Below are positions 1 to 64,000 of a stretch of DNA of 64,000 nucleotides, in pieces. The position numbers were made by a program, and so were the translations under genes. The stretch comes from Glycomyces lechevalierae (lineage in GTDB: Bacteria > Actinomycetota > Actinomycetes > Mycobacteriales > Micromonosporaceae). Below the pieces are notes generated by a model, which worked only from the letters and a program-made list of their open reading frames with translations, made no database searches and had not been told where the DNA came from. The first letter of the stretch is position 1; each line of letters starts with the position of its first letter. The DNA is taken from contig NZ_JAPZVQ010000006.1 in NCBI RefSeq assembly GCF_027622945.1, positions 49,497 to 113,496 on the forward strand. Direction: 5' to 3'.

Positions 1-90
1 CCCCCCCCCCCCCGCCCCCCCCCCGCCGCGCCGCCCCCCCCCCCGCGGGCGCCCCCCCCCCCCCCGCCCGCCCCCCGGCCCGGGCGCCCG
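1..90. other. Poly-C/low-complexity tract at the window edge
   Basis: The first roughly 90 bases are almost only C with scattered G. Normal coding sequence starts only near base 95. A similar C/G homopolymer stretch lies at 51.1-51.2 kb. It looks like a contig end or poorly resolved GC-rich sequence rather than real coding DNA, so the N-terminus of the first gene should not be trusted. Confidence 0.6.
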
Positions 91-979
91 CCGCAGGCAG
101 GGCGCGTCCCGCTGGACCGCGTTCGGCTTCGCCGCGCCCCTGCTCGCCTACCTGCTCGTGTTCTACGCGTACCCCTTGTGGCGCAACGTGGAACTGAGCC
201 TCCACGACTACACCGTGCGGGCCTTCGTGCAGGGCAACCCCGAATTCGTGGGCTTCGCCAAGTACGCGGAGGTCTTCGGCTCGGACTCGTTCGGCACCGC
301 CCTGCTGAACACGGCGCTGTTCACCGTCGTCTCCATCGCGTTCCAATACGCGATCGGACTCGCGCTGGCAGTGTTCTTCCGCAACAACTTCCGGCTCTCC
401 GGGGTGCTGCGCGCGCTGTTCCTCGTGCCGTGGCTCCTGCCGCTCATCGTCTCGTCCTCCACGTGGGCGTGGATGCTCAACAGCGAGAACGGGATCGTCA
501 ACTCCGTGATCGAGGCGTTCGGCGGCGAGCAGATCAACTGGCTCACCTCGCCGGACACCGCGCTCACCGCCGTGATCGCCGCCAACATCTGGCTCGGCAT
601 CCCGTTCAACCTCGTGATCCTCTACTCAGGACTCCAGCAGATCCCTCCGGAGACCTACGAGGCGGCCTCGCTCGACGGGGCGAACGCGCGGGAGCAGTTC
701 TGGCACATCACGCTGCCCCTGCTGCGGCCCGTCTCCGCGATCACGCTGCTGCTCGGCTTCATCTACACGCTCAAAGTCGTCGACGTCATCTGGATCATGA
801 CCACCGGCGGACCCGGCGACGCCTCGCTCACCCTCGCCGTGTGGTCCTACCGCGAAGCCTTCGGCACCGGGCAGCCCGACTTCTCGCCCGCCGCCGCGAT
901 CGGCAACCTGCTCATCGTCATCGCGCTCGTCTTCGGCTTCGTCCACCTGCGCATCCAGCGGAACGGAGAACGCCGATGA
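2..979 (+). CDS. Carbohydrate ABC transporter permease, MalF/UgpA type (5' partial)
   Basis: Integral membrane subunit of a sugar importer of the CUT1 type. The frame is open to the window edge; credible protein begins near base 95 with WTAFGFAAPLLAYLLVFYAY, the usual first membrane helix, so the true start lies in or before the poly-C tract. The cytoplasmic EAA loop, which docks on the ATPase, is visible as EAASLDGANAREQFWHITLP at about bases 660-720. The stop overlaps the next gene's start (ATGA), indicating translational coupling. No binding protein or ATPase is in view; the binding protein gene probably lies upstream and the ATPase may be a shared MsiK-type protein elsewhere. The GH127 gene downstream suggests an L-arabinose-containing oligosaccharide as substrate. 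Confidence 0.85.
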   Translation, partial: PPPPAPPPPRRPPPRGRPPPPRPPPGPGARRRQGASRWTAFGFAAPLLAYLLVFYAYPLWRNVELSLHDYTVRAFVQGNPEFVGFAKYAEVFGSDSFGTALLNTALFTVVSIAFQYAIGLALAVFFRNNFRLSGVLRALFLVPWLLPLIVSSSTWAWMLNSENGIVNSVIEAFGGEQINWLTSPDTALTAVIAANIWLGIPFNLVILYSGLQQIPPETYEAASLDGANAREQFWHITLPLLRPVSAITLLLGFIYTLKVVDVIWIMTTGGPGDASLTLAVWSYREAFGTGQPDFSPAAAIGNLLIVIALVFGFVHLRIQRNGERR

Positions 980-1788
980 CCACCGCAAGGACATGGTGGA
1001 AGACCGGCCTCGGCCTCGTCTTCACCGCGATCATGCTGTTCCCCGTCTACTGGATGGTGAACGTCTCGCTCACGCCCACCAACGAACTGCGCCAGACCAA
1101 CTGGTTCCCGGTGCACCCCACGCTCGAAGGGTTCGACTCCGCGCTCGGCCAGCAGCTCCCGGCGCTCGGCACGAGCCTCGGCATCGGCATCGGCTGCGTC
1201 CTCCTCACGGTCGTGATCGCCGCCCCGGCGGGGTACGCGCTCGCGATCTTGAACCTGCGCGGCGGGCGGGCGCTCAACTTCCTGCTGCTCGTGGCCCAGA
1301 TGGTCCCCGCGGTCGTCATGGCCATGGGGTTCTACGCGATCTACGTGCGGCTCGGCATGCTGAACACGGTGTGGGGCCTCATCATCGCCGACTCCACGAT
1401 CGCCGTCCCCTTCGGCGTGCTGCTTTACACGACGTTCATGGCGGGCATCCCGAAGGAGCTCATCCAGGCCGCCCGCGTCGACGGCGCCGGGGCCTGGGGC
1501 ACGTTCACCAAGATCGTCCTGCCGGTGAGCCGCAACTCGACGCTCACGGTGTCGCTCTTCGCGTTCCTGTGGGCCTGGTCGGACTTCATCTTCGCCTCGA
1601 CCCTCAACCGCTCGAGCGAGTACGTGCCGATCACCCTCGGGATCTACCAGTACATCGGCAACAACACGACCCAGTGGAACGCGATCATGGCCACCGCCGT
1701 CGTCGCCTCGCTCCCCGCGGCGATCCTCCTGGTCGTCGCCCAACGATATGTGGCCGCCGGCGTGACCGCCGGGGCCGTGAAGGACTGA
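976..1788 (+). CDS. Carbohydrate ABC transporter permease, MalG/UgpE type
   Basis: Second membrane subunit of the same importer, 270 residues with six predicted membrane helices. It begins MTTARTWWKTGLGLVFTAIM, and the EAA-loop equivalent IQAARVDGAGAWGTFTKIVL lies around residues 163-182. The start ATG at 976 overlaps the stop of the preceding permease by four bases (ATGA). Upstream extension in this frame is an artefact of reading across the first permease gene. The stop is five bases before the GTG of the GH127 gene, so the three genes form one operon coupling uptake to intracellular hydrolysis. Confidence 0.93.
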   Translation: MTTARTWWKTGLGLVFTAIMLFPVYWMVNVSLTPTNELRQTNWFPVHPTLEGFDSALGQQLPALGTSLGIGIGCVLLTVVIAAPAGYALAILNLRGGRALNFLLLVAQMVPAVVMAMGFYAIYVRLGMLNTVWGLIIADSTIAVPFGVLLYTTFMAGIPKELIQAARVDGAGAWGTFTKIVLPVSRNSTLTVSLFAFLWAWSDFIFASTLNRSSEYVPITLGIYQYIGNNTTQWNAIMATAVVASLPAAILLVVAQRYVAAGVTAGAVKD

Positions 1789-1792
1789 ACCA

Positions 1793-3691
1793 GTGCGAGA
1801 CAACACCGCGACCGTCCCCGTCGACCCGCCCGGCGGCCCGCGGGGACTCGGCCTCGGCGAGTTCCGGCTCCGCGGCGGCTTCTGGGGCGGCCTCCAGGCC
1901 GTCAACACGGCCGCCACCCTCCAGCACTGTCTGGAGTGGATGGAACGCCTCGGCTGGATCACGAACTTCGACCGCGTCGCCCGCGGGGACACCGGCGGCG
2001 GACGGCCCGGCTGGCAGTTCTCCGACTCGGAGATCTACAAGCTCATGGAAGCCCTGGCCTGGGAGCACGGCCGCACCGGCTCGCCCTGGGCCGAGGAGGC
2101 CCTCGCGTCCCTCACCGAGCGGGTGGCCGCCGCGCAGGACGACGACGGGTACCTCAACACCTGCTACGGCCATGCGGGCCAAGCGGAACGGTACAGCGAC
2201 CTGTCCTCCGGGCACGAGCTGTACTGCACGGGCCACCTGCTGCAGGCCGCCGTCGCGCGCCTCCGGACGACCGGCGAGGACAAACTCGTCGAGGTCGCCC
2301 GGCGCGCGGCCGACGAGGTCTGCCGCACCTTCGGCGCCGACGGCAGCGACGGCATCTGCGGCCACCCCGAGATCGAAGTCGGCCTCGCCGAACTCGGCCG
2401 CGCCCTCGGCGAACCCCGCTACACCGAGCAGGCCCGCCTGTTCATCGAACGACGAGGACGGGGCACGTTGAAGCCCGTGACCTTGCTGGACGCCTCCTAC
2501 TTCCAGGACGACATCCCGGTCCGGGAGGCCGACGCCTGGCGCGGCCACGCCGTCCGAGCGCTCTACCTGGCCGCCGGGGCGGTCGACGTCGCCGTCGACA
2601 CCGGCGACTCCGGCCTGCTCAACGCTGTTGAGCGCCAATGGGAACGAAGCGTCGAACGCCGCACCTACCTCACCGGCGGCATGGGCTCGCGCCACCAGGA
2701 TGAGGGCTTCGGCGAGGACTGGGAACTCCCGCCGGACCGTGCCTACTGCGAGACGTGCGCGGGCATCGCCTCCAACATGGTGTCGTGGCGGCTCTACCTG
2801 GCGACGGGGGAGGCGCGGTACGCGGACCTGATGGAACGCACCTTCTACAACGTCATCGCCGCCTCCCCGGCCGAGGACGGCAAGGCCTTCTTCTACGCCA
2901 ACCCGCTCCACCAGCGCAGCGCCGCAGCGGATGTGCGCCCCGACGAGGTCAACCCGCGCGCCGAAGGCGGCGTGCGCGCGCCCTGGTTCGACGTGTCATG
3001 CTGCCCGACCAACCTCGCGCGGACGCTTGCGAGCTGGCAGGCCTACGCCGCCTCGGTCGAGGGGAACCGGGTCTCACTGCTGCAATACGCCAACGGCGAC
3101 ATGCGCATCGAGATCGGCGACGGGGAACTGGCCCTGCGGATCACCACCGAATATCCGCAGGAGGGCGCGATCCGGATCGAGGTCCTGGAGACCCCGAGTG
3201 AGCCGATCGGACTGCGACTCCGCGTCCCGCACTGGGCCGACGGCGCGAGCCTCGCCGACGAGACGGCCGCGTTCGCGGTCGAACCTGGCTGGGCGGCGAT
3301 CCGGGGCCCGCTGAAGGTGGGGATGACTGTCGAACTCAGCCTGCCGGTCGAACCCCGGTTCACCTGGCCCGATGAGCGGATCGACGCCGTGAGAGGTTGC
3401 GTAGCAGTGGAACGCGGCCCGCTCGTGCTCTGCGCGGAATCCACGGATTTCCCAGAAGCGGCGACGATCGAGGATCTCCGAGTGGACCCGTCGCAGCCCC
3501 TGCGCCCCGAATCGGACGGAGCCACAATCCAAGCGGTGTTCGCCGGGGGTGGAGCGCGGCCAGGACTGCCTTACCGCTCCGAACCGCCGAAATCGGCCAG
3601 CGCGGCGACGACCGAACTCCGTCTCATCCCGTACCACCGGTGGGCGCAACGAGGCAGCGCCGCAATGCGCGTCTTCCTGCCGACCGTGTGA
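1793..3691 (+). CDS. Beta-L-arabinofuranosidase, GH127 family (DUF1680)
   Basis: Predicted retaining glycosidase that releases L-arabinose from beta-L-arabinofuranosides. The 632-residue length is close to characterised HypBA1 of Bifidobacterium. The metal/nucleophile set of GH127 is intact: YCETC supplies Glu320 and Cys322, and SCCPTN supplies Cys403 and Cys404, matching Glu338, Cys340, Cys417 and Cys418 of HypBA1, where a zinc-bound cysteine is the nucleophile. No signal peptide is present, so it acts in the cytoplasm on imported sugar. The start is GTG at 1793, five bases after the permease stop. Members of this fold family can also act on other furanosides or pyranosides, so substrate is inferred from family. 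Confidence 0.9.
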   Translation: MRDNTATVPVDPPGGPRGLGLGEFRLRGGFWGGLQAVNTAATLQHCLEWMERLGWITNFDRVARGDTGGGRPGWQFSDSEIYKLMEALAWEHGRTGSPWAEEALASLTERVAAAQDDDGYLNTCYGHAGQAERYSDLSSGHELYCTGHLLQAAVARLRTTGEDKLVEVARRAADEVCRTFGADGSDGICGHPEIEVGLAELGRALGEPRYTEQARLFIERRGRGTLKPVTLLDASYFQDDIPVREADAWRGHAVRALYLAAGAVDVAVDTGDSGLLNAVERQWERSVERRTYLTGGMGSRHQDEGFGEDWELPPDRAYCETCAGIASNMVSWRLYLATGEARYADLMERTFYNVIAASPAEDGKAFFYANPLHQRSAAADVRPDEVNPRAEGGVRAPWFDVSCCPTNLARTLASWQAYAASVEGNRVSLLQYANGDMRIEIGDGELALRITTEYPQEGAIRIEVLETPSEPIGLRLRVPHWADGASLADETAAFAVEPGWAAIRGPLKVGMTVELSLPVEPRFTWPDERIDAVRGCVAVERGPLVLCAESTDFPEAATIEDLRVDPSQPLRPESDGATIQAVFAGGGARPGLPYRSEPPKSASAATTELRLIPYHRWAQRGSAAMRVFLPTV

Positions 3692-3700
3692 CGGTGCGGT

Positions 3701-3721
3701 CCTTGACCTCCCTGGTCAAGG
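3701..3721 (+). terminator. Hairpin after the GH127 operon
   Basis: CCTTGACC and GGTCAAGG form a perfect 8-bp stem around a 5-base loop, ten bases after the GH127 stop. No T run follows, as is common in actinomycetes. Confidence 0.45.
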
Positions 3722-3780
3722 GCCGCTCATGTCTTCAAGAGCGGGCAATCTCGCGTCCCATGGCGAAGCCGCCGCTCGAA

Positions 3781-3786
3781 TAGGAT
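3781..3786 (+). promoter_or_regulatory. -10 element TAGGAT of a probably leaderless promoter
   Basis: TAGGAT ends exactly six bases before the ATG at 3793, which would place transcription start at the start codon. There is no ribosome binding site. The same spacing recurs at several other genes here. Confidence 0.45.
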
Positions 3787-3792
3787 CGGTGC

Positions 3793-4410
3793 ATGCCCCC
3801 CGAATCCCCTGACGCACCTCCCGCCCCGGAACCGGTCTACGGCCGCGTCCACCTGAATCCGGGCATCTTCGGTTACCTGATTTCGGCGGTGTTCCTCATG
3901 GCCCCCGTGATCATCGTCCTCCGGGGGATCGGGACGGTGCCCGTTCCAATCACGTACATGGGAGCCTTGCTGGGCGTACTCACGATCTTTCTGAACTGGA
4001 AAACCATCATGAGGATCCCTGTCGTCGAGACCGACCCCGACGGCATCACGGTGCGCCCCAGCATCGGCAGGGGCCGGATCTTCGTGCGGTGGGAGGACGC
4101 GAACGGCGTGGTGATCTGGCATGAGCGCCTCGGAGGCGAGATGTCGACGATGGTGGCCGTCAGCGCTCGAGAGGGCTTCGCCTACGACAATTACGGCCTG
4201 TACCCGGCCGTCCGCCCTGCCAGGGACCCGAACTCCGGCTCAAAGGTTCGTCGGCATCTGCGTTCCTGGTCGGTCCAAATCGGCAAGACCAGCGCCCGCC
4301 GCATCGCGCGGCTTGTGAACGCGAGCGGCAAGGGCGTGCCTGTCGTCGAGGAGCTTCCCAACGGCGACACCTGGAACCACTCCGGCCCTCAGTGGGCCAC
4401 TGGCGATTGA
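3793..4410 (+). CDS. Membrane protein with two N-terminal helices and a PH-like domain
   Basis: Hypothetical protein of 205 residues. A short Pro-rich N-terminus (MPPESPDAPPAPEPV) precedes two hydrophobic helices around residues 28-45 and 52-70, joined by a tight turn. The rest is a soluble domain starting VVETDPDGITVRPSIGRGRI with RWEDANGVVIWHER, the beta-strand pattern of bacterial PH-like domains found behind a membrane hairpin. Such proteins are usually of unknown function. It ends directly against the convergent HxlR gene. The start is favoured because TAGGAT lies six bases before the ATG. Confidence 0.7.
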   Translation: MPPESPDAPPAPEPVYGRVHLNPGIFGYLISAVFLMAPVIIVLRGIGTVPVPITYMGALLGVLTIFLNWKTIMRIPVVETDPDGITVRPSIGRGRIFVRWEDANGVVIWHERLGGEMSTMVAVSAREGFAYDNYGLYPAVRPARDPNSGSKVRRHLRSWSVQIGKTSARRIARLVNASGKGVPVVEELPNGDTWNHSGPQWATGD

Positions 4411-4830
4411 TCAGAGGCGGTCCGCTTCCTGGTCTGCGTCCCAAGTGGCGCGGGCGGTGGCGATGGCGTCCTTGTGTTCGCGGGACCAGTCCGCCAGGCC
4501 GTTGACCATCCCGGCGAGGCTGTGGCCCACCGGCGTGAGCCGGTATTCGACCTGCGGCGGGATCGTCGGATAGACGGTGCGCTCCACGAGGCCGTCGCGC
4601 CAGAGGCGCTTCGTCGTCAAGGTCAGCATCCGCTGCGAGATCCCCGGGATGGCCCGTTCGAGCTCGCGGAACCGGCGGACGCCCTTGGCGAGTTCGACGA
4701 CGACCAGCACGGTCCACTTGTCGCCCAAGCGGTCGAGCACGTCCCTGATCCCGCAGTCGTCATCCCCACAGGGCCCCTCGGGAATAGGGGCCGCGACCTG
4801 GGGAGTTACGGCCGTGTTCGTGGCTGACAC
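4411..4830 (-). CDS. HxlR-family winged-helix transcriptional regulator
   Basis: DNA-binding regulator of 139 residues. The HxlR core is clear: CGIRDVLDRLGDKWTVLVVV followed by RFRELERAIPGISQRMLTLT, the recognition helix, and the wing YPTIPPQVEYRLTPVG. Two cysteines near residues 21 and 26 sit where redox- or electrophile-sensing members carry theirs. Start is GTG at 4830 with AAGGAGG seven bases upstream. It is divergent from an NmrA-like oxidoreductase starting 81 bases away; this pairing is common and usually means the regulator controls the oxidoreductase in response to quinones, aldehydes or similar stress. Confidence 0.92.
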   Translation of the reverse strand: MSATNTAVTPQVAAPIPEGPCGDDDCGIRDVLDRLGDKWTVLVVVELAKGVRRFRELERAIPGISQRMLTLTTKRLWRDGLVERTVYPTIPPQVEYRLTPVGHSLAGMVNGLADWSREHKDAIATARATWDADQEADRL

Positions 4831-4911
4831 AGAAGTGCCTCCTTACGGAGTCGGCTGACTCGTGCGAATCTCGGGCTGCCATTCGAACCTTACAGCGCAA
4901 GGAGCAGCCCG

Positions 4912-5826
4912 ATGATTCTCGTGACCGGTGTGACCGGCGGCCTCGGCGGCCTCATCCTCAACGGCCTCAAAGGCATCGACGACATCGAGGTGGTGCCGGG
5001 AACCCGCAAGGGGGACGGCTCGGCCGCCCGCCGGATCGACTTCGACGACCCCGCCTCCCTCGCCGAGGGCTTCGCAGGCGTCGACGTCCTGGTCTTCATC
5101 TCCGCCGGGTACGCCGAGGACGACATCGTCCTGGCCCGCCACGGCGCAGTGGCCGACGCCGCCAGGGCCGCCGGTGTGAAGCACGTGATCTACACGAGCC
5201 TCGCCTCCTCCGGCGAACGCATGACCATCGCCCTGCCGCACCGCTGGACCGAAGACCGACTCGCCAACGGCCCCTTCGAGGTGACGATCCTCCGCAACGG
5301 GCTTTACACCGAGATCCCCCTCGGCCTGGCCCTCACCGGAGCGGCGATGGCCGCCGAGACCGGGATCTTCGCGGCCCCGTTCGGCGACGGCCGAGTCTCG
5401 GTCGTCGCCAAGGAAGACCTTGCCGACATCGCCGTCCGAGTCGCAGTCGAAACCGACCGCGACCTGGCCGCAGGCAACCAGAGTCGCCACGCGGGCCGGA
5501 CCTACGAACTCGAGGGCCCCACCCCCATCGGCGGGAACGAGATCGCCGAGGTGCTGACCGAATCACTCGGCCGCCCTGTCACTTACCAATCGATCTCGCT
5601 CTCGGACCTCCGCCAGGGCCTGGAAGGCAGCGGCATGCTGCCCTACCAGATCACCCACACCCTCTCGATCTTCTCGAACGTGAAGGCCGGCTGGACCGAA
5701 GCGAGGCACAGCGACCTTGAGGCCCTGCTGCCGAACGTCCCCCGACCCGTCCACGACAGCATCGTGGCCGCCGTGAAGGCGGGTGGGTTCGAGTCCCAGT
5801 CGCTCAGTTCCAGTGGGGAAAGCTGA
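4912..5826 (+). CDS. NmrA/QorB-like NAD(P)-binding oxidoreductase
   Basis: Atypical short-chain dehydrogenase of 304 residues. The Rossmann motif is at the very N-terminus (MILVTGVTGGLGGLILNGLK), followed by FDDPASLAEGFAGVDVLVFI and GVKHVIYTSLASS, as in NAD(P)H:quinone oxidoreductase QorB and NmrA-like proteins. The C-terminal half carries LEGPTPIGGNEIAEVLTESL, typical for this group. Related proteins either reduce quinones or act as redox sensors; which applies here is unknown. Divergent from the HxlR gene, which probably controls it. The stop codon lies inside a terminator-like hairpin. Confidence 0.85.
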   Translation: MILVTGVTGGLGGLILNGLKGIDDIEVVPGTRKGDGSAARRIDFDDPASLAEGFAGVDVLVFISAGYAEDDIVLARHGAVADAARAAGVKHVIYTSLASSGERMTIALPHRWTEDRLANGPFEVTILRNGLYTEIPLGLALTGAAMAAETGIFAAPFGDGRVSVVAKEDLADIAVRVAVETDRDLAAGNQSRHAGRTYELEGPTPIGGNEIAEVLTESLGRPVTYQSISLSDLRQGLEGSGMLPYQITHTLSIFSNVKAGWTEARHSDLEALLPNVPRPVHDSIVAAVKAGGFESQSLSSSGES

Positions 5827-5831
5827 GCGAC
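5799..5831 (+). terminator. Hairpin overlapping the NmrA-like stop codon
   Basis: GTCGCTCAG and CTGAGCGAC form a perfect 9-bp stem; inside it TTCC and GGAA can pair further. The TGA at 5824-5826 is in the right arm. CGGCCTGTTTGTT follows, a weak T-rich tail. Confidence 0.6.
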
Positions 5832-6416
5832 CGGCCTGTTTGTTCGCGGGCGCGGGTGTCGTCGCCGAGTCGGGTCCTCTAATGCCCGATCTGGCGTTGC
5901 TGCTCGCGCTCGCTGTCTTGCCAAGGTGTGCCTCGTTCAGAGCACTGCCGCGGTCGAGGTGATCCCGACCAACGATCTCCCACCCAGCACGGCCCCCTGG
6001 GGCCGTGGTCCGCTGTGGATCCCGATAGCACGCGGGGACTGAGACCAGTGCTCCGTCAAGGCGCTGATCTCGGAATCGGTCCGGTTTGGGTTTCGGCCAG
6101 AGGCTTGGCGTAGTCTGCTTGCACCTACTCGCCACCTGTACGTTTTCCGTATCCCTGTGCGTACATCAATCATCCCTCGCACCACACCCCACTGTCATCA
6201 CTCACAGGGTGAGAAGACATTCATGTTCAGCCCGACCCACCTGCACCCCAAGGGAAACGGCGCCGCCCGCCGCGCCCCGACCAAACCCGCCACCCGCCAA
6301 GCAACCCCACCCCGAATCCACCTCTCCGTCGCCGCCCGCCTGAACCGCAAGCCGATCCCGACGACAAAGTCGCTCATGCACGCGCAACCCCCGAGTCGAG
6401 CGGCTCAGGCTCAGGT
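5832..6416. other. 585-base region without a convincing gene
   Basis: No reading frame here has convincing codon bias. A frame from ATG 6223 (MFSPTHLHPKGNGAARRAPT) has GAGAAG seven bases upstream but runs antisense into the exonuclease gene; it is Pro/Arg-rich and I do not support it as a gene. ACGGCCCC and GGGGCCGT at 5989-6006 form a tight hairpin, and GTACG/CGTAC repeats lie near 6137-6166. The stretch may be intergenic or a decayed gene. Confidence 0.4.
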
Positions 6417-7034
6417 CTATGCCTGCTCGATTGAGGCGGCACCGGACCGGCGTGCGAGTTCGATGAGCAGGTTCGCGTACCCGAGAGTGTCATCGAGGGC
6501 TTTATGCGTGTGCTCGATGTCGCCGAACCATTCGGAGGGCAGGTTGGCCGGGGTCATCTCCGCGACCGGGCGGCCGGTGAGCGCCGCCGCGTAGCTCCGG
6601 ATGCACAGGCCCGGTCCGTCGAAGATCCGGTCCTCCTCGTAGGGGCCCTGGATGAGGCCGTAGCGGGTGAACCGGCGCAGGTAGTAGTCGATCCACAAGC
6701 CGTCGAAGGCGAGCGGAGAAGCGGCGAACATGCACTTCCCCGGCAGGGCTTGCACCCACGCGGCGTATGAGGACATGACATCGTGAACCGGTTGCGGGTC
6801 CTCAGTGGCCGCGGCCCACACGTCCGGGATGGTCTGGAACCACGCCAGGGTCTTCTCGTTGGGGGCGGCTCCTGGCAGGGGTTCGAGCACCGCCTCGAAC
6901 CGGCCGTGCTCGGTGCCGTCGAGCGAGACGGCCACCGAAGCGAACGACCGCATGGAGTTGGCTCCCGGCCAAGGGCCGTCGACCTCGATGTCCGTCACGA
7001 CGTAGATCCACTCGTCGGAAAGCGCCTTCTTCAT
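6417..7034 (-). CDS. DEDDh 3'-5' exonuclease-like protein
   Basis: Predicted exonuclease of the DnaQ/RNase T fold, 205 residues. The first motif reads VVTDIEVDGPWPG, giving Asp15 and Glu17; the last motif HTHKALDDTLGYANLL gives the H-x4-D pair of DEDDh enzymes; FDGLWIDYYL provides the central aspartate. Together these are the metal-binding residues of active enzymes. Substrate (RNA or DNA) cannot be told. The start at 7034 (MKKALSDEW) is chosen because AGGA sits eight bases before it; two upstream in-frame starts exist up to 7061. Convergent with no close partner; the cellulase terminator lies upstream of it. Confidence 0.8.
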   Translation of the reverse strand: MKKALSDEWIYVVTDIEVDGPWPGANSMRSFASVAVSLDGTEHGRFEAVLEPLPGAAPNEKTLAWFQTIPDVWAAATEDPQPVHDVMSSYAAWVQALPGKCMFAASPLAFDGLWIDYYLRRFTRYGLIQGPYEEDRIFDGPGLCIRSYAAALTGRPVAEMTPANLPSEWFGDIEHTHKALDDTLGYANLLIELARRSGAASIEQA

Positions 7035-7119
7035 GCACATCATCCTGCCCGAGCGCGGCATCGACGAGTCGGCCAGGGCGGCTGCGCCTGCTCAGGACCC
7101 GATGAGGGACTACACGACA

Positions 7120-7155
7120 ACGGCCGGGGCGGCGAGTGCGCGCCGCCCCGGCCGT
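7120..7155 (-). terminator. Terminator of the GH5_4 gene
   Basis: A perfect 15-bp stem (7120-7134 with 7141-7155) with a 6-base loop lies just after the stop of the glucanase. GC-rich, without a T run. Confidence 0.7.
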
Positions 7156-7166
7156 CGTCCATCAGG

Positions 7167-8858
7167 TCAGGCCGTCCCGGTGACGGCGGTGCCGTTGCGG
7201 TTCAGCGTGTACGTAACGGTCTTGCCGCTCCAGAAGTGGATCGTCAAGTTCACCGTCGAGCCGTCGGTGACCTCGTTGAAGAACGCCTGGGTCATCTCGA
7301 TCGTCCCCGCCGCAGCGTCGGGCTTGAAGGCCGCACCGTACTCCTTGAACGGGGTCCAGTTCTGCGGGCCCGCGTTCGTGCCGTCGGCGTACTTGGCCTC
7401 CAGCGTCGAGATGCGGTCGCCGTTGAAGTCCGTCGGGATCAGCAGCGAGGCCGTGGTCCCGGTGGCGCTCTGCAGGACCGGGGTCTCGTGGCTGACGACG
7501 TTGAGCTTGTAGGGCACGCCGGCCGAGAATCGGACCGACAACTGCGCCTGCTTGCCCGGCGTCCGGTCGGGGAGCAGACTGGCGAGGAGGCCCGCCTTCA
7601 GCGTCAGGGTGTTGCCCCGGACGACGTAGTCCTTCCTGGCGCTCAGGCGCTTGGTCCCGTAGTAGACGTCCGTGAAGGACAGGCCGTTCGTGTTCAGCGT
7701 GACCGACTTGTCGGTGATCGGGTCGGTCGAGTCGACGAACAGCAGGTCGGACGAGAGCGTGCCGGAGCGCGTGGTCCAGGCCGACGAGATGTACGAGAAC
7801 AGCTCCGGGTCCCGCCACTGCAGCGCGGTGCGGTCGAAGTGGGAGCCGTTGTCCCAGAACATGGTCGTGATGCCCTTGGAGCGCGCCACGTACCCGAAGT
7901 GCTCGAAGAACTTCAGCAGCTCGCCGCGCTCGACCGCGCTGTAGCCGCTGTCGAGGACGCCCCACTCGCCGATGATCACGGGGATGCCCTTGGCCACGAA
8001 CGTGTTGGAGAAGCGGTTGAAGTCGTCCTCCAGGTAGCCCTGGACCTCGGCGTTGTACGTCGGGTAACCCGCGATGTTGACCGAGAACGGCCAGAACGAG
8101 TAGTGGTGGATGGTCGCGGCGATCATCGGGTCGTTCAGGGCCGCGATCTCGGAGGACAGCTCGTCCATCGCGGCCTGGTCGCCGCCCGTGTGGAGGGTCG
8201 GCAGGACCAGCAGTCGCGAGGCGTTGCCGCCGCCGGAGCCGCGCACGATGTCGTGGAACGAGCTGTTCAGCTCGGCGATGTACGGGAAGCTCTGCGCGTC
8301 GGTGAGGCCGTCGAAGCCCTGCTCGTTGATGCTCTCGAAGACGAGCTCCGGCGGGAAGTCCTTGAAGGCGTCGGCGATCTGGGTCCAGGTCGCGTCGTAG
8401 CGGGCGCGCACGGTGTCGTGCTGGGTCGGCATGGTGTTGACCCACTGCCACGAGTCGTGGTGGATGTTGATCATCACGTAGAAGCCCTCGTCGAGGGCCA
8501 TCTGGACGACTTCCTGGACGCGGGCCATGACGGCCGGGTCGATCGTGTAGTCGGGGCCGGCGCCTTGGTGGTTGCCCCAGCTCACGGGGATGCGGATGCT
8601 GTTGAAGCCTTGGGCGCGGATGGCCGCGAGCTGCGCCTGCGTGACGCGCGGGTTGCCCCAGGCGGTCTCGTCGGCGCCGCAGCATATCGAGTCGAAGGTG
8701 TTGCCGAGGTTCCAGCCGGGCTGCATGGCCGCCACGATCTGGGTCGCGGTCAGGTTCGCGGCGGCGGCGGGTGTTTCGGCTTGGGAGGCGGCGGGGACCG
8801 CCATCATGGCGAGGGCGACGGGGACTGCGAGGAGCAGTCGCAATGCCTTGCGTATCAA
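7167..8858 (-). CDS. Secreted GH5_4-type endoglucanase/xyloglucanase with X2 and CBM46-like modules
   Basis: Secreted beta-glucanase of 563 residues. A signal peptide (LIRKALRLLLAVPVALAMMA, cleavage near ASQA) is followed by a GH5 domain (about 33-365) beginning PGWNLGNTFDSI. Acid/base Glu179 is in SINEQGF and nucleophile Glu298 in IIGEWG. Next come an X2/Ig-like module (about 375-460, VDSTDPITDKSVTLNTNG) and a C-terminal module with PTDFNGDRISTLEAKY resembling CBM46. This order matches the GH5_4-Ig-CBM46 architecture of Bacillus halodurans Cel5B, which hydrolyses beta-glucans and xyloglucan. The start is TTG at 8858, supported by AAAGGAG eight bases upstream; upstream codons do not look like protein. 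A TTGACA at 8989-8994 (minus strand) may be its -35. Confidence 0.88.
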   Translation of the reverse strand: MIRKALRLLLAVPVALAMMAVPAASQAETPAAAANLTATQIVAAMQPGWNLGNTFDSICCGADETAWGNPRVTQAQLAAIRAQGFNSIRIPVSWGNHQGAGPDYTIDPAVMARVQEVVQMALDEGFYVMINIHHDSWQWVNTMPTQHDTVRARYDATWTQIADAFKDFPPELVFESINEQGFDGLTDAQSFPYIAELNSSFHDIVRGSGGGNASRLLVLPTLHTGGDQAAMDELSSEIAALNDPMIAATIHHYSFWPFSVNIAGYPTYNAEVQGYLEDDFNRFSNTFVAKGIPVIIGEWGVLDSGYSAVERGELLKFFEHFGYVARSKGITTMFWDNGSHFDRTALQWRDPELFSYISSAWTTRSGTLSSDLLFVDSTDPITDKSVTLNTNGLSFTDVYYGTKRLSARKDYVVRGNTLTLKAGLLASLLPDRTPGKQAQLSVRFSAGVPYKLNVVSHETPVLQSATGTTASLLIPTDFNGDRISTLEAKYADGTNAGPQNWTPFKEYGAAFKPDAAAGTIEMTQAFFNEVTDGSTVNLTIHFWSGKTVTYTLNRNGTAVTGTA

Positions 8859-9081
8859 AGGAGATTCTCCTTTCGGAGCACCGGGGACGGTCCGCGTCGA
8901 CGCGGCGGTGCGATGGGCGATACCGATCGCGGCGGGACGGGCGGCCCCGCAGCGATGTATGGACAGATTCCTATATCCCATATCGTGGTGTCAATGTTTG
9001 GTCGCCCGATTCAACTAATTACTCCCCGAACCGTTATCTGTCGGCTGGCAGGCAAGCCCGAAGCGGGCCTTTGAAGACGCG

Positions 9082-9114
9082 ACGGGAGGACACCTCCCAG
9101 AGGTGCCCTCCCGT
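9082..9114 (-). terminator. Terminator of the ABC exporter operon
   Basis: ACGGGAGG/CCTCCCGT plus inner CACCTC/GAGGTG form a 14-bp stem with one A-C mismatch and a CCA loop, 33 bases after the ABC-2 permease stop. A second small hairpin GCCCG-AAG-CGGGC follows at about 9057-9069. Confidence 0.65.
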
Positions 9115-9146
9115 ATGCGTATCGCCGCTCTCCGGCGACCGACCGG

Positions 9147-9947
9147 CTAGACGTCGGACCGCTTGATGCGCCAGGCGGCCGCGCCGAGCGTGGCGGCGAT
9201 GTAGCCGCTGAACACGGTCAGCCCGGCCAGCGGTGAGAGCGCGTCCTCCTGCTGCGTCACCGCCGTGAACGCGTCCCCCGCCTCGGACGGCAGGTACTGC
9301 ACGACATCGCTCCAGCTCTCCGGCACCAGCAGCGCGGCCACCATGGCCAGCAGGAACATGACGCCGAACAGCGTCGTGATCGCGCCGGGCGTGGAGCGCA
9401 TGAGCGCGCCGAGCCCGACCCCGAGCAGCCCCGACCCGGTGAGCAGGCCCGCGGTGCCGACGACCGCGCGGGCCACGCCCGGGTCGGACCAGGAAGCGCC
9501 GCCGTCGATGAGCGACTGGCCCACGGTGAAGACGACCGCCGAAGCGGCGAGTGCCACGACGAACACCACGGCGGCGAACACCGCGGCCTTGGCCCACAGC
9601 ACCGGCAGCCGCTTCGGCACGGCCGCCATCGAGGAGCGGATCATCCCCGTGCTGTACTCGCCGGCCGTGAACAGGACGCCCAGCGCCCCGAACGCCAGCA
9701 CCGCGAAGTTCGTGCCGGTGAAGCTCGCGCTGATCGGATCGGTCGGCTCGTTGCCGGGAGGGCCGCCCGGGTCGCTGCCGTCCCCGTACAGGGACGAGGC
9801 GAGGAGCCCGAACCCGATGAGCAGCAGCACGGCGATGCCCAGGGTGATGAGGGTCGAGCGCACCGACCAGAACTTGATCCATTCGCTCTTCAGGACCCGC
9901 GGCAGGCTGACCCGCTTGCGGGGGAGGGCGGCGATTGCGGTGGTCAT
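9147..9947 (-). CDS. ABC-2 type exporter permease
   Basis: Membrane subunit of an ABC exporter, 266 residues with about six helices. N-terminal cytosolic RVLKSEWIKFWSVRSTLITL is the signature of this ABC-2 subfamily (one permease paired with a CcmA-like ATPase, as in bacitracin/lantibiotic or drug exporters). It overlaps the upstream ATPase gene by four bases. The pair is divergent from a histidine kinase/LuxR regulator operon, an arrangement in which the two-component system often controls the exporter. Confidence 0.88.
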   Translation of the reverse strand: MTTAIAALPRKRVSLPRVLKSEWIKFWSVRSTLITLGIAVLLLIGFGLLASSLYGDGSDPGGPPGNEPTDPISASFTGTNFAVLAFGALGVLFTAGEYSTGMIRSSMAAVPKRLPVLWAKAAVFAAVVFVVALAASAVVFTVGQSLIDGGASWSDPGVARAVVGTAGLLTGSGLLGVGLGALMRSTPGAITTLFGVMFLLAMVAALLVPESWSDVVQYLPSEAGDAFTAVTQQEDALSPLAGLTVFSGYIAATLGAAAWRIKRSDV

Positions 9948-10864
9948 CGGGTTGCTCCGATCGTGGCGGACTGGTATTCGACGGCGTCCTTCGTGAGTTC
10001 CATGAACGCCTCCTCGAGGGACGGACGGATGACGGTGAGCTCGTGCACCGGGATGCCGGCGCCCGCGGCCCGGTCGCCGATCTCCTCGGCGGACAGGCCC
10101 GTGACCTCGAACAGGCCGCGGTCGATGCTGAGCACCGTGGTCCCGGGACCGGAGATGAGGTCGTGCAGGGCGTTCGCGTGCGGCGAGCGCACCCGGACGC
10201 TCTCGTTGGACGCGCTCTCGATGAATCCGCTCACCGACACGTCGGCGATCAGGCGGCCCTTGCCGATCACGATCAGGTGCTCGGCGGTCAGCGCCATCTC
10301 GCTCATCAAGTGCGAAGAGACGAACACGGTGCGTCCTTGTGCGGCGAGATCACGCATCAGGTTGCGGATCCAGAGGACACCCTCGGGGTCGAGGCCGTTC
10401 GTCGGCTCGTCGAGGATGACCACCTCGGGGTCGCCGAGGAGCGCCGAGGCGATCCCGAGGCGCTGGCCCATGCCCAGGGAGAACCCGCCGACCCGCTTGC
10501 GGGCCACCTCGTGCAGGCCGACGATGTCGATGACCTCGTCGACGCGGGACTTCGGGATGCCGGTGGTGGCGGCGAGGGCGAGCAGGTGGTGGTAGGCGGT
10601 GCGACCGGTGTGGACGGCCTTCGCGTCGAGCAGCGCGCCGGCCTGGAACATCGGGTCGGGGTGCTCGGCGTACGGGCGGCCGTTCACCGTGGCCGTGCCG
10701 GAGGTCGGCCGGTCGAGGCCGAGGATCATGCGCATGGTCGTCGACTTGCCCGAGCCGTTCGGTCCGAGGAAGCCGGTCACGATGCCCGGCTTGACGGTGA
10801 AGGCGAGGCCGTCGACGGCGGTCTTGTCGCCGTAGCGCTTGGTGAGGTCGTGTACTTCGATCAT
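9944..10864 (-). CDS. ABC transporter ATP-binding protein (CcmA/drug-export type)
   Basis: ATPase of the exporter, 306 residues, starting MIEVHDLTKRYGDKTAVDGL. Walker A is GPNGSGKST, the signature FSLGMGQRLGIA, and Walker B VVILDEPTNGLDP. A C-terminal extension of about 85 residues (VRSPHANALHDLISGPG onward) is typical of the drug/antibiotic ATPases of this family. Start is ATG at 10864; a much longer frame upstream is antisense to the kinase gene and is not real. Translationally coupled to the permease. Confidence 0.92.
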   Translation of the reverse strand: MIEVHDLTKRYGDKTAVDGLAFTVKPGIVTGFLGPNGSGKSTTMRMILGLDRPTSGTATVNGRPYAEHPDPMFQAGALLDAKAVHTGRTAYHHLLALAATTGIPKSRVDEVIDIVGLHEVARKRVGGFSLGMGQRLGIASALLGDPEVVILDEPTNGLDPEGVLWIRNLMRDLAAQGRTVFVSSHLMSEMALTAEHLIVIGKGRLIADVSVSGFIESASNESVRVRSPHANALHDLISGPGTTVLSIDRGLFEVTGLSAEEIGDRAAGAGIPVHELTVIRPSLEEAFMELTKDAVEYQSATIGATR

Positions 10865-10996
10865 GCGGTCAAGTCTCTGATCCGGGACCCGTACTCGTCG
10901 TCGTCCGGACGCGGGCCGCCGCACTACCGCGGTTGCGGTAGACGCGGCGTCCACTGCTACTGCGCGTGGACGATGACCTGCGAACCTATGCGCGCG

Positions 10997-11002
10997 TACG
11001 AT
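10997..11002 (+). promoter_or_regulatory. -10 element TACGAT of a probably leaderless promoter
   Basis: TACGAT is followed by six bases and then the ATG at 11009, the same geometry as at 3781, 12931 and 37446. It favours 11009 as the kinase start. Confidence 0.4.
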
Positions 11003-11008
11003 TTCGCC

Positions 11009-12196
11009 ATGGCATGGGGGACGACTCGGGCGTGGACGCGCAGGCACGCGACGCTCATGGACACCGCCTTCGCGGTGGCCTTCGTCGGACTGTTCTTCAT
11101 GGGCTACTTCTTCGGCGACGGACACGGCCCCCGCGGCGGCGACTTCACCATCGCCGACTCGGTCGTCGCACACGTCCTCGCCGCGGCCACCGCGCTGTTC
11201 GCCTTGGCCGCCCGGCGGTTGTGGCCCGAGCGGCTGCTCATCCTCGACACCGCGGTCTCGGTCGGCGTCATGATCGCCACCGGGTACCGCCATCCGCTGC
11301 TGATCGTCACCTGGCTGATCGTCGCCTACACGTTCGCGCGGCGCACCGGCCGGCGCCGGGTCTGGCTTGTCGCGGGCGCCTGCATCGCGGCCATGTACCT
11401 CGCCTCCGGCGCGTTCGGCGACGGCGGCTGGATCGCCCCGGGCAATTTCGGCGTCACCGCCTGGTCGATCGCCGTCGTGGCGATCGGGGACGCGACCCGC
11501 AGCCGCCGCGCCTACATCGACGAAGTCGAGGACCGCGCCCGCCGCGCCGAGGAGACCCGCGAGGAGGAGGCCCGGCGCCGCGTGGCCGAAGAACGGCTGC
11601 GGATCGCCCGGGAGCTGCACGACGTTGTGGCCCACCACATCGCCGTCATCAACGTGCAGGCCGGAGCGGCCGCGCACGTCCTCGAGTCCCGCCCGGAGGC
11701 CGTCGGCCCGGCACTGGCGCACATCCGGCGCGCGGCGGACACGGTGATGCAGGAGCTCGGCTCCGTCGTCGGGGTCCTGCGCAGCCCCGAGGACGCCGGC
11801 GAGCGGTCCACCGAGCCGACCCGCGGCCTCGCGCGGCTGGCCGAACTCCTCGACTCGTTCGCCGCCGCCGGACTCCGGGTCGAGCACCGGCAGACCGGCG
11901 ACGCGCGCGCCCTCCCGGCGGTGGTCGACCTGGCCGCGTACCGGATCGTGCAGGAGTCGCTGACGAACGCCCACAAGTACGGGACCGGCCGGGCGCAGTT
12001 GGCGATCACGTACGCCCCGGGCACCGTCTCGATCGACATCGAGAATCCGATCGACAAGGGCGCCAAGGCGTCCGGGTCGGGGTACGGCATCGTCGGGATG
12101 CGCGAGCGCGCCGCCGCCGCCGGGGGCACCGTCACCACCGGAGCCGCGGACGGCCGCTTCACCGTGCACGCCGAACTGCCCGCCAGTGCTCATTGA
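11009..12196 (+). CDS. Two-component sensor histidine kinase (NarL/HisKA_3 type)
   Basis: Membrane sensor kinase of 395 residues. About five hydrophobic helices span residues 15-145, with little extracytoplasmic sequence, so it may sense within the membrane. A coiled-coil linker (EEVEDRARRAEETREEEARR region) leads to the HisKA_3 dimerisation helix RIARELHDVVAHH with phospho-acceptor His204, and a C-terminal ATPase domain with GSGYGIVGMRERAAAAGG. Two other in-frame ATGs occur at 10973 and 10988; 11009 is preferred because of the leaderless-type -10. The LuxR regulator gene follows within 20 bases, and the divergent ABC exporter is the likely target. Confidence 0.9.
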   Translation: MAWGTTRAWTRRHATLMDTAFAVAFVGLFFMGYFFGDGHGPRGGDFTIADSVVAHVLAAATALFALAARRLWPERLLILDTAVSVGVMIATGYRHPLLIVTWLIVAYTFARRTGRRRVWLVAGACIAAMYLASGAFGDGGWIAPGNFGVTAWSIAVVAIGDATRSRRAYIDEVEDRARRAEETREEEARRRVAEERLRIARELHDVVAHHIAVINVQAGAAAHVLESRPEAVGPALAHIRRAADTVMQELGSVVGVLRSPEDAGERSTEPTRGLARLAELLDSFAAAGLRVEHRQTGDARALPAVVDLAAYRIVQESLTNAHKYGTGRAQLAITYAPGTVSIDIENPIDKGAKASGSGYGIVGMRERAAAAGGTVTTGAADGRFTVHAELPASAH

Positions 12197-12215
12197 CCGC
12201 TGTGAAGGAGACCCC

Positions 12216-12893
12216 GTGACCATCCGAGTCCTGCTGGCCGACGACCAGGCGCTCATCCGCGCGGGCTTCGCGCTCATCATCGGCTCCGAACCCGACCTCG
12301 AAGTGGTCGGCGAGGCCGCCAACGGCCGCGAAGCGGTCGAGCTCGCCCGCTCCGAGCGCGCCGACGTCGTCCTCATGGACATCCGCATGCCCGAGGTCGA
12401 CGGCATCGAGGCCACGAAGCGGATCGCGGCCGACGACGACCTCGCGGGCGTGCGCATCCTCGTGCTCACCACGTTCGAGAACGACGACAACGTCGTCCTC
12501 GCCCTCCGCGCGGGCGCCAGCGGGTTCCTCGGCAAAGGCGTCGAACCCGCGGACCTGGTGCGGGCCATCCGCGTCGTCGCCTCGGGCGAGGCGCTCCTGT
12601 CGCCCAAGGCGACGCGCAGCATGATCGGCCGGTTCCTCGACCAGAACGAGCCCGGCCCGCTGCCGAGCCCCGAACCCCTTGCGGCGCTGACCGAACGGGA
12701 GCGCGAAGTCCTCGCGCTGGCGGCGCACGGCCTCTCGAACGACGACATCGCCGCGAAGCTCTACCTCTCGCCGCTCACCGCGAAGACCCACGTCAACCGG
12801 GCCATGACGAAGCTCGGGGTCCGCGACCGCGCCCAGCTCGTCGTCATCGCCTACCAGACCGGCCTCGTGAAGCCGGGGGACCCGCTCCCCTAG
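12216..12893 (+). CDS. LuxR-family response regulator
   Basis: Response regulator of 225 residues paired with the kinase upstream. The receiver domain has the acidic pair LLADDQ, phospho-acceptor Asp55 in VLMDIRMPE, and the conserved Lys in GFLGKGVEPADL. The C-terminal LuxR helix-turn-helix reads LTEREREVLALAAHGLSNDD followed by AKTHVNRAMTKL. GTG at 12216 is chosen because GAAGGAG lies five bases before it. It probably controls the divergent ABC exporter and its own operon. Confidence 0.93.
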   Translation: MTIRVLLADDQALIRAGFALIIGSEPDLEVVGEAANGREAVELARSERADVVLMDIRMPEVDGIEATKRIAADDDLAGVRILVLTTFENDDNVVLALRAGASGFLGKGVEPADLVRAIRVVASGEALLSPKATRSMIGRFLDQNEPGPLPSPEPLAALTEREREVLALAAHGLSNDDIAAKLYLSPLTAKTHVNRAMTKLGVRDRAQLVVIAYQTGLVKPGDPLP

Positions 12894-12923
12894 AACGAAC
12901 ATCACATTGTTCGTTCAAACAAT
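12893..12923. promoter_or_regulatory. Nested inverted repeats upstream of the DeoR-family gene (putative operator)
   Basis: GAACGAAC (12893-12900) and GTTCGTTC (12909-12916) are a perfect 8-bp inverted repeat; ATTGTT (12906-12911) and AACAAT (12918-12923) form a second, overlapping one. TAGGTT at 12931-12936 follows and lies six bases before the ATG at 12943. The AT-rich dyads directly before the -10 suit an operator for autoregulation. Confidence 0.5.
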
Positions 12924-12942
12924 CGGGTGTTAGGTTCGTGGC

Positions 12943-13728
12943 ATGAGCATCGCGGACCGCCTCGACCTGACGCTGCGCCTCGTGCAGAACACCGAGCAAG
13001 TCTCGGTCGCCGAACTCGCCCAGCGCCTCGGCGTCTCCGAGATGACCGTGCGCCGCGACCTCGACGAACTCGAACGGCGTGGCCTCGTGCGCCGCGTGCG
13101 CGGCGGCGCCGTCGCCACCCGCGCCGTCGCAGAGGACGACGGGTACCTCGTGCGCGCCTCCTGGCAGGCCGCCACCAAGGACCGCCTCGGCGCGGCCGCC
13201 GCGGCCCTCATTGAACCCGGCACGCGGGTCCTGCTCGACGCCGGCACCACCACCGTCCACGTCGCCGAGCACCTCGCCGCGCGCGGCCCGCTCACCGTCG
13301 CCGTCCTCAGCCTCCAGGCCGCAGCCGTCCTAGCCGACCGGCCCGGCATCGAACTCCTCGTCGTCGGCGGCCGCTCCCGCCCCGGCGAACGGTCCCTCGT
13401 CGGCCCGCTCGCCTTGCGCACCTTGGCGTCCCTGACCTTCGACCGGTTCATCATGTCCATCGGCGGCGTCCACGCCGACCACGGCTGGTCCGAGTTCTCC
13501 ATCGACGACGCCGCCGTCAAGCAGATCGGCCTCGACCAGGCCGCCCGCACCATCGCCGTCGCGGACGCCACCAAGCTCGGCGTGCGCGCCTTCAGTCGCG
13601 TCGCGCCCCTCGAGGCCGCCCACGAGTTCGTCACCGACGCCGCCGCGGGCGACGAGGCCACCCACCCGGGCGGCCCGCCCACCCTGCGCGCCCTGCGCGA
13701 AGCCGGCGTCCGCACCCACCTGATCTGA
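12943..13728 (+). CDS. DeoR/GlpR-family transcriptional regulator
   Basis: Regulator of 261 residues. The N-terminal DeoR helix-turn-helix is typical: VSVAELAQRLGVSEMTVRRD followed by LDELERRGLVRRVRGGAV. The sensor half resembles phosphosugar isomerases, with DAGTTTVHVAEHL in place of the sugar-phosphate loop. DeoR proteins of this type answer to phosphorylated sugars or nucleosides. A Nudix hydrolase gene follows after ten bases, so it may control nucleotide-sugar or nucleoside metabolism. The start has a leaderless-type -10 (TAGGTT six bases before). Confidence 0.88.
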   Translation: MSIADRLDLTLRLVQNTEQVSVAELAQRLGVSEMTVRRDLDELERRGLVRRVRGGAVATRAVAEDDGYLVRASWQAATKDRLGAAAAALIEPGTRVLLDAGTTTVHVAEHLAARGPLTVAVLSLQAAAVLADRPGIELLVVGGRSRPGERSLVGPLALRTLASLTFDRFIMSIGGVHADHGWSEFSIDDAAVKQIGLDQAARTIAVADATKLGVRAFSRVAPLEAAHEFVTDAAAGDEATHPGGPPTLRALREAGVRTHLI

Positions 13729-13738
13729 GGAGACCACC

Positions 13739-14392
13739 ATGACCGCAGGCGTCGACACCCCCGACCGGCGCGGCCGCACCGGCCTCGACCGGCACGGCCG
13801 CGACCTGAACGGCAATGCGCGCGTTCGCATCCGCGACGTCGAACTGCTCTCCAGCGACTGGTACGTGCTGCGCGAGACCACCTTCGACTACCGCCACGCC
13901 GACGGCCGCTGGAGCCGCGAGCAGCGCGAGACCTACGACCGCGGCGACGGCGCGACCCTCCTGCTCTACAACGAGCACCGCCGCACCGTCCTCCTCACCA
14001 GGCAGTTCCGCCTCCCCGCCTACGTCAACGGCCACCCCGACGGGATGCTCCTCGAGACCGCCGCCGGCCTCCTCGACGACGACGACCCCGAGACCGCCGT
14101 CCGCCGCGAGGCCGCCGAAGAGACCGGGCACGCGATCGGCGCCGTCCGGCACGTCTTCGACGTGTACATGAGCCCCGGCTCGGTCACCGAACGCCTCCAC
14201 TTCTTCGCCGCGCCCTACGAGGACGCCCTCGACGACCGCCCGCACGGCAACGCCGCCGAAGGCGAGGACATCACCACCGTCGAACTGCCCTTCGCCGAAG
14301 CGCTCGCCATGATCCGCACCGGTGCGATCGCCGACGCCAAGACCGTGATGCTCCTCCAGTGGGCCGCCCTCGAAGGGCCCTTCGCCGCCTAG
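13739..14392 (+). CDS. Nudix hydrolase, GDP-mannose/ADP-ribose pyrophosphatase-like
   Basis: Nucleotide-sugar pyrophosphatase of 217 residues. The N-terminal part (VRIRDVELLSSDWYVLRETT) and the NudK-like GATLLLYNEHRRTVLLTRQF precede a Nudix box reading GLLDDDDPETAVRREAAEET, with the REAAEE metal-binding core intact. The motif and the later YMSPGSVTERLHFF are characteristic of the NudK (GDP-mannose pyrophosphatase) group rather than ADP-ribose-specific members, but substrate is inference. RBS GAGGAGACC precedes the ATG. In operon with the DeoR regulator. Confidence 0.85.
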   Translation: MTAGVDTPDRRGRTGLDRHGRDLNGNARVRIRDVELLSSDWYVLRETTFDYRHADGRWSREQRETYDRGDGATLLLYNEHRRTVLLTRQFRLPAYVNGHPDGMLLETAAGLLDDDDPETAVRREAAEETGHAIGAVRHVFDVYMSPGSVTERLHFFAAPYEDALDDRPHGNAAEGEDITTVELPFAEALAMIRTGAIADAKTVMLLQWAALEGPFAA

Positions 14393-14411
14393 CCTTGATT
14401 GCCTGTGCCCG

Positions 14412-14440
14412 CCTGAAACGGGAGGTACTGTCGTTTCAGG
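14412..14440. promoter_or_regulatory. 9-bp perfect inverted repeat before the PAS-PP2C gene
   Basis: CCTGAAACG and CGTTTCAGG flank an 11-base spacer, 20 bases after the Nudix stop and 18 before the phosphatase start. Without a T run it could be a terminator of the upstream operon or an operator; GGTACTGT inside the spacer may be a -10-like element. Confidence 0.45.
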
Positions 14441-14457
14441 AGAGGTGGGAGCACGTC

Positions 14458-15726
14458 ATGCGGACGGAGAACGCCGGACGACCGGTGCTGGCGGACCTGG
14501 ACTACGCGGCGCTCTTCGCGGCCACGCCCAGCCCGTACCTGATCATCGATCCCGGCCTGGTGATCGTCGAGGTCAACGACGCCTACCTGGCCGCCACCGC
14601 CCGCACCCGGGCGGACCTGCTCGGCAAGCACATCTTCGCCGCGTTCCCCGACAACCCGGCCGACCCGAACGCCGACGGCGTGCGCAACCTCAACGCCTCC
14701 CTCCAGCGGGTCCTCAGCCTGCGCAGGCAGGACACCATGGCCCTGCAGAAGTACGACATCCCCGTCACCGAGCGCCCGGGGGAGTTCGAGGAGCGCTGGT
14801 GGTCGCCGATCAACACGCCCGTCCTCGGCCCGGACGGCACCGTCGAGTGGATCATTCACAAGGTCGAGGACATCACCCCGTTCCTCCAGGCCCTCGCCTC
14901 CGGCGGCTGGCCGCCCGACAGCGCGCCCGTCCAACGCGAGGCCGTCGTCGCCGAGCTGTACACGCGGGCCCGCGAACTCCAGCGGCTCAACGAGGAGCTG
15001 CGCCTCGCCCACACCCGCGAACGCCAGGTCGCCGTGACCCTGCAGGAGGCGATGCTGCAGTCGCCGGACCTCGCCCGCCACGACGACGTCGCCCTCCGGT
15101 ACCTGCCCGCCACCGGCTCCATGACCGTGTGCGGCGACTGGTTCGACATGATCGACCTCTCGGACGAGCGGTACGGCGTCGCCGTCGGGGACGTCGTCGG
15201 GCACGGCCTCGAGGCCGCCGCCGTCATGGGGATGCTGCGCAGCGCCCTCAGCGCCACCATCCGCGCACTCGAGCGGCCCGCCCAGGCGCTCGACGTGCTC
15301 AACCTGTACTCCCGCTCGATCGAAGGCGCCGCGAACACCACGGTCGTCTGGGCCATGATCGACCCCCGCAGCCGCCTCGTCATCTACAGCAACGCCGGGC
15401 ACCCGCCGCCGGTCCTCCTGCACCCCGACGGCACCTGCGACATGCTCGACGAGGCCGCCGACCCGCCCCTCGGGGCCCGCCCGCAGAACGTGCCGCACCC
15501 GCAGGCCGCACTGTCCTACAGTCCGGGCGACACGCTCGTGCTCTACACGGACGGGCTCTTCGAGCGCCGCGGCGAGGACATCGACGCCGGGCTCGCCCGC
15601 CTCGTCGACACCCTCGGCCGCCACGCCGACGAGAGCCCGGAGCTCCTCGCGGACGGCGTGCTCGCCGACCTCGGCGTGGCGGACGGCGCCCAGGACGACA
15701 TCGCCCTGCTCATCGTCCGCCTCTGA
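14458..15726 (+). CDS. PAS domain-containing PP2C/SpoIIE-type serine phosphatase
   Basis: Signalling phosphatase of 422 residues. A PAS sensor (about 15-145: YAALFAATPSPYLIIDPGLV, ending TVEWIIHKVEDITPF) is joined by a coiled helix (ELQRLNEELRLAHTRERQVA) to a SpoIIE PP2C domain. Metal-binding aspartates are visible in CGDWFDMI, VAVGDVVGHG and the C-terminal GAQDDIALLIVR. Such PAS-RsbU proteins typically dephosphorylate anti-anti-sigma factors in response to a bound ligand. No anti-sigma/anti-anti-sigma genes are adjacent, so the target is elsewhere. ATG at 14458 is chosen for the AGGAGAGG 12-19 bases upstream. Confidence 0.9.
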   Translation: MRTENAGRPVLADLDYAALFAATPSPYLIIDPGLVIVEVNDAYLAATARTRADLLGKHIFAAFPDNPADPNADGVRNLNASLQRVLSLRRQDTMALQKYDIPVTERPGEFEERWWSPINTPVLGPDGTVEWIIHKVEDITPFLQALASGGWPPDSAPVQREAVVAELYTRARELQRLNEELRLAHTRERQVAVTLQEAMLQSPDLARHDDVALRYLPATGSMTVCGDWFDMIDLSDERYGVAVGDVVGHGLEAAAVMGMLRSALSATIRALERPAQALDVLNLYSRSIEGAANTTVVWAMIDPRSRLVIYSNAGHPPPVLLHPDGTCDMLDEAADPPLGARPQNVPHPQAALSYSPGDTLVLYTDGLFERRGEDIDAGLARLVDTLGRHADESPELLADGVLADLGVADGAQDDIALLIVRL

Positions 15727-15741
15727 GCGCCGCCCTTCGGT

Positions 15742-17139
15742 TCACACGCCGGCGAGCGCCGGTTCCTCCTGGGCCGCAGTGGTCTTGCGGCGGAGGTTGA
15801 ACGCGCCGACGACCACCGCGAGCACGGCCGCGGCGAGCGGCACGAGCAGCGCCGCGCGGTAGCCCGCGAGCAGGTCGCCCGGGTCGCTCGAAGCGGTCGC
15901 GGCCACGTTCACCGCCGCCACGCCCGCGAGGCCGATCGCGGCCCCGAACTGGAACGACGTGTACAGCAGCCCGCCCGCGAGCCCCTGCTCGGACTCCTCG
16001 ATCCCGTTGGTGGCGATGATGGTCAGCGGGCCGTACGCCAGGGTGAACGCCATGCCGGTCGAGACGAGGCTCGGCAGGAGCTCGAAGTACGACGCGTCCG
16101 GGCCGGCCGTCAGGAACAGGACGTACGACAGGGCCGCGAAACCGAGCCCGGCGAGCAGCACCGGGGCGTTCCCGAAGCGGCGCACCAGCTTCGGCGTCAG
16201 CGACGGGGCCAGCGCCACGTCGATGCCGAGGACCAGCATCGCCAGGCTCGCCTCGATCGTCGACCAGCCGCGCAGCTCCTGCAGGTACAGCACCACCAGG
16301 AACTGGAAGCCGAAGAACCCGGCCATGAACAGCATCCCGATCAGGTTGGCGCGCACCAGCGACGCCGACTTGAGGATGCCGAGGCGCACCAGCGGCGCGG
16401 CGTGCCGCCGCTCGACGGCCCAGAACAGGACGAAGCAGACCAGGCTCGCCGCGACCAGGCCGATCGTCCATTCCGGACCGACGTGCGCGGCGCGCTCGAC
16501 GCCGAGCACCAGCAGCACCACGGCCGCCGTGATCGTCAGGCCCCCGAGGAGGTCGAAGCGGTTGCCGTCGCGCTCCGGCGGCGCGGCCTTCGGGATGAGC
16601 GCGGCCGCCGCGATCAGCAGCACCAGCGCGAGGCCCACGGGCATGAAGAACACCCAGCGCCAGTCGAGCGCCGTCAGCAGGCCGCCGATGACCATGCCGA
16701 GCGTGAAGCCGCCCGCGCCGATCGCGCCGTAGATCATCAGCGCCCGGTCGCGCTTCGGCCCTTCCTCGAAGCCCGTCGTGATGATCGAGAGCCCCGCGGG
16801 GGTCATGAACGCGGCGGCGAGGCCGGTCACGAACCGGGCCGCGATGAGCGTCGCCCCGTTCTCGGCGAGCCCGCCGAGCCCGGAGAACAGCAGGAAGACG
16901 AACAGCGCGGCCAGGAACATCCGGCGGCGGCCCAGGATGTCCGCGGCGCGGCCGCCCAGCAGCATGAAGCCGCCGTAGCCGAGGACGTAGGCGCTCACCA
17001 CCCACTGCAGCGACCCGGTCGAGAGGCCGAGGTCGGTGCGGATCGAGGGCAGGGCGATGTTGAGCATGGCGATGTCGATGCCCTCCAGGAAGATAGCTCC
17101 TGAAAGGACGAGCAGTACACCCCATTCACGGGCTTTCAC
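15742..17139 (-). CDS. MFS drug-efflux transporter, DHA2 (14-helix) family
   Basis: Proton-driven multidrug exporter of 465 residues with about 14 helices. Family motifs are clear: LEGIDIAMLNIALPSI in helix 1, LGGRAADILGRRRMF as the cytoplasmic motif A, and motif C-like GGFTLGMVIGGLLTALDWRW. Start is GTG at 17139 with AGGAG upstream. It is divergent from a LysR regulator that shares the 116-base promoter region, so it is probably induced by the LysR ligand. Substrate unknown. Confidence 0.92.
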   Translation of the reverse strand: MKAREWGVLLVLSGAIFLEGIDIAMLNIALPSIRTDLGLSTGSLQWVVSAYVLGYGGFMLLGGRAADILGRRRMFLAALFVFLLFSGLGGLAENGATLIAARFVTGLAAAFMTPAGLSIITTGFEEGPKRDRALMIYGAIGAGGFTLGMVIGGLLTALDWRWVFFMPVGLALVLLIAAAALIPKAAPPERDGNRFDLLGGLTITAAVVLLVLGVERAAHVGPEWTIGLVAASLVCFVLFWAVERRHAAPLVRLGILKSASLVRANLIGMLFMAGFFGFQFLVVLYLQELRGWSTIEASLAMLVLGIDVALAPSLTPKLVRRFGNAPVLLAGLGFAALSYVLFLTAGPDASYFELLPSLVSTGMAFTLAYGPLTIIATNGIEESEQGLAGGLLYTSFQFGAAIGLAGVAAVNVAATASSDPGDLLAGYRAALLVPLAAAVLAVVVGAFNLRRKTTAAQEEPALAGV

Positions 17140-17221
17140 GGGTCACTCCTTCGGTGGGTGTCAGTGGCCCGGCAATCATCGATCCGCCCGCCGCAGGGAA
17201 CAACGGCGAAGCACGCAACGT

Positions 17222-17242
17222 TCGGTAAGTCAGGCTTACCGA
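17222..17242. promoter_or_regulatory. Putative LysR operator
   Basis: TCGGTAAG and CTTACCGA form a perfect 8-bp inverted repeat around TCAGG between the divergent MFS and LysR genes. LysR proteins bind such T-N11-A-containing dyads and commonly repress their own gene. Confidence 0.55.
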
Positions 17243-17255
17243 TCCGGAGGGACCC

Positions 17256-18173
17256 ATGGAACGCGACGAACTCGAGTGCTTCCTCATCCTGGCCGAGGAA
17301 CTGCACTTCGGGCGCACGGCCGCGCGCATGCGCCTCTCCCGCGCCCGCGTCAGCCAGCTCGTGCAGCGACTCGAACGCCGCCTCGGCGCGCCCCTCTTCG
17401 AGCGCACCAGCCGCAGCGTCGCCCTCACCGAGCTCGGCGCGCGCTTCCGCGACGACGTCGAACCCCACCACCGCGCCATCGAACGCGCCCTCGCCCGCAC
17501 CGCCGCGGCCGCCCGCGGCATCGGCGGCACCCTCCGCGTCGGCTTCGCCGACTCCCTCACCGGCGCGATCGCGATCCGCGCCGCGGACGACCTGCGCGCC
17601 GCGTACCCCGAACTGGCCGTGGAGATCTGTGAGATGTCCTTCACCGACCCGTTCACGCAGCTGCGCGACCGCTACTACGACGTGCAGATGATGGAGCTCC
17701 CCGTCCGCGAGGACGACCTCGCGAAGGGCCCGACCCTGCTCACCGAGCCGCGCGTCCTGGCCGTCGCCGCGAGCGGCCCGCTCGCGTCCCGGCCCTGGCT
17801 GACCCTGAACGACCTCGCCGAGACCGCCCTCCTGGCGATCGAAGGCGACGTGCCCGACTACCGCCGCCCGCCCCGCCGCACCCCGGACGGCCGCGACATC
17901 CCCGCCGGGCCCGGCATCACCAGCCTCCAGGAAGGCCTCATGCTCGTCGCCGCGGGCAAGGGCGCCATGCTCACCGGCGCGCACACAGCCGCCCACCAGC
18001 CCCGGCCCGGCATCGCCTACGTTCAGATCCTCGACGCCCCGCCCGTCCGCTACGGCCTCGCCTGGCGCGCAGAGGAGCACAGCGCCGCCGTCGAAGCCTT
18101 CGCCGCCCGCGTCGACGCCGTGATCGCGGCACGTGAACAGGTCGAGGCACCCCTCGATCTCACCGCCGTGTAG
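17256..18173 (+). CDS. LysR-family transcriptional regulator
   Basis: Regulator of 305 residues. Winged helix-turn-helix at the N-terminus: ELECFLILAEELHFGRTAAR then LSRARVSQLVQRLERRLGAP and LFERTSRSVALTELG. The usual LysR SxxSxxxxxLE recognition segment is altered to SRARVSQLVQRLE, as seen in an actinomycete subgroup. The C-terminal effector domain starts GTLRVGFADS. RBS GGAGGGACCC precedes the ATG. Divergent from the MFS exporter; it most likely controls that gene. Confidence 0.92.
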   Translation: MERDELECFLILAEELHFGRTAARMRLSRARVSQLVQRLERRLGAPLFERTSRSVALTELGARFRDDVEPHHRAIERALARTAAAARGIGGTLRVGFADSLTGAIAIRAADDLRAAYPELAVEICEMSFTDPFTQLRDRYYDVQMMELPVREDDLAKGPTLLTEPRVLAVAASGPLASRPWLTLNDLAETALLAIEGDVPDYRRPPRRTPDGRDIPAGPGITSLQEGLMLVAAGKGAMLTGAHTAAHQPRPGIAYVQILDAPPVRYGLAWRAEEHSAAVEAFAARVDAVIAAREQVEAPLDLTAV

Positions 18174-18257
18174 ATCGGCCGAAAGACCGAGGCGGCGGCT
18201 GGAAAACGGCTGGATTGCGGAAGCGACGCCGCCTTTCGCGCTGCCACACTCGGACCG

Positions 18258-19640
18258 GTGACCGCACCGATCCCGGGACTGAGCCTGTCCCCCTTGGAGA
18301 TCCTGGCCGTCCTGGGCGCGCTCGCCGTCGTCCTCGCCCGGTGGCTCGCGCACCGCAAAGCCGTCCTGCTCACCGGCGCCTCGGTCGTAGCGGCCGCCGG
18401 GGCCGCGCTCGCGGCGACCGGCCTGCGCTGGCAGCTGTACTCGGTCCTCCTGCTCACTGCGATCGTCCTGGTCGTCGCGTTGGCGAGACGCGGTCGCGGC
18501 CGGATGCGCCGCCGGTTCGCGGTCCCCGGCACGGCCGCCTGCCTGCTCGTCCTCGCCGCCACGCCGATCGCGGCCTGGGCGCTGCCCGTCCCGGTCTATC
18601 CCGAGCCGACCGGCGCGCACGACGTCGGCAGCGCGGTCTTCCAATGGACCGACGAGACCCGCCCCGAGCCGTTCACGGACGACCCCGACGACCACCGCAC
18701 CATCGTCGTCCAGCTCTGGTACCCCGCCGAGGCAGGACCGGACGCCGAACGAGCGATCGCAGGCAGGTCGACTCTCGAAGAGTCCCAAGCGGTCACGCAG
18801 GCCACGGCCGACCTCTTCGGCATCCCCGGGTTCCTCCTCGAGGACGCCGCCGCGGCGCCCTCGCACGCGGTCTTCGACGCCCCGGCCGCGCCCGGCCGCT
18901 TCCCGGTCATCGTCTTCTCCCCGGGCCTCAACGCGACCCGCACCGCCAACACCGCGCTCGCCGAGGAATGGGTCAGCCGCGGCTACGCCGTCGCCACCGT
19001 CGACCACCCCTACGACGCCGCGCTCACCTACGTCGACGGCGCACCCGCCTACTCCCGCAACACGCTCAACACGACCGACGAAGCCGAGATCGCCGCGATC
19101 AACCGCGCCAACATCGAGACCCGCAGCGCCGACCTGAGTTTCACCCTCACCCAGCTCGACACCGTCGCGCTCGCCCCGCACCTCGACACCGGCCGCGCCG
19201 CCGTCGCGGGCCACTCGCGCGGAGCCGTCGCCGCCCTCGCGGCCCTGGCCGCCGACCCCCGCTTCGACGCGGCCGTCCACATCGACGGCGGCCTCGAACC
19301 GACCCTCATGCCCGGGCCCTTCACGCAACCGGTCCTCTCGATCACCAGCCCGATCTCGGCCGCCGAGAACCCCGACTACCTGCCCACCCTCGACGCCGCA
19401 CTCGCCCTGGGCCCCAAGGACACCTACCGGATCGAACTCGAAGGCGCCGGGCACTTCTCCTTCACCGACGCCGCCCTCTCGTTCCCGCCCGTCCCCTCGA
19501 TCCTCGGCACCGTCGGCCGCACGGAAGGCCTCCAGCGCACCGCCGACGCCACCGCCGTCTTCCTCGACGCGGTCCTGCGCGGGGAGCCGACGGACCTTCC
19601 CGGGCAGCTCGCTCAGTTCGGCACATTGACTTCAATTTGA
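18258..19640 (+). CDS. Membrane-anchored alpha/beta hydrolase, PAF-acetylhydrolase-like
   Basis: Serine hydrolase of 460 residues. Three or four N-terminal helices (residues 10-110) anchor a catalytic domain of the platelet-activating-factor acetylhydrolase type II fold. WYPAEAGPDAE and FSPGLNATRTANTALAEEW precede the nucleophile elbow AGHSRGA (Ser320); the acid lies in HIDGGLEP and the catalytic His in GAGHFSF. This fold covers ester and polyester hydrolases; the substrate cannot be told. The start GTG at 18258 lies seven bases after CACACT, possibly a leaderless -10. The gene's last codons overlap the promoter of the next operon. Confidence 0.85.
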   Translation: MTAPIPGLSLSPLEILAVLGALAVVLARWLAHRKAVLLTGASVVAAAGAALAATGLRWQLYSVLLLTAIVLVVALARRGRGRMRRRFAVPGTAACLLVLAATPIAAWALPVPVYPEPTGAHDVGSAVFQWTDETRPEPFTDDPDDHRTIVVQLWYPAEAGPDAERAIAGRSTLEESQAVTQATADLFGIPGFLLEDAAAAPSHAVFDAPAAPGRFPVIVFSPGLNATRTANTALAEEWVSRGYAVATVDHPYDAALTYVDGAPAYSRNTLNTTDEAEIAAINRANIETRSADLSFTLTQLDTVALAPHLDTGRAAVAGHSRGAVAALAALAADPRFDAAVHIDGGLEPTLMPGPFTQPVLSITSPISAAENPDYLPTLDAALALGPKDTYRIELEGAGHFSFTDAALSFPPVPSILGTVGRTEGLQRTADATAVFLDAVLRGEPTDLPGQLAQFGTLTSI

Positions 19641-19654
19641 TTGAAACCTATACT
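19626..19654 (+). promoter_or_regulatory. Strong sigma70-type promoter of the adenylation/TmpA-like/hydratase operon
   Basis: TTGACT (19626-19631) and TATACT (19649-19654) are separated by exactly 17 bases, close to consensus and AT-rich against the surroundings. The -35 overlaps the end of the preceding hydrolase gene. Predicted transcript start is near 19661, leaving a leader of about 85 bases. Confidence 0.75.
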
Positions 19655-19656
19655 TT

Positions 19657-19677
19657 CTCACGTGTGAGCGCTACCAC
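19657..19677. promoter_or_regulatory. Putative operator at the transcription start
   Basis: CTCAC-GT-GTGAG (19657-19668) is a 12-base dyad and continues into GTGAGCGCTACCAC with a central AGCGCT, which resembles sites of LacI/GntR-type repressors. Its position just after the -10 suits repression. The cognate regulator is not adjacent. Confidence 0.5.
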
Positions 19678-19744
19678 AAGGAGCGCGCGCACGATTCGAA
19701 AGGGTTGGGATTCAAGCAAAAAGCAGCGAACTGGCGGGTGACCT

Positions 19745-21346
19745 ATGCCTGAAGTCGACTACACACAGCGATCAATCAACTACGTCAAACGAAAGGGCGG
19801 CACGCCGCTCCTCGAGAAACGCGGGACTCGATCCGCACTGGACGAACGGGACCGACACCTGTTCCGCCGGTTCGGATGGGGTCCCGCTCGCGTCGTGCCC
19901 CGCGTCGCGATCCACGAGACGATCGAAAAGCACGCGGCCGCAACGCCGTCCGCGACCGCCGCCGAACACGGCGGCGACCGCATCACCTACGGCGAACTCG
20001 AACGCGACGCGAATCGGCTCGCCGCGCGCCTCATCGCGCACGGCGTCCGCCCCGGCGGCCGCGTCGCGCTCGTCGTGCGCCGCGGCATCCCGATGCTCAT
20101 CGGCATCCTCGCGATCCTCAAGACCGGCGCCGCATACGTACCCCAGGACGCCAAGATGATCCGGAACCCGGCACTCCGGCACATCCTGCGCACCACCGGA
20201 AGCACGATCGTCCTCACGCAATCCGATGCGCCCGTGGAACTCCCGCCCGGCATCACCGGCATCGACATCGACCAGGTCCGCGCCGAACGGACCGACGCCC
20301 CCGCGCCCCGCATCCCCGCCGACCCCGAGCGGGCCTGCTACATCCTGTTCACCTCCGGCACCACGGGCACGCCGAACGGGGTCGCGGTCACGCACGCGAA
20401 CCTCGCGAACCTCCTGCTCACCGAGCCGGGCGACCTCGGCATCCGGCCGGGCACCACCGTCGGGCAGATCCTCAACATCGCGTTCGACATGGCCGCGTGG
20501 GAGATCCTGGGCTGCCTCGCGCACGGCGGCACCCTCCTCATCCGCGGCGACGACATCGCCGCGACCGCCCGCCGGGCCGAGGTCCTGATAGCGACGCCCA
20601 CGATCCTCTCCCGGATCGATCCCGAGTCCTGCCAACGCATCCGGACCGTGGCCGTCGCCGGCGAACCGTGCCCGCGCGCGCTCGCCGACCGGTGGGCCGC
20701 ACGATGCGCCTTCTACAACGGATGCGGCCCCACGGAGACCACCATCGTGAACACGATGCAGCGGCACCACCCCGGCGCCGCGCGGCTCACCATCGGCCGG
20801 CCCACCCCCAACAACACCGTCTACATCCTCGACGAGCACCGCAATCCGTGCCCGATCGGCGAGGTCGGCGAGATGTGGGCGGGCGGCGACGGCGTCTCCG
20901 CCGGGTACCTCGCCAACCCCGAGCTGAACGCCGAGCGGTACTCGCCCGACCCGTTCCTCGGCGGCGGCCGCACCATGTTCCGCACCCGCGACCTGGGCCG
21001 CTGGACCGCGGACGGCGAGCTCGAGCACTTCGGGCGCACCGACGACCAGGTCAAGATCCGCGGCTTCCGGGTCGAACTCGACGCGGTATCGGCAGTGCTG
21101 GAAGGCGTTCCGGGCTGCGTCCGGGCCGCCACGGTCAAGCTCGACGACCGCACACTGGCGTCGTTCGTCCAGCCCGCCACGGTCGACCCGGCGCTCGCGC
21201 GCAAGGTCGTGGCCGAGGCGCTGCCGTACTACTGCGTCCCGGAAGCGGTCCACCTCCTGGAAGCGCTCCCCCTCACCGATCGCGGCAAGATCGACAAACC
21301 GCGGCTGCTCCGGCTCGCCCGCCTCGGACGGGAGGCCACGTCATGA
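19745..21346 (+). CDS. Stand-alone NRPS-type adenylation domain protein
   Basis: Adenylate-forming enzyme of 533 residues that should activate an amino or other carboxylic acid with ATP. Core motifs are present: A3 FTSGTTGTPNG (about 202-212), A4 FDMAAWE, A5 NGCGPTET (325-332), A7 MFRTRDLGRW, A8 GRTDDQVKIRGFRVELD from 430, and the A10 lysine Lys515 in DRGKIDK. The protein stops after A10, so no carrier, condensation or reductase domain is attached. An N-terminal extension of about 60 residues (YTQRSINYVKRKGGTPLLEK, then RFGWGP) is not part of ordinary A domains. It overlaps the membrane flavoprotein gene by four bases. This pairing matches fungal TmpB, in which an NRPS-type A domain is joined to a TmpA-like oxidoreductase. 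Confidence 0.88.
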   Translation: MPEVDYTQRSINYVKRKGGTPLLEKRGTRSALDERDRHLFRRFGWGPARVVPRVAIHETIEKHAAATPSATAAEHGGDRITYGELERDANRLAARLIAHGVRPGGRVALVVRRGIPMLIGILAILKTGAAYVPQDAKMIRNPALRHILRTTGSTIVLTQSDAPVELPPGITGIDIDQVRAERTDAPAPRIPADPERACYILFTSGTTGTPNGVAVTHANLANLLLTEPGDLGIRPGTTVGQILNIAFDMAAWEILGCLAHGGTLLIRGDDIAATARRAEVLIATPTILSRIDPESCQRIRTVAVAGEPCPRALADRWAARCAFYNGCGPTETTIVNTMQRHHPGAARLTIGRPTPNNTVYILDEHRNPCPIGEVGEMWAGGDGVSAGYLANPELNAERYSPDPFLGGGRTMFRTRDLGRWTADGELEHFGRTDDQVKIRGFRVELDAVSAVLEGVPGCVRAATVKLDDRTLASFVQPATVDPALARKVVAEALPYYCVPEAVHLLEALPLTDRGKIDKPRLLRLARLGREATS

Positions 21347-22650
21347 CCGAGCTCAGGCACGACACGCAGCTCAAGAACGACCGGATCGACGACGTCGAAC
21401 TCCCGCCGCTCCTCCCGCTCGTACGCCGCGCCTTCAAGCACCCGGCGCTCATGCACTTCAACCGCCTGGCCGCCTCGGTCATCGCGGTCAACCTCGTCGT
21501 GCTGATCGCGGCGGTGCCGGAGGTCCCGGCCGAGTTCGCCTCGCGCGCAGCGCTGTTGAACTTCGCCCTCGCGATCCTCATCCGCCGCCAGCGCCTGATC
21601 AACCTGCTGTTCCGGATGGCGACCGCTGCGCCGGTCACCTGGCCGCTGAAGGTGCGGTGGACGCTGGCGAAGGTCTACCACTTCGGCGGCCTGCACGTGG
21701 GCGGCGCGCTCGCGGGCTCGCTGTGGTTCGGCGCGTTCGTCGCACTGGCCACAGTGGAAGGCGCGCCGGTGGACGTGCTCGTCCTGGCGTACGCGCTGGT
21801 GGCGCTGTTCGCGGCGATGCTGGCGACCACGATCCCGAAGCTGCGGGCCAAGAACCACAACCGGTTCGAGCTCGTGCACCGCTTCGGCGGCTGGACCTCG
21901 CTGGTCCTTTTGTGGGCCATGACGATCACGCAGGTCGGCCACAGCGGCGAGCCGCTGTTCTCCACACTGGAGTTCTGGGTGCTCGCGGCGGTCACGGTCG
22001 CGGTCATCGCGCCGTGGACGCGCCTGCGCCGCGTCCCGGTCGACATCAAGCGGCCCTCGTCGCATGTCGCGATCGCGCGGTTCACGCACGGCCGCAAGCC
22101 CTTCGCCGGTTCGTCGACGGCGATCAGCCGCTCGCCGCTGCGCGAATGGCACTCGTTCGCGAACATCCCCTCGCCCACCGAGCACGGCTTCCGGCTCACG
22201 ATCTCGCGCGCCGGCGACTGGACCGGGCGGTTCATCGACGACATGCCGTCGCACGTGTGGGTCAAGGGCATCACCGTGGCGGGCGTGGCGAACATCGAGG
22301 TGCTGTTCAAGAAGGTGGTGTACGTGGCGACCGGGAGCGGCATCGGCCCGTGCCTGCCGCACCTGCTGGCGCAGGAGGTCCCGGCGCTGCTGGTGTGGTC
22401 GACGCGCGCGCCGCGCGTCACGTTCGGCGACGAACTGGTGGACGAGATCCTTGCAGTGCAACCGGAAGCGCGGATATGGGACACCGCGGAGCACGGCAAG
22501 CCGGACATGATCCGCCTCGCGGTCGCCGCCTACCGCGACTTCGGCGCCGAGGCGGTCATCTGCATCTCCAACAAGAAACTGACCTGGCAGGTCGTCCACG
22601 GGCTCGAACGCCGGGGCATCCCCGCCTACGGCGCGATCTGGGACTCCTGA
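21343..22650 (+). CDS. TmpA-like membrane flavoprotein oxidoreductase
   Basis: Integral membrane protein of 435 residues. About six hydrophobic segments lie in residues 45-235 (LAASVIAVNLVVLIAAVP; VLVLAYALVALFAAMLATTI; FWVLAAVTVAVIAPW). The C-terminal half is ferredoxin-reductase-like: RSPLREWHSFANI takes the place of the flavin-binding R-x-Y/F-S motif region and YVATGSGIGPCLPHLLA (about 327-343) is the NAD(P)-binding G-x-G-x-x-P loop, ending with LVWSTRAP and a C-terminal AYGAIWDS. Paired membrane histidines of haem-binding ferric reductases are not obvious. The family is known from Aspergillus nidulans TmpA, needed for a conidiation signal. ATG at 21343 overlaps the adenylation gene stop. 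Confidence 0.75.
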   Translation: MTELRHDTQLKNDRIDDVELPPLLPLVRRAFKHPALMHFNRLAASVIAVNLVVLIAAVPEVPAEFASRAALLNFALAILIRRQRLINLLFRMATAAPVTWPLKVRWTLAKVYHFGGLHVGGALAGSLWFGAFVALATVEGAPVDVLVLAYALVALFAAMLATTIPKLRAKNHNRFELVHRFGGWTSLVLLWAMTITQVGHSGEPLFSTLEFWVLAAVTVAVIAPWTRLRRVPVDIKRPSSHVAIARFTHGRKPFAGSSTAISRSPLREWHSFANIPSPTEHGFRLTISRAGDWTGRFIDDMPSHVWVKGITVAGVANIEVLFKKVVYVATGSGIGPCLPHLLAQEVPALLVWSTRAPRVTFGDELVDEILAVQPEARIWDTAEHGKPDMIRLAVAAYRDFGAEAVICISNKKLTWQVVHGLERRGIPAYGAIWDS

Positions 22651-22662
22651 GAGAGGAAGACG

Positions 22663-23427
22663 ATGCGACTCAAGATCGAACGTGAAGGCCGGGTCGTGCG
22701 GGTGCGCCTGCACCGGCCCGAGGTCCTGAACGCCCTCGACGCCGCGCTCATGACCGAGCTGGTCGAGGCGCTGACCCCGCTCGACGCCGACCCCGGCGTG
22801 GGCTGCTTCGTGATCACCGGCTCCGAGCGGGCGTTCGCGGCCGGCGCGGACATCAAGGAGATGTCCGGGAAGTCGGCGGCGGACATGATCGCGGAGGACT
22901 ACTTCGCGGGCTGGGAGGCCTTCGCGGCCTTGCGGACGCCGAAGCTCGCGGCCGTCTCGGGCTACGCGCTCGGCGGCGGCTGCGAGCTGGCGATGATGTG
23001 CGACATGATCATCGCGGGGGACGACGCGAAGTTCGGGCAGCCGGAGATCACGCTCGGCGTCATCCCGGGCATCGGCGGCACGCAGCGGCTCACCCGGTTG
23101 GTGGGCAAGGCGAAGGCGATGGACCTCATCCTCACCGGGCGTCTCATCGACGCGGAGGAGGCCGAGCGCATCGGGCTCGTCTCGCGGGTCGTCCCGGCCG
23201 AAACCCTTGCGGCCGAGGCGAACGCGATCGCCGAGCAGATCGCCGGCTACGGCAAGCTCGCGGTGATGGCGGCGCGCGACTGCGTCGACCGCGCCTTGGA
23301 GACCGGGCTCGCCGACGGGATCCGCTACGAGCGCAGGGCGTTCCACGCGCTCTTCGCCACCGCAGATCAGCAGGAGGGCATGCGCGCCTTCAAGGAGAAG
23401 CGGGCGCCGGAGTTCACCGGGCGATGA
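22663..23427 (+). CDS. Enoyl-CoA hydratase/isomerase family protein
   Basis: Crotonase-fold enzyme of 254 residues. The oxyanion loop [11 protein letters not shown] and GGGCELAM are present; catalytic glutamates Glu108 and Glu128 (in [20 protein letters not shown]) are 20 residues apart, as Glu144 and Glu164 in rat enoyl-CoA hydratase, so true hydratase activity is likely. It begins 13 bases after the flavoprotein gene with RBS GAGAGGAAG. Third gene of the operon; it suggests that the product of the adenylation/oxidoreductase pair passes through an acyl-CoA, or that the operon supplies an unsaturated acyl substrate. Confidence 0.9.
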
Positions 23428-23431
23428 GGAG

Positions 23432-23457
23432 GAGGGCGGCGCCGCGGCGCCGCCCTC
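23432..23457. terminator. Bidirectional terminator hairpin
   Basis: GAGGGCGGCGCC and GGCGCCGCCCTC form a 12-bp stem between the convergent hydratase and IPP isomerase genes; the isomerase stop overlaps the right arm. Confidence 0.65.
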
Positions 23458-23992
23458 ACCCGTTCAGGAACCGCTCGACCAGCCCCCACTGCTGCAACTG
23501 CGCGACCTGCATCCGCGACCAGGGGGAGAGGTCCGAGTCCTCCCGCTCCGCGCGGGCGACGTACGCGGGCCAGTCGATCCACTCGACGTCGCCGACCTCC
23601 TCGGCGTCGGGTGCGGGCTCGCCCGCGACCCAGCCGAGGAAGACCGGGCAGATCTCGTTCTCGACGACCCCGTTGGACTCGGCCCGGTACCGGAACGTCG
23701 GCAGCGCGCACACCAGCCCGATCACCCTGATCCCGAGCTCGGTCTCCATCCGGCGCGCGACCGCGGCCTCCATGAACTCGCCCGGCCCGGGATGCCCGCA
23801 GCACGTGTTCGTCCACACGCCCGGGAACGCCCGCTTCGCGTCCGCCCGCCGGGTCGCCAGGAGGCGGCCTTCGGCGTCGAAGCCGTAGCAGGAGAACGCG
23901 AGATGCAGCGGCGTGGCCGCCCCGTGCACCCGGTCCTTGCGTTCGGTCCCGAGCGGCGTGCCGTCGTCCCCGAGCAGCACGACCCTCTCCAT
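23456..23992 (-). CDS. idi: Isopentenyl-diphosphate delta-isomerase, type I
   Basis: Interconverts isopentenyl and dimethylallyl diphosphate, 178 residues. The type I Nudix-fold motifs are complete: FSCYGFDAEGRLLATRRA, the catalytic cysteine in WTNTCCGHP, and VENEICPVFLG with the catalytic glutamate. ATG at 23992 (MERVVLLGDDG) is favoured because GGGGAA lies a few bases upstream; a GTG at 24004 adds four residues (MGEA). Not in an obvious isoprenoid operon here. Confidence 0.92.
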   Translation of the reverse strand: MERVVLLGDDGTPLGTERKDRVHGAATPLHLAFSCYGFDAEGRLLATRRADAKRAFPGVWTNTCCGHPGPGEFMEAAVARRMETELGIRVIGLVCALPTFRYRAESNGVVENEICPVFLGWVAGEPAPDAEEVGDVEWIDWPAYVARAEREDSDLSPWSRMQVAQLQQWGLVERFLNG

Positions 23993-24130
23993 CGCTTCCC
24001 CCACACGAGCCCCCGTAGTCGATCGGGCACCGATGGTATCGCGCCGCTTCGGGTGGCGCCTCCTCCATGATCACGGCGCTACCATTGGCGGACTTGCCCC
24101 GGTTGTCCGCCCGTCCGAAGGAACCGCCCC

Positions 24131-24643
24131 ATGCGAAGCCTGTTCAGCTTCCCGAACCCCGTGAACGAGGTCTCGGCCCGACTCGTCGCCGGGGGCGTGG
24201 TCGCCATGAGTGCGGCCGCGCTCGCCTTCCAGCTCGAATGGCTCGTCGCGATCATCGCGCTCGGCTTCCTCGCCCGCGTCGCGACCGGCCCGAGCCTCAG
24301 CGTCCTCGGCCAGCTCGTCACCCGCGTCGTCACGCCGCGCCTGCCGATCGCCCCGAAGCCCGTCCCGGGCCCGCCCAAGCGCTTCGCCCAGGGCATCGGC
24401 GCGGTCTTCTCGGTGACCTCGTTCCTGCTCCTCGCCTTCGACCTGAACGTCGCGGGCTGGATCGTCCTCGCCGCCCTGACGATGGCCGCCGCACTCGAGG
24501 CCTTCTTCGCGTTCTGCCTGGGCTGCAAGATGTTCGCCCTGCTCACCCGCATGGGCCTCATCCCCGACTCGGTCTGCGAAGCCTGCAACAACATCCAGGC
24601 CCGCACCGACGCCGCCCTCGAACGGGCCGCCGCCTCAAGCTAA
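24131..24643 (+). CDS. DUF4395 family membrane protein
   Basis: Membrane protein of 170 residues, four helices expected. The family pattern is visible: FPNPVNEVSARLVAGGVV at the N-terminus, FLARVATGPSLSVLGQLVTR, the GPPKRFAQGIGAVFS segment, and FAFCLGCKMFALL near the C-terminus with a C-x-x-C-like pair (CLGC). DUF4395 proteins often occur with thioredoxin-like or rhodanese proteins and may handle thiols; no such partner is adjacent here. RBS GAAGGAACC upstream. Confidence 0.85.
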   Translation: MRSLFSFPNPVNEVSARLVAGGVVAMSAAALAFQLEWLVAIIALGFLARVATGPSLSVLGQLVTRVVTPRLPIAPKPVPGPPKRFAQGIGAVFSVTSFLLLAFDLNVAGWIVLAALTMAAALEAFFAFCLGCKMFALLTRMGLIPDSVCEACNNIQARTDAALERAAASS

Positions 24644-24676
24644 CGCTGCCTCCAGCTAACGCCGCCTCCCGCTAGC
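24640..24676. repeat. Short imperfect tandem repeat between convergent genes
   Basis: The unit GCTAACGCYGCCTCC occurs twice in a row, followed by a partial GCTAG copy, filling the gap between the DUF4395 stop and the MarR stop. Probably replication slippage; no function is apparent. Confidence 0.5.
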
Positions 24677-25109
24677 CGTCGGTCCGTTCCTCGCGCATGG
24701 CGCGGAGCAGGGCCGGGAGCCCGGTGGCGAGGCCGTCGCGCTCGGCCGGCGACATCGCGGCCGTCCAGCGGCCGTAGCGCTCGTGCAGCATCCCGGCGGC
24801 GCCGCGGTGGAGCCGCCGTCCTTCCTCGGTGATCTGGAGCCGGTAGAGCCGCCGGTTGTCCGGGTCGCGCTCGCGTGTGAGCAGGCCGTCCGCCTCCAGG
24901 TCGGCCACCAGGCGGCTGACGCTGCTCTTCTCCAGGCCGAGGCGCTCGGCGAGCTCGCGCTGGGAGATACCCGACCGGTGGTCGAGTTCGTGCAGCGCGA
25001 ACAGCTGCGACATGGAAACCGTCCGTCCGGGGAACACCTCTTCGAGCAGCGCGAACTCGGCGGTGCGGACCAGGTCCATGAGCAGGTGGTGCAGGTGCTC
25101 GGCCTCCAT
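24672..25109 (-). CDS. MarR-family transcriptional regulator
   Basis: Winged-helix repressor of 145 residues. The DNA-binding region reads ISQRELAERLGLEKSSVSRL followed by the wing LLTRERDPDNRRLYRLQITE. ATG at 25109 (MEAEHLHHLLMDL) is chosen because GGGAGGAG lies seven bases upstream; the frame continues upstream without coding character. Divergent from a SAM methyltransferase gene. Two AGTTGT-N5-RCAAC dyads lie between them, so the regulator probably represses both genes. Confidence 0.92.
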   Translation of the reverse strand: MEAEHLHHLLMDLVRTAEFALLEEVFPGRTVSMSQLFALHELDHRSGISQRELAERLGLEKSSVSRLVADLEADGLLTRERDPDNRRLYRLQITEEGRRLHRGAAGMLHERYGRWTAAMSPAERDGLATGLPALLRAMREERTDG

Positions 25110-25124
25110 CGCCGCTCCTCCCAG

Positions 25125-25180
25125 AGTTGTGTGTTGCAACCATTCATCGTAGACTGGCTTGAAAGTTGTAGAGCACAACT
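25125..25180. promoter_or_regulatory. Two MarR-type operator copies in a divergent promoter
   Basis: AGTTGT-GTGTT-GCAACC at 25125-25141 and AGTTGT-AGAGC-ACAACT at 25164-25180 share the same half sites and spacing; the second is a perfect dyad. They flank the intergenic region between the MarR and methyltransferase genes, and the second ends just before the RBS TTGGAGG of the methyltransferase. Confidence 0.65.
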
Positions 25181-25193
25181 ATTGGAGGCCGTC

Positions 25194-25781
25194 ATGCCGC
25201 ACCGTTCCCACCAGCACCAGCACCAGCACGACAGCGGCGCCATCGAAGGGCGCCACAGCGACCGCTACGACACCATCGCCCGCCTGTTCGCGAAGCCGTT
25301 CTACAACCGGATGGCCAAGGAGATCGCGACCATCGCGCCCCGCGGCGCCGCCGTGCTCGACGTCGGCACCGGCCCCGGCATCCTCCTCAAGCGGCTCGGC
25401 AAAGCCCGCCCCGACCTGCGGCTCACCGGCATCGACATCGCCCCCGACATGATCGAGCACGCCGCGCACAACCTCGCCGACCTCGCGACCCCGCCGGACC
25501 TCCGCGCCGCCGACGTCGCCGCCCTGCCGTTCGCAGACGATCGGTTCGACCTCGTCGTCTCCACCTTCAGCTCCCACCACTGGGAGGACCCCGAAGCCGG
25601 TGCCGCCGAGATCGCCCGCGTCCTCCGCAGCGGCGGCCGCCTGCGCATCTACGACTTCCGCGACGCGCCCTTCGACGCCGTCATCGGCGAATCCCGCCTC
25701 ACGAGCCTCCGCCAGGCCCCGTTCCGCTCCGTCTGGACCATGTTCATGAAGGCCACCCGCTTCGACGCCACCGCGGCCTGA
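25194..25781 (+). CDS. Class I SAM-dependent methyltransferase
   Basis: Methyltransferase of 195 residues. Motif I is AVLDVGTGPGILLKRLGK, motif II acidic end is LRLTGIDIAPDMIEHA, followed by LPFADDRFDLVVSTFSSHHW and RVLRSGGRLRIYDFRD. The N-terminus is His-rich (HRSHQHQHQHDSG), possibly metal-binding. Substrate unknown. RBS TTGGAGG precedes ATG 25194. It is divergent from and probably repressed by the MarR gene; such pairs often respond to small toxic compounds. Confidence 0.88.
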   Translation: MPHRSHQHQHQHDSGAIEGRHSDRYDTIARLFAKPFYNRMAKEIATIAPRGAAVLDVGTGPGILLKRLGKARPDLRLTGIDIAPDMIEHAAHNLADLATPPDLRAADVAALPFADDRFDLVVSTFSSHHWEDPEAGAAEIARVLRSGGRLRIYDFRDAPFDAVIGESRLTSLRQAPFRSVWTMFMKATRFDATAA

Positions 25782-25782
25782 C

Positions 25783-26472
25783 TCAGCCGGACTCCTCCGT
25801 CTTCGCGTGCGAGGTGCCCACCGGCTTCGATTCGGGGGAGCCGCGCTGGCGCAGGTAGACGCTCATGACGGCCAGGGAGCCCACGGCCAGGAGCTCCGAC
25901 TGCCAGTTCTGCAGGGTGCGGTTCCAGAACTCGGCGGAGCCGACGTAGCCCAGCCAGCTCACCGGGTCCTGGAGGTCGGCGATCAGCTCGGCGTTGTAGA
26001 CGCTGAGGCCGCTGATGGACTGGGCGGTCCACGAGAGCAGGAAGATCACGGCCATGACGATGCCGAGGGACCGTGAGAAGACCGCGGTGCGCCAGCCGCC
26101 GGCCTTGACCCACTCGGGGGAGTCCTCGGTGGCGTAGCGGCCCGTCTTCTGCTTCTTGTCGGATTCGGTCCCGATCTGGTCCATCGGCTTCGACTCGGGC
26201 GAACCGCGCTGGACGAGCCAGACCGTCGCGAACACGTACAGGAAGAACTGCAGGTACTCGGACTGCCAGTTCTCGGCCACGTTGACCGCGAAATCGCTCG
26301 AGGTCACGTACTGGAGCAGCGTGACCGGGCTGCCGCCCTCGACGAGCTGCCGATGGTTGAAATCGGCCTGCCCGGCGAACGCCTGGCCGACCAGCGCGGC
26401 GAGGAACATGGCGCCGAAGCCCGCGCTCAAGCCGTTGTCGCGAAGGAAGCTGCCGCGAAGGAAGCGCTTCAT
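25783..26472 (-). CDS. DUF6766 family membrane protein with internal duplication
   Basis: Membrane protein of 229 residues with four predicted helices. The two halves repeat: each has a segment ending NWQSE, a membrane helix, and the cytoplasmic motif RGSPESKP (first near residues 88-95, second near 212-219). The N-terminus MKRFLRGSFLRDNGLSAGFG is conserved in DUF6766. Function unknown. It follows a 29-residue membrane peptide gene with RBS AGGAGGGGAA and ends one base from the convergent methyltransferase gene. Confidence 0.82.
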   Translation of the reverse strand: MKRFLRGSFLRDNGLSAGFGAMFLAALVGQAFAGQADFNHRQLVEGGSPVTLLQYVTSSDFAVNVAENWQSEYLQFFLYVFATVWLVQRGSPESKPMDQIGTESDKKQKTGRYATEDSPEWVKAGGWRTAVFSRSLGIVMAVIFLLSWTAQSISGLSVYNAELIADLQDPVSWLGYVGSAEFWNRTLQNWQSELLAVGSLAVMSVYLRQRGSPESKPVGTSHAKTEESG

Positions 26473-26481
26473 TTCCCCTCC

Positions 26482-26571
26482 TCAGAGCCGCATCAGGCCG
26501 ACCGCGATGAAGTACGCGAGCCCGCCGAAGATCACGATCAGGTAAGCCACGAACATGCCCCGCTTGCCCAT
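26482..26571 (-). CDS. 29-residue single-helix membrane peptide
   Basis: A short gene encodes MGKRGMFVAYLIVIFGGLAY and nine further residues (FIAVGLMRL). It is one membrane helix with a basic N-terminus. The ATG overlaps the stop of the upstream lipoprotein gene (TGATG), and the stop is followed at once by the RBS and start of the DUF6766 gene, so it sits tightly inside a three-gene operon. It may be a small subunit of a DUF6766 membrane complex. Its coding status rests on position and sequence character only. Confidence 0.65.
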   Translation of the reverse strand: MGKRGMFVAYLIVIFGGLAYFIAVGLMRL

Positions 26572-26969
26572 CAGCCGCCCACCTCGCACAGATACGGCCG
26601 CTCGCCCTGCGGCACGCAGCCGGCCGCGACCACCTTCCAGCCCTCATCGAGTTCGACGAGGAAGAGCACGTCACCCGCGGTTCGGGCCTGTGCGCGGTCG
26701 CCCCACACCTGGACGTCGCTCACCGCGCCGCTCGGCAGCTCCTCGGGCTTCAGCGACTCCTCGCACGGCTTGCCCTCCGAGGCGGCCAGCGCCTCCGCGG
26801 TCTCCGGCGAGAGCACGGCGCACGCGGCGGCCGCGTCCCCGCTGGCGATCGCGGTCGAGAACGCCTCGGCCACGGCGGAAGCCTCGGACTCCCGCTGGCC
26901 GGTCCCGCAGGCCGCGGCTCCGCCGAGCACCACCACGCCACACATGGTGGCCAGCGTCTTCCGAAACAT
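26571..26969 (-). CDS. Small secreted lipoprotein, unknown function
   Basis: Predicted lipoprotein of 132 residues, starting MFRKTLATMCGVVVLGGAAA with the lipidated cysteine probably at position 21 (AAACGTG). The mature part has SAVAEAFSTAIASGDAAAAC, the Ala-rich helical start common in actinomycete small lipoproteins resembling NTF2-like folds, and ends VELDEGWKVVAAGCVPQGER. Several cysteines suggest disulfides. First gene of a minus-strand operon with the 29-residue peptide and DUF6766. The frame extends far upstream but that part is antisense to the cellulase gene. Confidence 0.72.
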   Translation of the reverse strand: MFRKTLATMCGVVVLGGAAACGTGQRESEASAVAEAFSTAIASGDAAAACAVLSPETAEALAASEGKPCEESLKPEELPSGAVSDVQVWGDRAQARTAGDVLFLVELDEGWKVVAAGCVPQGERPYLCEVGG

Positions 26970-27063
26970 CCACCTGAAGTTCCCCTCCGGACCCCGGGGC
27001 AAACCGGGCGGTCGGCGGCCCTTGACGGCGCGCCAATACATTGACAAACTCCGATGCAACCAC

Positions 27064-27078
27064 TGGGAGCGCTTCCCA
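27064..27078. promoter_or_regulatory. CebR/CelR-like operator with one extra base
   Basis: TGGGAGCGCTTCCCA differs from the established cellulose operator TGGGAGCGCTCCCA (CebR of Streptomyces, CelR of Thermobifida) only by one inserted T. TTGACA at 27041-27046 lies 17 bases upstream, so the site takes the place of the -10 region and would block transcription of the cellulase gene until cellobiose is present. Confidence 0.8.
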
Positions 27079-27104
27079 ATGTCCGGATCGATGAAAGGCA
27101 CACC

Positions 27105-28487
27105 ATGCGAGCAACCCGAAGGCGAAAGCTGACGGCGATCATCGGCGCGGCCGTCGCCGCGCTCAGCGCGGGCGCGATCACCGTGGCCGCGTCCCAGGGC
27201 GCGAACGCCGCGGCCGGCTGCGACGTCGGCTACGAAGTCGTCAGCGACTGGGGCTCGGGCTTCCAGGCGAACGTCAGCATCACCACCGACCAACGGATCG
27301 ACGGCTGGACCGTCGAATGGGACTTCACCAGCGCTGTCTCCGGCATCAGCGCCTGGAACGTCTCCAAGTCCTCCCTCAGCGGCAGGCACTTCACCGCCAC
27401 CGACGCCGGCTGGAACGGCCCCATCGGCGCCGGCCAGACCCGCGAGGTCTTCGGCTTCACGGCCGACGGCGACTCAGGCGACATCACGAACCTGAAGCTC
27501 AACGGCGTCGCGTGCGGCGAAGGCGGCGGCGAGCAGACCACCGGACCCGAACCCACCGACCCGGAGCCGACCGACCCCGCCCCCGCGGGCACCCCGGTCG
27601 AGGAGCACGGCAAGCTCCACGTCTGCGGCACGCAGATGTGCGACGAGTCCAATGCGCCCGTCCAGCTCAAGGGCGTCTCGAGCATGTGGCTGCACTGGCA
27701 GACCCAGCCCTACGCGCAGAACCGCTCCGCGCTGGAATGGATGCGCGACAACTGGGGCATCGACGTCTTCCGCGTCGCCATGGGGGTCGAGCCCGAAGGC
27801 GCCTACCTCTCCGACCCGGCACGCTGGAAGGCCGAAGTGGAGACCGTGATCGACAATGCGGCCGCCGCGGGGGTCTATGTGATCGTCGACTTCCACGCCC
27901 ATGCGGCCCACCAGCACACGTCCGAAGCGGTCGCGTTCTTCAGCGACCTCGCCGCCCGCTACGGGGATCTCCCGAACATCATCTGGGAGCCCTACAACGA
28001 GCCCGAGCAGGTGTCCTGGAGCGGCACCGTCAAGCCGTACCACCAAGCCGTCGTCGCGGCCATCCGCGCGGAGGACCCGGACAACATCATCGTCCTCGGC
28101 ACCCCGACCTGGTCCCAGGACGTCGACGTCGCCGCCGGCGACCCCGTCTCCGGCACCAACCTGATGTACACCCTCCACTTCTACTCCTGCACCCACCAGC
28201 AGTGGAACCGCGACAAGGCCGACGCCGCCATCGACGCCGGCCTGGCCCTCTTCGTCACCGAGTGGGGCGCGAGCGCCGCCGACGGCGGCCTCGACGGCCG
28301 CCTCTGCCTCGACGAGGCCCAGACCTGGATCGACTGGATGGCCGCCAACGGCATCTCCTGGACCGCTTGGAAACTCGACGTCGGCCCCGACTCCACCAAC
28401 CTCCTCGCCTCGGGCGCACCGCTGACCGGGGGCTGGACCAATTACCTCCACGGCCACGCGCCCTTCGTCATCGAGAACCTGCAGTAA
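27105..28487 (+). CDS. Secreted endoglucanase, CBM2-linker-GH5 (subfamily 2-like)
   Basis: Cellulase of 460 residues. An N-terminal signal peptide (MRATRRRKLTAIIGAAVAAL, cleavage near GANA) is followed by a CBM2 cellulose-binding domain (about 36-138: GCDVGYEVVSDWGSGFQANV to NGVACG, paired cysteines), a Pro/Thr linker (PEPTDPEPTDPAPAGTP) and a GH5 domain from about 160. Catalytic Glu299 is in PYNEPE and Glu386 in FVTEWG. The start ATG at 27105 has GAAAGG eight bases upstream. A cellulose-type operator precedes it, so induction by cellobiose is likely. The hairpin after the gene has a T run. Confidence 0.94.
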   Translation: MRATRRRKLTAIIGAAVAALSAGAITVAASQGANAAAGCDVGYEVVSDWGSGFQANVSITTDQRIDGWTVEWDFTSAVSGISAWNVSKSSLSGRHFTATDAGWNGPIGAGQTREVFGFTADGDSGDITNLKLNGVACGEGGGEQTTGPEPTDPEPTDPAPAGTPVEEHGKLHVCGTQMCDESNAPVQLKGVSSMWLHWQTQPYAQNRSALEWMRDNWGIDVFRVAMGVEPEGAYLSDPARWKAEVETVIDNAAAAGVYVIVDFHAHAAHQHTSEAVAFFSDLAARYGDLPNIIWEPYNEPEQVSWSGTVKPYHQAVVAAIRAEDPDNIIVLGTPTWSQDVDVAAGDPVSGTNLMYTLHFYSCTHQQWNRDKADAAIDAGLALFVTEWGASAADGGLDGRLCLDEAQTWIDWMAANGISWTAWKLDVGPDSTNLLASGAPLTGGWTNYLHGHAPFVIENLQ

Positions 28488-28498
28488 CACCACGATGA

Positions 28499-28535
28499 AC
28501 ACCGGCCCGGGTCGCTGATCCGGGCCGGTGTCCTT
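28499..28535 (+). terminator. Rho-independent terminator of the cellulase gene
   Basis: ACACCGGCCCGG pairs with CCGGGCCGGTGT (12 bp, 9-base loop) and CCTTTTG follows directly, the most classical terminator in the window. Confidence 0.85.
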
Positions 28536-28578
28536 TTGCGAGGGTTGCTCGGCTACGGGGAATGTCGCACCCGGTCGC

Positions 28579-28584
28579 TACCGT
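28579..28584 (+). promoter_or_regulatory. Possible -10 TACCGT before the DUF4132 gene
   Basis: TACCGT ends seven bases before GTG 28592, again the leaderless geometry. It also lies after ATG 28562, which would make that ATG non-transcribed. Confidence 0.3.
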
Positions 28585-28591
28585 TGCCGTT

Positions 28592-31500
28592 GTGAACGAC
28601 GAGAACCCCTTGCCCGACGAATCGCTCCTCCTCCTGCCGGCCGAATGGCAGGAGGAACTGCTGCCCCGGCGCGGCGTGCGGCCCGGCGCGGTGTTCGAAC
28701 CGGATGCGGACGCGACGGCGTTCTGGCGCAAGCGTCTCAGCGCTCAGGAACCGGACCTGCGCGCGGCCCTTGCCGCGACTCCTGTTCCCGACGCGGTCGA
28801 ATACCTCGACGGGAAGCCGAATCCGTCGGGCGCCGGCCTGATCGCCGAGATGGTGAACGCCGAGCCCTCGAACCAGGCCGTCACCAGGGTGCGGCTGGTC
28901 TTCGACGCCTGGATCGAGGAGCACGGCCTGCCGTTCGCGATCGGCGCGGCCGTCGCGTTCATGTCCTTCGCAGGCACGAGGAACACGGCGCACCCGTCCT
29001 TCACGCCGCTCATCGAATACGGCCACCGGCGATTCAGCGACCGCCCGCTCTTCTCCATGGGCGAAGTCCTCTACCGCGACCATGATCTCCACCTCTTGCG
29101 CGGACTGCTCGCGGACGCCCCGGACGCGGAGTTCGCGGCGGCAGCGTCGATAGTGGATGGACTGCGCACCACCCCGGCCCGCAAATATCTGGCCGCCATC
29201 CTGTTCCCCGACCGGGCCGACTGGATCCATGAAGCGGCGGTCGAAGTCGCCAAGGAGTCCTGGACCGGCCTCCTCACCGCGAGGCTCGCGCACTCGGCGA
29301 CCTCGCTCGACCAGTTCGCGGCGATGCGCATGCGATCGATCGAACCGCACGAGCAGCATGCGGGCCTGATCGCGCCGCTCCTCGACGGCCTCGGCACGGA
29401 TGCGCTGCCGCTCCTCACGGCCCCGACCAAGAACCCGCTCGACCAGCATCAGGTCTATGAGCGCTTGCGGGCCGTCGCGATCCTCCCGCACGACGATGCC
29501 GTTGCGTACCTGGTCGAGCACCTCGCCGACCCCTTCGTCTTCGAGCACGCCGTCGCGGCCGCGTCGCGGTTCCCGGTCCGCACGCTGCGGGTCATCGCCG
29601 CCCACGCGCCCGAGGCGCTGCCCGCGCGGATCCCCCTGCTCGCGGCCCTCGCCGCCCGCGTCGACCCCCGTGCGCTCCAAGCACTCACGGGGGCCGAGCA
29701 GACCGCCGTCGCGGAGCTCAAGGCGCAGCGGCGCCCCGCTCCCGAAGCGGCGGAAGCGGACCTGCCCGAACTGCTGGTCCGTCCGCCGTGGACGGTCGAG
29801 CGCCCGAAGTCGAAGCCGCTGGTCGTGCGCGGTCTCGAGCCGAGCGGCGCAGTGTCGGTGCTCTGGGCGGACGGCGAGCGGGAACGCTACCTCGAGAACG
29901 CGGCGGAGTTCGATCCCGGCATCGTCGACTGGGAGCAGCGCCTCGAGTGGCTGTCGGCCCACCGCCGTGACCGAATCGTCGCCGAAGTCCTCGCCTACGC
30001 CCCGTTCGACATCGCGGAGCAGCACCTCGAAGGCTGGAACGGCGCCCTCCAGCAGTTCGGCGACGACCGATCGGCCGGCTACCTCCAGGCCGTACTCGCG
30101 CGCTTCGGCGCCTCGGTTGCCGATCAGGTGGTCACGTTCCTCGCCGCCAAGTCGAAACTCGGCGCCCTCCTGGGACCGATCCGCAGCCCCGGAGCCGCCG
30201 AGGCCGCCGCGAACTGGTTCGCGAAGCGGCCGTCCGCCAAGGAGTTCGGCGCCGCCTGGCTGGACCGGCACGGCGCGGCCGCCGCCGAACTGCTGGTGCC
30301 GAACGCGCTGGGCCCCAAGAAGTCCCTCCGGGAACCCGCCGAAGCCGCGTTGCGCTACCTCGCCGATGTCCTCGGCCGTGACGCGGTCCTCAACGCCGCC
30401 AAGGTCTACGGCGAGGACGCGCACGCCGGCATCCTGGCGCTCTTGGAAGCCGGCCGGGACAATCTGCCGGACCGCGTGCCGGAGCCCGGCGACTGGTTCG
30501 ACACGACGAGGCTGCCGCAGGTGCTCCTGCAAGACCATCGTTTCGGCCTGCCGGAAACGGCGATGCGCCACGCCGCCGTGATCATGGCCATCGCGGTCGA
30601 CACGAGCAAAGACCCGCGCCTGGAGGAGCTCGGCGAGACGTGCGACCGCGAGTCGCTGCGCGAGTTCTCCTGGGCGGTGTTCGAGCAGTGGCTCGCGAAC
30701 GGCGCGCCGTCCGCCGACCGGTGGGCGCTCGCGGCGCTCGCGCACTTCGGCGACGACGAGACCGTCGCCCGGCTCACCCCGCTCATCAAGGCGTGGCCGG
30801 GCCAGAACCAGCACCGCCGCGCCGTCGCGGGCCTGCAGGTGCTCGGCGGCATCGGCTCCGAGGCCGCGCTCCGCGCCATGCAGCACATCTCGCAGCGCGC
30901 CAAGTTCAAAGCCATCAAAGCCGAAGCGGCGCAGCAGATCCAGGTCATCGCGCAAGGACTCGGGCTCACCGGGGAGCAGCTCGCCGACCGGCTCCTGCCC
31001 GACTTCGGGCTCGGGACCGACGGCAGCCTCGTCCTCGACTACGGCCCGCGGAAGTTCACCGTGGTGTTCGACGAGCAGTTGCGCCCGTACGTCACCGACG
31101 AGGACCGCAAGCCGCGCAAGGCACTGCCCAAGCCCGGCGCGAAGGACGACCCGGAGCTCGCCGGCCCCGCGTACCAGCGGTTCACCGCGCTGAAGAAGGA
31201 GCTCCGCACCGTCTCGGTCGACCAGGTCCGGCGGCTCGAGGCCGCGATGATCAACGCCCGCACCTGGACACGCCGCGAGTTCGAGGAACACCTGCACGGC
31301 CACCCGCTCATGCGGTACCTCACCCGGCGCATGGTGTGGCTCGCGCAGACCGCCGAGTCGCGGCAGACCTTCCGCATCGCGGAGGACAACACGTACACCG
31401 ACGCCGAGGACGACGCGGTCGAGCTGCATGACGACGCCGTCATCCGCCTGGCGCACCCGGTCGACATGACCGCCGAAGAGCAGGGCGCCTGGGCGCGGCT

Positions 31501-31918
31501 CCTCGCCGACTACGAGATCCTGCAACCGTTCCCGCAGCTCGCCCGCCCGGTCATGGCCTTCACCGAAGAAGAGCTGGAGACCGGTCGCCTGCGGCGCTTC
31601 GAAGGCGCGGTCGTCCCGCCGGGAGCGATCCTCGGCCTCACCAAGCACGGCTGGGTCCGGGGCAAGCCGATGGACAACGGCACCGAGTTCGGGTTCCACT
31701 TCCCGCTCCCCGCAGGCGGATACGTCATGGTCGAACTCGACCCCGGCCTCCAGATCGGCATGGGCGCGGACACCGAGGACCAGCGCTTCGCCTCGGTCTT
31801 CCTGTCCAAGCGCCTTGACGTGTACCACCGCAGCGCCTCCGGACTCCCGCCCCGCATCGACCCGGTGATCGCCTCCGAAGTCCTCGCCGCCCTCGACCGC
31901 ATCACCGCGAAGGAGTAG
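28592..31918 (+). CDS. DUF4132 domain-containing giant protein
   Basis: Cytoplasmic protein of about 1,108 residues. The N-terminal two thirds is helical, repeat-like and Ala/Leu-rich (for example HLADPFVFEHAVAAASRFPV and ALAALAHFGDDETVARLTPL, a HEAT-like unit). The C-terminal third is the DUF4132 domain: PAYQRFTALKKELRTVSVDQ, TRREFEEHLHGHPLMRYLTR, and the end region SKRLDVYHRSASGLPPRIDP. E. coli MolR/YehI-type proteins belong to this group; function is not established. GTG 28592 (NDENPLPDESLLLLPAEW) is preferred; ATG 28562 adds ten residues. Single gene followed by a strong shared hairpin. Confidence 0.82.
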   Translation: MNDENPLPDESLLLLPAEWQEELLPRRGVRPGAVFEPDADATAFWRKRLSAQEPDLRAALAATPVPDAVEYLDGKPNPSGAGLIAEMVNAEPSNQAVTRVRLVFDAWIEEHGLPFAIGAAVAFMSFAGTRNTAHPSFTPLIEYGHRRFSDRPLFSMGEVLYRDHDLHLLRGLLADAPDAEFAAAASIVDGLRTTPARKYLAAILFPDRADWIHEAAVEVAKESWTGLLTARLAHSATSLDQFAAMRMRSIEPHEQHAGLIAPLLDGLGTDALPLLTAPTKNPLDQHQVYERLRAVAILPHDDAVAYLVEHLADPFVFEHAVAAASRFPVRTLRVIAAHAPEALPARIPLLAALAARVDPRALQALTGAEQTAVAELKAQRRPAPEAAEADLPELLVRPPWTVERPKSKPLVVRGLEPSGAVSVLWADGERERYLENAAEFDPGIVDWEQRLEWLSAHRRDRIVAEVLAYAPFDIAEQHLEGWNGALQQFGDDRSAGYLQAVLARFGASVADQVVTFLAAKSKLGALLGPIRSPGAAEAAANWFAKRPSAKEFGAAWLDRHGAAAAELLVPNALGPKKSLREPAEAALRYLADVLGRDAVLNAAKVYGEDAHAGILALLEAGRDNLPDRVPEPGDWFDTTRLPQVLLQDHRFGLPETAMRHAAVIMAIAVDTSKDPRLEELGETCDRESLREFSWAVFEQWLANGAPSADRWALAALAHFGDDETVARLTPLIKAWPGQNQHRRAVAGLQVLGGIGSEAALRAMQHISQRAKFKAIKAEAAQQIQVIAQGLGLTGEQLADRLLPDFGLGTDGSLVLDYGPRKFTVVFDEQLRPYVTDEDRKPRKALPKPGAKDDPELAGPAYQRFTALKKELRTVSVDQVRRLEAAMINARTWTRREFEEHLHGHPLMRYLTRRMVWLAQTAESRQTFRIAEDNTYTDAEDDAVELHDDAVIRLAHPVDMTAEEQGAWARLLADYEILQPFPQLARPVMAFTEEELETGRLRRFEGAVVPPGAILGLTKHGWVRGKPMDNGTEFGFHFPLPAGGYVMVELDPGLQIGMGADTEDQRFASVFLSKRLDVYHRSASGLPPRIDPVIASEVLAALDRITAKE

Positions 31919-31971
31919 CGCCCGGAAGCCGATCGAGGAACTCGTCCAGAACCGCCGAACGAGCGGAGGAA

Positions 31972-32001
31972 GACCGGGCGGCCCCAACGGGCCGCCCGGT
32001 C
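31972..32001. terminator. Bidirectional terminator between DUF4132 and GH62 genes
   Basis: GACCGGGCGGCCC pairs perfectly with GGGCCGCCCGGTC (13 bp) around CAAC; GTTTCAC follows on the plus strand. Confidence 0.75.
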
Positions 32002-32024
32002 GTTTCACTCAGCGCGCGAAGGGA

Positions 32025-33524
<1,500 letters not shown>

Positions 33525-33535
33525 TCAGGCCCTTG

Positions 33536-33547
33536 GTTATCGCTAAC
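33536..33547. promoter_or_regulatory. LacI-type dyad in the GH62 leader
   Basis: GTTATCGCTAAC has GTTA/TAAC half sites around a central CG, the form of LacI-family operators. An outer CCTTGG/CCAAGG repeat flanks it. It lies 27 bases before the GH62 start. Confidence 0.45.
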
Positions 33548-33562
33548 AGCCCCAAGGGTCTT

Positions 33563-33573
33563 CGAAACTTTCG
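33563..33573. promoter_or_regulatory. Xylan-type operator CGAAACTTTCG (GH62 side)
   Basis: Perfect CGAAA-C-TTTCG dyad, matching the CGAA-N-TTCG-type element recognised by the Streptomyces xylan regulator BxlR. It falls just after the predicted GH62 transcription start. Confidence 0.7.
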
Positions 33574-33603
33574 GCCTTCTCGCCGAACGTGGGGCGTGCA
33601 CAC

Positions 33604-33633
33604 AGGATAGTCCGCTGGTTCGCCGTATGTAAA
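33604..33633 (-). promoter_or_regulatory. Putative GH62 promoter
   Basis: On the minus strand TTTACA (33628-33633) and TATCCT (33604-33609) are 18 bases apart. The predicted transcript starts near 33597. Confidence 0.5.
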
Positions 33634-33734
33634 TAGATCGATGTGATGTGACCCTCCCGCACCAGTTCGAGCCGCCGCGAAGGGGGCCTGAGGTGCACCG
33701 CCGACCCGGCCGCCAGATCCCGCCCCGCCGCCTC

Positions 33735-33763
33735 TTGACGGGATATCGAACCATATCTATAGT
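33735..33763 (+). promoter_or_regulatory. Xylanase promoter TTGACG-N17-TATAGT
   Basis: TTGACG (33735-33740) and TATAGT (33758-33763) have the ideal 17-base spacing in an AT-rich patch. Transcription would start near 33770, giving a leader of about 118 bases containing the xylan-type operator. Confidence 0.7.
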
Positions 33764-33792
33764 TCGAAGCACGTAAGTTTCGGAGTCCGTCC

Positions 33793-33803
33793 AGAAACTT
33801 TCG
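33793..33803. promoter_or_regulatory. Xylan-type operator (GH10 side)
   Basis: AGAAACTTTCG matches the GH62-side CGAAACTTTCG in 10 of 11 positions. A further half site AAGTTTCGG lies at 33775-33783. Confidence 0.6.
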
Positions 33804-33863
33804 GTCGTTCAGGAGTCGCGCACGCGCCGTTGGCCCGGTATCGCCGGCCGCGCCGAAGCTTGA

Positions 33864-35309
<1,446 letters not shown>

Positions 35310-35330
35310 GACCGAATCCCTCTCTCACCG

Positions 35331-35370
35331 ACCGCCGCCCGGGAACACGACAGTCCACCCGGGCGGCGGT
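35331..35370 (+). terminator. Xylanase terminator
   Basis: ACCGCCGCCCGGG pairs perfectly with CCCGGGCGGCGGT (13 bp, 14-base loop), 22 bases after the xylanase stop. Confidence 0.75.
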
Positions 35371-35460
35371 CCCCAGACCCGGGACCGGGCCGAGGGCGGC
35401 GCCCCCGCCGGTCCGCGACCGCCCGGTCCGGTCCCGCCGCAAGTCGCTTGTAACGCAAGA

Positions 35461-35504
35461 CGAACGAGCCGCCGTCCTTCACTCGAAGGACGGCGGCTCG
35501 TTCG
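35461..35504 (-). terminator. 20-bp perfect hairpin ending the sigma-factor operon
   Basis: Positions 35461-35480 and 35485-35504 are exact reverse complements around the loop ACTC. It lies 12 bases after the stop of the minus-strand gene at 35516. The GTTTT-like tail is absent. Confidence 0.75.
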
Positions 35505-35515
35505 GTTCCCCGGAC

Positions 35516-36685
35516 CTACCAGGGGAAGTAGGTGACCAGCTCGTCGATGCTCCCCGCGAAGCCCATGGGCAGGTCGCGCTGGTCGATCACCTCGCCTGCG
35601 GGATCGACGAGGTACTGCGTCGCGACATCGCCCTCGTGGGAGAGGATCAGCATCGAGCCGTCCGCCAGGAACACGACCTGCCGCCGCTCACCGCCGACCG
35701 GCAGCGCTATCTCGTCCCCGGTCGCGGTGTCCACGTAGACGTCGCAGAACCGGCCCACCCCGTCACCCTCGCCTTCACCGACCTCGTCGAAGCAGGCCTC
35801 GCCGGCGTCCGCCGAGATCCCCGCGTCCAGCCAGTTCTCGGTCGCCAGACTGGCCTCCAGGCCGGGCAGTTCCTGTGCGAGCGTGCCGTCGAGGTTCCAG
35901 ATCGTCGTGCGCCCCGACCAGATCCGCTCGCCGTCGGGCATCCATTCGCTGGAGCAGAAGAGGTCGCGGCCCATTTCCCCCAGCACGGTGAAGTCGCCGG
36001 TGGTCACATCGAGCACGTACGTCTTGGCCCGGTCGAACTCGACCGGCTCGGAGAACAGGAGCTTGTCCGAATCAGGCGACCACGCGATGCCGCAGCTGGT
36101 CGTCTCCAACGAGAACCCCACGATCGGCTCGACCGACGAGTCCAGGCCGATCTCCATGTACACGCCGGTGCATTCGTCGGCGCGGTCGACCGCCATCACA
36201 CGGTTGCCGTCCGGCGCGACCACGTACCGGTAGTCCTCCTCGACGTCGAGGCCGTCGACCTCGCCGGTGTCGAAGAACCCCCAGGTGGTCGCCCCGTACT
36301 CGTCATGCTGGACCTGGTAGTTCATGCGGTACGGCAGCTCCTCGCGCGGCTGCTCCGTGCCGGACTCGCCGAGCGCCGGGAAGCCGATGCCCAAGTCGTC
36401 CCAGTCCTCGGGGCGGACCCCGCAGCCGGGCGGGAGGCTCTCGTTCTCGTCGGTCTCGGTCGTCTCCTCCTCGGCCGGGGAAGGGCCGGGGTCCTGGTGC
36501 CGGTTGAGGCCCGCGGTGCCGGCGCCGGCGAGCGCGAGCGCGGTGACGACGCCGATCGCGCCGGCGGCGATGCGCCGCCTCGTGATGCCGCGCGCCCGCT
36601 GGTAGGCCCCGGCCGCGAGGTCCCGCGTCGGTTCCTCCGCGTCATCCGCGATGTCGTGCAGCAGTGAGCGAATCGACTCAGGCAT
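35516..36685 (-). CDS. Membrane-anchored protein coupled to a SigE-family sigma factor
   Basis: Protein of 389 residues with a single membrane helix (about 39-58, AGAIGVVTALALAGAGTAGL). The first 38 residues are cytoplasmic (MPESIRSLLHDIADDAEEPT), followed outside by an acidic linker (EEETTETDENES) and a beta-propeller-like domain (YVVAPDGNRVMAVDRADE; CGIAWSPDSDKLLFSEP; EWMPDGERIWSGR). The start overlaps the end of the sigma factor gene by eight bases, so it is translationally coupled. Position and topology suggest a sensor or anti-sigma partner, but no known anti-sigma domain is recognisable. Confidence 0.75.
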   Translation of the reverse strand: MPESIRSLLHDIADDAEEPTRDLAAGAYQRARGITRRRIAAGAIGVVTALALAGAGTAGLNRHQDPGPSPAEEETTETDENESLPPGCGVRPEDWDDLGIGFPALGESGTEQPREELPYRMNYQVQHDEYGATTWGFFDTGEVDGLDVEEDYRYVVAPDGNRVMAVDRADECTGVYMEIGLDSSVEPIVGFSLETTSCGIAWSPDSDKLLFSEPVEFDRAKTYVLDVTTGDFTVLGEMGRDLFCSSEWMPDGERIWSGRTTIWNLDGTLAQELPGLEASLATENWLDAGISADAGEACFDEVGEGEGDGVGRFCDVYVDTATGDEIALPVGGERRQVVFLADGSMLILSHEGDVATQYLVDPAGEVIDQRDLPMGFAGSIDELVTYFPW

Positions 36686-37262
36686 GACGCTCTCCCTTCT
36701 CCGCGTGGAGCTCTCGTTCCCATTGGGCGAGTTGCAGGTCCGCGTCGCCGAGCACGAGCTCGGGGAAGCGCGTCCTGAGCCTGCGGAGACCGCGCTGGAC
36801 GCGGGCCCGCAGGGTGGTGATCGGGCAGTCGAGGATCGCCGCGGCGGCGGCCTCGGTCTGGTCCTCGAAGTAGCGCAGCACGATCGCGGCGCGCTGGGTC
36901 GGCGGCAGCGACAGCAGTGCCGCGTGGACGGCCAGCCGCATCGCGGTGTCCGGCTCCAGGCCGGCCCGATCGGGCACGGCGTCGACCGAGATCTCGGCGA
37001 CCTTCGTTCGCCGCCACCGGCTCACATGCAGGTGGTACATGGTGCGGCGGGTGTACGCCTCGGCGTTCGCCGTGCGGTGCAGGCGCTTCCACGAGCGCCA
37101 GGTCCGCGCCAGCGCGTCCTGCACGAGGTCCTCGGCGAGCCCGCGGTCCCCGGTGAGCAGGTACGCCGAGGCGCACAGCGCCTTCGACCTGCCCCTCACG
37201 AAGTCCTCGAACTCGCCCTGCCGCGACTGCGGCACCCCGGGTGGGGCCGTCGATCCGCTCAC
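36678..37262 (-). CDS. RNA polymerase sigma factor, SigE/ECF family
   Basis: Extracytoplasmic-function sigma factor of 194 residues. Region 2 includes LLTGDRGLAEDLVQDALART and WRSWKRLHRTANAEAYTRR; region 4 includes LSLPPTQRAAIVLRYFEDQT and LDCPITTLRARVQRGLRRLR. The group is the actinobacterial SigE-like subfamily (TIGR02983 type). Starts at GTG 37262. The next gene, encoding a membrane protein, overlaps it and is the likely regulator. TAGGTAT at about 37299-37305 on the minus strand could be a promoter element. Confidence 0.9.
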   Translation of the reverse strand: MSGSTAPPGVPQSRQGEFEDFVRGRSKALCASAYLLTGDRGLAEDLVQDALARTWRSWKRLHRTANAEAYTRRTMYHLHVSRWRRTKVAEISVDAVPDRAGLEPDTAMRLAVHAALLSLPPTQRAAIVLRYFEDQTEAAAAAILDCPITTLRARVQRGLRRLRTRFPELVLGDADLQLAQWERELHAEKGERHA

Positions 37263-37445
37263 GTTCGATCCGTTCCTGACGAGGATGTGGGTTGATACCT
37301 AGCAAGACGGAAATCCTTGCGGCGCCACGCATCCTACGAACGGCCGTCCATGTTCGCCCGAACGGCCGATACGGCGAGCCCCGTGCACGCCGAACGGTCC
37401 CTGATCCGCACCGGAATCAGGGACCGTTCTTGCGATGCATGGCCC

Positions 37446-37451
37446 TACGAT
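37446..37451 (+). promoter_or_regulatory. -10 element TACGAT of a probably leaderless promoter
   Basis: TACGAT, then six bases (GCACGA), then ATG 37458. No RBS is present. Confidence 0.45.
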
Positions 37452-37457
37452 GCACGA

Positions 37458-37877
37458 ATGAACCGCGTCGAATTCTCCGCAGCCAACGGCTGCATCGACA
37501 TCAAGGTCGACGGCGTCGCGCTCGAAGCGCACGCCCGGCGGGCCGAGCTCGAGTCCGCCAGCGCCGCAGGGCAAGCGGACTTGGCCGGCGCCTACGCCGG
37601 TCTCACCCCGCTGCACACCGTCCGCTGGCCCAGCCGCCATTTCCTCGGCGCACCGGCACTCGGGGAACCCGATGGCGACACCGTGCTCCTCGGCTGCGAT
37701 TGCGGCGACTGGGGCTGCTGGCCCCTGCTCGCCCAGGTCGACGTCACCGCCGCGACGGTGACATGGCGGAACTTCAGCAACGAGCACCGCCCGGACTGGG
37801 ACCTCAGCGGCCTCGGACCGTTCACGTTCGACCGCGACCAGTACGAGGCGGCCCTCCGGACCACACAGGAACCGTGA
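37458..37877 (+). CDS. Hypothetical protein with CDCGDWGCWPL motif
   Basis: Small cytoplasmic protein of 139 residues, no membrane helix. The conserved-looking centre DTVLLGCDCGDWGCWPLLAQ has three close cysteines that could bind metal, followed by TWRNFSNEHRPDWDLSGLGP and FTFDRDQYEAALR. I recognise this pattern from uncharacterised actinomycete proteins but know no function. The start is ATG 37458 because of the leaderless-type -10. Confidence 0.7.
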   Translation: MNRVEFSAANGCIDIKVDGVALEAHARRAELESASAAGQADLAGAYAGLTPLHTVRWPSRHFLGAPALGEPDGDTVLLGCDCGDWGCWPLLAQVDVTAATVTWRNFSNEHRPDWDLSGLGPFTFDRDQYEAALRTTQEP

Positions 37878-38028
37878 ACCGGTCTCAGGCATTGATACAC
37901 CGGGTATTCGCGGCCCCGGCCGCGCCGGACGGGGTCCGGACCGGAAGAAATCCGGAGGCGGGACCCCTCCCGGGCGCTCCCCGATACCAATAGAGGCGAA
38001 CTCGTCCCCCTACGAGACGGAGCATCCC

Positions 38029-39207
38029 GTGCAGGAGAAGACCCGCAACGAGGTCGTGCGCATCGCGCACGAAGTCGCGAGGCAGGAGCTCGACAGCCGC
38101 GACGTCGAACTCGCCGGCCTCGCCGAACAGGCCGCGGCGAAGGCGACCAGAGGCCTGCTGTCCGTGCCGCACAGGACGATCCAGCGGATGGTCGAGAACG
38201 AGACCACCGCGTGGACCGACGAGCAGGAGCGCCAGATCGAACGGGCGCGCGAGGCGCACGAGCTCGAGATCGCGCACGCGCGCGAGCAGCACGAGGCACT
38301 GCTCGAGCGCACCCGGCACGACTACTTCGCGGAGATCGAGGAGGCCCGCGCCGAGATCGTCGCCAAACTCGCCGTCCTCGTCCGCGCCGAGATCGAAACC
38401 CAGTTGCCGGGCCTCCTCCCCGAGCCGGTCCAGGTGCTGCTGCCCGAGGCGCCGCGGCCCATCGACATCCAGGGCGCGGCGCACGCCGTCCTCCCGGACC
38501 TGCTCCTGGCCCTGCGCGCGCACTGCCACGTGCTGCTCGTCGGCCCCGCCGGCACCGGGAAGTCGATGCTCGCCAAGCAGGCCGCCGAAGGCCTCGGCCT
38601 CGGCTTCCACGCGCTCTCGCTCGGCCCGACCACCCCGATGAGCAAGGTGTTCGGCTACTTCGACGCCCACGGGAACTACCACGGCACGCCGTTCCGCCGC
38701 GCGTTCGAGGAGGGCGGCGTCATGCTCCTCGACGAGCTCGACAACGGCCACCCCGGGCTGCTGGGGGAGTTGAACCAGGCGCTGGCCCTTCGGGTCTGCG
38801 CGTTCGCGGACAAGATGGTGAGCGCGCACCCGGACTTCCACCTCGTCGCCACCGCGAACACCTTCGGCTCCGGCGGCGACCAGCGGTACGTCGGCCGCCA
38901 GGCCCTTGACGCGGCCACATTGGACCGGTTCACCATGATCGAGGTCCCGATCGACCCGAAACTCGAACGCCGCCTGGCGCACGCGCACGCACCCTCGAAA
39001 TCGAACGAGGTGAAGCGGCTCCTCAAGGAGGTGCAGCGGCTCCGGGAGGCCGCCGAGCGCAAGCACCTCCCGCTGATCTTCTCGCCGCGCGCGAGCATCG
39101 ACGGCGCGAAGCTACTCGAAGCGGGCGCCACCGTCGAGCAGGCCATGGCCTGGCGAGTCCTCAGAGGACTCTCGGACTCGCACCGGACCGCCCTCGGAGT
39201 GCGGTAG
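38029..39207 (+). CDS. MoxR/CobS-like AAA ATPase with coiled-coil N-terminus
   Basis: AAA+ ATPase of 392 residues. The first 125 residues are charged helices and coiled coil (TDEQERQIERAREAHELEIA and EQHEALLERTRHDYFAEIEE). The ATPase domain follows: Walker A GPAGTGKS (172-179), Walker B VMLLDELD (Asp235, Glu236), sensor VATANTFGSGGDQRYVGRQ and the arginine-containing LDAATLDRF. This ring ATPase type works with a VWA or other partner protein in remodelling complexes; it resembles phage and bacterial CobS-like ATPases rather than true cobaltochelatase. Start GTG 38029. The next gene begins at the base after its stop. Confidence 0.88.
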   Translation: MQEKTRNEVVRIAHEVARQELDSRDVELAGLAEQAAAKATRGLLSVPHRTIQRMVENETTAWTDEQERQIERAREAHELEIAHAREQHEALLERTRHDYFAEIEEARAEIVAKLAVLVRAEIETQLPGLLPEPVQVLLPEAPRPIDIQGAAHAVLPDLLLALRAHCHVLLVGPAGTGKSMLAKQAAEGLGLGFHALSLGPTTPMSKVFGYFDAHGNYHGTPFRRAFEEGGVMLLDELDNGHPGLLGELNQALALRVCAFADKMVSAHPDFHLVATANTFGSGGDQRYVGRQALDAATLDRFTMIEVPIDPKLERRLAHAHAPSKSNEVKRLLKEVQRLREAAERKHLPLIFSPRASIDGAKLLEAGATVEQAMAWRVLRGLSDSHRTALGVR

Positions 39208-40044
39208 ATGATCGCGATCAAGCCGCTCCACTCCTGGCAGGAGTTCCTCGAGGCGTCGCAGCGCCCGCCCTCGATCGACTTCGGCTCCGGCCGCAACGGC
39301 CGGTCATCGTGGGCGGGCGCCACCTTCGAAGAGGCGCAACGGCTCGGACGGGACGGCTGGCACGTCGACCTCCCCGACACCGACGTCCGCGTCGGTGAAC
39401 TCCGCGAACGGGCGGGCCTGACCCGCGCGGTCTCCGCCCTCGAACCCACCTGGGACGTCACCGGCAGCGAGGTCGACGTCGGCGTCTACCTCTCGGGCGT
39501 CCCGGAGTGCATGGTCGACGCCGTGCCCCGCAGCACCTCCGTGCGCGGCCGCGTCGTCACCTTCCTCGTCCCCGCCACCTATGCGAGCACCACCCCGCAC
39601 CACTACATCACCAACCGCGGCCTCGCCCTCGCCGCGCTCTGCTCGGCGATCATCGCGGTCGGCCACAGCGTCGAGATCTGGAGCGGCTACGCCGCCGACC
39701 TCCCCGGCGAGGGCCGCTTCTCCGCCGTCGCCCGCGTCATCGCCGCCGGCGAACCACTCGACATCGGCCGCCTCTGCTTCGCGACCGCCCACCCGGCGAT
39801 GCTCCGCCGCCTCTGGTTCGCCGTCCTCGACGCCGAAGACCGCGACTTCGCCCTGAGCCTCGTCCTCGAGAACTACGGCGCACCCCCATACTCCTGCAAG
39901 GCCACCGACCTGCCCCCCGGCGTCACCGACCCCTACGTCTTCCCCTATCTCGACGACCTCGAATCCCAATGGCGCACCCTCGACACCGCCCTCGAATGGA
40001 GCCACGAAACCTTCGAAGCCCTGGGCCTCCTCCGCACCCACTGA
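39208..40044 (+). CDS. Unknown partner of the CobS-like ATPase (DUF7192-like)
   Basis: Protein of 278 residues starting MIAIKPLHSWQEFLEASQRP. It has no membrane helix and no enzyme motif I recognise. It contains GATFEEAQRLGRDGWHVDLP, the conserved-looking PHHYITNRGLALAALCSAII and VGHSVEIWSGYAAD, whose alternating beta/alpha pattern could be a degenerate VWA-like fold, but no MIDAS D-x-S-x-S is visible. I associate this family with phage-type gene pairs next to CobS-like ATPases, with low certainty. It starts immediately after the ATPase stop, so the two are co-translated. Confidence 0.65.
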   Translation: MIAIKPLHSWQEFLEASQRPPSIDFGSGRNGRSSWAGATFEEAQRLGRDGWHVDLPDTDVRVGELRERAGLTRAVSALEPTWDVTGSEVDVGVYLSGVPECMVDAVPRSTSVRGRVVTFLVPATYASTTPHHYITNRGLALAALCSAIIAVGHSVEIWSGYAADLPGEGRFSAVARVIAAGEPLDIGRLCFATAHPAMLRRLWFAVLDAEDRDFALSLVLENYGAPPYSCKATDLPPGVTDPYVFPYLDDLESQWRTLDTALEWSHETFEALGLLRTH

Positions 40045-40062
40045 CGGGGCGCGGCACCGCCG

Positions 40063-40704
40063 CTACTTCGCGAGACCGGTCGCGTAGGCGCGGAGGAACG
40101 CCCGCACGCCCTCCACAATGAGCGGCCGGACGCGGGCGTCCTTCGCGGCGTTCGCGGAGCCGAGTCGGCTGAGCGTGACGCCGAAGGTCAACGCGATGAA
40201 GTGGTCGGCCGCGAGCCGCGCATCGGGCACGTCGAGCAGCCCGGCCTCGGCGAGGGCGGTGAACCGCTCGCCCATGGCCTCTTCGGGAGCGTTCGTCAGG
40301 GCGCGGTCGTCGGGTTCGGGCAGGTGGCCGCCCGCGGTGCGCACGAAGCGCTGCAGCGTGGTGTATTCGGCGGAGTCGAGCATGTCGGTGGTGATCCGCA
40401 TCGAGAACTCGACGAGCGCGGGCTCCAGCTCGTCGGCTTCCGTGAGGCCGTCGAGGGTGTCGGCGAGGGTGCGCTTGACGGTGGCCAGCAGCGACTGGCC
40501 CACGTCGTCGAAGACCGCGTGCAGCAGCGTCTGCTTGTCGCCGAAGTAGTCGTAGACCGTCCGCTTGGACACCCCCGCGCGGGCGGCGACGGCGTCCACG
40601 CTCGACCGGTCGAAGCCCTCTGTGAGGAACAACTCACGAGCCGACGTGAGGATGGCGGCCCTCTTGTGTGCGGACCCCGCACGCAGCGTTTTCTCCGTCG
40701 GCAT
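40063..40704 (-). CDS. TetR-family transcriptional regulator
   Basis: Repressor of 213 residues. N-terminal DNA-binding domain: KRAAILTSARELFLTEGFDR and VDAVAARAGVSKRTVYDYFG with DKQTLLHAVF, as in AcrR/TetR proteins with a TetR_C-type ligand domain. The start is ATG 40704, six bases after TAGGAT, so leaderless. It is divergent from an MFS exporter/FAD monooxygenase operon; a 17-bp palindrome lies between them. It probably derepresses that operon on binding a toxic compound. Confidence 0.93.
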   Translation of the reverse strand: MPTEKTLRAGSAHKRAAILTSARELFLTEGFDRSSVDAVAARAGVSKRTVYDYFGDKQTLLHAVFDDVGQSLLATVKRTLADTLDGLTEADELEPALVEFSMRITTDMLDSAEYTTLQRFVRTAGGHLPEPDDRALTNAPEEAMGERFTALAEAGLLDVPDARLAADHFIALTFGVTLSRLGSANAAKDARVRPLIVEGVRAFLRAYATGLAK

Positions 40705-40710
40705 AGGCAG

Positions 40711-40716
40711 ATCCTA
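40711..40716 (-). promoter_or_regulatory. -10 element TAGGAT (minus strand) of the TetR gene
   Basis: TAGGAT, six bases (CTGCCT), ATG. Same leaderless geometry as four plus-strand genes. Confidence 0.45.
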
Positions 40717-40769
40717 ACGGACCGGCCGCCGGCGTCCGGCCGGTCATGGCAGCGCGGACCCGAAAAACG

Positions 40770-40786
40770 CACTACACCGTGTAGTG
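40770..40786. promoter_or_regulatory. TetR operator palindrome
   Basis: CACTACAC-C-GTGTAGTG is a perfect 17-base palindrome with an odd centre, typical for TetR-family sites, between the TetR gene and the MFS gene. Confidence 0.75.
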
Positions 40787-40910
40787 TGAACTTCAAGGCG
40801 CCGCGATCGTGCGATTTCATGATCAATTGGGCGCCAACGAATCGGAACTCGGACGTGACCGCAACGGGGGCGGTTTCGCCACGCGTGCAACAGAAGAGAC
40901 AAGGACCGCC

Positions 40911-42305
40911 ATGGCCGTGACCCTCGAACCCCAAGTCCGCATCGGAAAGCTCGCGATCGGCGCACTCGGCGCCCTCGCACTCGCCCTCGGCACCCTCCAG
41001 GCGGTGGTGGAGCCCTCGCTCCCGCTGCTGCAGGACGATCTGGGCATCGGCCCCGCCGAAGGCTCGCTCATCTTCATCACCCTGCTCATCACCGGCGCGG
41101 TCGTCGCGCCCATCGCCGGCAAACTCGGCGACCGCTACGGCGGCAAGCGGGTCCTGGTCGTCCTGATGACCGCGGTCTCGGTCGGCGGCCTCATCTCCGG
41201 CATGGCGCCGAACCTGCCCGTGCTGCTCCTCGGCCAAGTGCTGCAAGGCGCCATGGTCGGCGCCCTGCCCCTCTCGTTCATCCTGGTGCGCAAGCACCTT
41301 CCACCTGGCCGCACGCAGGTGGCGGTAGGGCTCGTCAGCGGCCTGTTCACCGGCGGCGGCCTGGTCGGCATGCTCATCGCCGGACCGATCGCACAAGGGC
41401 TGTCCCGCCATTGGATGTTCGCGATCCCGACGATCGCGATCATCGCCGCGACCCTGATAGTCGCCCGAGCGATGCCGGACGACCCGCCCGCCGGGGACGC
41501 CTCCAAAATCGACTGGCCGGGCGTGGTCCTGTTGAGCGCCACGTTGATCGCGCTCGTGCTCGGCGTCTCTGCGGTCACCGGCGGCGGCCTGCCCCCGCTC
41601 GCGATCGGCGCCGTCACCGCCGTCGTGGCGGCCCTCGCCACCGCGTGGGTCGCCGTCGAGCGCCGCGCGCCCTCTCCTATGGTCGACCTCCGCATGCTGG
41701 CGTCACCCGCCATCTGGAGCGCCTGCGTCGTCACCCTGCTCATGAGCCTCGGCTTCGGCATGGCCGTCTACCTTGTCCCGCAACTGCTCTCGGTCTCGGC
41801 CGACGGCTACGGCTTCGGTGCCGACTCGACGCAGATCGGGCTGTTCCTCGTGCCCGCCACCATCGCGGGCGTGGTCGCCGGGACGATCGCCGGACTCGCG
41901 GCGCGCCGCTTCGGCCCCCGCGCCGTGATCACCGCGGGCACCGTCGTCACGGCGACCGCCCTCATCGCCCTCGCGTCGCTCCACGACGCGGCCTGGCAGC
42001 TCGTCGTCGCCAGAGCCCTGATCGGATTCGCCGTCAGCGTCAGCCTCGTCGCACTGCTCGCCGCCACCGCCACTGCCGTGTCCACCAAGGACACCGGCAT
42101 CGCCACCAGCCTGCTCGTCGTGACCCGCGTCGTCGGCGTCGCCTTGGGCGCCCAGATCGCAGGCGCCATCCTCGGCGCCGGCACCGACCCGGTGACCGAC
42201 CTTCCGACCGAACCCGCCTTCACCACGGGCTTCGTCATCGCAGGCCTCACCACCGCCCTCGCTCTGCTCATCGTCCGCGTCATGAAGAAGGGAACCCAGT
42301 CATGA
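40911..42305 (+). CDS. MFS drug-efflux transporter, DHA2-like
   Basis: Proton-driven exporter of 464 residues with about 14 helices. KLGDRYGGKRVLVVL is motif A, LLGQVLQGAMVGALPLSFIL the helix 4 region, and LFTGGGLVGMLIAGPIAQGL resembles motif C. ATG 40911 (MAVTLEPQVRIGKLAIGALG) has AAGGACC just upstream; the longer frame starts inside the operator region. It overlaps the FAD monooxygenase gene by four bases. The divergent TetR gene with its palindrome is the probable repressor. Confidence 0.92.
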   Translation: MAVTLEPQVRIGKLAIGALGALALALGTLQAVVEPSLPLLQDDLGIGPAEGSLIFITLLITGAVVAPIAGKLGDRYGGKRVLVVLMTAVSVGGLISGMAPNLPVLLLGQVLQGAMVGALPLSFILVRKHLPPGRTQVAVGLVSGLFTGGGLVGMLIAGPIAQGLSRHWMFAIPTIAIIAATLIVARAMPDDPPAGDASKIDWPGVVLLSATLIALVLGVSAVTGGGLPPLAIGAVTAVVAALATAWVAVERRAPSPMVDLRMLASPAIWSACVVTLLMSLGFGMAVYLVPQLLSVSADGYGFGADSTQIGLFLVPATIAGVVAGTIAGLAARRFGPRAVITAGTVVTATALIALASLHDAAWQLVVARALIGFAVSVSLVALLAATATAVSTKDTGIATSLLVVTRVVGVALGAQIAGAILGAGTDPVTDLPTEPAFTTGFVIAGLTTALALLIVRVMKKGTQS

Positions 42306-43501
42306 CCTCCACCGCACCCACCATCCTGATCTCCGGCGCCAGCATCGCCGGACCCGCGCTCGCGTATTGGCTGCACCGGTACGGATTCGCGGTCACCGTG
42401 GTCGAGAAGGCCGGCGCACCACGCGGAGGCGGCTACCCGATCGACGTGCGCGGCACCGCGATCGAAGTGGCCGAACGGATGGGGATCCTCCCGCAGCTCC
42501 GCGAAGCGCACGTCGACTCGCAGCGCCTCACCTTCCTCGACGCCGACGGCAGCGAAGTCGCCTCACTCTCCCCGCACACCGTCGCAGGAAGCGTCGAAGG
42601 ACGCGACCTTGAGGTAACTCGCGGCGACCTCGCGGCCATCCTCCACGCCACCACACGCGACAACGTCGAATACGTATTCAACGACGCCATCAGCACCCTC
42701 GACGAATCCGCCGACGGCATCGACATCACCTTCCAAAGCGGTGCCCGACGTACCTTCGACCTGGTCGTCGGAGCCGACGGCATGCACTCCCACACCCGCG
42801 AACTCCTCTTCGGCCCCGAAGCCCAGTTCCACCGCCACCTCGGCTACCGCTTCGCCGTCTTCACCATGCCCAACACCTTCGGACTCTCCCACGAGCTCCT
42901 GATGTGGAACGCCCCCGGCAGGGCCGCGGCCCTCTACGCCACCGGCGGCGAAGACGACCGGGTGCACGCCTTCCTCAACGTCCACCGACCCGTACCCCAC
43001 CACGACTCCCGCGCCCCCGCGGACCTCCTCGCCGAAGCCTTCGCCGGCTCAGCCTGGCAGCTCCCCACCCTCATCGAGGCCATGCACCAGGCCGACGACC
43101 TGTTCTCCGATACCGTCGGACAGATCCACATGCCCACCTGGTCCAAAGGCCGAGCCGTCCTCATCGGGGACGCCGCCTACGCCCCCTCATTCCTTACCGG
43201 CCAAGGCACTAGCCTCGCCCTCGTCGGCGCCTACATGCTCGCCCACGCACTCGCCACGAACCGCACCCACACCACAGCCCTCACCACCTACGAAACCACC
43301 ACCCGCCCCTTCATAACCGCCAACCAAGCCCTCGTCGACAACGGCACCGCCACCCTCTTCCCCACCACCCCCGAAGCCCTCACCCGCCGCAACACCAACC
43401 TCCGCAGCCTCACCAGCATTCCGACCCTGACCCCGCGTCCCGAGTACACCGCCCTCGCCCTCCCAGGCCTCCCAACGGCGCGCCGCACGTCCTCGGCCTG
43501 A
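42302..43501 (+). CDS. FAD-dependent monooxygenase, TetX/Rox-like
   Basis: Aromatic-type flavoprotein monooxygenase of 399 residues. Dinucleotide-binding motif LISGASIAGPALAYWLHRYG at the N-terminus, second motif DLVVGADGMHSHTRE around residue 155, and the FAD-ribityl GD motif VLIGDAAYAPSFLTGQGTSL near 290. The N-terminal half resembles tetracycline- and rifampicin-inactivating oxygenases. Coupled to an MFS exporter under TetR control, so modification plus export of an aromatic drug is a reasonable inference, not shown. Start ATG 42302 overlaps the MFS stop. Confidence 0.87.
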   Translation: MTSTAPTILISGASIAGPALAYWLHRYGFAVTVVEKAGAPRGGGYPIDVRGTAIEVAERMGILPQLREAHVDSQRLTFLDADGSEVASLSPHTVAGSVEGRDLEVTRGDLAAILHATTRDNVEYVFNDAISTLDESADGIDITFQSGARRTFDLVVGADGMHSHTRELLFGPEAQFHRHLGYRFAVFTMPNTFGLSHELLMWNAPGRAAALYATGGEDDRVHAFLNVHRPVPHHDSRAPADLLAEAFAGSAWQLPTLIEAMHQADDLFSDTVGQIHMPTWSKGRAVLIGDAAYAPSFLTGQGTSLALVGAYMLAHALATNRTHTTALTTYETTTRPFITANQALVDNGTATLFPTTPEALTRRNTNLRSLTSIPTLTPRPEYTALALPGLPTARRTSSA

Positions 43502-43545
43502 TGCCGTGACCGAATCCTTCAGGCAAAGTCTTGAGCCGAAATACT

Positions 43546-43573
43546 GGAATGGAGCATTCCGTTCTGTTATGCT
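43546..43573 (+). promoter_or_regulatory. Promoter/operator before the epoxide hydrolase gene
   Basis: GGAATG-GAG-CATTCC (43546-43560) is a perfect 6-bp dyad, followed by TATGCT (43568-43573) as a possible -10. A repressor at this dyad would block the promoter. Confidence 0.45.
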
Positions 43574-43626
43574 GAACGTAGCCAGGGAGCACCAGTTCCC
43601 GAAAGACCGAATGAGGGAAGACGGCC

Positions 43627-44733
43627 ATGAAGCAGCACGAGACGATCAAGCCCTTCACCATCGACGTCCCGCAGTTCGAGCTCGACTACCTCCACGAGCG
43701 CCTGTCCCGCGCCCGCCGCGCCCAGGAGATCCCCGGGGCCGGCGACGAATACGGTGTCACCGTCGACCGGGTCGACCACCTGACCGACTACTGGCTGCAG
43801 CAGTACGACTGGCGCGAGACCGAAGCGCGGCTCAACGGATACCCGCAGTTCGTCACCGAGATCGACGGCCAGCGCCTGCACTTCCTCCACATCGAGTCGC
43901 CCGACCCTGCGGCAGTGCCGCTCCTGCTGCTCCACGGCTGGCCCGGCACGATCATGGAGTTCGTCGACCTCATCGAGCCGCTCACCCGGCCGAGCGAAGG
44001 CCCGTCCTTCCATCTGGTCATTCCCTCGCTGCCCGGATTCGGCTTCTCCGGTCCGACCAAGGAGACCGGCTGGGGCGCCGCCCGCACTGCCAAGGCGCTC
44101 GCGACGCTGATGGCGCGGCTCGGATACGAACGGTACGGCGCGCACGGCAACGACGGCGGCGCGTTCATCGCCCCGGAACTGGGCCGGATCGACGGCGAGC
44201 ACGTCATCGGCGTCCACGTCGACCAGATCTTCTCGTTCCCCTCGGGAGACCCGTCCGAGATGGAGGGCATGTCCGAAGAGGAGATGGGCGCTCTGCAAGT
44301 CCTGCAATGGTTCTACGAGAACAAGAGCTCCTACGACCAGCTCCACTCCCAGCAGCCGCAGACCCTCGCCCACGCCCTGGCGGACTCGCCCCGAGGTCTC
44401 CTCGCGTGGATGGACCAGCTCTTCGGCGACGTGGTCGACGACCGGTTCGTCATCGACAACGTCATCGTCCACTGGCTCAACGACACCATCGCCTCGTCCA
44501 TGCGCTTCTACTTCGAGAACAAGCACAATCCGGTCGACACCACGCCTGCGGACTTCCCGATGGCCAACTCCAGTTTCGCCGGCGACTTCCAGTCCATCCG
44601 CTGCTTCGCCGAGCGGGACTACACCGACATCACCCAGTGGCGAACCCACGAGACCGGCGGCCACTACGCCGCCCACCAGGTCCCGAACCTCCTTGCCACC
44701 GACCTCCGCGACTTCTTCACGACCCTGGCCTGA
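43627..44733 (+). CDS. Epoxide hydrolase (EHN family) alpha/beta hydrolase
   Basis: Hydrolase of 368 residues. The N-terminal epoxide-hydrolase segment FELDYLHERLSRARRAQEIP is followed by the oxyanion loop LLLHGWPGTIMEF, the nucleophile elbow HGNDGGAF (Asp176), and a C-terminal His in THETGGHYAAHQVPN. An aspartate nucleophile separates epoxide hydrolases from esterases; two lid tyrosines are not assigned. RBS AGGGAAG precedes ATG 43627. It has its own promoter with a dyad and a long hairpin behind it, so it is probably a single-gene unit despite the monooxygenase upstream. Cytoplasmic. Confidence 0.88.
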   Translation: MKQHETIKPFTIDVPQFELDYLHERLSRARRAQEIPGAGDEYGVTVDRVDHLTDYWLQQYDWRETEARLNGYPQFVTEIDGQRLHFLHIESPDPAAVPLLLLHGWPGTIMEFVDLIEPLTRPSEGPSFHLVIPSLPGFGFSGPTKETGWGAARTAKALATLMARLGYERYGAHGNDGGAFIAPELGRIDGEHVIGVHVDQIFSFPSGDPSEMEGMSEEEMGALQVLQWFYENKSSYDQLHSQQPQTLAHALADSPRGLLAWMDQLFGDVVDDRFVIDNVIVHWLNDTIASSMRFYFENKHNPVDTTPADFPMANSSFAGDFQSIRCFAERDYTDITQWRTHETGGHYAAHQVPNLLATDLRDFFTTLA

Positions 44734-44750
44734 CCGGAAACCCGTACGAG

Positions 44751-44801
44751 GCAATGCCCAAGGGGCGCTGATCTGAAGATCGGCGCCCCCTTGAGCATTG
44801 C
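44751..44801 (+). terminator. Long hairpin after the epoxide hydrolase gene
   Basis: A 51-base imperfect hairpin: outer GCAATGC/GCATTGC, middle AAGGGGCGC/GCGCCCCCTT, inner GATC-TGAA-GATC. Longer than usual terminators here. Confidence 0.6.
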
Positions 44802-44906
44802 CCGATAGGGGGCATCACAGATCAACGGTCGGGCACAAAGGCGATGCACGTCGAACTCCAGATGTGGCAGAGTCAGAGCGCCCCCTTTCCGAACGGAACC
44901 AGTGCG

Positions 44907-45290
44907 ATGACCGACCTGAAGACCATGACCCTCTGGCGCCCATGCGGACCGGCCGAGCTCGCCCTGGTCCGCGAGTCCGACTGGACCGCTTGGCCGCCGC
45001 GACTCCCCGACCAGCCGATCTTCTACCCAGTGCTCAATGAGGACTACGCGGTGAAGATCGCCCGCGACTGGAACGCGCCCCGCGACGGCGTCGGCTACGT
45101 GACCCGCTTCGAACTCGACCGCACCTTCGCCGAGCGCTACCCGATCCAACAAGCCGGCGGCAAGACCATTCTCGAACTCTGGGTCCCGGCAGAGGAACTC
45201 GAGGAGTTCAACGGCCACATCATCGGCCGAATCGAAGTCGTAGGGGAGTACCACGCCGCCGATCCGTCAAGGGTCCAGAGCGAGTCCTAG
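44907..45290 (+). CDS. Conserved hypothetical protein, unknown function
   Basis: Small soluble protein of 127 residues: MTDLKTMTLWRPCGPAELAL, then TAWPPRLPDQPIFYPVLNED and YAVKIARDWNAPRDGVGYVT, ending LELWVPAEELEEFNGHIIGR. No catalytic motif or membrane segment. Proteins of this pattern are widespread in actinomycetes without a known role. Start ATG 44907 is a choice; GTG/ATG codons upstream to 44844 stay in frame. Confidence 0.6.
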   Translation: MTDLKTMTLWRPCGPAELALVRESDWTAWPPRLPDQPIFYPVLNEDYAVKIARDWNAPRDGVGYVTRFELDRTFAERYPIQQAGGKTILELWVPAEELEEFNGHIIGRIEVVGEYHAADPSRVQSES

Positions 45291-45300
45291 TTGAACCGCT

Positions 45301-46635
45301 TCAGGGCACGAGGCCCCGATTGCGGCGGGTTGGCTTGCCTTCGCTGTCGCGGGGCTGCTCGGGGATCGTGGGCCAGCGTTGCATGAGGGCGTTGCGGAGC
45401 TCGCGCCCGCGGGTGCCGGCGATGGCGGTGCCGATGACGGCGGCGATGAAGAGGGCGACCGAGACGAGGATCGCGGCGAGCGCCTCAGTGCGGTATTGGG
45501 CGAAGACCTCCTGCGAACCCAGGCCCATGCCTTGGCCCAGCATGTAGGCGGAGGCGCTGAACACGAGGCCGGCTCCTGACAACATCGCGGCGACGCGAGC
45601 CAGCGGGTGCATGCGCCGTTCCGAGTGGAAGGCCAGAACGTCCTTGTCGGGGCGGCGAGACCGCGGGTCGGCCAGTGATGCGAGCAGATCGGCGCGTTCG
45701 GCCTGCCGCTGCGTCCATTCGAGCAGCACCCCGATCAGCGCGAGCAGCGCCGCCAAGGGGACCGAGACCGCGAAGATCCAGAACCCCCAGGAGAGCACGC
45801 GCTCGATGAATGACGAGTAATAGACCTCGTTGCACTCGTTCGACCCGCGCGCCGGGATGCTCGCGCACCGCATCACCATCGACGCCTGCAGCGCGACGAA
45901 ACCCAGCACGCAGATCAGCCCCGCGAGGTAGATGAAGGCGGCGGCCTTCGGGGACCCGGAGACCAGCGGTTCGGCGCCGCGGCCCTTCGCGCGTCTCCAG
46001 GCCCGCGCTTCGTCCTCCGCGCTCCAATGAGTGGCGATCCGCGCCCGGCGCTTGGCGTGGGGTCGCGGGAGCCACTGCTGGCAGGCGTACCCGAGCAGAC
46101 TCATGATCGCCGCGTATCCGATGGCGGACAAGGCGATCGCCCAGCCTTCGGGGCTGCTGTCGAACAGCACCACCCCCAGCCCGACCAACCCCAGCACGCC
46201 GGCCAGGACGGCGTTCCCCCAGCCGAAGAAGCTGAGCCGCGACGCCGGCGGGTTGACGACCGACGCCACCTGGTCGGGCGAGGGCACGGCCTGACGGGAC
46301 GCGCCCTGGGCAGAGGCGGCGACCAGCGCCCTGGACGCGGCCACTTCCCGCAAGTAGCTCGCAACCGCCCAAATGAGCGCCACGACCAGCGCGAACACCA
46401 TGAGAAAGCCGACGCTGATGCGCATGAGGTGGTCGACGGCCGTCTCGAGTCCGGGATCGCCGAGCAGGTTCTCCTCAGCGAGGATGCCCCCACCCAGGAT
46501 CAGGGCGAACGCACCGCCCAGCCCGATCAGAACCGCCGTCAAGGAACGGGCACACGCACCCGCCGCTTCACCGGCCACCCCGACCGAGTACTCATGCCAG
46601 TGCCAGCCTTGCGGCTTGCCCCCGTCGTCACTCAC
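45301..46635 (-). CDS. Multi-pass membrane protein, unknown function
   Basis: Protein of 444 residues with about eight hydrophobic segments in pairs (AVLIGLGGAFALILGGGILA; ISVGFLMVFALVVALIWAVA; NAVLAGVLGLVGLGVVLF; AIGYAAIMSLLGYACQQWL; further pairs to residue 410). Cytoplasmic loops are basic (PRPHAKRRARIATHWSAEDE). An extracellular loop has SIPARGSNECNEVYYSSF with a likely disulfide. No transporter or enzyme motif recognised. GTG 46635 has GAGGAGG upstream. Confidence 0.65.
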   Translation of the reverse strand: MSDDGGKPQGWHWHEYSVGVAGEAAGACARSLTAVLIGLGGAFALILGGGILAEENLLGDPGLETAVDHLMRISVGFLMVFALVVALIWAVASYLREVAASRALVAASAQGASRQAVPSPDQVASVVNPPASRLSFFGWGNAVLAGVLGLVGLGVVLFDSSPEGWAIALSAIGYAAIMSLLGYACQQWLPRPHAKRRARIATHWSAEDEARAWRRAKGRGAEPLVSGSPKAAAFIYLAGLICVLGFVALQASMVMRCASIPARGSNECNEVYYSSFIERVLSWGFWIFAVSVPLAALLALIGVLLEWTQRQAERADLLASLADPRSRRPDKDVLAFHSERRMHPLARVAAMLSGAGLVFSASAYMLGQGMGLGSQEVFAQYRTEALAAILVSVALFIAAVIGTAIAGTRGRELRNALMQRWPTIPEQPRDSEGKPTRRNRGLVP

Positions 46636-46756
46636 CGAAGCCTCCTCACCTCACCCGACCACCGCCGCATCCTACGAGCGCCCCGCCACCGAGCAGCCAC
46701 GACAACACCTCGGTCCAGATGCGCAACGAGAAAGTCCCGGACCTGATCACCTGAGT

Positions 46757-46770
46757 TGTTCCCGGTAACA
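46757..46770. promoter_or_regulatory. Arabinan-locus LacI operator, copy 1
   Basis: TGTTCCCGGTAACA, identical to the copy at 49975. It stands directly in front of a GH43 remnant, so it probably once controlled that gene. Confidence 0.75.
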
Positions 46771-46788
46771 TTTATGTGATCGCGTTGA

Positions 46789-47220
46789 GTGCCAGCGGTA
46801 TTACGGGGCACGCTCCAGTCCATCCTCGGAGGCACCACCGAGTCCTGCGGCACGGGCCGCAACTACTCGGGCCGCTGCCTTGAAGGACCGGAGTTCTTCC
46901 GCTACAACGACGACGACAGGGCCTCCGCGCAGGAGCTGTACGGCCTCATGGCCGAACGGTACGAGGCCGACCGGGGCTGCCTGCCGTTCCGCACGACCGA
47001 CCCGGGCTCGACCTCGCCCGCCGACTGGAGCAACGCGACCGATGTGGACTTCGGCGTCCTGAAGAAGTGCCACGGCACGATCCTGCCGATCACGCAGCGC
47101 GAGTACGAACGCGTCGGGGACGCCGCGGCAGACGTGGTCGTCTCCACGGGATGCGGCACGAAGGCCCTTGCGGCCGCGGCGGCGGGAGCGCCGGCCGCGC
47201 GACTACCACGGCGAGGCGGC
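46789..47220 (+). pseudogene. C-terminal remnant of a GH43 glycosidase
   Basis: The translation contains LEGPEFFRYNDDD, then YGLMAERYEADRGCLPFR and KKCHGTILPITQREYERV. These match in order the last part of the catalytic domains of the two intact GH43 proteins downstream (VEGPSIFQANPGDV and RHGTVIPVTAAELADL in one). Only about 110 residues of that domain are present; the N-terminal two thirds, signal peptide and later modules are missing, and the reading frame after about 47150 loses similarity. It lies just behind a LacI operator. A deletion between promoter and gene end is the simplest explanation. Confidence 0.7.
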
Positions 47221-47245
47221 CCATGCCGCCGCAACCTGCGGGTGA

Positions 47246-47259
47246 TGTTCCCGTTACCA
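47246..47259. promoter_or_regulatory. Arabinan-locus LacI operator, copy 2 (before lacI)
   Basis: TGTTCCCGTTACCA matches the consensus copy in 12 of 14 positions and lies 104 bases before the regulator gene, which suggests autoregulation. Confidence 0.6.
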
Positions 47260-47362
47260 AAGTCCGGATCGGTAGGCTGGGGGAGTCGCGCAGCACCCTA
47301 CGCGGCTCCCCGGCTCGCGAAGAGGACGGACCCGATGGAGAAGAGCCCTTTGGAGGACGTGC

Positions 47363-48385
47363 GTGGCGAACACGAGCGCTGACAAGCCGAACATCCGGCA
47401 GGTCGCGCGGCTCGCCGGAGTCTCACACATGACGGTGTCGCGGGTCCTCAACGAGTACCCGCACATTAAGGAGGCGACCCGGCGCCGCGTCCTGGAAGTC
47501 ATCGAGGAGCTCGACTACCGCCCCAACATGGCCGCGCGCGCACTCGCGACCCAGAAGAGCCAGCGCATCGGCGTCATCGTCGAGAGCGCCGTCGAGTTCG
47601 GCCCGACGAGCACGCTCCGCGCGCTGGAGGCCACCGCGCGCGGGACGGGCTACGCCGTCAGCTCGATCGCCCTCGAAGACGGCCACCGGATCTCCCCCCA
47701 GGAGGCCGTCGACAACCTCACGACCCAGGGCGTCGACGCGCTCTGCGTCATCGCGCCGCGCTCGTCGTCGATCGCGGCCCTGCGCAAGATCTCGATCAAC
47801 ATCCCCGTCCTGGTCGTCAAGCCCGACAGGGACCCCTCGTTCCTCACCGTCTCGCTCGACCAGAAGGAGGGGACGACGCTCGCCGTCGACCATCTCGTCT
47901 CCCTCGGGCACCGCGACATCCTCCACCTCGCCGGCCCCCTCGACTGGCTCGACGCGCGGGCCCGCGAGCGCGCGTTCCACGCGCGCGCGAAGTCCTGGGG
48001 CGTCCGCGAGCGGCCGATCGTCGTGGGCGACTGGAGCGCCGATTTCGCCTACGACTTCGCCAAGGGCATCAAAGAGCTGCCCGACTACACGGCGGTCTTC
48101 GTCGCCAACGACGACATGGCCGTGGGGCTCATCCACGGCCTGCACGAGCGCGGCTTCTCCGTGCCCGGCGACCTCAGCGTCGTCGGCTTCGACGACGTGC
48201 CTCTGGCCGCGCACGTGCTGCCGCCGCTCACGACCGTGCGGCAGAACTTCCGGGCGCTGGGCGTCGCGATCGTCGACCTGCTCCGCGCGGCCATCGAGGA
48301 GCGCGAGATCCCACGCGTGACGAAGATTCCGGCGGAACTGCTGGTACGGTCGTCGACAGCCGCGCCCAGGGGGGAGGATTCATGA
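47363..48385 (+). CDS. LacI-family transcriptional regulator of the arabinan locus
   Basis: Repressor of 340 residues. The N-terminal LacI helix-turn-helix reads IRQVARLAGVSHMTVSRVLN with hinge LDYRPNMAARALATQ; the sugar-binding half begins RIGVIVESAVEFGPTSTLRA and contains FVANDDMAVGLIHGLHERGF and LSVVGFDDVPLAAHVLPPLT. Start GTG 47363. It overlaps an ABC ATPase gene by four bases. Four TGTTCCCGGTAACA-like dyads in the locus are its likely targets; the inducer is probably arabinose or an arabino-oligosaccharide. Confidence 0.93.
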   Translation: MANTSADKPNIRQVARLAGVSHMTVSRVLNEYPHIKEATRRRVLEVIEELDYRPNMAARALATQKSQRIGVIVESAVEFGPTSTLRALEATARGTGYAVSSIALEDGHRISPQEAVDNLTTQGVDALCVIAPRSSSIAALRKISINIPVLVVKPDRDPSFLTVSLDQKEGTTLAVDHLVSLGHRDILHLAGPLDWLDARARERAFHARAKSWGVRERPIVVGDWSADFAYDFAKGIKELPDYTAVFVANDDMAVGLIHGLHERGFSVPGDLSVVGFDDVPLAAHVLPPLTTVRQNFRALGVAIVDLLRAAIEEREIPRVTKIPAELLVRSSTAAPRGEDS

Positions 48386-49986
48386 CCGCGACTCGGCCAG
48401 TGGTGGAGATGTCGGCGATAACGGTCGAATTCTCCGGGGTGCGGGTGCTCGACGACGTCGACCTCACCCTGTACCCGGGCGAAGTCCACGCGCTCATGGG
48501 GGAGAACGGCGCCGGGAAGTCGACGCTCATCGGCGCGCTGGCGGGGACGGTCCCGATCCGCTCCGGCGAGGTGCGCATCGAAGGCGAGGAGCGGACGCCC
48601 GCGGGCGTGGCGCGCAGCCGCGCCGAGGGCATCGCGACGGTGTTCCAGGAGACGCATCTGAGCCCGCACCTCACGGTCGCCGAGAACGTGATGATCGGCA
48701 ACGAGGTGCGCGGGACGTTCGGCATCGACTGGAAGGCGAACCGGGCGCGCGCCGCCGAAGTGCTCGCCCGCCTGGGCCTCGACGACCTCGACCCGCGCAG
48801 CCCCCTGTCGGCGCTGTCGCCCGCGGTGAAGCAGCTCGTGGCCGTGGCGCGGGCGCTCGTCCTGGAGCCGCGCGTGCTCATCCTCGACGAGCCGACGTCG
48901 AGCCTCGACGCGGCCGAGGTGCACACCCTCCTGCGCGTGGTGCGCGGCCTGCGCGACCACGGCGTCGCCGTCCTCTTCGTCTCGCACTTCATCGAGCAGG
49001 TCTTCGACGTCGCCGACCGGATGACCGTGCTGCGGGGCGGCCGCTTCGTGGGGGAGTTCCCGGCCGACGAGCTCGATCGCGCCGAGCTCATCTCGAAGAT
49101 GATCGGCGAGGACATCGATGCGCTCAAGGCGCTGCGGTCGGAGCGGCTGGCGCACCACTACTGCGCCTCGGGCGAGCCGACGCTGCGGGCCTCCGAGCTC
49201 GGTCGGCGCGGCACGCTGGATCCGACCGACATCGAGCTCTCCCGCGGCGAGATCGTCGGCCTCGCGGGGCTGAACGGTTCGGGACGGTCCGAGCTCGCGC
49301 GCCTCATGGGCGGCGCTGAGCGGGCCGACAGCGGCGAGATCTGGATGGACGGCGTCCGCGTACAGCTCCGGAGCCCCGGGGCGGCGCTGCGCCGCCGCGT
49401 CGCGCTGTCGACCGAGAACCTCCGCGACGAGGGGATCATCCGCGGGCTCACGGCCCGGGAGAACATCGTGCTCGCGCTGCAGGCGATGCGCGGATGGTCG
49501 CGCCCGCTGTCGGCCGGCGAGCGGGCCGGGCTCGTCGAGACGTACCTGGACACGCTGCACCTCTCGCCCGACGACATCGACCGCCCCGTCGAGGAGCTGT
49601 CGGGCGGCACGCAGCAGAAGGTGCTGCTCGCGCGCCTCCTCGCGACGCGGCCCCACGTGCTCATCCTCGACGAGCCGACGCGCGGCATCGACATCGGCGC
49701 CAAGCTCGACATCCAGCGGCGGGTGGCGCGGCTGGCGGGAGAGGGCGTCGCCGTCGTGTTCATCTCCTCGCAGATGGAGGAGGTCGTGCGCCTGAGCGAC
49801 CGGATCGTGGTGCTCAAGGACCGGGAGAAGATCGGCGAGCTCAGCAACGGTCCCGGCGTCACCGTCGACACGATCGTCGAGATGATCGCGGCCGACCTGG
49901 ACGGGGAGTCCGAGGAGTTATTCGGTCACGATTGTGACACGGGCCTTGTCTCCGTGAAACAGTTCACGCTAAATTGTTCCCGGTAA
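48382..49986 (+). CDS. Sugar ABC transporter ATP-binding protein (YtfR/RbsA type), orphan copy
   Basis: Double-ATPase protein of 534 residues. First domain: Walker A GENGAGKST, Walker B VLILDEPTSSLD, with a degenerate signature LSPAVKQ; second domain: GLNGSGRSE, LSGGTQQK and VLILDEPTRGID, the usual pattern in ribose-type transporters. No permease or binding protein follows directly; the next gene is a binding protein with its own promoter and a second ATPase downstream. The last about 25 residues (SEELFGHDCDTGLVSVKQFT and LNCSR) are not family-like and the stop TAA lies in the LacI operator of the next unit, so the gene has run into a promoter region. Confidence 0.88.
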   Translation: MTATRPVVEMSAITVEFSGVRVLDDVDLTLYPGEVHALMGENGAGKSTLIGALAGTVPIRSGEVRIEGEERTPAGVARSRAEGIATVFQETHLSPHLTVAENVMIGNEVRGTFGIDWKANRARAAEVLARLGLDDLDPRSPLSALSPAVKQLVAVARALVLEPRVLILDEPTSSLDAAEVHTLLRVVRGLRDHGVAVLFVSHFIEQVFDVADRMTVLRGGRFVGEFPADELDRAELISKMIGEDIDALKALRSERLAHHYCASGEPTLRASELGRRGTLDPTDIELSRGEIVGLAGLNGSGRSELARLMGGAERADSGEIWMDGVRVQLRSPGAALRRRVALSTENLRDEGIIRGLTARENIVLALQAMRGWSRPLSAGERAGLVETYLDTLHLSPDDIDRPVEELSGGTQQKVLLARLLATRPHVLILDEPTRGIDIGAKLDIQRRVARLAGEGVAVVFISSQMEEVVRLSDRIVVLKDREKIGELSNGPGVTVDTIVEMIAADLDGESEELFGHDCDTGLVSVKQFTLNCSR

Positions 49987-49988
49987 CA
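49946..49988 (+). promoter_or_regulatory. Promoter and LacI operator copy 3 before the binding protein gene
   Basis: TTGTCT (49946-49951) and TAAATT (49970-49975) are 18 bases apart; TGTTCCCGGTAACA (49975-49988) overlaps the end of the -10, an ideal position for repression. A CGTGAA-ACAG-TTCACG dyad sits in the spacer. All of this lies within the end of the orphan ATPase gene. Confidence 0.72.
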
Positions 49989-50088
49989 AGAATCTGGAAC
50001 GCACCCCTGCTCCACTGCGATCGGCAGCGGACCCCGCGGTCCGGACCGCCGGGCGGCCCTTGCGTCCGGCATCTCAAGGAGGAGAACC

Positions 50089-51072
50089 ATGTCTGCAAAG
50101 CACCGCCTTGCCCAGGCGATCGGAATGACGACCGTCGGCGCCCTCGCGCTCGGCCTCGCCGCGTGCGGCGGCGACTCGGGCGGCGACGACGGCGTGACGA
50201 CGATCGGCTTCGTCGCGGTCGGCCCCGAAGGCGCCTGGCGTGAGGCCAACGAGACCAACATCCAGGACACCTTCACCGAGGAGGCGGGCTACGAGCTCAA
50301 GTACGCCCCCGCGACCAACCTCGACCAGAAGTCGCAGATCGACGCGTTCACGTCGTTCGTCGACGAAGGCGTCGACGTCATCCTGCTCTCGGCCACTGAG
50401 GCCACCGGCTGGGAGGACTCCCTCAAGCGCGCGCAGGAGGCGGAGATCCCCGTGATCCTCCTCGACCGCGGCATCGAGCCGAACGACACCGACCTCTACG
50501 TCACGCGCATCGCCCCCGACAACATCGAGGTCTCCACCGCCGTCGCCGACTGGGCCGTCTCGGCGTTCCCCGACGGCGCCAACTACTTCGTGCTCGAAGG
50601 CCCCGCGGGCGTCTCGGTCGTCAACGAGCGCAACGAGGGCTTCGACGCCGTCGCCGGCGCGCAGCCGAGCCTGGTCAAGGTCGGCGCCCAGACCGCGAAC
50701 TGGTCCACCGAAGAGGCCAAGGGCGTCGTCGAGACCGTCCTCAAGTCCAACGGCAACGACATCCAGTTCATCTTCGCCCAGAACGACGAGATGGGCCTCG
50801 GCGCCGTCCAAGCCGTCCAGGAGGCCGGCCTCACCCCCGGCGTCGACGTCAAGATCGCCACGATCGACGGCACCAAGAACGCCCTCACCGCCCTCGCCGC
50901 CGGCGAGCTGAGCTTCGTCGCCGAGTACAACCCGCTCTTCGGTGAGACCGCCCTCGACGTCGTCGAGAAGGTCCTCGCCGGCGACGAGGTCGAGTCGAGC
51001 ATCGTCGTGCCGAGCGCGACCTTCGACTCGCCCGAGGCGGCCGAGACCGCGCTTCCCGACCGCAAGTTCTAG
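50089..51072 (+). CDS. Sugar-binding lipoprotein, YtfQ-like
   Basis: Substrate-binding protein of 327 residues for a ribose/galactofuranose-type ABC importer. A lipoprotein signal ends GALALGLAACGGDSG (lipobox LAAC). The mature part, TIGFVAVGPEGAWREANETN and IDAFTSFVDEGVDVILLSAT then IFAQNDEMGLGAVQAVQEAG, resembles E. coli YtfQ, which binds galactofuranose. RBS AAGGAGGAG precedes ATG 50089. With the downstream ATPase and two permeases the order equals ytfQ-ytfR-ytfT-yjfF; adjacent GH43 arabinanases suggest arabinofuranose or arabino-oligosaccharides. Regulated by the LacI operator at 49975. Confidence 0.92.
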   Translation: MSAKHRLAQAIGMTTVGALALGLAACGGDSGGDDGVTTIGFVAVGPEGAWREANETNIQDTFTEEAGYELKYAPATNLDQKSQIDAFTSFVDEGVDVILLSATEATGWEDSLKRAQEAEIPVILLDRGIEPNDTDLYVTRIAPDNIEVSTAVADWAVSAFPDGANYFVLEGPAGVSVVNERNEGFDAVAGAQPSLVKVGAQTANWSTEEAKGVVETVLKSNGNDIQFIFAQNDEMGLGAVQAVQEAGLTPGVDVKIATIDGTKNALTALAAGELSFVAEYNPLFGETALDVVEKVLAGDEVESSIVVPSATFDSPEAAETALPDRKF

Positions 51073-51089
51073 TCACCGGAGCGGCAATC

Positions 51090-51240
51090 CCCCTTGGTGG
51101 GGGGGGCCGCCGGGGGCCCCCCCCCGCCCCCCCCCCCCCCCCCCCCCCCCGCGCCACCCAGTGGGGGACGCGCGGGGGGGGGGGCCCCCGCGGCCCCCCC
51201 CCACCAGACCACCCCCCGCGGCGCGGCCGCGGCGACAGCA
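51090..51240. other. C/G homopolymer stretch between binding protein and ATPase genes
   Basis: The 181-base gap contains runs of up to about 25 C and 10 G with little else. A GC-rich hairpin that lowers ATPase/permease expression relative to the binding protein is common at this place in sugar operons. The literal homopolymers look like unresolved sequence and should be re-read. Confidence 0.6.
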
Positions 51241-51253
51241 TGTGGAGCACGCG

Positions 51254-52819
51254 ATGTCAGAATCGCTTCCGATCGTCGAGATGGCCGGCATCTCGATCTC
51301 GTTCCCCGGCGTGAAAGCACTCGACGAGGTGGGGCTCCGGCTCTTCCCCGGCGAGGTGCACACCCTCATGGGCGAGAACGGCGCCGGGAAGTCGACGCTC
51401 ATCAAGGCGCTCACCGGCGTCTACAAGATCGACGAGGGCGAGATCCGGATCGCGGGCGAGCCGCGGCGCCTCGGCGGGACGGCCGACGCGCAGAGCGCGG
51501 GCATCTCCACGGTCTACCAAGAGGTCAACCTCTGCACCAACCTCACCATCGGCGAGAACGTCATGCTCGGCCACGAGGTCAGGGGCGCCGCGGGCATCAA
51601 CTGGCGCGCGACCCACCGGGCGGCGGGCCAGACGCTGAAGAAGCTCGGCCTCGGCCACCTCAACCCCAAGCAGGCCCTCTCGACGCTGCCGCTGGCCGTC
51701 CAACAGCTCGTCGCGATCAGCCGCTCCATGGTGGCGCAGTGCAAGGTGCTCATCCTCGACGAGCCGACTTCCAGCCTCGACGCCAACGAGGTCGAGCAGC
51801 TCTTCACCGTCATCCGGAGCCTGCGGGACCAAGGCGTCGCCATCCTCTTCGTCTCGCACTTCCTCGACCAGGTGTACGCGATCAGCGACCGCCTCACCGT
51901 GCTGCGCAACGGCCGGTTCGAAGGCGAGTACCGCATCAGCGACATCGACCGGGCCCAGCTCATCTCCAAGATGATCGGCAAGGACATCGCGGCGCTCAAG
52001 TCCCTCGACGCGAAGGACTCCCGCCGCGTCCGCCCGGACGCCGAGCCCCTGTACTCCGCGAAGGGCATCGGCCGCAAGGGCGCGATCGACGCGACCGACA
52101 TCGAACTCCACCGCGGCGAGGTCGTCGGCCTCGCGGGCCTCCTCGGCTCCGGGCGCACCGAGCTCGCGCGCCTCATCTACGGCGCCGACCGCCCCGACAC
52201 GGGCGAAGTGACCCTGAACGGCGAGCAGACGGAGATCACGACGCCCGCGAAGGCGCTCGCCCGGCGCATCGCCTTCTCGAGCGAGAACCGCCGGGACGAG
52301 GGCATCATCCGCGACCTCAGCGTCCGCGAGAACCTGGTCCTGGCCGTCCAGGCCCGCCGCGGCTGGGCCCGTCCCCTGCCGCGCCGCGAGCAGGACGCCA
52401 TCGTCGAGAAGTACGTCTCGGCGCTCGGCGTGCGCCCCGCCGACCCCGAGCGGCCCATCCGCCTGCTCTCCGGCGGCAATCAGCAGAAGGTCCTCCTCGG
52501 CCGCTGGCTCGCGACCGAGCCCGAGCTCCTCATCCTCGACGAACCCACGCGCGGCATCGACGTCGGCGCGAAGGCCGAGATCCAGGAGTACGTCTCGGTG
52601 CTCGCCGACGAAGGACTCTCGGTCCTCTTCATCTCCTCCGAGATCGAGGAGGTCGTCCGCCAGAGCGACCGCATCATCGTCCTCAAGGACCACAGGAAGA
52701 TCGCCGAACTCGAAGGCGGACAAGGCGTGTCCGCCGATTCCATCGTCACAGTCATCGCCGAGGACGGCCTCGGCGACGCAAGCGCGGACGCTGCGGTCCG
52801 CGAGGAGGTCACCACATGA
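51254..52819 (+). CDS. Sugar ABC transporter ATP-binding protein, YtfR-like
   Basis: Double-ATPase of 521 residues that powers the importer. First domain: Walker A GENGAGKST, VLILDEPTSSLD; second: GLLGSGRTE, LSGGNQQKVLLGRWL and LLILDEPTRGID. The family features YQEVNLCTNLTIGENVMLGH and FSSENRRDEGIIRDLSVREN are complete. It is a close paralogue of the orphan ATPase at 48382. Start ATG 51254 is preceded by GTGGAGC; the sequence upstream is the homopolymer tract. Its stop overlaps the first permease start (ATGA). Confidence 0.93.
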   Translation: MSESLPIVEMAGISISFPGVKALDEVGLRLFPGEVHTLMGENGAGKSTLIKALTGVYKIDEGEIRIAGEPRRLGGTADAQSAGISTVYQEVNLCTNLTIGENVMLGHEVRGAAGINWRATHRAAGQTLKKLGLGHLNPKQALSTLPLAVQQLVAISRSMVAQCKVLILDEPTSSLDANEVEQLFTVIRSLRDQGVAILFVSHFLDQVYAISDRLTVLRNGRFEGEYRISDIDRAQLISKMIGKDIAALKSLDAKDSRRVRPDAEPLYSAKGIGRKGAIDATDIELHRGEVVGLAGLLGSGRTELARLIYGADRPDTGEVTLNGEQTEITTPAKALARRIAFSSENRRDEGIIRDLSVRENLVLAVQARRGWARPLPRREQDAIVEKYVSALGVRPADPERPIRLLSGGNQQKVLLGRWLATEPELLILDEPTRGIDVGAKAEIQEYVSVLADEGLSVLFISSEIEEVVRQSDRIIVLKDHRKIAELEGGQGVSADSIVTVIAEDGLGDASADAAVREEVTT

Positions 52820-53883
52820 GCGCGAACGCGCACGGCCCGTCCGAGGCCCTGAAAGGCCTCGTCCGGCGCCAGTACTTCTGGGGCATCGTGGCCATCGCGC
52901 TGCTGCTCCTCGTCAACCTGGTCAAGGACCCCGGTTACCTGGCGGTCTCCATCGGGCAGTCCGGCAACCTCGCGGGCAACGTCATCGACATCCTGCGCGC
53001 CGCCGCGCCCATCATCCTGATCGCCGTCGGCATGTGCCTCGTCGTGTCCACCGGGGGTATCGACCTCTCGGTCGGGTCCGTCATGGCCGTCGCCGGGGCC
53101 GTGTCGATGGAGTTCCTCAACGGCGCCTCCGACACGGTCGGCTCCGGCCTCGCCGCGGTCGGCCTCGTCGTCATCGTGAGCGCGGCCCTCGGCGCCGTCA
53201 ACGGCGTGCTCGTGTCGGTCGTCGGCCTCCAGCCCTTCATCAGCACCCTCGTCATCATGCTCGCCGGGCGCGGCCTCGCCAAGGTCATCACCGGCGGGCA
53301 GAACACCACCGCGACCAACGAGACGTTCCGGTGGATCGCGAACGGCTACGTCCTCGGGCTCCCCGTCGTGTTCCTCCTCGCCCTGCTCCTCGCCCTCCTC
53401 ATGGGCCTCCTCGTGCGCCGCAGCGCACTCGGGCTCATGCTCGAAGCGATCGGCATGGACGCCAAGGCGGCCCGGCTCGCGGGCGTCAACCGCCGCGCGC
53501 TCCTGTTCACCGTCTACATCCTCGGCGGCGTCCTCGCCGGATTCGCGGGCGTGTTCGCGACGGCGAGCGTGATGACCGTCGACGTCTCGCGCACCGGCTA
53601 CCAGCTCGAACTCGACGCCATCCTCGCCGTCGTCATCGGCGGCACCTCGCTCGCGGGCGGCAAGTTCAACATCACCGGCGCCGTTGTGGGCGCGATCCTG
53701 ATCGCGACGCTCGACAAGACGGTCGTCTTCCTCGGGGTCTCCTCGTCCGCGACACCCGCCTTCAAGGCCGTCGTCATCGTCGTGCTCTGCCTCCTCCAGT
53801 CGGAGCGGGTGCGCCGTATGTTCCGTCAGCGCCGCGCAGCGGGTGCCGCCCGCCCGGCCGAGCGAGAGGTCGTCGCCGCATGA
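52816..53883 (+). CDS. Sugar ABC transporter permease, YtfT-like
   Basis: Membrane subunit of 355 residues with 8-10 helices. The family motif STGGIDLSVGSVMAVAGAVS is present, and LEAIGMDAKAARLAGVNRRA is the ATPase-docking loop. It overlaps its neighbours on both sides by four bases, so the ATPase and two permeases are tightly coupled. Confidence 0.93.
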   Translation: MSANAHGPSEALKGLVRRQYFWGIVAIALLLLVNLVKDPGYLAVSIGQSGNLAGNVIDILRAAAPIILIAVGMCLVVSTGGIDLSVGSVMAVAGAVSMEFLNGASDTVGSGLAAVGLVVIVSAALGAVNGVLVSVVGLQPFISTLVIMLAGRGLAKVITGGQNTTATNETFRWIANGYVLGLPVVFLLALLLALLMGLLVRRSALGLMLEAIGMDAKAARLAGVNRRALLFTVYILGGVLAGFAGVFATASVMTVDVSRTGYQLELDAILAVVIGGTSLAGGKFNITGAVVGAILIATLDKTVVFLGVSSSATPAFKAVVIVVLCLLQSERVRRMFRQRRAAGAARPAEREVVAA

Positions 53884-54914
53884 GCACCCTCACCACCCAC
53901 CCGGCAGCGGAGCCCACCGGCGTCCGCGCCCTTGCGAAGCGCCTGTCGCTGCACCTGGACACGCTGCCCACCGCCGCGGCCGTCGTCATCTTCATCGGTA
54001 TGATCATCTACGGCGAGGCCGCGTACGGGCGGATCGTGCAGTTCAACACGCTCTCGAACCTGCTCATCAACAACGCGCACCTCATCATCCTCGCCGTGGG
54101 CCTCACTTTCGTGATCCTCACCGGCGGCATCGACCTCTCGGTCGGCGCGGTCATCGCCTTCAGCAGCGTGGCGGGCGTCATGCTCATCAACGCGGGCTGG
54201 AACCCCTGGCTCGCCATGGCCCTCATGGTCCTCATCGGCACCGCGTTCGGCACCGTCTCCGGCATCCTCATCCAGCACTTCCACGTGCAGCCGTTCATCG
54301 CCACCCTCGCGATGATGTTCCTGGGACGCGGCCTCGCCTCCATCCTCAGCACCGTGCCCGAACGCCTCGCCGACGAATCGCCGCTGCGCTCACTCGGCAC
54401 CCAGATCGAGATCTACGACGGACCGAAGGTCGACGACATCGTCATCACGCCCGGCGTGATCATCGCGGCCATCGTGGTCGCGGCGGCGTTCTTCGTCCTC
54501 CACCGCACCCGCACGGGCCGCACGGTCTACGCGATCGGCGGCTCCGAGCAGTCGGCGGCCCTCATGGGGCTGCCCGTCGCGGCCACGAAGATGTGGGTCT
54601 ACATCATCAGCGGCACCCTCGCCGGCCTGGCCGCGGTCGTCTACACGGCCCGCCTGGGCAGCGCCCAGAACATCACCGGCATCGGCTGGGAGCTCGACGC
54701 GATCGCCGCCACGGTCATCGGCGGCACGCTGCTCACCGGCGGCGCCGGCTTCGTGCTCGGCTCGGTCGTCGGCGCTCTCGTCCTCGGCCTCATGAACGTC
54801 CTCATCACGCGCGACGGCGGCATCCCGCCCGAGGCGACCACCATCATCACCGGGGGCATCCTCCTGGTGTTCGTCCTGCTCCAGCGCGCCGTCCTGGCAC
54901 GACGCCGCGAGTAA
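53880..54914 (+). CDS. Sugar ABC transporter permease, YjfF-like
   Basis: Second membrane subunit, 344 residues. LTGGIDLSVGAVIAFSSVAG is the family motif; IGGSEQSAALMGLPVAATKM the docking loop. Completes the ytfQRT-yjfF-like set. A 14-bp hairpin follows before the GH43 gene. Confidence 0.93.
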   Translation: MSTLTTHPAAEPTGVRALAKRLSLHLDTLPTAAAVVIFIGMIIYGEAAYGRIVQFNTLSNLLINNAHLIILAVGLTFVILTGGIDLSVGAVIAFSSVAGVMLINAGWNPWLAMALMVLIGTAFGTVSGILIQHFHVQPFIATLAMMFLGRGLASILSTVPERLADESPLRSLGTQIEIYDGPKVDDIVITPGVIIAAIVVAAAFFVLHRTRTGRTVYAIGGSEQSAALMGLPVAATKMWVYIISGTLAGLAAVVYTARLGSAQNITGIGWELDAIAATVIGGTLLTGGAGFVLGSVVGALVLGLMNVLITRDGGIPPEATTIITGGILLVFVLLQRAVLARRRE

Positions 54915-54920
54915 CCCCAG

Positions 54921-54966
54921 CCCGCCGGCGCCTCACCACCCCGGCTCAGGTCGAGGCGCCGGCGGG
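54921..54966 (+). terminator. Hairpin after the transporter operon
   Basis: CCCGCCGGCGCCTC and GAGGCGCCGGCGGG form a perfect 14-bp stem with an 18-base loop, seven bases after the permease stop. It may terminate or attenuate before the GH43 gene. Confidence 0.7.
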
Positions 54967-55032
54967 ACCCCCGTCGAAGCCCTCCATCCGCAACACCAAT
55001 GCCGTTCATCTCAATGACGAGAGGCGAATCCC

Positions 55033-57915
55033 TTGAGAAGCATGCTCCGTCTGGCCGGCGTCGCCGCCCTGACCGTCGGGCTCGCCGCAACGGCGGCCCC
55101 CGTGTACGCCGTCGATGCGGCGCCCCTCATCCACTACTCCTTCGATCAGGCGCCCGCGGACGGCGTCACGATCGCGGACGAATCCGGCAACGGCAACGAC
55201 GGCGTCGTGCGCCAGTCGGGCGCCGCGTTCACCGACGGCGTCCTGTCGCTTCCCGGCGGCTCATCGACGAGCGCCGCGGCGTACGTCGAGATCCCGACGG
55301 CCGACCTCGTCGGGCTGAAGGACGTCACCGTGTCCGCCTGGGTCTCGGACCGCTCCGGCGCCGGCAATGTCGCGGCCGCCTTCGTGGGCGCGCCCGTCGC
55401 ATCGGGCGCGTCCTTCTCGAGCGGGTACTGGCTGCTCAACCCCTCGAATCCGAGGGGGTATGTGAAGTCGGTCGTCACGAATGCAACGGACGCGTCAGCG
55501 CCGTGGAACACCGAGGTGGGCGCCGGCTCGACCGCGACGCCGACGGCGGGCGTGCGGACTCCCGCCGGAATGGCGCTCTACACCACCGTCATCGACGGCA
55601 CCAACGGTCTGCTCACCCTCTACGTCAACGGGGTGAAGACCACCGAGCACGCGATCGCCCGGAACCTCTCGAGCTTCGGCGGCAGCCTCGTCGCCTACCT
55701 CGGCCGCTCGACGTACAACGACGCGTTCTTCGCGGGCGACTTCGACGAGCTCACGGTCTACGGCTCGGCCCTCGCCGCCGCCGACGCGCAGGCGCTCTAC
55801 GCCGACGGGGCGCTCGACCGCGCCGTCGCCTCCGTCTCGGTGCCGGGCACCGCGGAGACGGACTTCGACCTCCCCACCTCCGCATACGGAGCGGCGATCA
55901 CGTGGGCCTCTGACGGCGCCGCCATCGCCGTCGACGGCGGCGCGGCGGCGGTGACCCGACCGGCCTCCGGCTCCGGCGACGCCACAGTCACACTGACGGC
56001 GACGTTCACGGCGCTCGGCGAGACCCGGACCAAGGCATACACGGTGATCGTCCCCGAAGACCTCACCGACGTCGAGAAAGCCGACGCCGATCTCGCGGCG
56101 ATCGCGATCGCGACCGCTGACGACGTGCGCACCAACGTCTCGGTGCCGACCTCCGGCGCGAACGGCGCGGCCATCGAATGGACCGTCCCCGCAGGAGCGC
56201 CCATCACGCTGCGCGACGGGGCCGCCGACGGCACGCAGACCCTTGTGGTCGACCGCCCTGCAGCGGGCGAGGACCCGGTGTCCGTCGTCGTCACCGCGAC
56301 GGCGCGCATCGGCGACGCCGTCCGCACGCGCGACATCACGCTGACCCTCCAGCCCCTGCCCGCCGCGGGAGCCGAGGAGGAGGCCTACGTCTGGGCGTTC
56401 TTCACCGGTGAAGGCGACGGCGCCGAGCAGGTGAGCCTCGCGGCCTCGCAAGGCAACGACGCCCTCAGCTGGAACACGCTCAACGACGGCAAGCCGCTCT
56501 TCACCTCGACCCTGGGCACCCAGGGCCTGCGCGACCCGTTCATCATCCGGTCCGCGGAGGGCGACCGCTTCTACATGCTCGCGACCGACCTCAAGGTCGC
56601 CGGCCTCGCCGGCGGGTTCGACGCCGCGCAGCGCACCGGGTCGCTGTACATGGAGGTGTGGGAGTCGAACGACCTCGTGCACTGGTCCGAGCAGCGCCAC
56701 ATCAAGGTGTCGAGCGACTTCGCCGGCAACACCTGGGCGCCCGAGGCGTACTGGGACGAGGAGCTGGACACGTACGTCGTCTACTGGGCCTCGAACCTCT
56801 ACGACACGACCGATGCCTCGGCGCGCACGGCCGTCACCTACAACCGGATGATGTACGCGACGACCGACGACTTCGTCCACTTCTCTGAAGCGAAGCCCTG
56901 GGTCGACGTCAAGCGCGGCACCGGCCGCGGCACCATCGACGCCACAGTCGCCCGCGTCGACGACACCTTCTACCGGTTCATCAAGGACGAGGGGTCGATG
57001 ACCATCCGCCAGGAGCGGTCGGACGACCTGCTCGCGACCGTGACCGGCACGCTCCCGGGCACGACCGGCGCCGCCGACGAGTGGACCCTCGTGAAGGACC
57101 AGGTCGCCACGGGGCTCCCCAACGGCGAGCCGGGCGGCACCTTCACCCAGGGCGAGGGCCCGAGCATCTTCCCGGCCAACGAGGGCGATGTGAACGGCTA
57201 CGAGTGGTACCTCTTCATCGACCAGCCCTCGTACCACGCCGGACCGAACTACTACATCCCGTTCGCGACCGGCGACATCGCCGACGGCAACGCATGGGAG
57301 CCGGTCGGTTCGACCCTGCGCGAGAACCTGCCCGAGAACGCCGACGGCGGCAAGCCCCGCCACGGCACCGTCATCCCGGTGACGCGCGCCGAGTACGAGG
57401 CCGTGCTCGCGGCCTTCGCGCCCGACATCGCGGTGACCGGCGCCGCCGACATCGCCGTCACCACGAAGGCCGGCACCGCTCCGGTCCTGCCCGGCGCGCA
57501 CCTCACCAAGGCCGACGGCTCGGAGCAGGACGTCGCCGTCGCGTGGGACGCGATCGACGCGTCGCAGTACGCGCGGCCCGGCACGTTCACCGTGGCCGGT
57601 GTCGCGCAGGACGACTCGCGCGCTCCCGTCACGGCCCAGGTCACCGTGACCGCTCCGCTCACGGTCGTCGCGTCCGTGCGGTGCCTCGGCGGCAAGGCGA
57701 CCGTGGTCGTCAAGACGACGAACGTCGGCGACGCCGCCGTGGACGTCGTGCTGTCGTCCGACTTCGGGGCGAAGGCCATCAGCGATCTCGACCCTGGAGC
57801 GACCTCGTCGTCCGTGTTCACGACGCGACAGGCCTCCATTCCCGCCGGAAAGGTCCTCGCGACCGCGGACGGCGCCTCCCTCGAATCCGCCTACCCGGCC
57901 GCGAAATGCGGCTGA
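55033..57915 (+). CDS. Secreted multi-domain GH43 arabinan-type glycosidase
   Basis: Extracellular enzyme of 960 residues. Order: signal peptide (1-27, LRLAGVAALTVGLAATAAPV), LamG/concanavalin-like domain (about 30-255: HYSFDQAPADGVTIADESGN), two atrophied bacterial Ig-like domains (about 256-445: FDLPTSAYGAAITWASDGAA), GH43 propeller (about 450-795: LRDPFIIRS with a catalytic aspartate, NTWAPEAYWDEE, EGPSIFPANEGDV with the acid glutamate, RHGTVIPVTRAEYEAV), a bacterial Ig-like module (about 800-872) and a C-terminal module with two cysteines (RCLGGK to AAKCG). GH43 here suggests alpha-L-arabinofuranosidase/arabinanase activity. The start TTG 55033 is supported by GAGAGGCG; ATG 55042 is the alternative. 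Confidence 0.85.
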   Translation: MRSMLRLAGVAALTVGLAATAAPVYAVDAAPLIHYSFDQAPADGVTIADESGNGNDGVVRQSGAAFTDGVLSLPGGSSTSAAAYVEIPTADLVGLKDVTVSAWVSDRSGAGNVAAAFVGAPVASGASFSSGYWLLNPSNPRGYVKSVVTNATDASAPWNTEVGAGSTATPTAGVRTPAGMALYTTVIDGTNGLLTLYVNGVKTTEHAIARNLSSFGGSLVAYLGRSTYNDAFFAGDFDELTVYGSALAAADAQALYADGALDRAVASVSVPGTAETDFDLPTSAYGAAITWASDGAAIAVDGGAAAVTRPASGSGDATVTLTATFTALGETRTKAYTVIVPEDLTDVEKADADLAAIAIATADDVRTNVSVPTSGANGAAIEWTVPAGAPITLRDGAADGTQTLVVDRPAAGEDPVSVVVTATARIGDAVRTRDITLTLQPLPAAGAEEEAYVWAFFTGEGDGAEQVSLAASQGNDALSWNTLNDGKPLFTSTLGTQGLRDPFIIRSAEGDRFYMLATDLKVAGLAGGFDAAQRTGSLYMEVWESNDLVHWSEQRHIKVSSDFAGNTWAPEAYWDEELDTYVVYWASNLYDTTDASARTAVTYNRMMYATTDDFVHFSEAKPWVDVKRGTGRGTIDATVARVDDTFYRFIKDEGSMTIRQERSDDLLATVTGTLPGTTGAADEWTLVKDQVATGLPNGEPGGTFTQGEGPSIFPANEGDVNGYEWYLFIDQPSYHAGPNYYIPFATGDIADGNAWEPVGSTLRENLPENADGGKPRHGTVIPVTRAEYEAVLAAFAPDIAVTGAADIAVTTKAGTAPVLPGAHLTKADGSEQDVAVAWDAIDASQYARPGTFTVAGVAQDDSRAPVTAQVTVTAPLTVVASVRCLGGKATVVVKTTNVGDAAVDVVLSSDFGAKAISDLDPGATSSSVFTTRQASIPAGKVLATADGASLESAYPAAKCG

Positions 57916-57958
57916 CTCCTCAGTAGAGGGAACTCCCGTGCCCGTGGCGGCACGTCGT

Positions 57959-57996
57959 GCGGGAGGCGTCGGCCGCAAGCGGCCGACGCCTCCCGC
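57959..57996 (+). terminator. 17-bp hairpin terminator
   Basis: Positions 57959-57975 and 57980-57996 are exact reverse complements around the tetraloop CAAG, 44 bases after the first GH43 stop. Confidence 0.8.
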
Positions 57997-58156
57997 CTCG
58001 CAGACGTGCTCGACGCGGGCGTCCACAGCCGCGGGCTCCGTACCGGACCGTCATGAAAGCACCGCGACCGTCGAAATAGGAGCCCCGTACACGTCCTACA
58101 CCTGGGGTGAGGTGCGGCGGTCCGGCCGGCGAAATGCAGAGGCCGGACTGCACCCC

Positions 58157-58212
58157 TTGCCTCGCGAGCATCACTCCCGTTAATATCTGATACCGGTAAC
58201 AACGTTGTTGCC
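58157..58212 (+). promoter_or_regulatory. Promoter and LacI operator copy 4 before the second GH43 gene
   Basis: TTGCCT (58157-58162) and TAATAT (58181-58186) are 18 bases apart; TGATACCGGTAACA (58188-58201) follows at once and matches the locus operator in 12 of 14 positions. A second dyad GGTAACAAC/GTTGTTGCC (58195-58212, one mismatch) overlaps it. Confidence 0.7.
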
Positions 58213-58234
58213 ACGTCCCCTCGAAGGAGAGCGC

Positions 58235-61200
58235 ATGGACGTCCCATCCCGTGCGAGCCGCTTGATACCCCGACTCCTCGCCGCCGCAACGGCATTCGGC
58301 TTCGCGGTCGCGGGCGTCAGCCCGGCGCAGGCCGCGGCCCAGGACCACCTCGTGGCGCACTACGCGCTCGACGAGACGAGCGGCACCGTCGCAGCCGACA
58401 GCTCCGGCAACGGCCGCGACGCCCAGATCGCCGGGGGCGCGACGCTCACCGGCGGCGAGGGCGTCCGCCTCGACGGCGCCGACGACCACGTCAAGCTGCC
58501 CGACAACATCCTCGCGGGGATCACCTCGATCACGGTGAGCACCGAGGTCCTGGTGCGCCCGGAGCAGGGCACGCCCTATTTCATCTACGGTCTGGGCAAT
58601 CCCGCGAGCTCGAGCTCGGGCACGGGCTACCTGTTCTCGACGGGCAACGCCTACCGCACCGCGATCACGACGGGCAACTGGTCGGGCGAGCAGAACACGA
58701 CCAGCGGCGCGAACCTCGCGCGCGGCGTCTGGAAGACCATCACCTACACGCTGGACGACGCGACGAACACCGCGACCCTCTACCTCGACGGCGTCCAGGT
58801 CGCGCGGAACACCGGCGTCACGGTCACTCCGGCGCAGATCGGCGGCGGCACGACGACGGCGAACTACATCGGACGTTCCAACTACGCCGCCGACAAGTAC
58901 CTCTCCGGCAGCGTCCGCGACTTCCGCATCTACGACGTGGCGCTCTCGGCGTCCGAGGTCGCGGCGCTCCAGCCGTCCGATGCGACGAGGGCACAGCGCG
59001 ACCTCGACGCGCTCTCGCTCGGCGACCTCTCGAACGTGACCGCCGACCTCACGCTGCCGACGGCGGCACCGAACGGCTCCCAGATCAGCTGGGCCTCCAG
59101 CGACGAGGCCGTCATCTCGTCCACCGGCCGCGTGACGCGACCCGCGAGCGGCTCGGCCGAGGTCACGCTCACTGCGACGGCCGTCAAGGGCTCCGCAACG
59201 ACGACGCGCTCCTTCGTCGCCACGGTGCCCGCGACGGGCGAGGCCGACCTCCAGGCCGATCTCGACGCCATCGCCATCCCGAACGCGGACGACATCCGCG
59301 GCAACATCACACTCCCCGCCACCGGCGCGGTGACCGGGAGCGCCGTCACCTGGACCGCGTCGCCCGAAGGCGTCGTGTCCACCGTGGCCGACGGCGAGAT
59401 CGCTCCCGGCGTCGTCACCCGCGGCGCCACGGACCAGAACGTCGTCCTCACCGCGACCGTCGGCGGCCTGACCCGCGAGTTCGACCTCACGGTGCGGGCG
59501 GCCCGCTCGCAGGAGGAGTACGAGGGCTACGCCTTCGCGTACTTCACGGGCAACAGCGTCGCGGGCGAGAACATCCACTTCGCCGCGAGCGAGGGGAACA
59601 ACGCCCTCGCCTGGAACGAGCTGAACGGCGGGCTCCCCGTCCTGTCCTCGCAATACGGCGAGCAGGGCCTGCGCGACCCCTTCATCATCCGCTCGCCCGA
59701 GGGCGACAAGTTCTACCTCATCGCGACCGACCTCTCGATCGGCTCCGGCACGTCATGGGACACCTCCCAGCGCCAGGGCAGCCGGTACCTCGAGGTGTGG
59801 GAGTCGCGCGACCTCGTGAACTGGTCGGCGCAGCGGCACGTGCTCGTCTCGCCCGAGACGGCCGGCAACACGTGGGCGCCCGAGGCGTACTACGACGAAG
59901 GCCTCGGCGCCTACGTCGTGTTCTGGGCCTCGAAGCTGTACGCGGCGAACGACCCCGGGCACACCGGCAGCACCTACAACCGCATGCTGTACGCCACGAC
60001 GCGCGACTTCGTCACCTTCAGCGAGCCGCAGATCTGGCAGGACGGCAAGTCGCGCATCGACTCCACCGTCACGCTGCACGACGGCGTCTACTACCGCTTC
60101 ACCAAGGACGAGGGCGCGGGAACGACCGGCTGCTCCGACATCATCCAGGAGTCCTCGACCTCCCTGCGCGCCCCGCTTCCCGAGTGGACCATGATCGACT
60201 CGTGCATCGGCCGCGACGCCGGCACGAAAGCGGTCGAGGGCCCCTCGATCTTCCAAGCGAACCCCGGCGACGTGAACGGCGGCGGCAAGCACTACCTGTT
60301 CGTCGACGAGTACGGCGGACGCGGCTACATCCCTCTCGTCACCGACGACATCGCGGCCGGCGGATGGACCGTCGCCCCTGAATACGACCTCCCCGCGAGC
60401 CCGCGCCACGGCACCGTCATCCCGGTGACCGCCGCGGAGCTGGCGGACCTCTACGAGGGCCGCGCGCCGATCTCCTCGAACGAGAACGGCGAGGTCGTGC
60501 GCTACGACTTCGCCGACGGCGCGGGGACGACGCTCGCGGACGTGTCGGGCAACGGACGGGACGCGAAGATCAACGGCGCGACCTGGTCCGACGGCGCGCT
60601 CACCTTCGACGGCACGGACGACTACGTCGACCTGCCGGACGACCTCATGGCCGGCCTCACCGACATCTCCGTCGACGCCGACGTCTGGGTCGACACCGCG
60701 CAGTCCGGCAGCTACTTCATCTGGGGGCTCGGCAACACCGACGCCGCGGGCGCCGGACGCGGGTACCTCTTCACGACGGGCAACGGCTCGTACCGCACGA
60801 GCATGACGACGAGCACGTACTCGCTGGAGCAGACGGCGAGTTCGGGTTCGGCGCTGCCGCGCGGACGCTGGGCGCACCTCACCTACACGCTGCAAGGGGA
60901 GACGGCCCGCCTGTACCTCGACGGCGTGCTCGTCGCGACGAAGACGGGCGTGACCGCCGATCCCGGCGACATCTCGGGCGGCGAGACCTGGGCGAACTAC
61001 CTCGGCCGCTCGCTGTACGAGCAGGACGCCCGCTTCAAGGGCAAGTTCCGGTCGTTCGCGATCTACGACCGCGCGCTGAGCTCGGCCGAGGTGCTCGACG
61101 CGGCGGGCGCGACGGGCGCGATCACCGACGTGTCGCTCACCGACGCCGAGGCGCTCGCGAGCGCGCCGCTCGTCGACGCCCAGGCGCACACCGTCGTCCT

Positions 61201-62566
61201 CCCCGTCGTGAAGGGCACCGACGTCTCGTCGCTCGCGCCGGTCTTCGCCTCGGCGACCGGCGCCACCGTCTCGCCCGCGTCGGGCACGGTCGTGGACCTG
61301 TCCGCACCCGTCGAGTACACGGTCACGGCCGGCGCGGAGACCACGACGTGGACGCTCTCCGCCCAGGTCGTGAACAGTCCGGTGCTGCCGGGGCTCTACG
61401 CCGACCCGAACATCGCGGTGTTCGGCGACACCTACTACATCTACGCGACCACCGACGGGTACCCCGGCTGGGGCGGCAAGGACTTCTACGTGTGGTCCTC
61501 GAAGAACCTCGTCGACTGGACGCGCTCTGAGGAGCCCATCCTGACCCTGGACGGCGCGAACGGCGACGTCCCCTGGGCGAGCGGCAACGCCTGGGCGCCG
61601 ACGATCATCGAGCGGGACGGGAAGTACTACTTCTACTTCAGCGGCCACAACGCGGCCCTGAACCGCAAGACCATCGGCGTCGCGGTCGCCGACAGCCCGG
61701 AGGGCCCCTTCACGGCGCAGCCGACGGCGATGATCCTCAACAACGAGGCCGTCACCTCGGGCCAGGCGATCGACCCCGCGGCGTTCCACGACCCGGTATC
61801 CGGGAAGTACTACCTCGCCTGGGGCAACGGCAGCCCCGTCATCGCGGAGCTGGGCGACGACATGGTGTCGATCAAGGCGGGCACCTACCGGCGGATCTCG
61901 GGACTGACCGACTTCCGCGAGGGAAGCTTCCTCAACTACCGCGACGGCCTGTACCACCTGACCTACTCGATCGACGACACCGGCTCGGAGAACTACCGCG
62001 TCGGCTACGCGACGTCGACGAGCATCGACGGACCGTGGACGTACCGCGGGGTGATCCTCCAGAAGGACACGTCGCTCGGCATCAAGGGGACGGGCCACAG
62101 CTCGATCATCAACGTGCCCGGCACGGACGACTGGTACATCGCCTACCACCGGTTCGCGCTCTCGGGCGGCGACGGGACCCACCGCGAGACGACGATCGAC
62201 CGGCTCGAGATCGGCGAGGACGGCCTGTTCCAGGCCGTCGCCCCGACCCTTTCGAGCGTCGAGCCGCAGACCGTGCCCTCGCCGGGGCCGGAGTTCGCGG
62301 TGGCGATGGGATCGCGGTGCGTGGCCGGCAAGGTCGTGCTGACCGTGTCGGTCATGAACCAGAGCGAGGGACCGGTGTCGCTCGTGGTGTCGACGCCTTA
62401 CGGCGACAAGACGATCGCGTCGCTGGCCGCGGGCCGCACGGCGACGATCGGCTTCACGACCCGGGCGGCGCAGGCCGCGGCGGGCACGGTGACCGTGACC
62501 GCGACGGCGGCGGACGGCACCGCCGCAGAGCAGGAAGCCGCCTACGCGGCCGCGAGCTGCGGCTGA
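58235..62566 (+). CDS. Secreted bifunctional double-GH43 glycosidase
   Basis: Extracellular protein of 1,443 residues with two GH43 domains. Order: signal peptide (1-34, cleavage near PAQAAA), LamG domain 1 (about 38-245), two atrophied Ig-like domains (about 250-420), GH43-1 (about 427-740: LRDPFIIRS, NTWAPEAYYDE, VEGPSIFQANPGDV, RHGTVIPVTAAELADL), LamG domain 2 (about 750-955), Ig-like (about 962-1045), GH43-2 (about 1050-1335: LYADPNIAVFGDTYYIYATT, AIDPAAFHDPVSGKYYLAWG, GTGHSSIINVPG, YHRFALSGGDGTHRET), C-terminal two-cysteine module (about 1350-1443). GH43-1 is like the single domain of the neighbour; GH43-2 is of a different subfamily, so two linkages may be cut. RBS AAGGAGA precedes ATG 58235. 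Confidence 0.88.
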   Translation: MDVPSRASRLIPRLLAAATAFGFAVAGVSPAQAAAQDHLVAHYALDETSGTVAADSSGNGRDAQIAGGATLTGGEGVRLDGADDHVKLPDNILAGITSITVSTEVLVRPEQGTPYFIYGLGNPASSSSGTGYLFSTGNAYRTAITTGNWSGEQNTTSGANLARGVWKTITYTLDDATNTATLYLDGVQVARNTGVTVTPAQIGGGTTTANYIGRSNYAADKYLSGSVRDFRIYDVALSASEVAALQPSDATRAQRDLDALSLGDLSNVTADLTLPTAAPNGSQISWASSDEAVISSTGRVTRPASGSAEVTLTATAVKGSATTTRSFVATVPATGEADLQADLDAIAIPNADDIRGNITLPATGAVTGSAVTWTASPEGVVSTVADGEIAPGVVTRGATDQNVVLTATVGGLTREFDLTVRAARSQEEYEGYAFAYFTGNSVAGENIHFAASEGNNALAWNELNGGLPVLSSQYGEQGLRDPFIIRSPEGDKFYLIATDLSIGSGTSWDTSQRQGSRYLEVWESRDLVNWSAQRHVLVSPETAGNTWAPEAYYDEGLGAYVVFWASKLYAANDPGHTGSTYNRMLYATTRDFVTFSEPQIWQDGKSRIDSTVTLHDGVYYRFTKDEGAGTTGCSDIIQESSTSLRAPLPEWTMIDSCIGRDAGTKAVEGPSIFQANPGDVNGGGKHYLFVDEYGGRGYIPLVTDDIAAGGWTVAPEYDLPASPRHGTVIPVTAAELADLYEGRAPISSNENGEVVRYDFADGAGTTLADVSGNGRDAKINGATWSDGALTFDGTDDYVDLPDDLMAGLTDISVDADVWVDTAQSGSYFIWGLGNTDAAGAGRGYLFTTGNGSYRTSMTTSTYSLEQTASSGSALPRGRWAHLTYTLQGETARLYLDGVLVATKTGVTADPGDISGGETWANYLGRSLYEQDARFKGKFRSFAIYDRALSSAEVLDAAGATGAITDVSLTDAEALASAPLVDAQAHTVVLPVVKGTDVSSLAPVFASATGATVSPASGTVVDLSAPVEYTVTAGAETTTWTLSAQVVNSPVLPGLYADPNIAVFGDTYYIYATTDGYPGWGGKDFYVWSSKNLVDWTRSEEPILTLDGANGDVPWASGNAWAPTIIERDGKYYFYFSGHNAALNRKTIGVAVADSPEGPFTAQPTAMILNNEAVTSGQAIDPAAFHDPVSGKYYLAWGNGSPVIAELGDDMVSIKAGTYRRISGLTDFREGSFLNYRDGLYHLTYSIDDTGSENYRVGYATSTSIDGPWTYRGVILQKDTSLGIKGTGHSSIINVPGTDDWYIAYHRFALSGGDGTHRETTIDRLEIGEDGLFQAVAPTLSSVEPQTVPSPGPEFAVAMGSRCVAGKVVLTVSVMNQSEGPVSLVVSTPYGDKTIASLAAGRTATIGFTTRAAQAAAGTVTVTATAADGTAAEQEAAYAAASCG

Positions 62567-62574
62567 GGGCGCAA

Positions 62575-62599
62575 GGGCGGCGGCCCAGGGCCGCCGCCC
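62575..62599 (+). terminator. Terminator of the double-GH43 gene
   Basis: GGGCGGCGGC pairs with GCCGCCGCCC (10 bp, loop CCAGG), nine bases after the stop. Confidence 0.7.
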
Positions 62600-62704
62600 C
62601 GCCCCGTCGGCGCCAAGTCCGGCGGGGCATTCCCGGATGACATGAGCGTCGTCCGGTCTGGAGGGCGACAGTCGCCCACTGCAGTCCAAGAGAGGTCTCT
62701 CGAC

Positions 62705-63322
62705 ATGAATCGTGGAATGGCGAAGCGGGTGACGGTCGCCGCGTTCGGCGGCGTGATGCTCGCAGGAGTAGCGGGTGCGGCGTTCGCGGAGGAGCAGGTC
62801 GGCACCGGTTCTGATGTGGACGTGAACGTGACCATCGAGGACATCGACCCCGGTGTGCTGGCGATGAGCGTGGCGGGCACGACGACGACGCTGGCCGAGA
62901 ACGGGTCGACGGAGACGGTGCGACAGTTCACGGGCGATCTGCCGACGGTGACCGTGACGGACACGCGGACCGCGGAGGAGATCCCGGACGGCGCGTTCTG
63001 GTGGGTCGAGGGCACGGCCTCGAGCTTCGTGGGCGATGCGGGACAGGCGCCGATCGGCGCCGAGAACCTGGGCTGGTCGCCCTCGCTCGTGGACGACGGC
63101 TCAGGCGCCGTCGCCGTGGGCCCGGACGTCGCTCCGGCGCTTGACACCGCGGAGGCCCCGAACAACGTCGGCCTCCAGGGCCGCGAGCTGCTGGCGATGG
63201 CGCTCACGAGCGACGAGGCGATCGGGTCGTGGGAGGCCGGCGCCACGTTGACGCTGCAGGTTCCGGCGGACGTCGAGCCCGGCTCGTACAGCTCGACGAT
63301 CACGCTCTCGCTGTTCGAATAG
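62705..63322 (+). CDS. Secreted WxL-like surface protein
   Basis: Secreted protein of 205 residues. Signal peptide: MAKRVTVAAFGGVMLAGVAG with cleavage near AFA-EEQ. The mature part has a beta-rich WxL-like pattern: LPTVTVTDTRTAEEIPDGAF, the aromatic GAFWWVEG, LGWSPSLVDDGSG, and the end GSYSSTITLSLFE, which is typical for WxL domains. WxL proteins bind the cell wall non-covalently and work with DUF916 proteins; such a gene follows. Start ATG 62705 with AGAGAGG upstream; ATG 62717 is possible. Confidence 0.72.
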   Translation: MNRGMAKRVTVAAFGGVMLAGVAGAAFAEEQVGTGSDVDVNVTIEDIDPGVLAMSVAGTTTTLAENGSTETVRQFTGDLPTVTVTDTRTAEEIPDGAFWWVEGTASSFVGDAGQAPIGAENLGWSPSLVDDGSGAVAVGPDVAPALDTAEAPNNVGLQGRELLAMALTSDEAIGSWEAGATLTLQVPADVEPGSYSSTITLSLFE

Positions 63323-63331
63323 GGCCGATCA

Positions 63332-63361
63332 GGCGGGTGCCGGCCCTTCGCGGCACCCGCC
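63332..63361 (+). terminator. Hairpin between WxL-like and DUF916 genes
   Basis: GGCGGGTGCCG pairs with CGGCACCCGCC (11 bp, 8-base loop). In a two-gene operon it would be an attenuator. Confidence 0.6.
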
Positions 63362-63394
63362 CGCGTTCTCGCCTCCTGATCTCCGGAAAGGCCG

Positions 63395-64000
63395 ATGATG
63401 GTTCCCTCGCTCCCCTCCCTCGCGGTACGCAGTCTGTGCGCCGCCGCGGTGTTCCTGGCCGCCTTGGGACCCGCCGCTCCCGCCGCGGCCCAGACAGGTG
63501 AAGACCCGGGCACGGTGACATGGTCGGTGCGCCCGGCGGACGAGTCGGGCGAGGACGGCCGGTCCTGGGTGGAGCAGGAGCTCGACCCGGGCGAGAGCGC
63601 GACCGAGCACCTGGCGGTCCACAATCTGTCCGACCAGGACGTGACGTTCCGCATCTCGGCGGCGGACGGGTACTTCGGGGACAACGGCCGCTTCGGCATG
63701 CTGCCCTCCGACCAGGAGTCCGTCGACGCAGGGCTGTGGATCGAGGTGCGGGACGAGGTCACAGTCGGCGCGGACGAGACCGTGATCGTGCCGTTCACGA
63801 CCACGGTGCCGGAGAACGCGACTCCGGGCGACCACGCCGCGGGGATCGCGGCGTCGGTCCTGTCCCAGCAGGCGGGGGAGGACGGCGCGACGGTCGGTGT
63901 GGAGTCCCGTGTTGGGTTCCGCGTGATGACCCGGGTGACCGGCGAGCTGGCGCCCGCCGCGTCGGTCGAGGCGGTGGCGTCCTCGTACGACCTGTCCTGG
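63395..64000 (+). CDS. DUF916-type WxL-associated protein (3' partial)
   Basis: The gene runs off the window; 202 codons are visible. Signal peptide LAVRSLCAAAVFLAALGPAA with cleavage near AAA-QTG. The mature start VTWSVRPADESGEDGRSWVE and ELDPGESATEHLAVHNLSDQ, then TVPENATPGDHAAGIAASVL and GVESRVGFRVMTRVTGEL, is the DUF916 (WxL peptidoglycan-binding) pattern. Such proteins are usually about 330-370 residues with a C-terminal membrane helix and basic tail, which would lie beyond the edge. RBS GGAAAGG lies upstream; two adjacent ATGs (63395, 63398) are possible starts. It forms a pair with the WxL-like gene. Confidence 0.8.
   Translation, partial: MMVPSLPSLAVRSLCAAAVFLAALGPAAPAAAQTGEDPGTVTWSVRPADESGEDGRSWVEQELDPGESATEHLAVHNLSDQDVTFRISAADGYFGDNGRFGMLPSDQESVDAGLWIEVRDEVTVGADETVIVPFTTTVPENATPGDHAAGIAASVLSQQAGEDGATVGVESRVGFRVMTRVTGELAPAASVEAVASSYDLSW

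Follow-up and report, generated by a model that had tools for sequence, protein, structure and literature searches.

The closest described counterparts of the locus analysed here are fungal. According to the available extracts of the two describing papers, TmpB of Aspergillus (989 aa) affects conidiation and has a neighbouring enoyl-CoA hydratase (ECH) gene that is conserved in several Aspergilli (PMC4804170), and TmpL (1025 and 994 aa) affects redox balance and virulence, its loss disturbing reactive oxygen levels (PMC2766074). The NAD(P) motif of TmpA and TmpL is given as GSGIGP (PMC2766074). In the same extracts TmpB and TmpL are described without a carrier, and the product of neither is stated (PMC4804170, PMC2766074). 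TmpL-type proteins were held in 2009 to be confined to filamentous fungi, as far as the accessible portion of that paper goes (PMC2766074); single-adenylation-domain proteins of Hahella and Salinispora nest within the fungal ChNPS12 group (PMC2823734). The Salinispora arenicola protein Sare0718, a stand-alone adenylation (A) domain, is reported in the available part of its paper to activate L-alanine in vitro (20 amino acids were assayed), and its gene to adjoin ECH, 'hypothetical protein' and PPTase genes; no connection to TmpB is made in that part (PMC3360062). A search of the open-access literature for a bacterial TmpB-like operon found none.

Gene layout and conservation of the set

The window (a stretch of 64,000 nucleotides of the Glycomyces lechevalierae contig NZ_JAPZVQ010000006.1) carries an A-domain gene, a membrane flavoprotein gene and an ECH gene in that order (Table 1). 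The genes are packed much as the first-pass annotation had stated: the ATGA overlap between the A-domain and flavoprotein genes is present, but 12 bases, rather than 13, separate the flavoprotein stop from the ECH start. The promoter proposed ahead of the three genes was the sole sigma-70-like match in 7.2 kb, where 0.3 were expected, and its -35 and -10 boxes and their spacing were kept in five of eight aligned Glycomyces upstream regions, the window being counted among them. The palindrome that follows, which we take to resemble LacI-family operators, was kept in the same five regions. A genome scan allowing up to one mismatch gave one match to it, which does not exceed the reversed control (1 and 1), so that this count alone is uninformative.

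Table 1. Coordinates of the features in the window
Feature	Position	Strand	Remarks
Stand-alone NRPS-type adenylation domain, 533 aa (P0001)	19745..21346	+	pocket code D-M-W-I-A-A-G-I-V-K
Six-helix membrane flavoprotein, NOX/ferric-reductase fold (predicted), 435 aa (P0003)	21343..22650	+	NAD(P) motif GSGIGP, residues 331-336
Enoyl-CoA hydratase, crotonase family, 254 aa (P0002)	22663..23427	+	catalytic Glu E108 + E128
Sigma-70-type promoter TTGACT-17-TATACT	19626..19654	+	10/12 consensus positions
Imperfect palindrome TGTGAGCGCTACCACA, just 3' of the -10 box	19663..19678	+	possible LacI-family operator

The distribution of the set was surveyed in the best 80 of 95 loci, which are close relatives by design and whose start codons were picked by script. 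In 79 of these 80 an A-domain sequence adjoined the flavoprotein, across five phyla. The remaining locus (L038) lacks the A domain only because its contig starts 117 bases before the flavoprotein, which groups in the tree with proteins found alone. Contig ends cut the A domain in five loci (L022, L025, L032, L042, L054), and in two it is interrupted (L010, L051). An ECH gene, or a fragment of one (L051, L058), lay no more than 415 bases 3' of the flavoprotein in 70 of the best 80 loci, and each of the ten with no ECH beside the pair was covered for 1.7 kb or more downstream. In the window's own bacterial family, 46 genomes bear the flavoprotein; the A domain adjoins it in 39 of them and both partners are present in 37. 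Distances between A domains and between flavoproteins were correlated (r 0.83; 0 of 1000 permutations as high). Given the counts across loci and family genomes, chance co-location is not credible: the three genes are a real, conserved system.

Besides actinomycetes, the set is carried by Pseudomonas, Rhodobacterales, Bacteroidota, Bdellovibrionota and one Chloroflexota bin, so the earlier restriction to sporulating or filamentous actinomycetes does not hold. As the set is not limited to sporulating actinomycetes, a role in sporulation is unsupported, and an actinomycete sporulation signal was rejected as its general function; a signal role of any kind for the bacterial set is only an idea. An anti-phage system was likewise rejected, there being no PADLOC match. 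When neighbouring genes were clustered, only the three genes of the set occurred in more than seven groups, the rarer neighbour families having been annotated in part. A response regulator and histidine kinase pair recurred in six of the 32 groups (Pfam checked in five loci), and the clustered ORF was present in a seventh.

Seven of the 46 flavoprotein-bearing genomes of the window's family have no A domain beside the flavoprotein, and more such solo loci exist; the flavoprotein can therefore work without the A domain and ECH. No partner gene was shared among 13 solo loci. At one of them (L146) the neighbours encode an alpha-oxoamine synthase-like enzyme and an ABC transporter.

Adenylation domain and its substrate

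The A domain matched TIGR01733 above the cut-off, as well as PF00501. In agreement with the first-pass annotation, Pfam and NCBIfam gave no match to a carrier or reductase domain; a condensation domain was also absent from these matches, as in the fungal TmpB/ChNPS12 family. The claim that its motifs are intact needs one correction. The A3 motif is TSG-TTG-x-PKG, and its Lys is replaced by Asn (N211 in the window), a departure found in all 41 aligned family members. (The alignments, of 41 A-domain and 46 flavoprotein rows, were chosen for diversity from the window protein and the 80 loci.) The pocket code D-M-W-[IV]-A-A-[GASC]-I-[VI]-K fits every one of the 41 A domains; judged by these residues, the substrate code is nearly fixed across the family.

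The pocket code of Sare0718, DMWIAAAIVK, is identical to that of the window, DMWIAAGIVK, at nine of ten positions. Its ECH and hypothetical-protein neighbours follow the order of the bacterial set, and its length of 556 aa equals that of the A domain of a surveyed locus, L140, where the gene order is PPTase, A domain, flavoprotein, ECH. A PPTase gene adjoins sare0718, whereas a similarity search with that of L140 detected none in the window. The exact Sare0718 protein was not found among 11 family loci with computed lengths and masses, a comparison that rests on lengths, masses and gene order; L140 agrees in length and gene order, but its A domain has a calculated mass of 60.17 kDa against the published 60.29 kDa. 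Code, neighbours and length indicate that Sare0718 is very probably a member of this A-domain family, and the first-pass statement that there is no characterised bacterial case needs amending (PMC3360062). By analogy with Sare0718, the protein from which the activity is known, the substrate of the window A domain is most likely a small amino acid, L-alanine.

An NRPS-type A domain might instead load a carrier encoded elsewhere, the flavoprotein and hydratase then tailoring the bound residue, so that the set would be an ordinary NRPS tailoring cassette with scattered parts. The PPTase genes, found near the set in seven of 104 loci and beside sare0718, fit such an arrangement and could hint at a carrier protein. 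However, a crude motif scan found no carrier-like small ORF within 5 kb of the set in the best 80 of 95 loci, and the neighbour clustering described above yielded no further common family. In three of these 80 loci, moreover, the A domain is fused straight to the membrane part (L019, 1018 aa; L039, 987 aa; L049, 1045 aa), and the fungal proteins are described as carrier-free in the extracts cited above. We therefore regard loading of a carrier in trans as unlikely. The model of an A-flavoprotein fusion reached only middling overall confidence and gave no confident arrangement of the A domain relative to the membrane part; a fixed arrangement of the two was rejected.

Membrane flavoprotein

The window flavoprotein had no Pfam match above the cut-off, none in NCBIfam and no meaningful PDB sequence match, and was therefore identified by its fold and motifs. 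The six helices and ferredoxin-reductase-like half that had been read from its sequence were reproduced by an AlphaFold2 model of very high local and high overall confidence, and the charge distribution agrees with this topology (Lys plus Arg per loop: 6, 7, 3 and 5 on the inner side; 0, 0 and 0 on the outer). In Foldseek searches with the predicted model, the best full-length matches were NADPH oxidases, with SpNOX (8qt6) at TM 0.62/0.66, although whole-chain agreement with SpNOX is moderate (TM 0.60-0.66). A profile built from 12 of 20 loci matched ferric reductases.

GSGIGP (residues 331-336) was present in all 46 aligned flavoproteins, as were R81, R105, K110, H113, H118, R168, H172, E176 and R180; the invariant polar and charged residues are placed on the inner, cytosolic side of the predicted topology. 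K110 and H113 were often replaced in the solo flavoproteins (14 rows, one with a misread sequence; the tree placements of two solo rows, L178, in the wrong frame, and L180, very divergent, were disregarded). The stretch of the bacterial consensus nearest by eye to RLHFD, the hypothetical FAD motif of the fungal TmpB/ChNPS12 family, is ARFDHG.

The fold and the profile match would suit an enzyme of the NOX/ferric-reductase type that sends electrons across the membrane for superoxide, iron or redox sensing, the A domain making an unrelated ligand; the reactive oxygen imbalance reported on TmpL loss would suit it too. The haem ligands of these enzymes lie 13 residues apart, a His spacing that the ferric-reductase template used in the profile comparison shows. 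Among the aligned flavoproteins the candidate haem ligands H118 and H179 were found in 46 and 40 of 46 rows, respectively, but no outer-haem pair is conserved, His occurring at residues 130-134 in at most two rows and at residues 191-195 in at most nine. NOX/ferric reductases are marked by a pair of bis-His haem sites on helices 3 and 5; this arrangement is thus not kept in the family, whose invariant polar residues face the cytosol in the predicted topology. A trans-membrane ferric reductase or oxidase was rejected for want of the outer-haem pair, and we consider this whole explanation highly improbable.

The flavoprotein profile was also run against a phylum-level set of 396 genomes. It matched in three, always at E < 1e-190, and the remainder gave no match at 1e-3; the profile therefore does not catch general ferredoxin reductases. 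Distant relatives of the flavoprotein exist at 31-32% identity.

Proposed pathway and comparison with known systems

The set is probably a bacterial, mostly split, counterpart of fungal ChNPS12/TmpB/TmpL together with its partner ECH, making a redox-modified metabolite derived from an amino acid. For the flavoprotein half, homology to TmpA/TmpB is suggested by architecture and motif. In such a pathway the A domain would convert a small amino acid, L-alanine being the likeliest, to the aminoacyl-adenylate. As the operon shows no carrier protein, the group so activated (the adenylate, or a CoA thioester formed from it) is proposed to pass to the charged cytosolic mouth of the flavoprotein. There, NAD(P)H would reduce the FAD, and the electrons would be spent on the activated substrate instead of being sent across the membrane. 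ECH, which had both catalytic Glu (E108 and E128 in the window) in 38 of 38 aligned sequences, would add or eliminate water on a CoA-bound intermediate. The product would be a small amino-acid-derived metabolite, probably released at the membrane. The order of the flavoprotein and ECH steps, and the product, are guesses. More boldly, fungi and several bacterial phyla might share a carrier-free route from activated L-alanine in which a flavoprotein of NOX fold, poor in haem, acts at the inner face of the membrane and ECH follows to give a small diffusible signal; the flavoprotein would then be a reductase of a new type, for adenylated or CoA-bound amino acids. We find this extended version rather doubtful. 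Because the A domain of the bacterial operon is soluble and separate, and has a relative of known substrate, the chemistry could be tested in bacteria that are easy to handle.

It might be argued that a general A domain and a general ferredoxin-reductase-type protein were joined independently in fungi and bacteria; the likeness is drawn from descriptions of the fungal proteins, not their sequences, and the flavoprotein has no curated-family or PDB sequence match to anchor it. Independent joining would nonetheless have to account for a three-gene association, ECH included, and a GSGIGP motif that are common to both kingdoms, for fusions that agree in order and size, for bacterial single A domains that nest in the ChNPS12 group (PMC2823734), and for the selectivity of the flavoprotein profile. 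We judge it very unlikely.

The preferred reading, a bacterial counterpart of the fungal proteins, thus retains the core of the first-pass proposal of a split TmpB-like system, on the basis of joint conservation, the fusions, the ECH neighbour, the ChNPS12 nesting and GSGIGP, and drops its actinomycete restriction. With NADPH oxidases and ferric reductases such as SpNOX, the flavoprotein shares the predicted fold of six helices and an FNR module; it differs from them in lacking conserved outer-haem His and a Pfam match above the cut-off (the latter in the window protein) and in having invariant charged residues on the inner side. With TmpA, a solo flavoprotein, it has in common that bacteria also possess solo members of the family, although these have no common partner and no AfeA-like gene among their annotated neighbours. 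With TmpB, TmpL and ChNPS12 the bacterial set shares a carrier-less A domain, six membrane helices and an FAD/NAD(P) half with GSGIGP, and the bacterial fusions (987-1045 aa) match TmpB and TmpL in domain order and size. The bacterial A domains have every one of the residues (Asp, Trp, Gly, Ile, Lys) that the available text reports for TmpB, at similar spacing (4, 6 and 180-181 residues), but the pocket Asp-to-Gly distance given there is 71, against 80 in bacteria; the Cys of TmpB at the equivalent of PheA 322 also occurs in five of the 41 bacterial A domains. TmpL, from the residue numbers available (501-1025), has a longer membrane/flavin part. Most bacterial loci, the window included, have two genes where the fungi have one (fused in three of the best 80 of 95), and many of the bacteria with the set, Pseudomonas among them, are not known to form spores. 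If the homology is true, the set corrects the 2009 view, as worded in the accessible portion of that paper, that TmpL-type proteins belong to filamentous fungi only (PMC2766074).

Organisation and conservation of the trio

The first-pass annotation had read the genes for the adenylation (A) domain, the membrane flavoprotein (P0003) and the enoyl-CoA hydratase (ECH) as one system, and as a set they proved to be conserved. When a genome collection was scanned with the flavoprotein, the best 80 of 95 loci, the closest of them from Glycomyces, showed A-domain sequence directly 5′ of the flavoprotein in 79 cases and an ECH gene or fragment directly 3′ in 70 (fragments in L051 and L058). At locus L038 the contig starts 117 bases before the flavoprotein, so the upstream side cannot be judged; in the tree this protein groups with those encoded without an A domain gene beside them (solo proteins). 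The ECH was absent from L010, L030, L038, L043, L068, L072, L074, L079, L080 and L081, all of them loci whose sequence runs on for 1.7 kb or more on the 3′ side; in L019, L041, L059, L062, L063, L065, L071 and L075 it was only 33–41% identical, its position unchanged. The four-base overlap of A domain stop and flavoprotein start recurred in 47 of the 80 loci, with start codons chosen by script. Neighbour clustering revealed no other partner gene in more than 7 of 32 taxonomic groups. Distances between A domains correlated with those between flavoproteins (r 0.83, 41 loci), and ECH distances with both (r 0.67–0.70, 38 loci), values reached by none of 1000 permutations; the catalytic Glu pair was intact in all 38 aligned ECHs.

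Coordinates and lengths of the features discussed
Locus	Feature	Position	Strand	Length	Remark
Window	Predicted promoter	19626-19654			TTGACT-17-TATACT, upstream of trio
Window	A domain gene	19745-21346	+	533 aa	ORF
Window	Flavoprotein gene	21343-22650	+	435 aa	ORF; ATGA overlap with A domain gene
Window	ECH gene	22663-23427	+	254 aa	ORF; starts 12 bases after flavoprotein gene
Window	Secreted cellulase-like gene	27054-28487			ORF; function judged by eye
Window	TGGGAGCGCTTCCCA	27064-27078			Immediately ahead of likely start of cellulase-like gene
L019	A domain-flavoprotein fusion			1018 aa	Saprospiraceae bin
L039	A domain-flavoprotein fusion			987 aa	Flavobacteriaceae bin
L049	A domain-flavoprotein fusion			1045 aa	Uncultured Granulosicoccus
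L146	Solo flavoprotein region	4309-8996	-
L175	Solo flavoprotein	5775-7133	-
L175	Solo flavoprotein	8925-10445	+

The predicted promoter and the palindrome TGTGAGCGCTACCACA directly behind it are kept in five of eight aligned Glycomyces upstream regions, the window's included, and not in L005, L006 and L007. On the 3′ side, a NUDIX gene is oriented toward the operon. The sequence TGGGAGCGCTTCCCA, which we take to resemble the CebR operator of actinomycetes, was matched no more often in the window than in shuffled sequence. Elsewhere, a response regulator and histidine kinase pair adjoins the trio in six taxonomic groups, 5′ in some and 3′ in others (L015, L026, L029, L033, L035, L036 and L043; Pfam check on L015, L033, L035, L036 and L043), and a DUF6502 and DUF5666 gene pair lies 5′ on the minus strand, pointing away, in alphaproteobacteria (L040, L045, L046, L048, L050, L058 and L069; Pfam check on L048).

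The A domain and its candidate substrate

The A domain protein scored above the TIGR01733 cut-off and also matched PF00501; it gave no match to a carrier, condensation or reductase domain. The A3 motif, which normally has a lysine, had been called intact, a description that holds only in part, Asn taking the place of lysine in all 41 aligned members. The ten pocket positions mapped give the code DMWIAAGIVK, and the pattern D-M-W-[IV]-A-A-[GASC]-I-[VI]-K fits all 41 rows, from four phyla. Because this code is so constant, the alignment suggests a single substrate common to the whole family.

Sare0718 of Salinispora arenicola, a probable member of the family, is a CHARACTERISED relative. Its published code is DMWIAAAIVK and, among 20 amino acids tested, it is reported to activate L-Ala (Km 0.116 mM, kcat 12.6 per min); it is described as lying outside all ten predicted NRPS clusters, with sare0716 (ECH), sare0717 (hypothetical protein) and sare0719 (phosphopantetheinyl transferase, PPTase) as neighbours (Xia et al. 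2012, PMC3360062). In L140, a locus of the window's bacterial family, the gene order is PPTase, A domain, flavoprotein, ECH, and the A domain has the published Sare0718 length (556 aa); we infer that sare0717 encodes the flavoprotein. A comparison of 11 family loci by length and mass did not recover Sare0718 itself. Of 104 loci searched, 7 had a PPTase resembling that of L140 at most a few kb from the trio, all in the L134–L140 group, which is taken to be Salinispora-like.

The membrane flavoprotein, with and without its partners

The window flavoprotein had no Pfam match above cut-off, no NCBIfam match and no meaningful match to PDB sequences. Weak ferric reductase domain matches were obtained for 6 of 46 relatives (best E 1.2e-4), and the five relatives found on plasmids all carry the annotation 'hypothetical protein'. 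The AlphaFold2 model was confident (pLDDT 90.6, pTM 0.87), and its top Foldseek matches were NADPH oxidases (NOX), e.g. SpNOX 8qt6 (TM 0.62/0.66). Profile–profile comparison with 12 ferric-reductase-domain proteins of related genomes gave E 3.5e-5 (probability 72%), the match covering the FNR half together with helices 5 and 6. The charges obey the positive-inside rule, both termini being predicted as cytosolic.

Helices 3 and 5 of NOX proteins each carry two His, 13–14 residues apart, and these pairs bind the two haems; the spacing is also seen in the template of the profile comparison. In the flavoprotein the inner haem partners are kept (H118 in 46 of 46 rows, H179 in 40), while near the two outer sites His occurs in no more than 2 (residue 132) and 9 (residue 193) of the 46. 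R81, R105, K110, H113, R168, H172, E176 and R180 are invariant and map to the cytosolic face in the topology prediction. From the scarcity of the outer His, together with these polar residues, we infer that the protein probably works on the inner face of the membrane, not by transfer across it. Among solo proteins, K110 is kept in 7 of 14 rows and H113 in 8 (one row misread).

The distribution is patchy: counting the window's genome each time, the flavoprotein was found in 8 of the 22 genomes of Glycomyces, in 46 of the 354 of the bacterial family and in 3 of a sample of 396 from the phylum. The 46 positive family genomes had the A domain adjacent in 39, both partners in 37 and a solo gene in seven. 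A solo-protein query matched 24 of 397 genomes of the order, three weakly. Thirteen solo loci had no partner gene in common, and neither A domain nor ECH was present in the stretch fetched at any of them; since the ECH is unseen there, it probably goes with the A-domain branch of the chemistry. At L146, a divergent solo flavoprotein is flanked on one side by a PLP enzyme resembling alpha-oxoamine synthases (its best NCBIfam match, to bioF, is below cut-off) and on the other by a pair of ABC transporter genes, possibly a second pathway using this flavoprotein type. The two solo flavoproteins of L175, in one genome, are divergently oriented and ∼2 kb apart. The family is wider than the operon, as distant relatives (31–32% identity over ∼63% of the protein) occur on the cyanobacterial plasmids AP018292.1, AP018300.1 and AP018209.1.

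Fusions, proposed chemistry and the fungal proteins

Three loci encode the A domain and flavoprotein in a single open frame, each with its own linker; the fungal fusions are of 989 aa (TmpB; PMC4804170) and 1025 and 994 aa (TmpL; PMC2766074). As these bacterial assemblies are metagenomic or uncultured, any single fusion could be an assembly artefact, an explanation made unlikely for the three by their different linkers and their two phyla. In a model of the L019 fusion (53 rows) each part folded well (pLDDT 88.5), with no fixed arrangement between them (pTM 0.59).

In the chemistry we propose, the A domain would adenylate L-Ala or a close analogue, as shown elsewhere, in another species, for Sare0718, a probable member. 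The activated group, as adenylate or CoA thioester, would pass without a carrier to the inner face of the flavoprotein and be altered there, electrons running from NAD(P)H through FAD to the substrate (flavin binding was shown elsewhere, for TmpL), and the ECH would hydrate a CoA-bound intermediate. All steps past activation are ones that we infer.

No report describing the operon as such was found in the open-access literature searched. TmpB is described as an A domain joined to a TmpA-like part, with key residues D238, W242, C307, G309, I315 and K495, and its neighbour is an ECH gene conserved in several Aspergilli (PMC4804170). Its spacings match those of the bacterial A domains for D-W (4 and 4), G-I (6 and 6) and I-K (180 and 180–181), but differ for D-G (71 against 80). 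TmpL, a flavin-binding protein with GSGIGP, is reportedly restricted to filamentous fungi (PMC2766074); P0003 has GSGIGP at 331–336. The clade of the fungal ChNPS12 is described as including nested single-A-domain proteins of Hahella and Salinispora, in a paper that asks for wider bacterial sampling (PMC2823734). Compared with the fungal proteins through their published descriptions, the trio is strongly suggested to belong to the TmpB family. The finding of the first-pass annotation is real, and more general than first thought: we read the trio as the bacterial version of a fungal type of enzyme that is known but unexplained. In fungi TmpA stands alone and TmpB is fused, and the bacterial flavoprotein likewise occurs alone or with an A domain.
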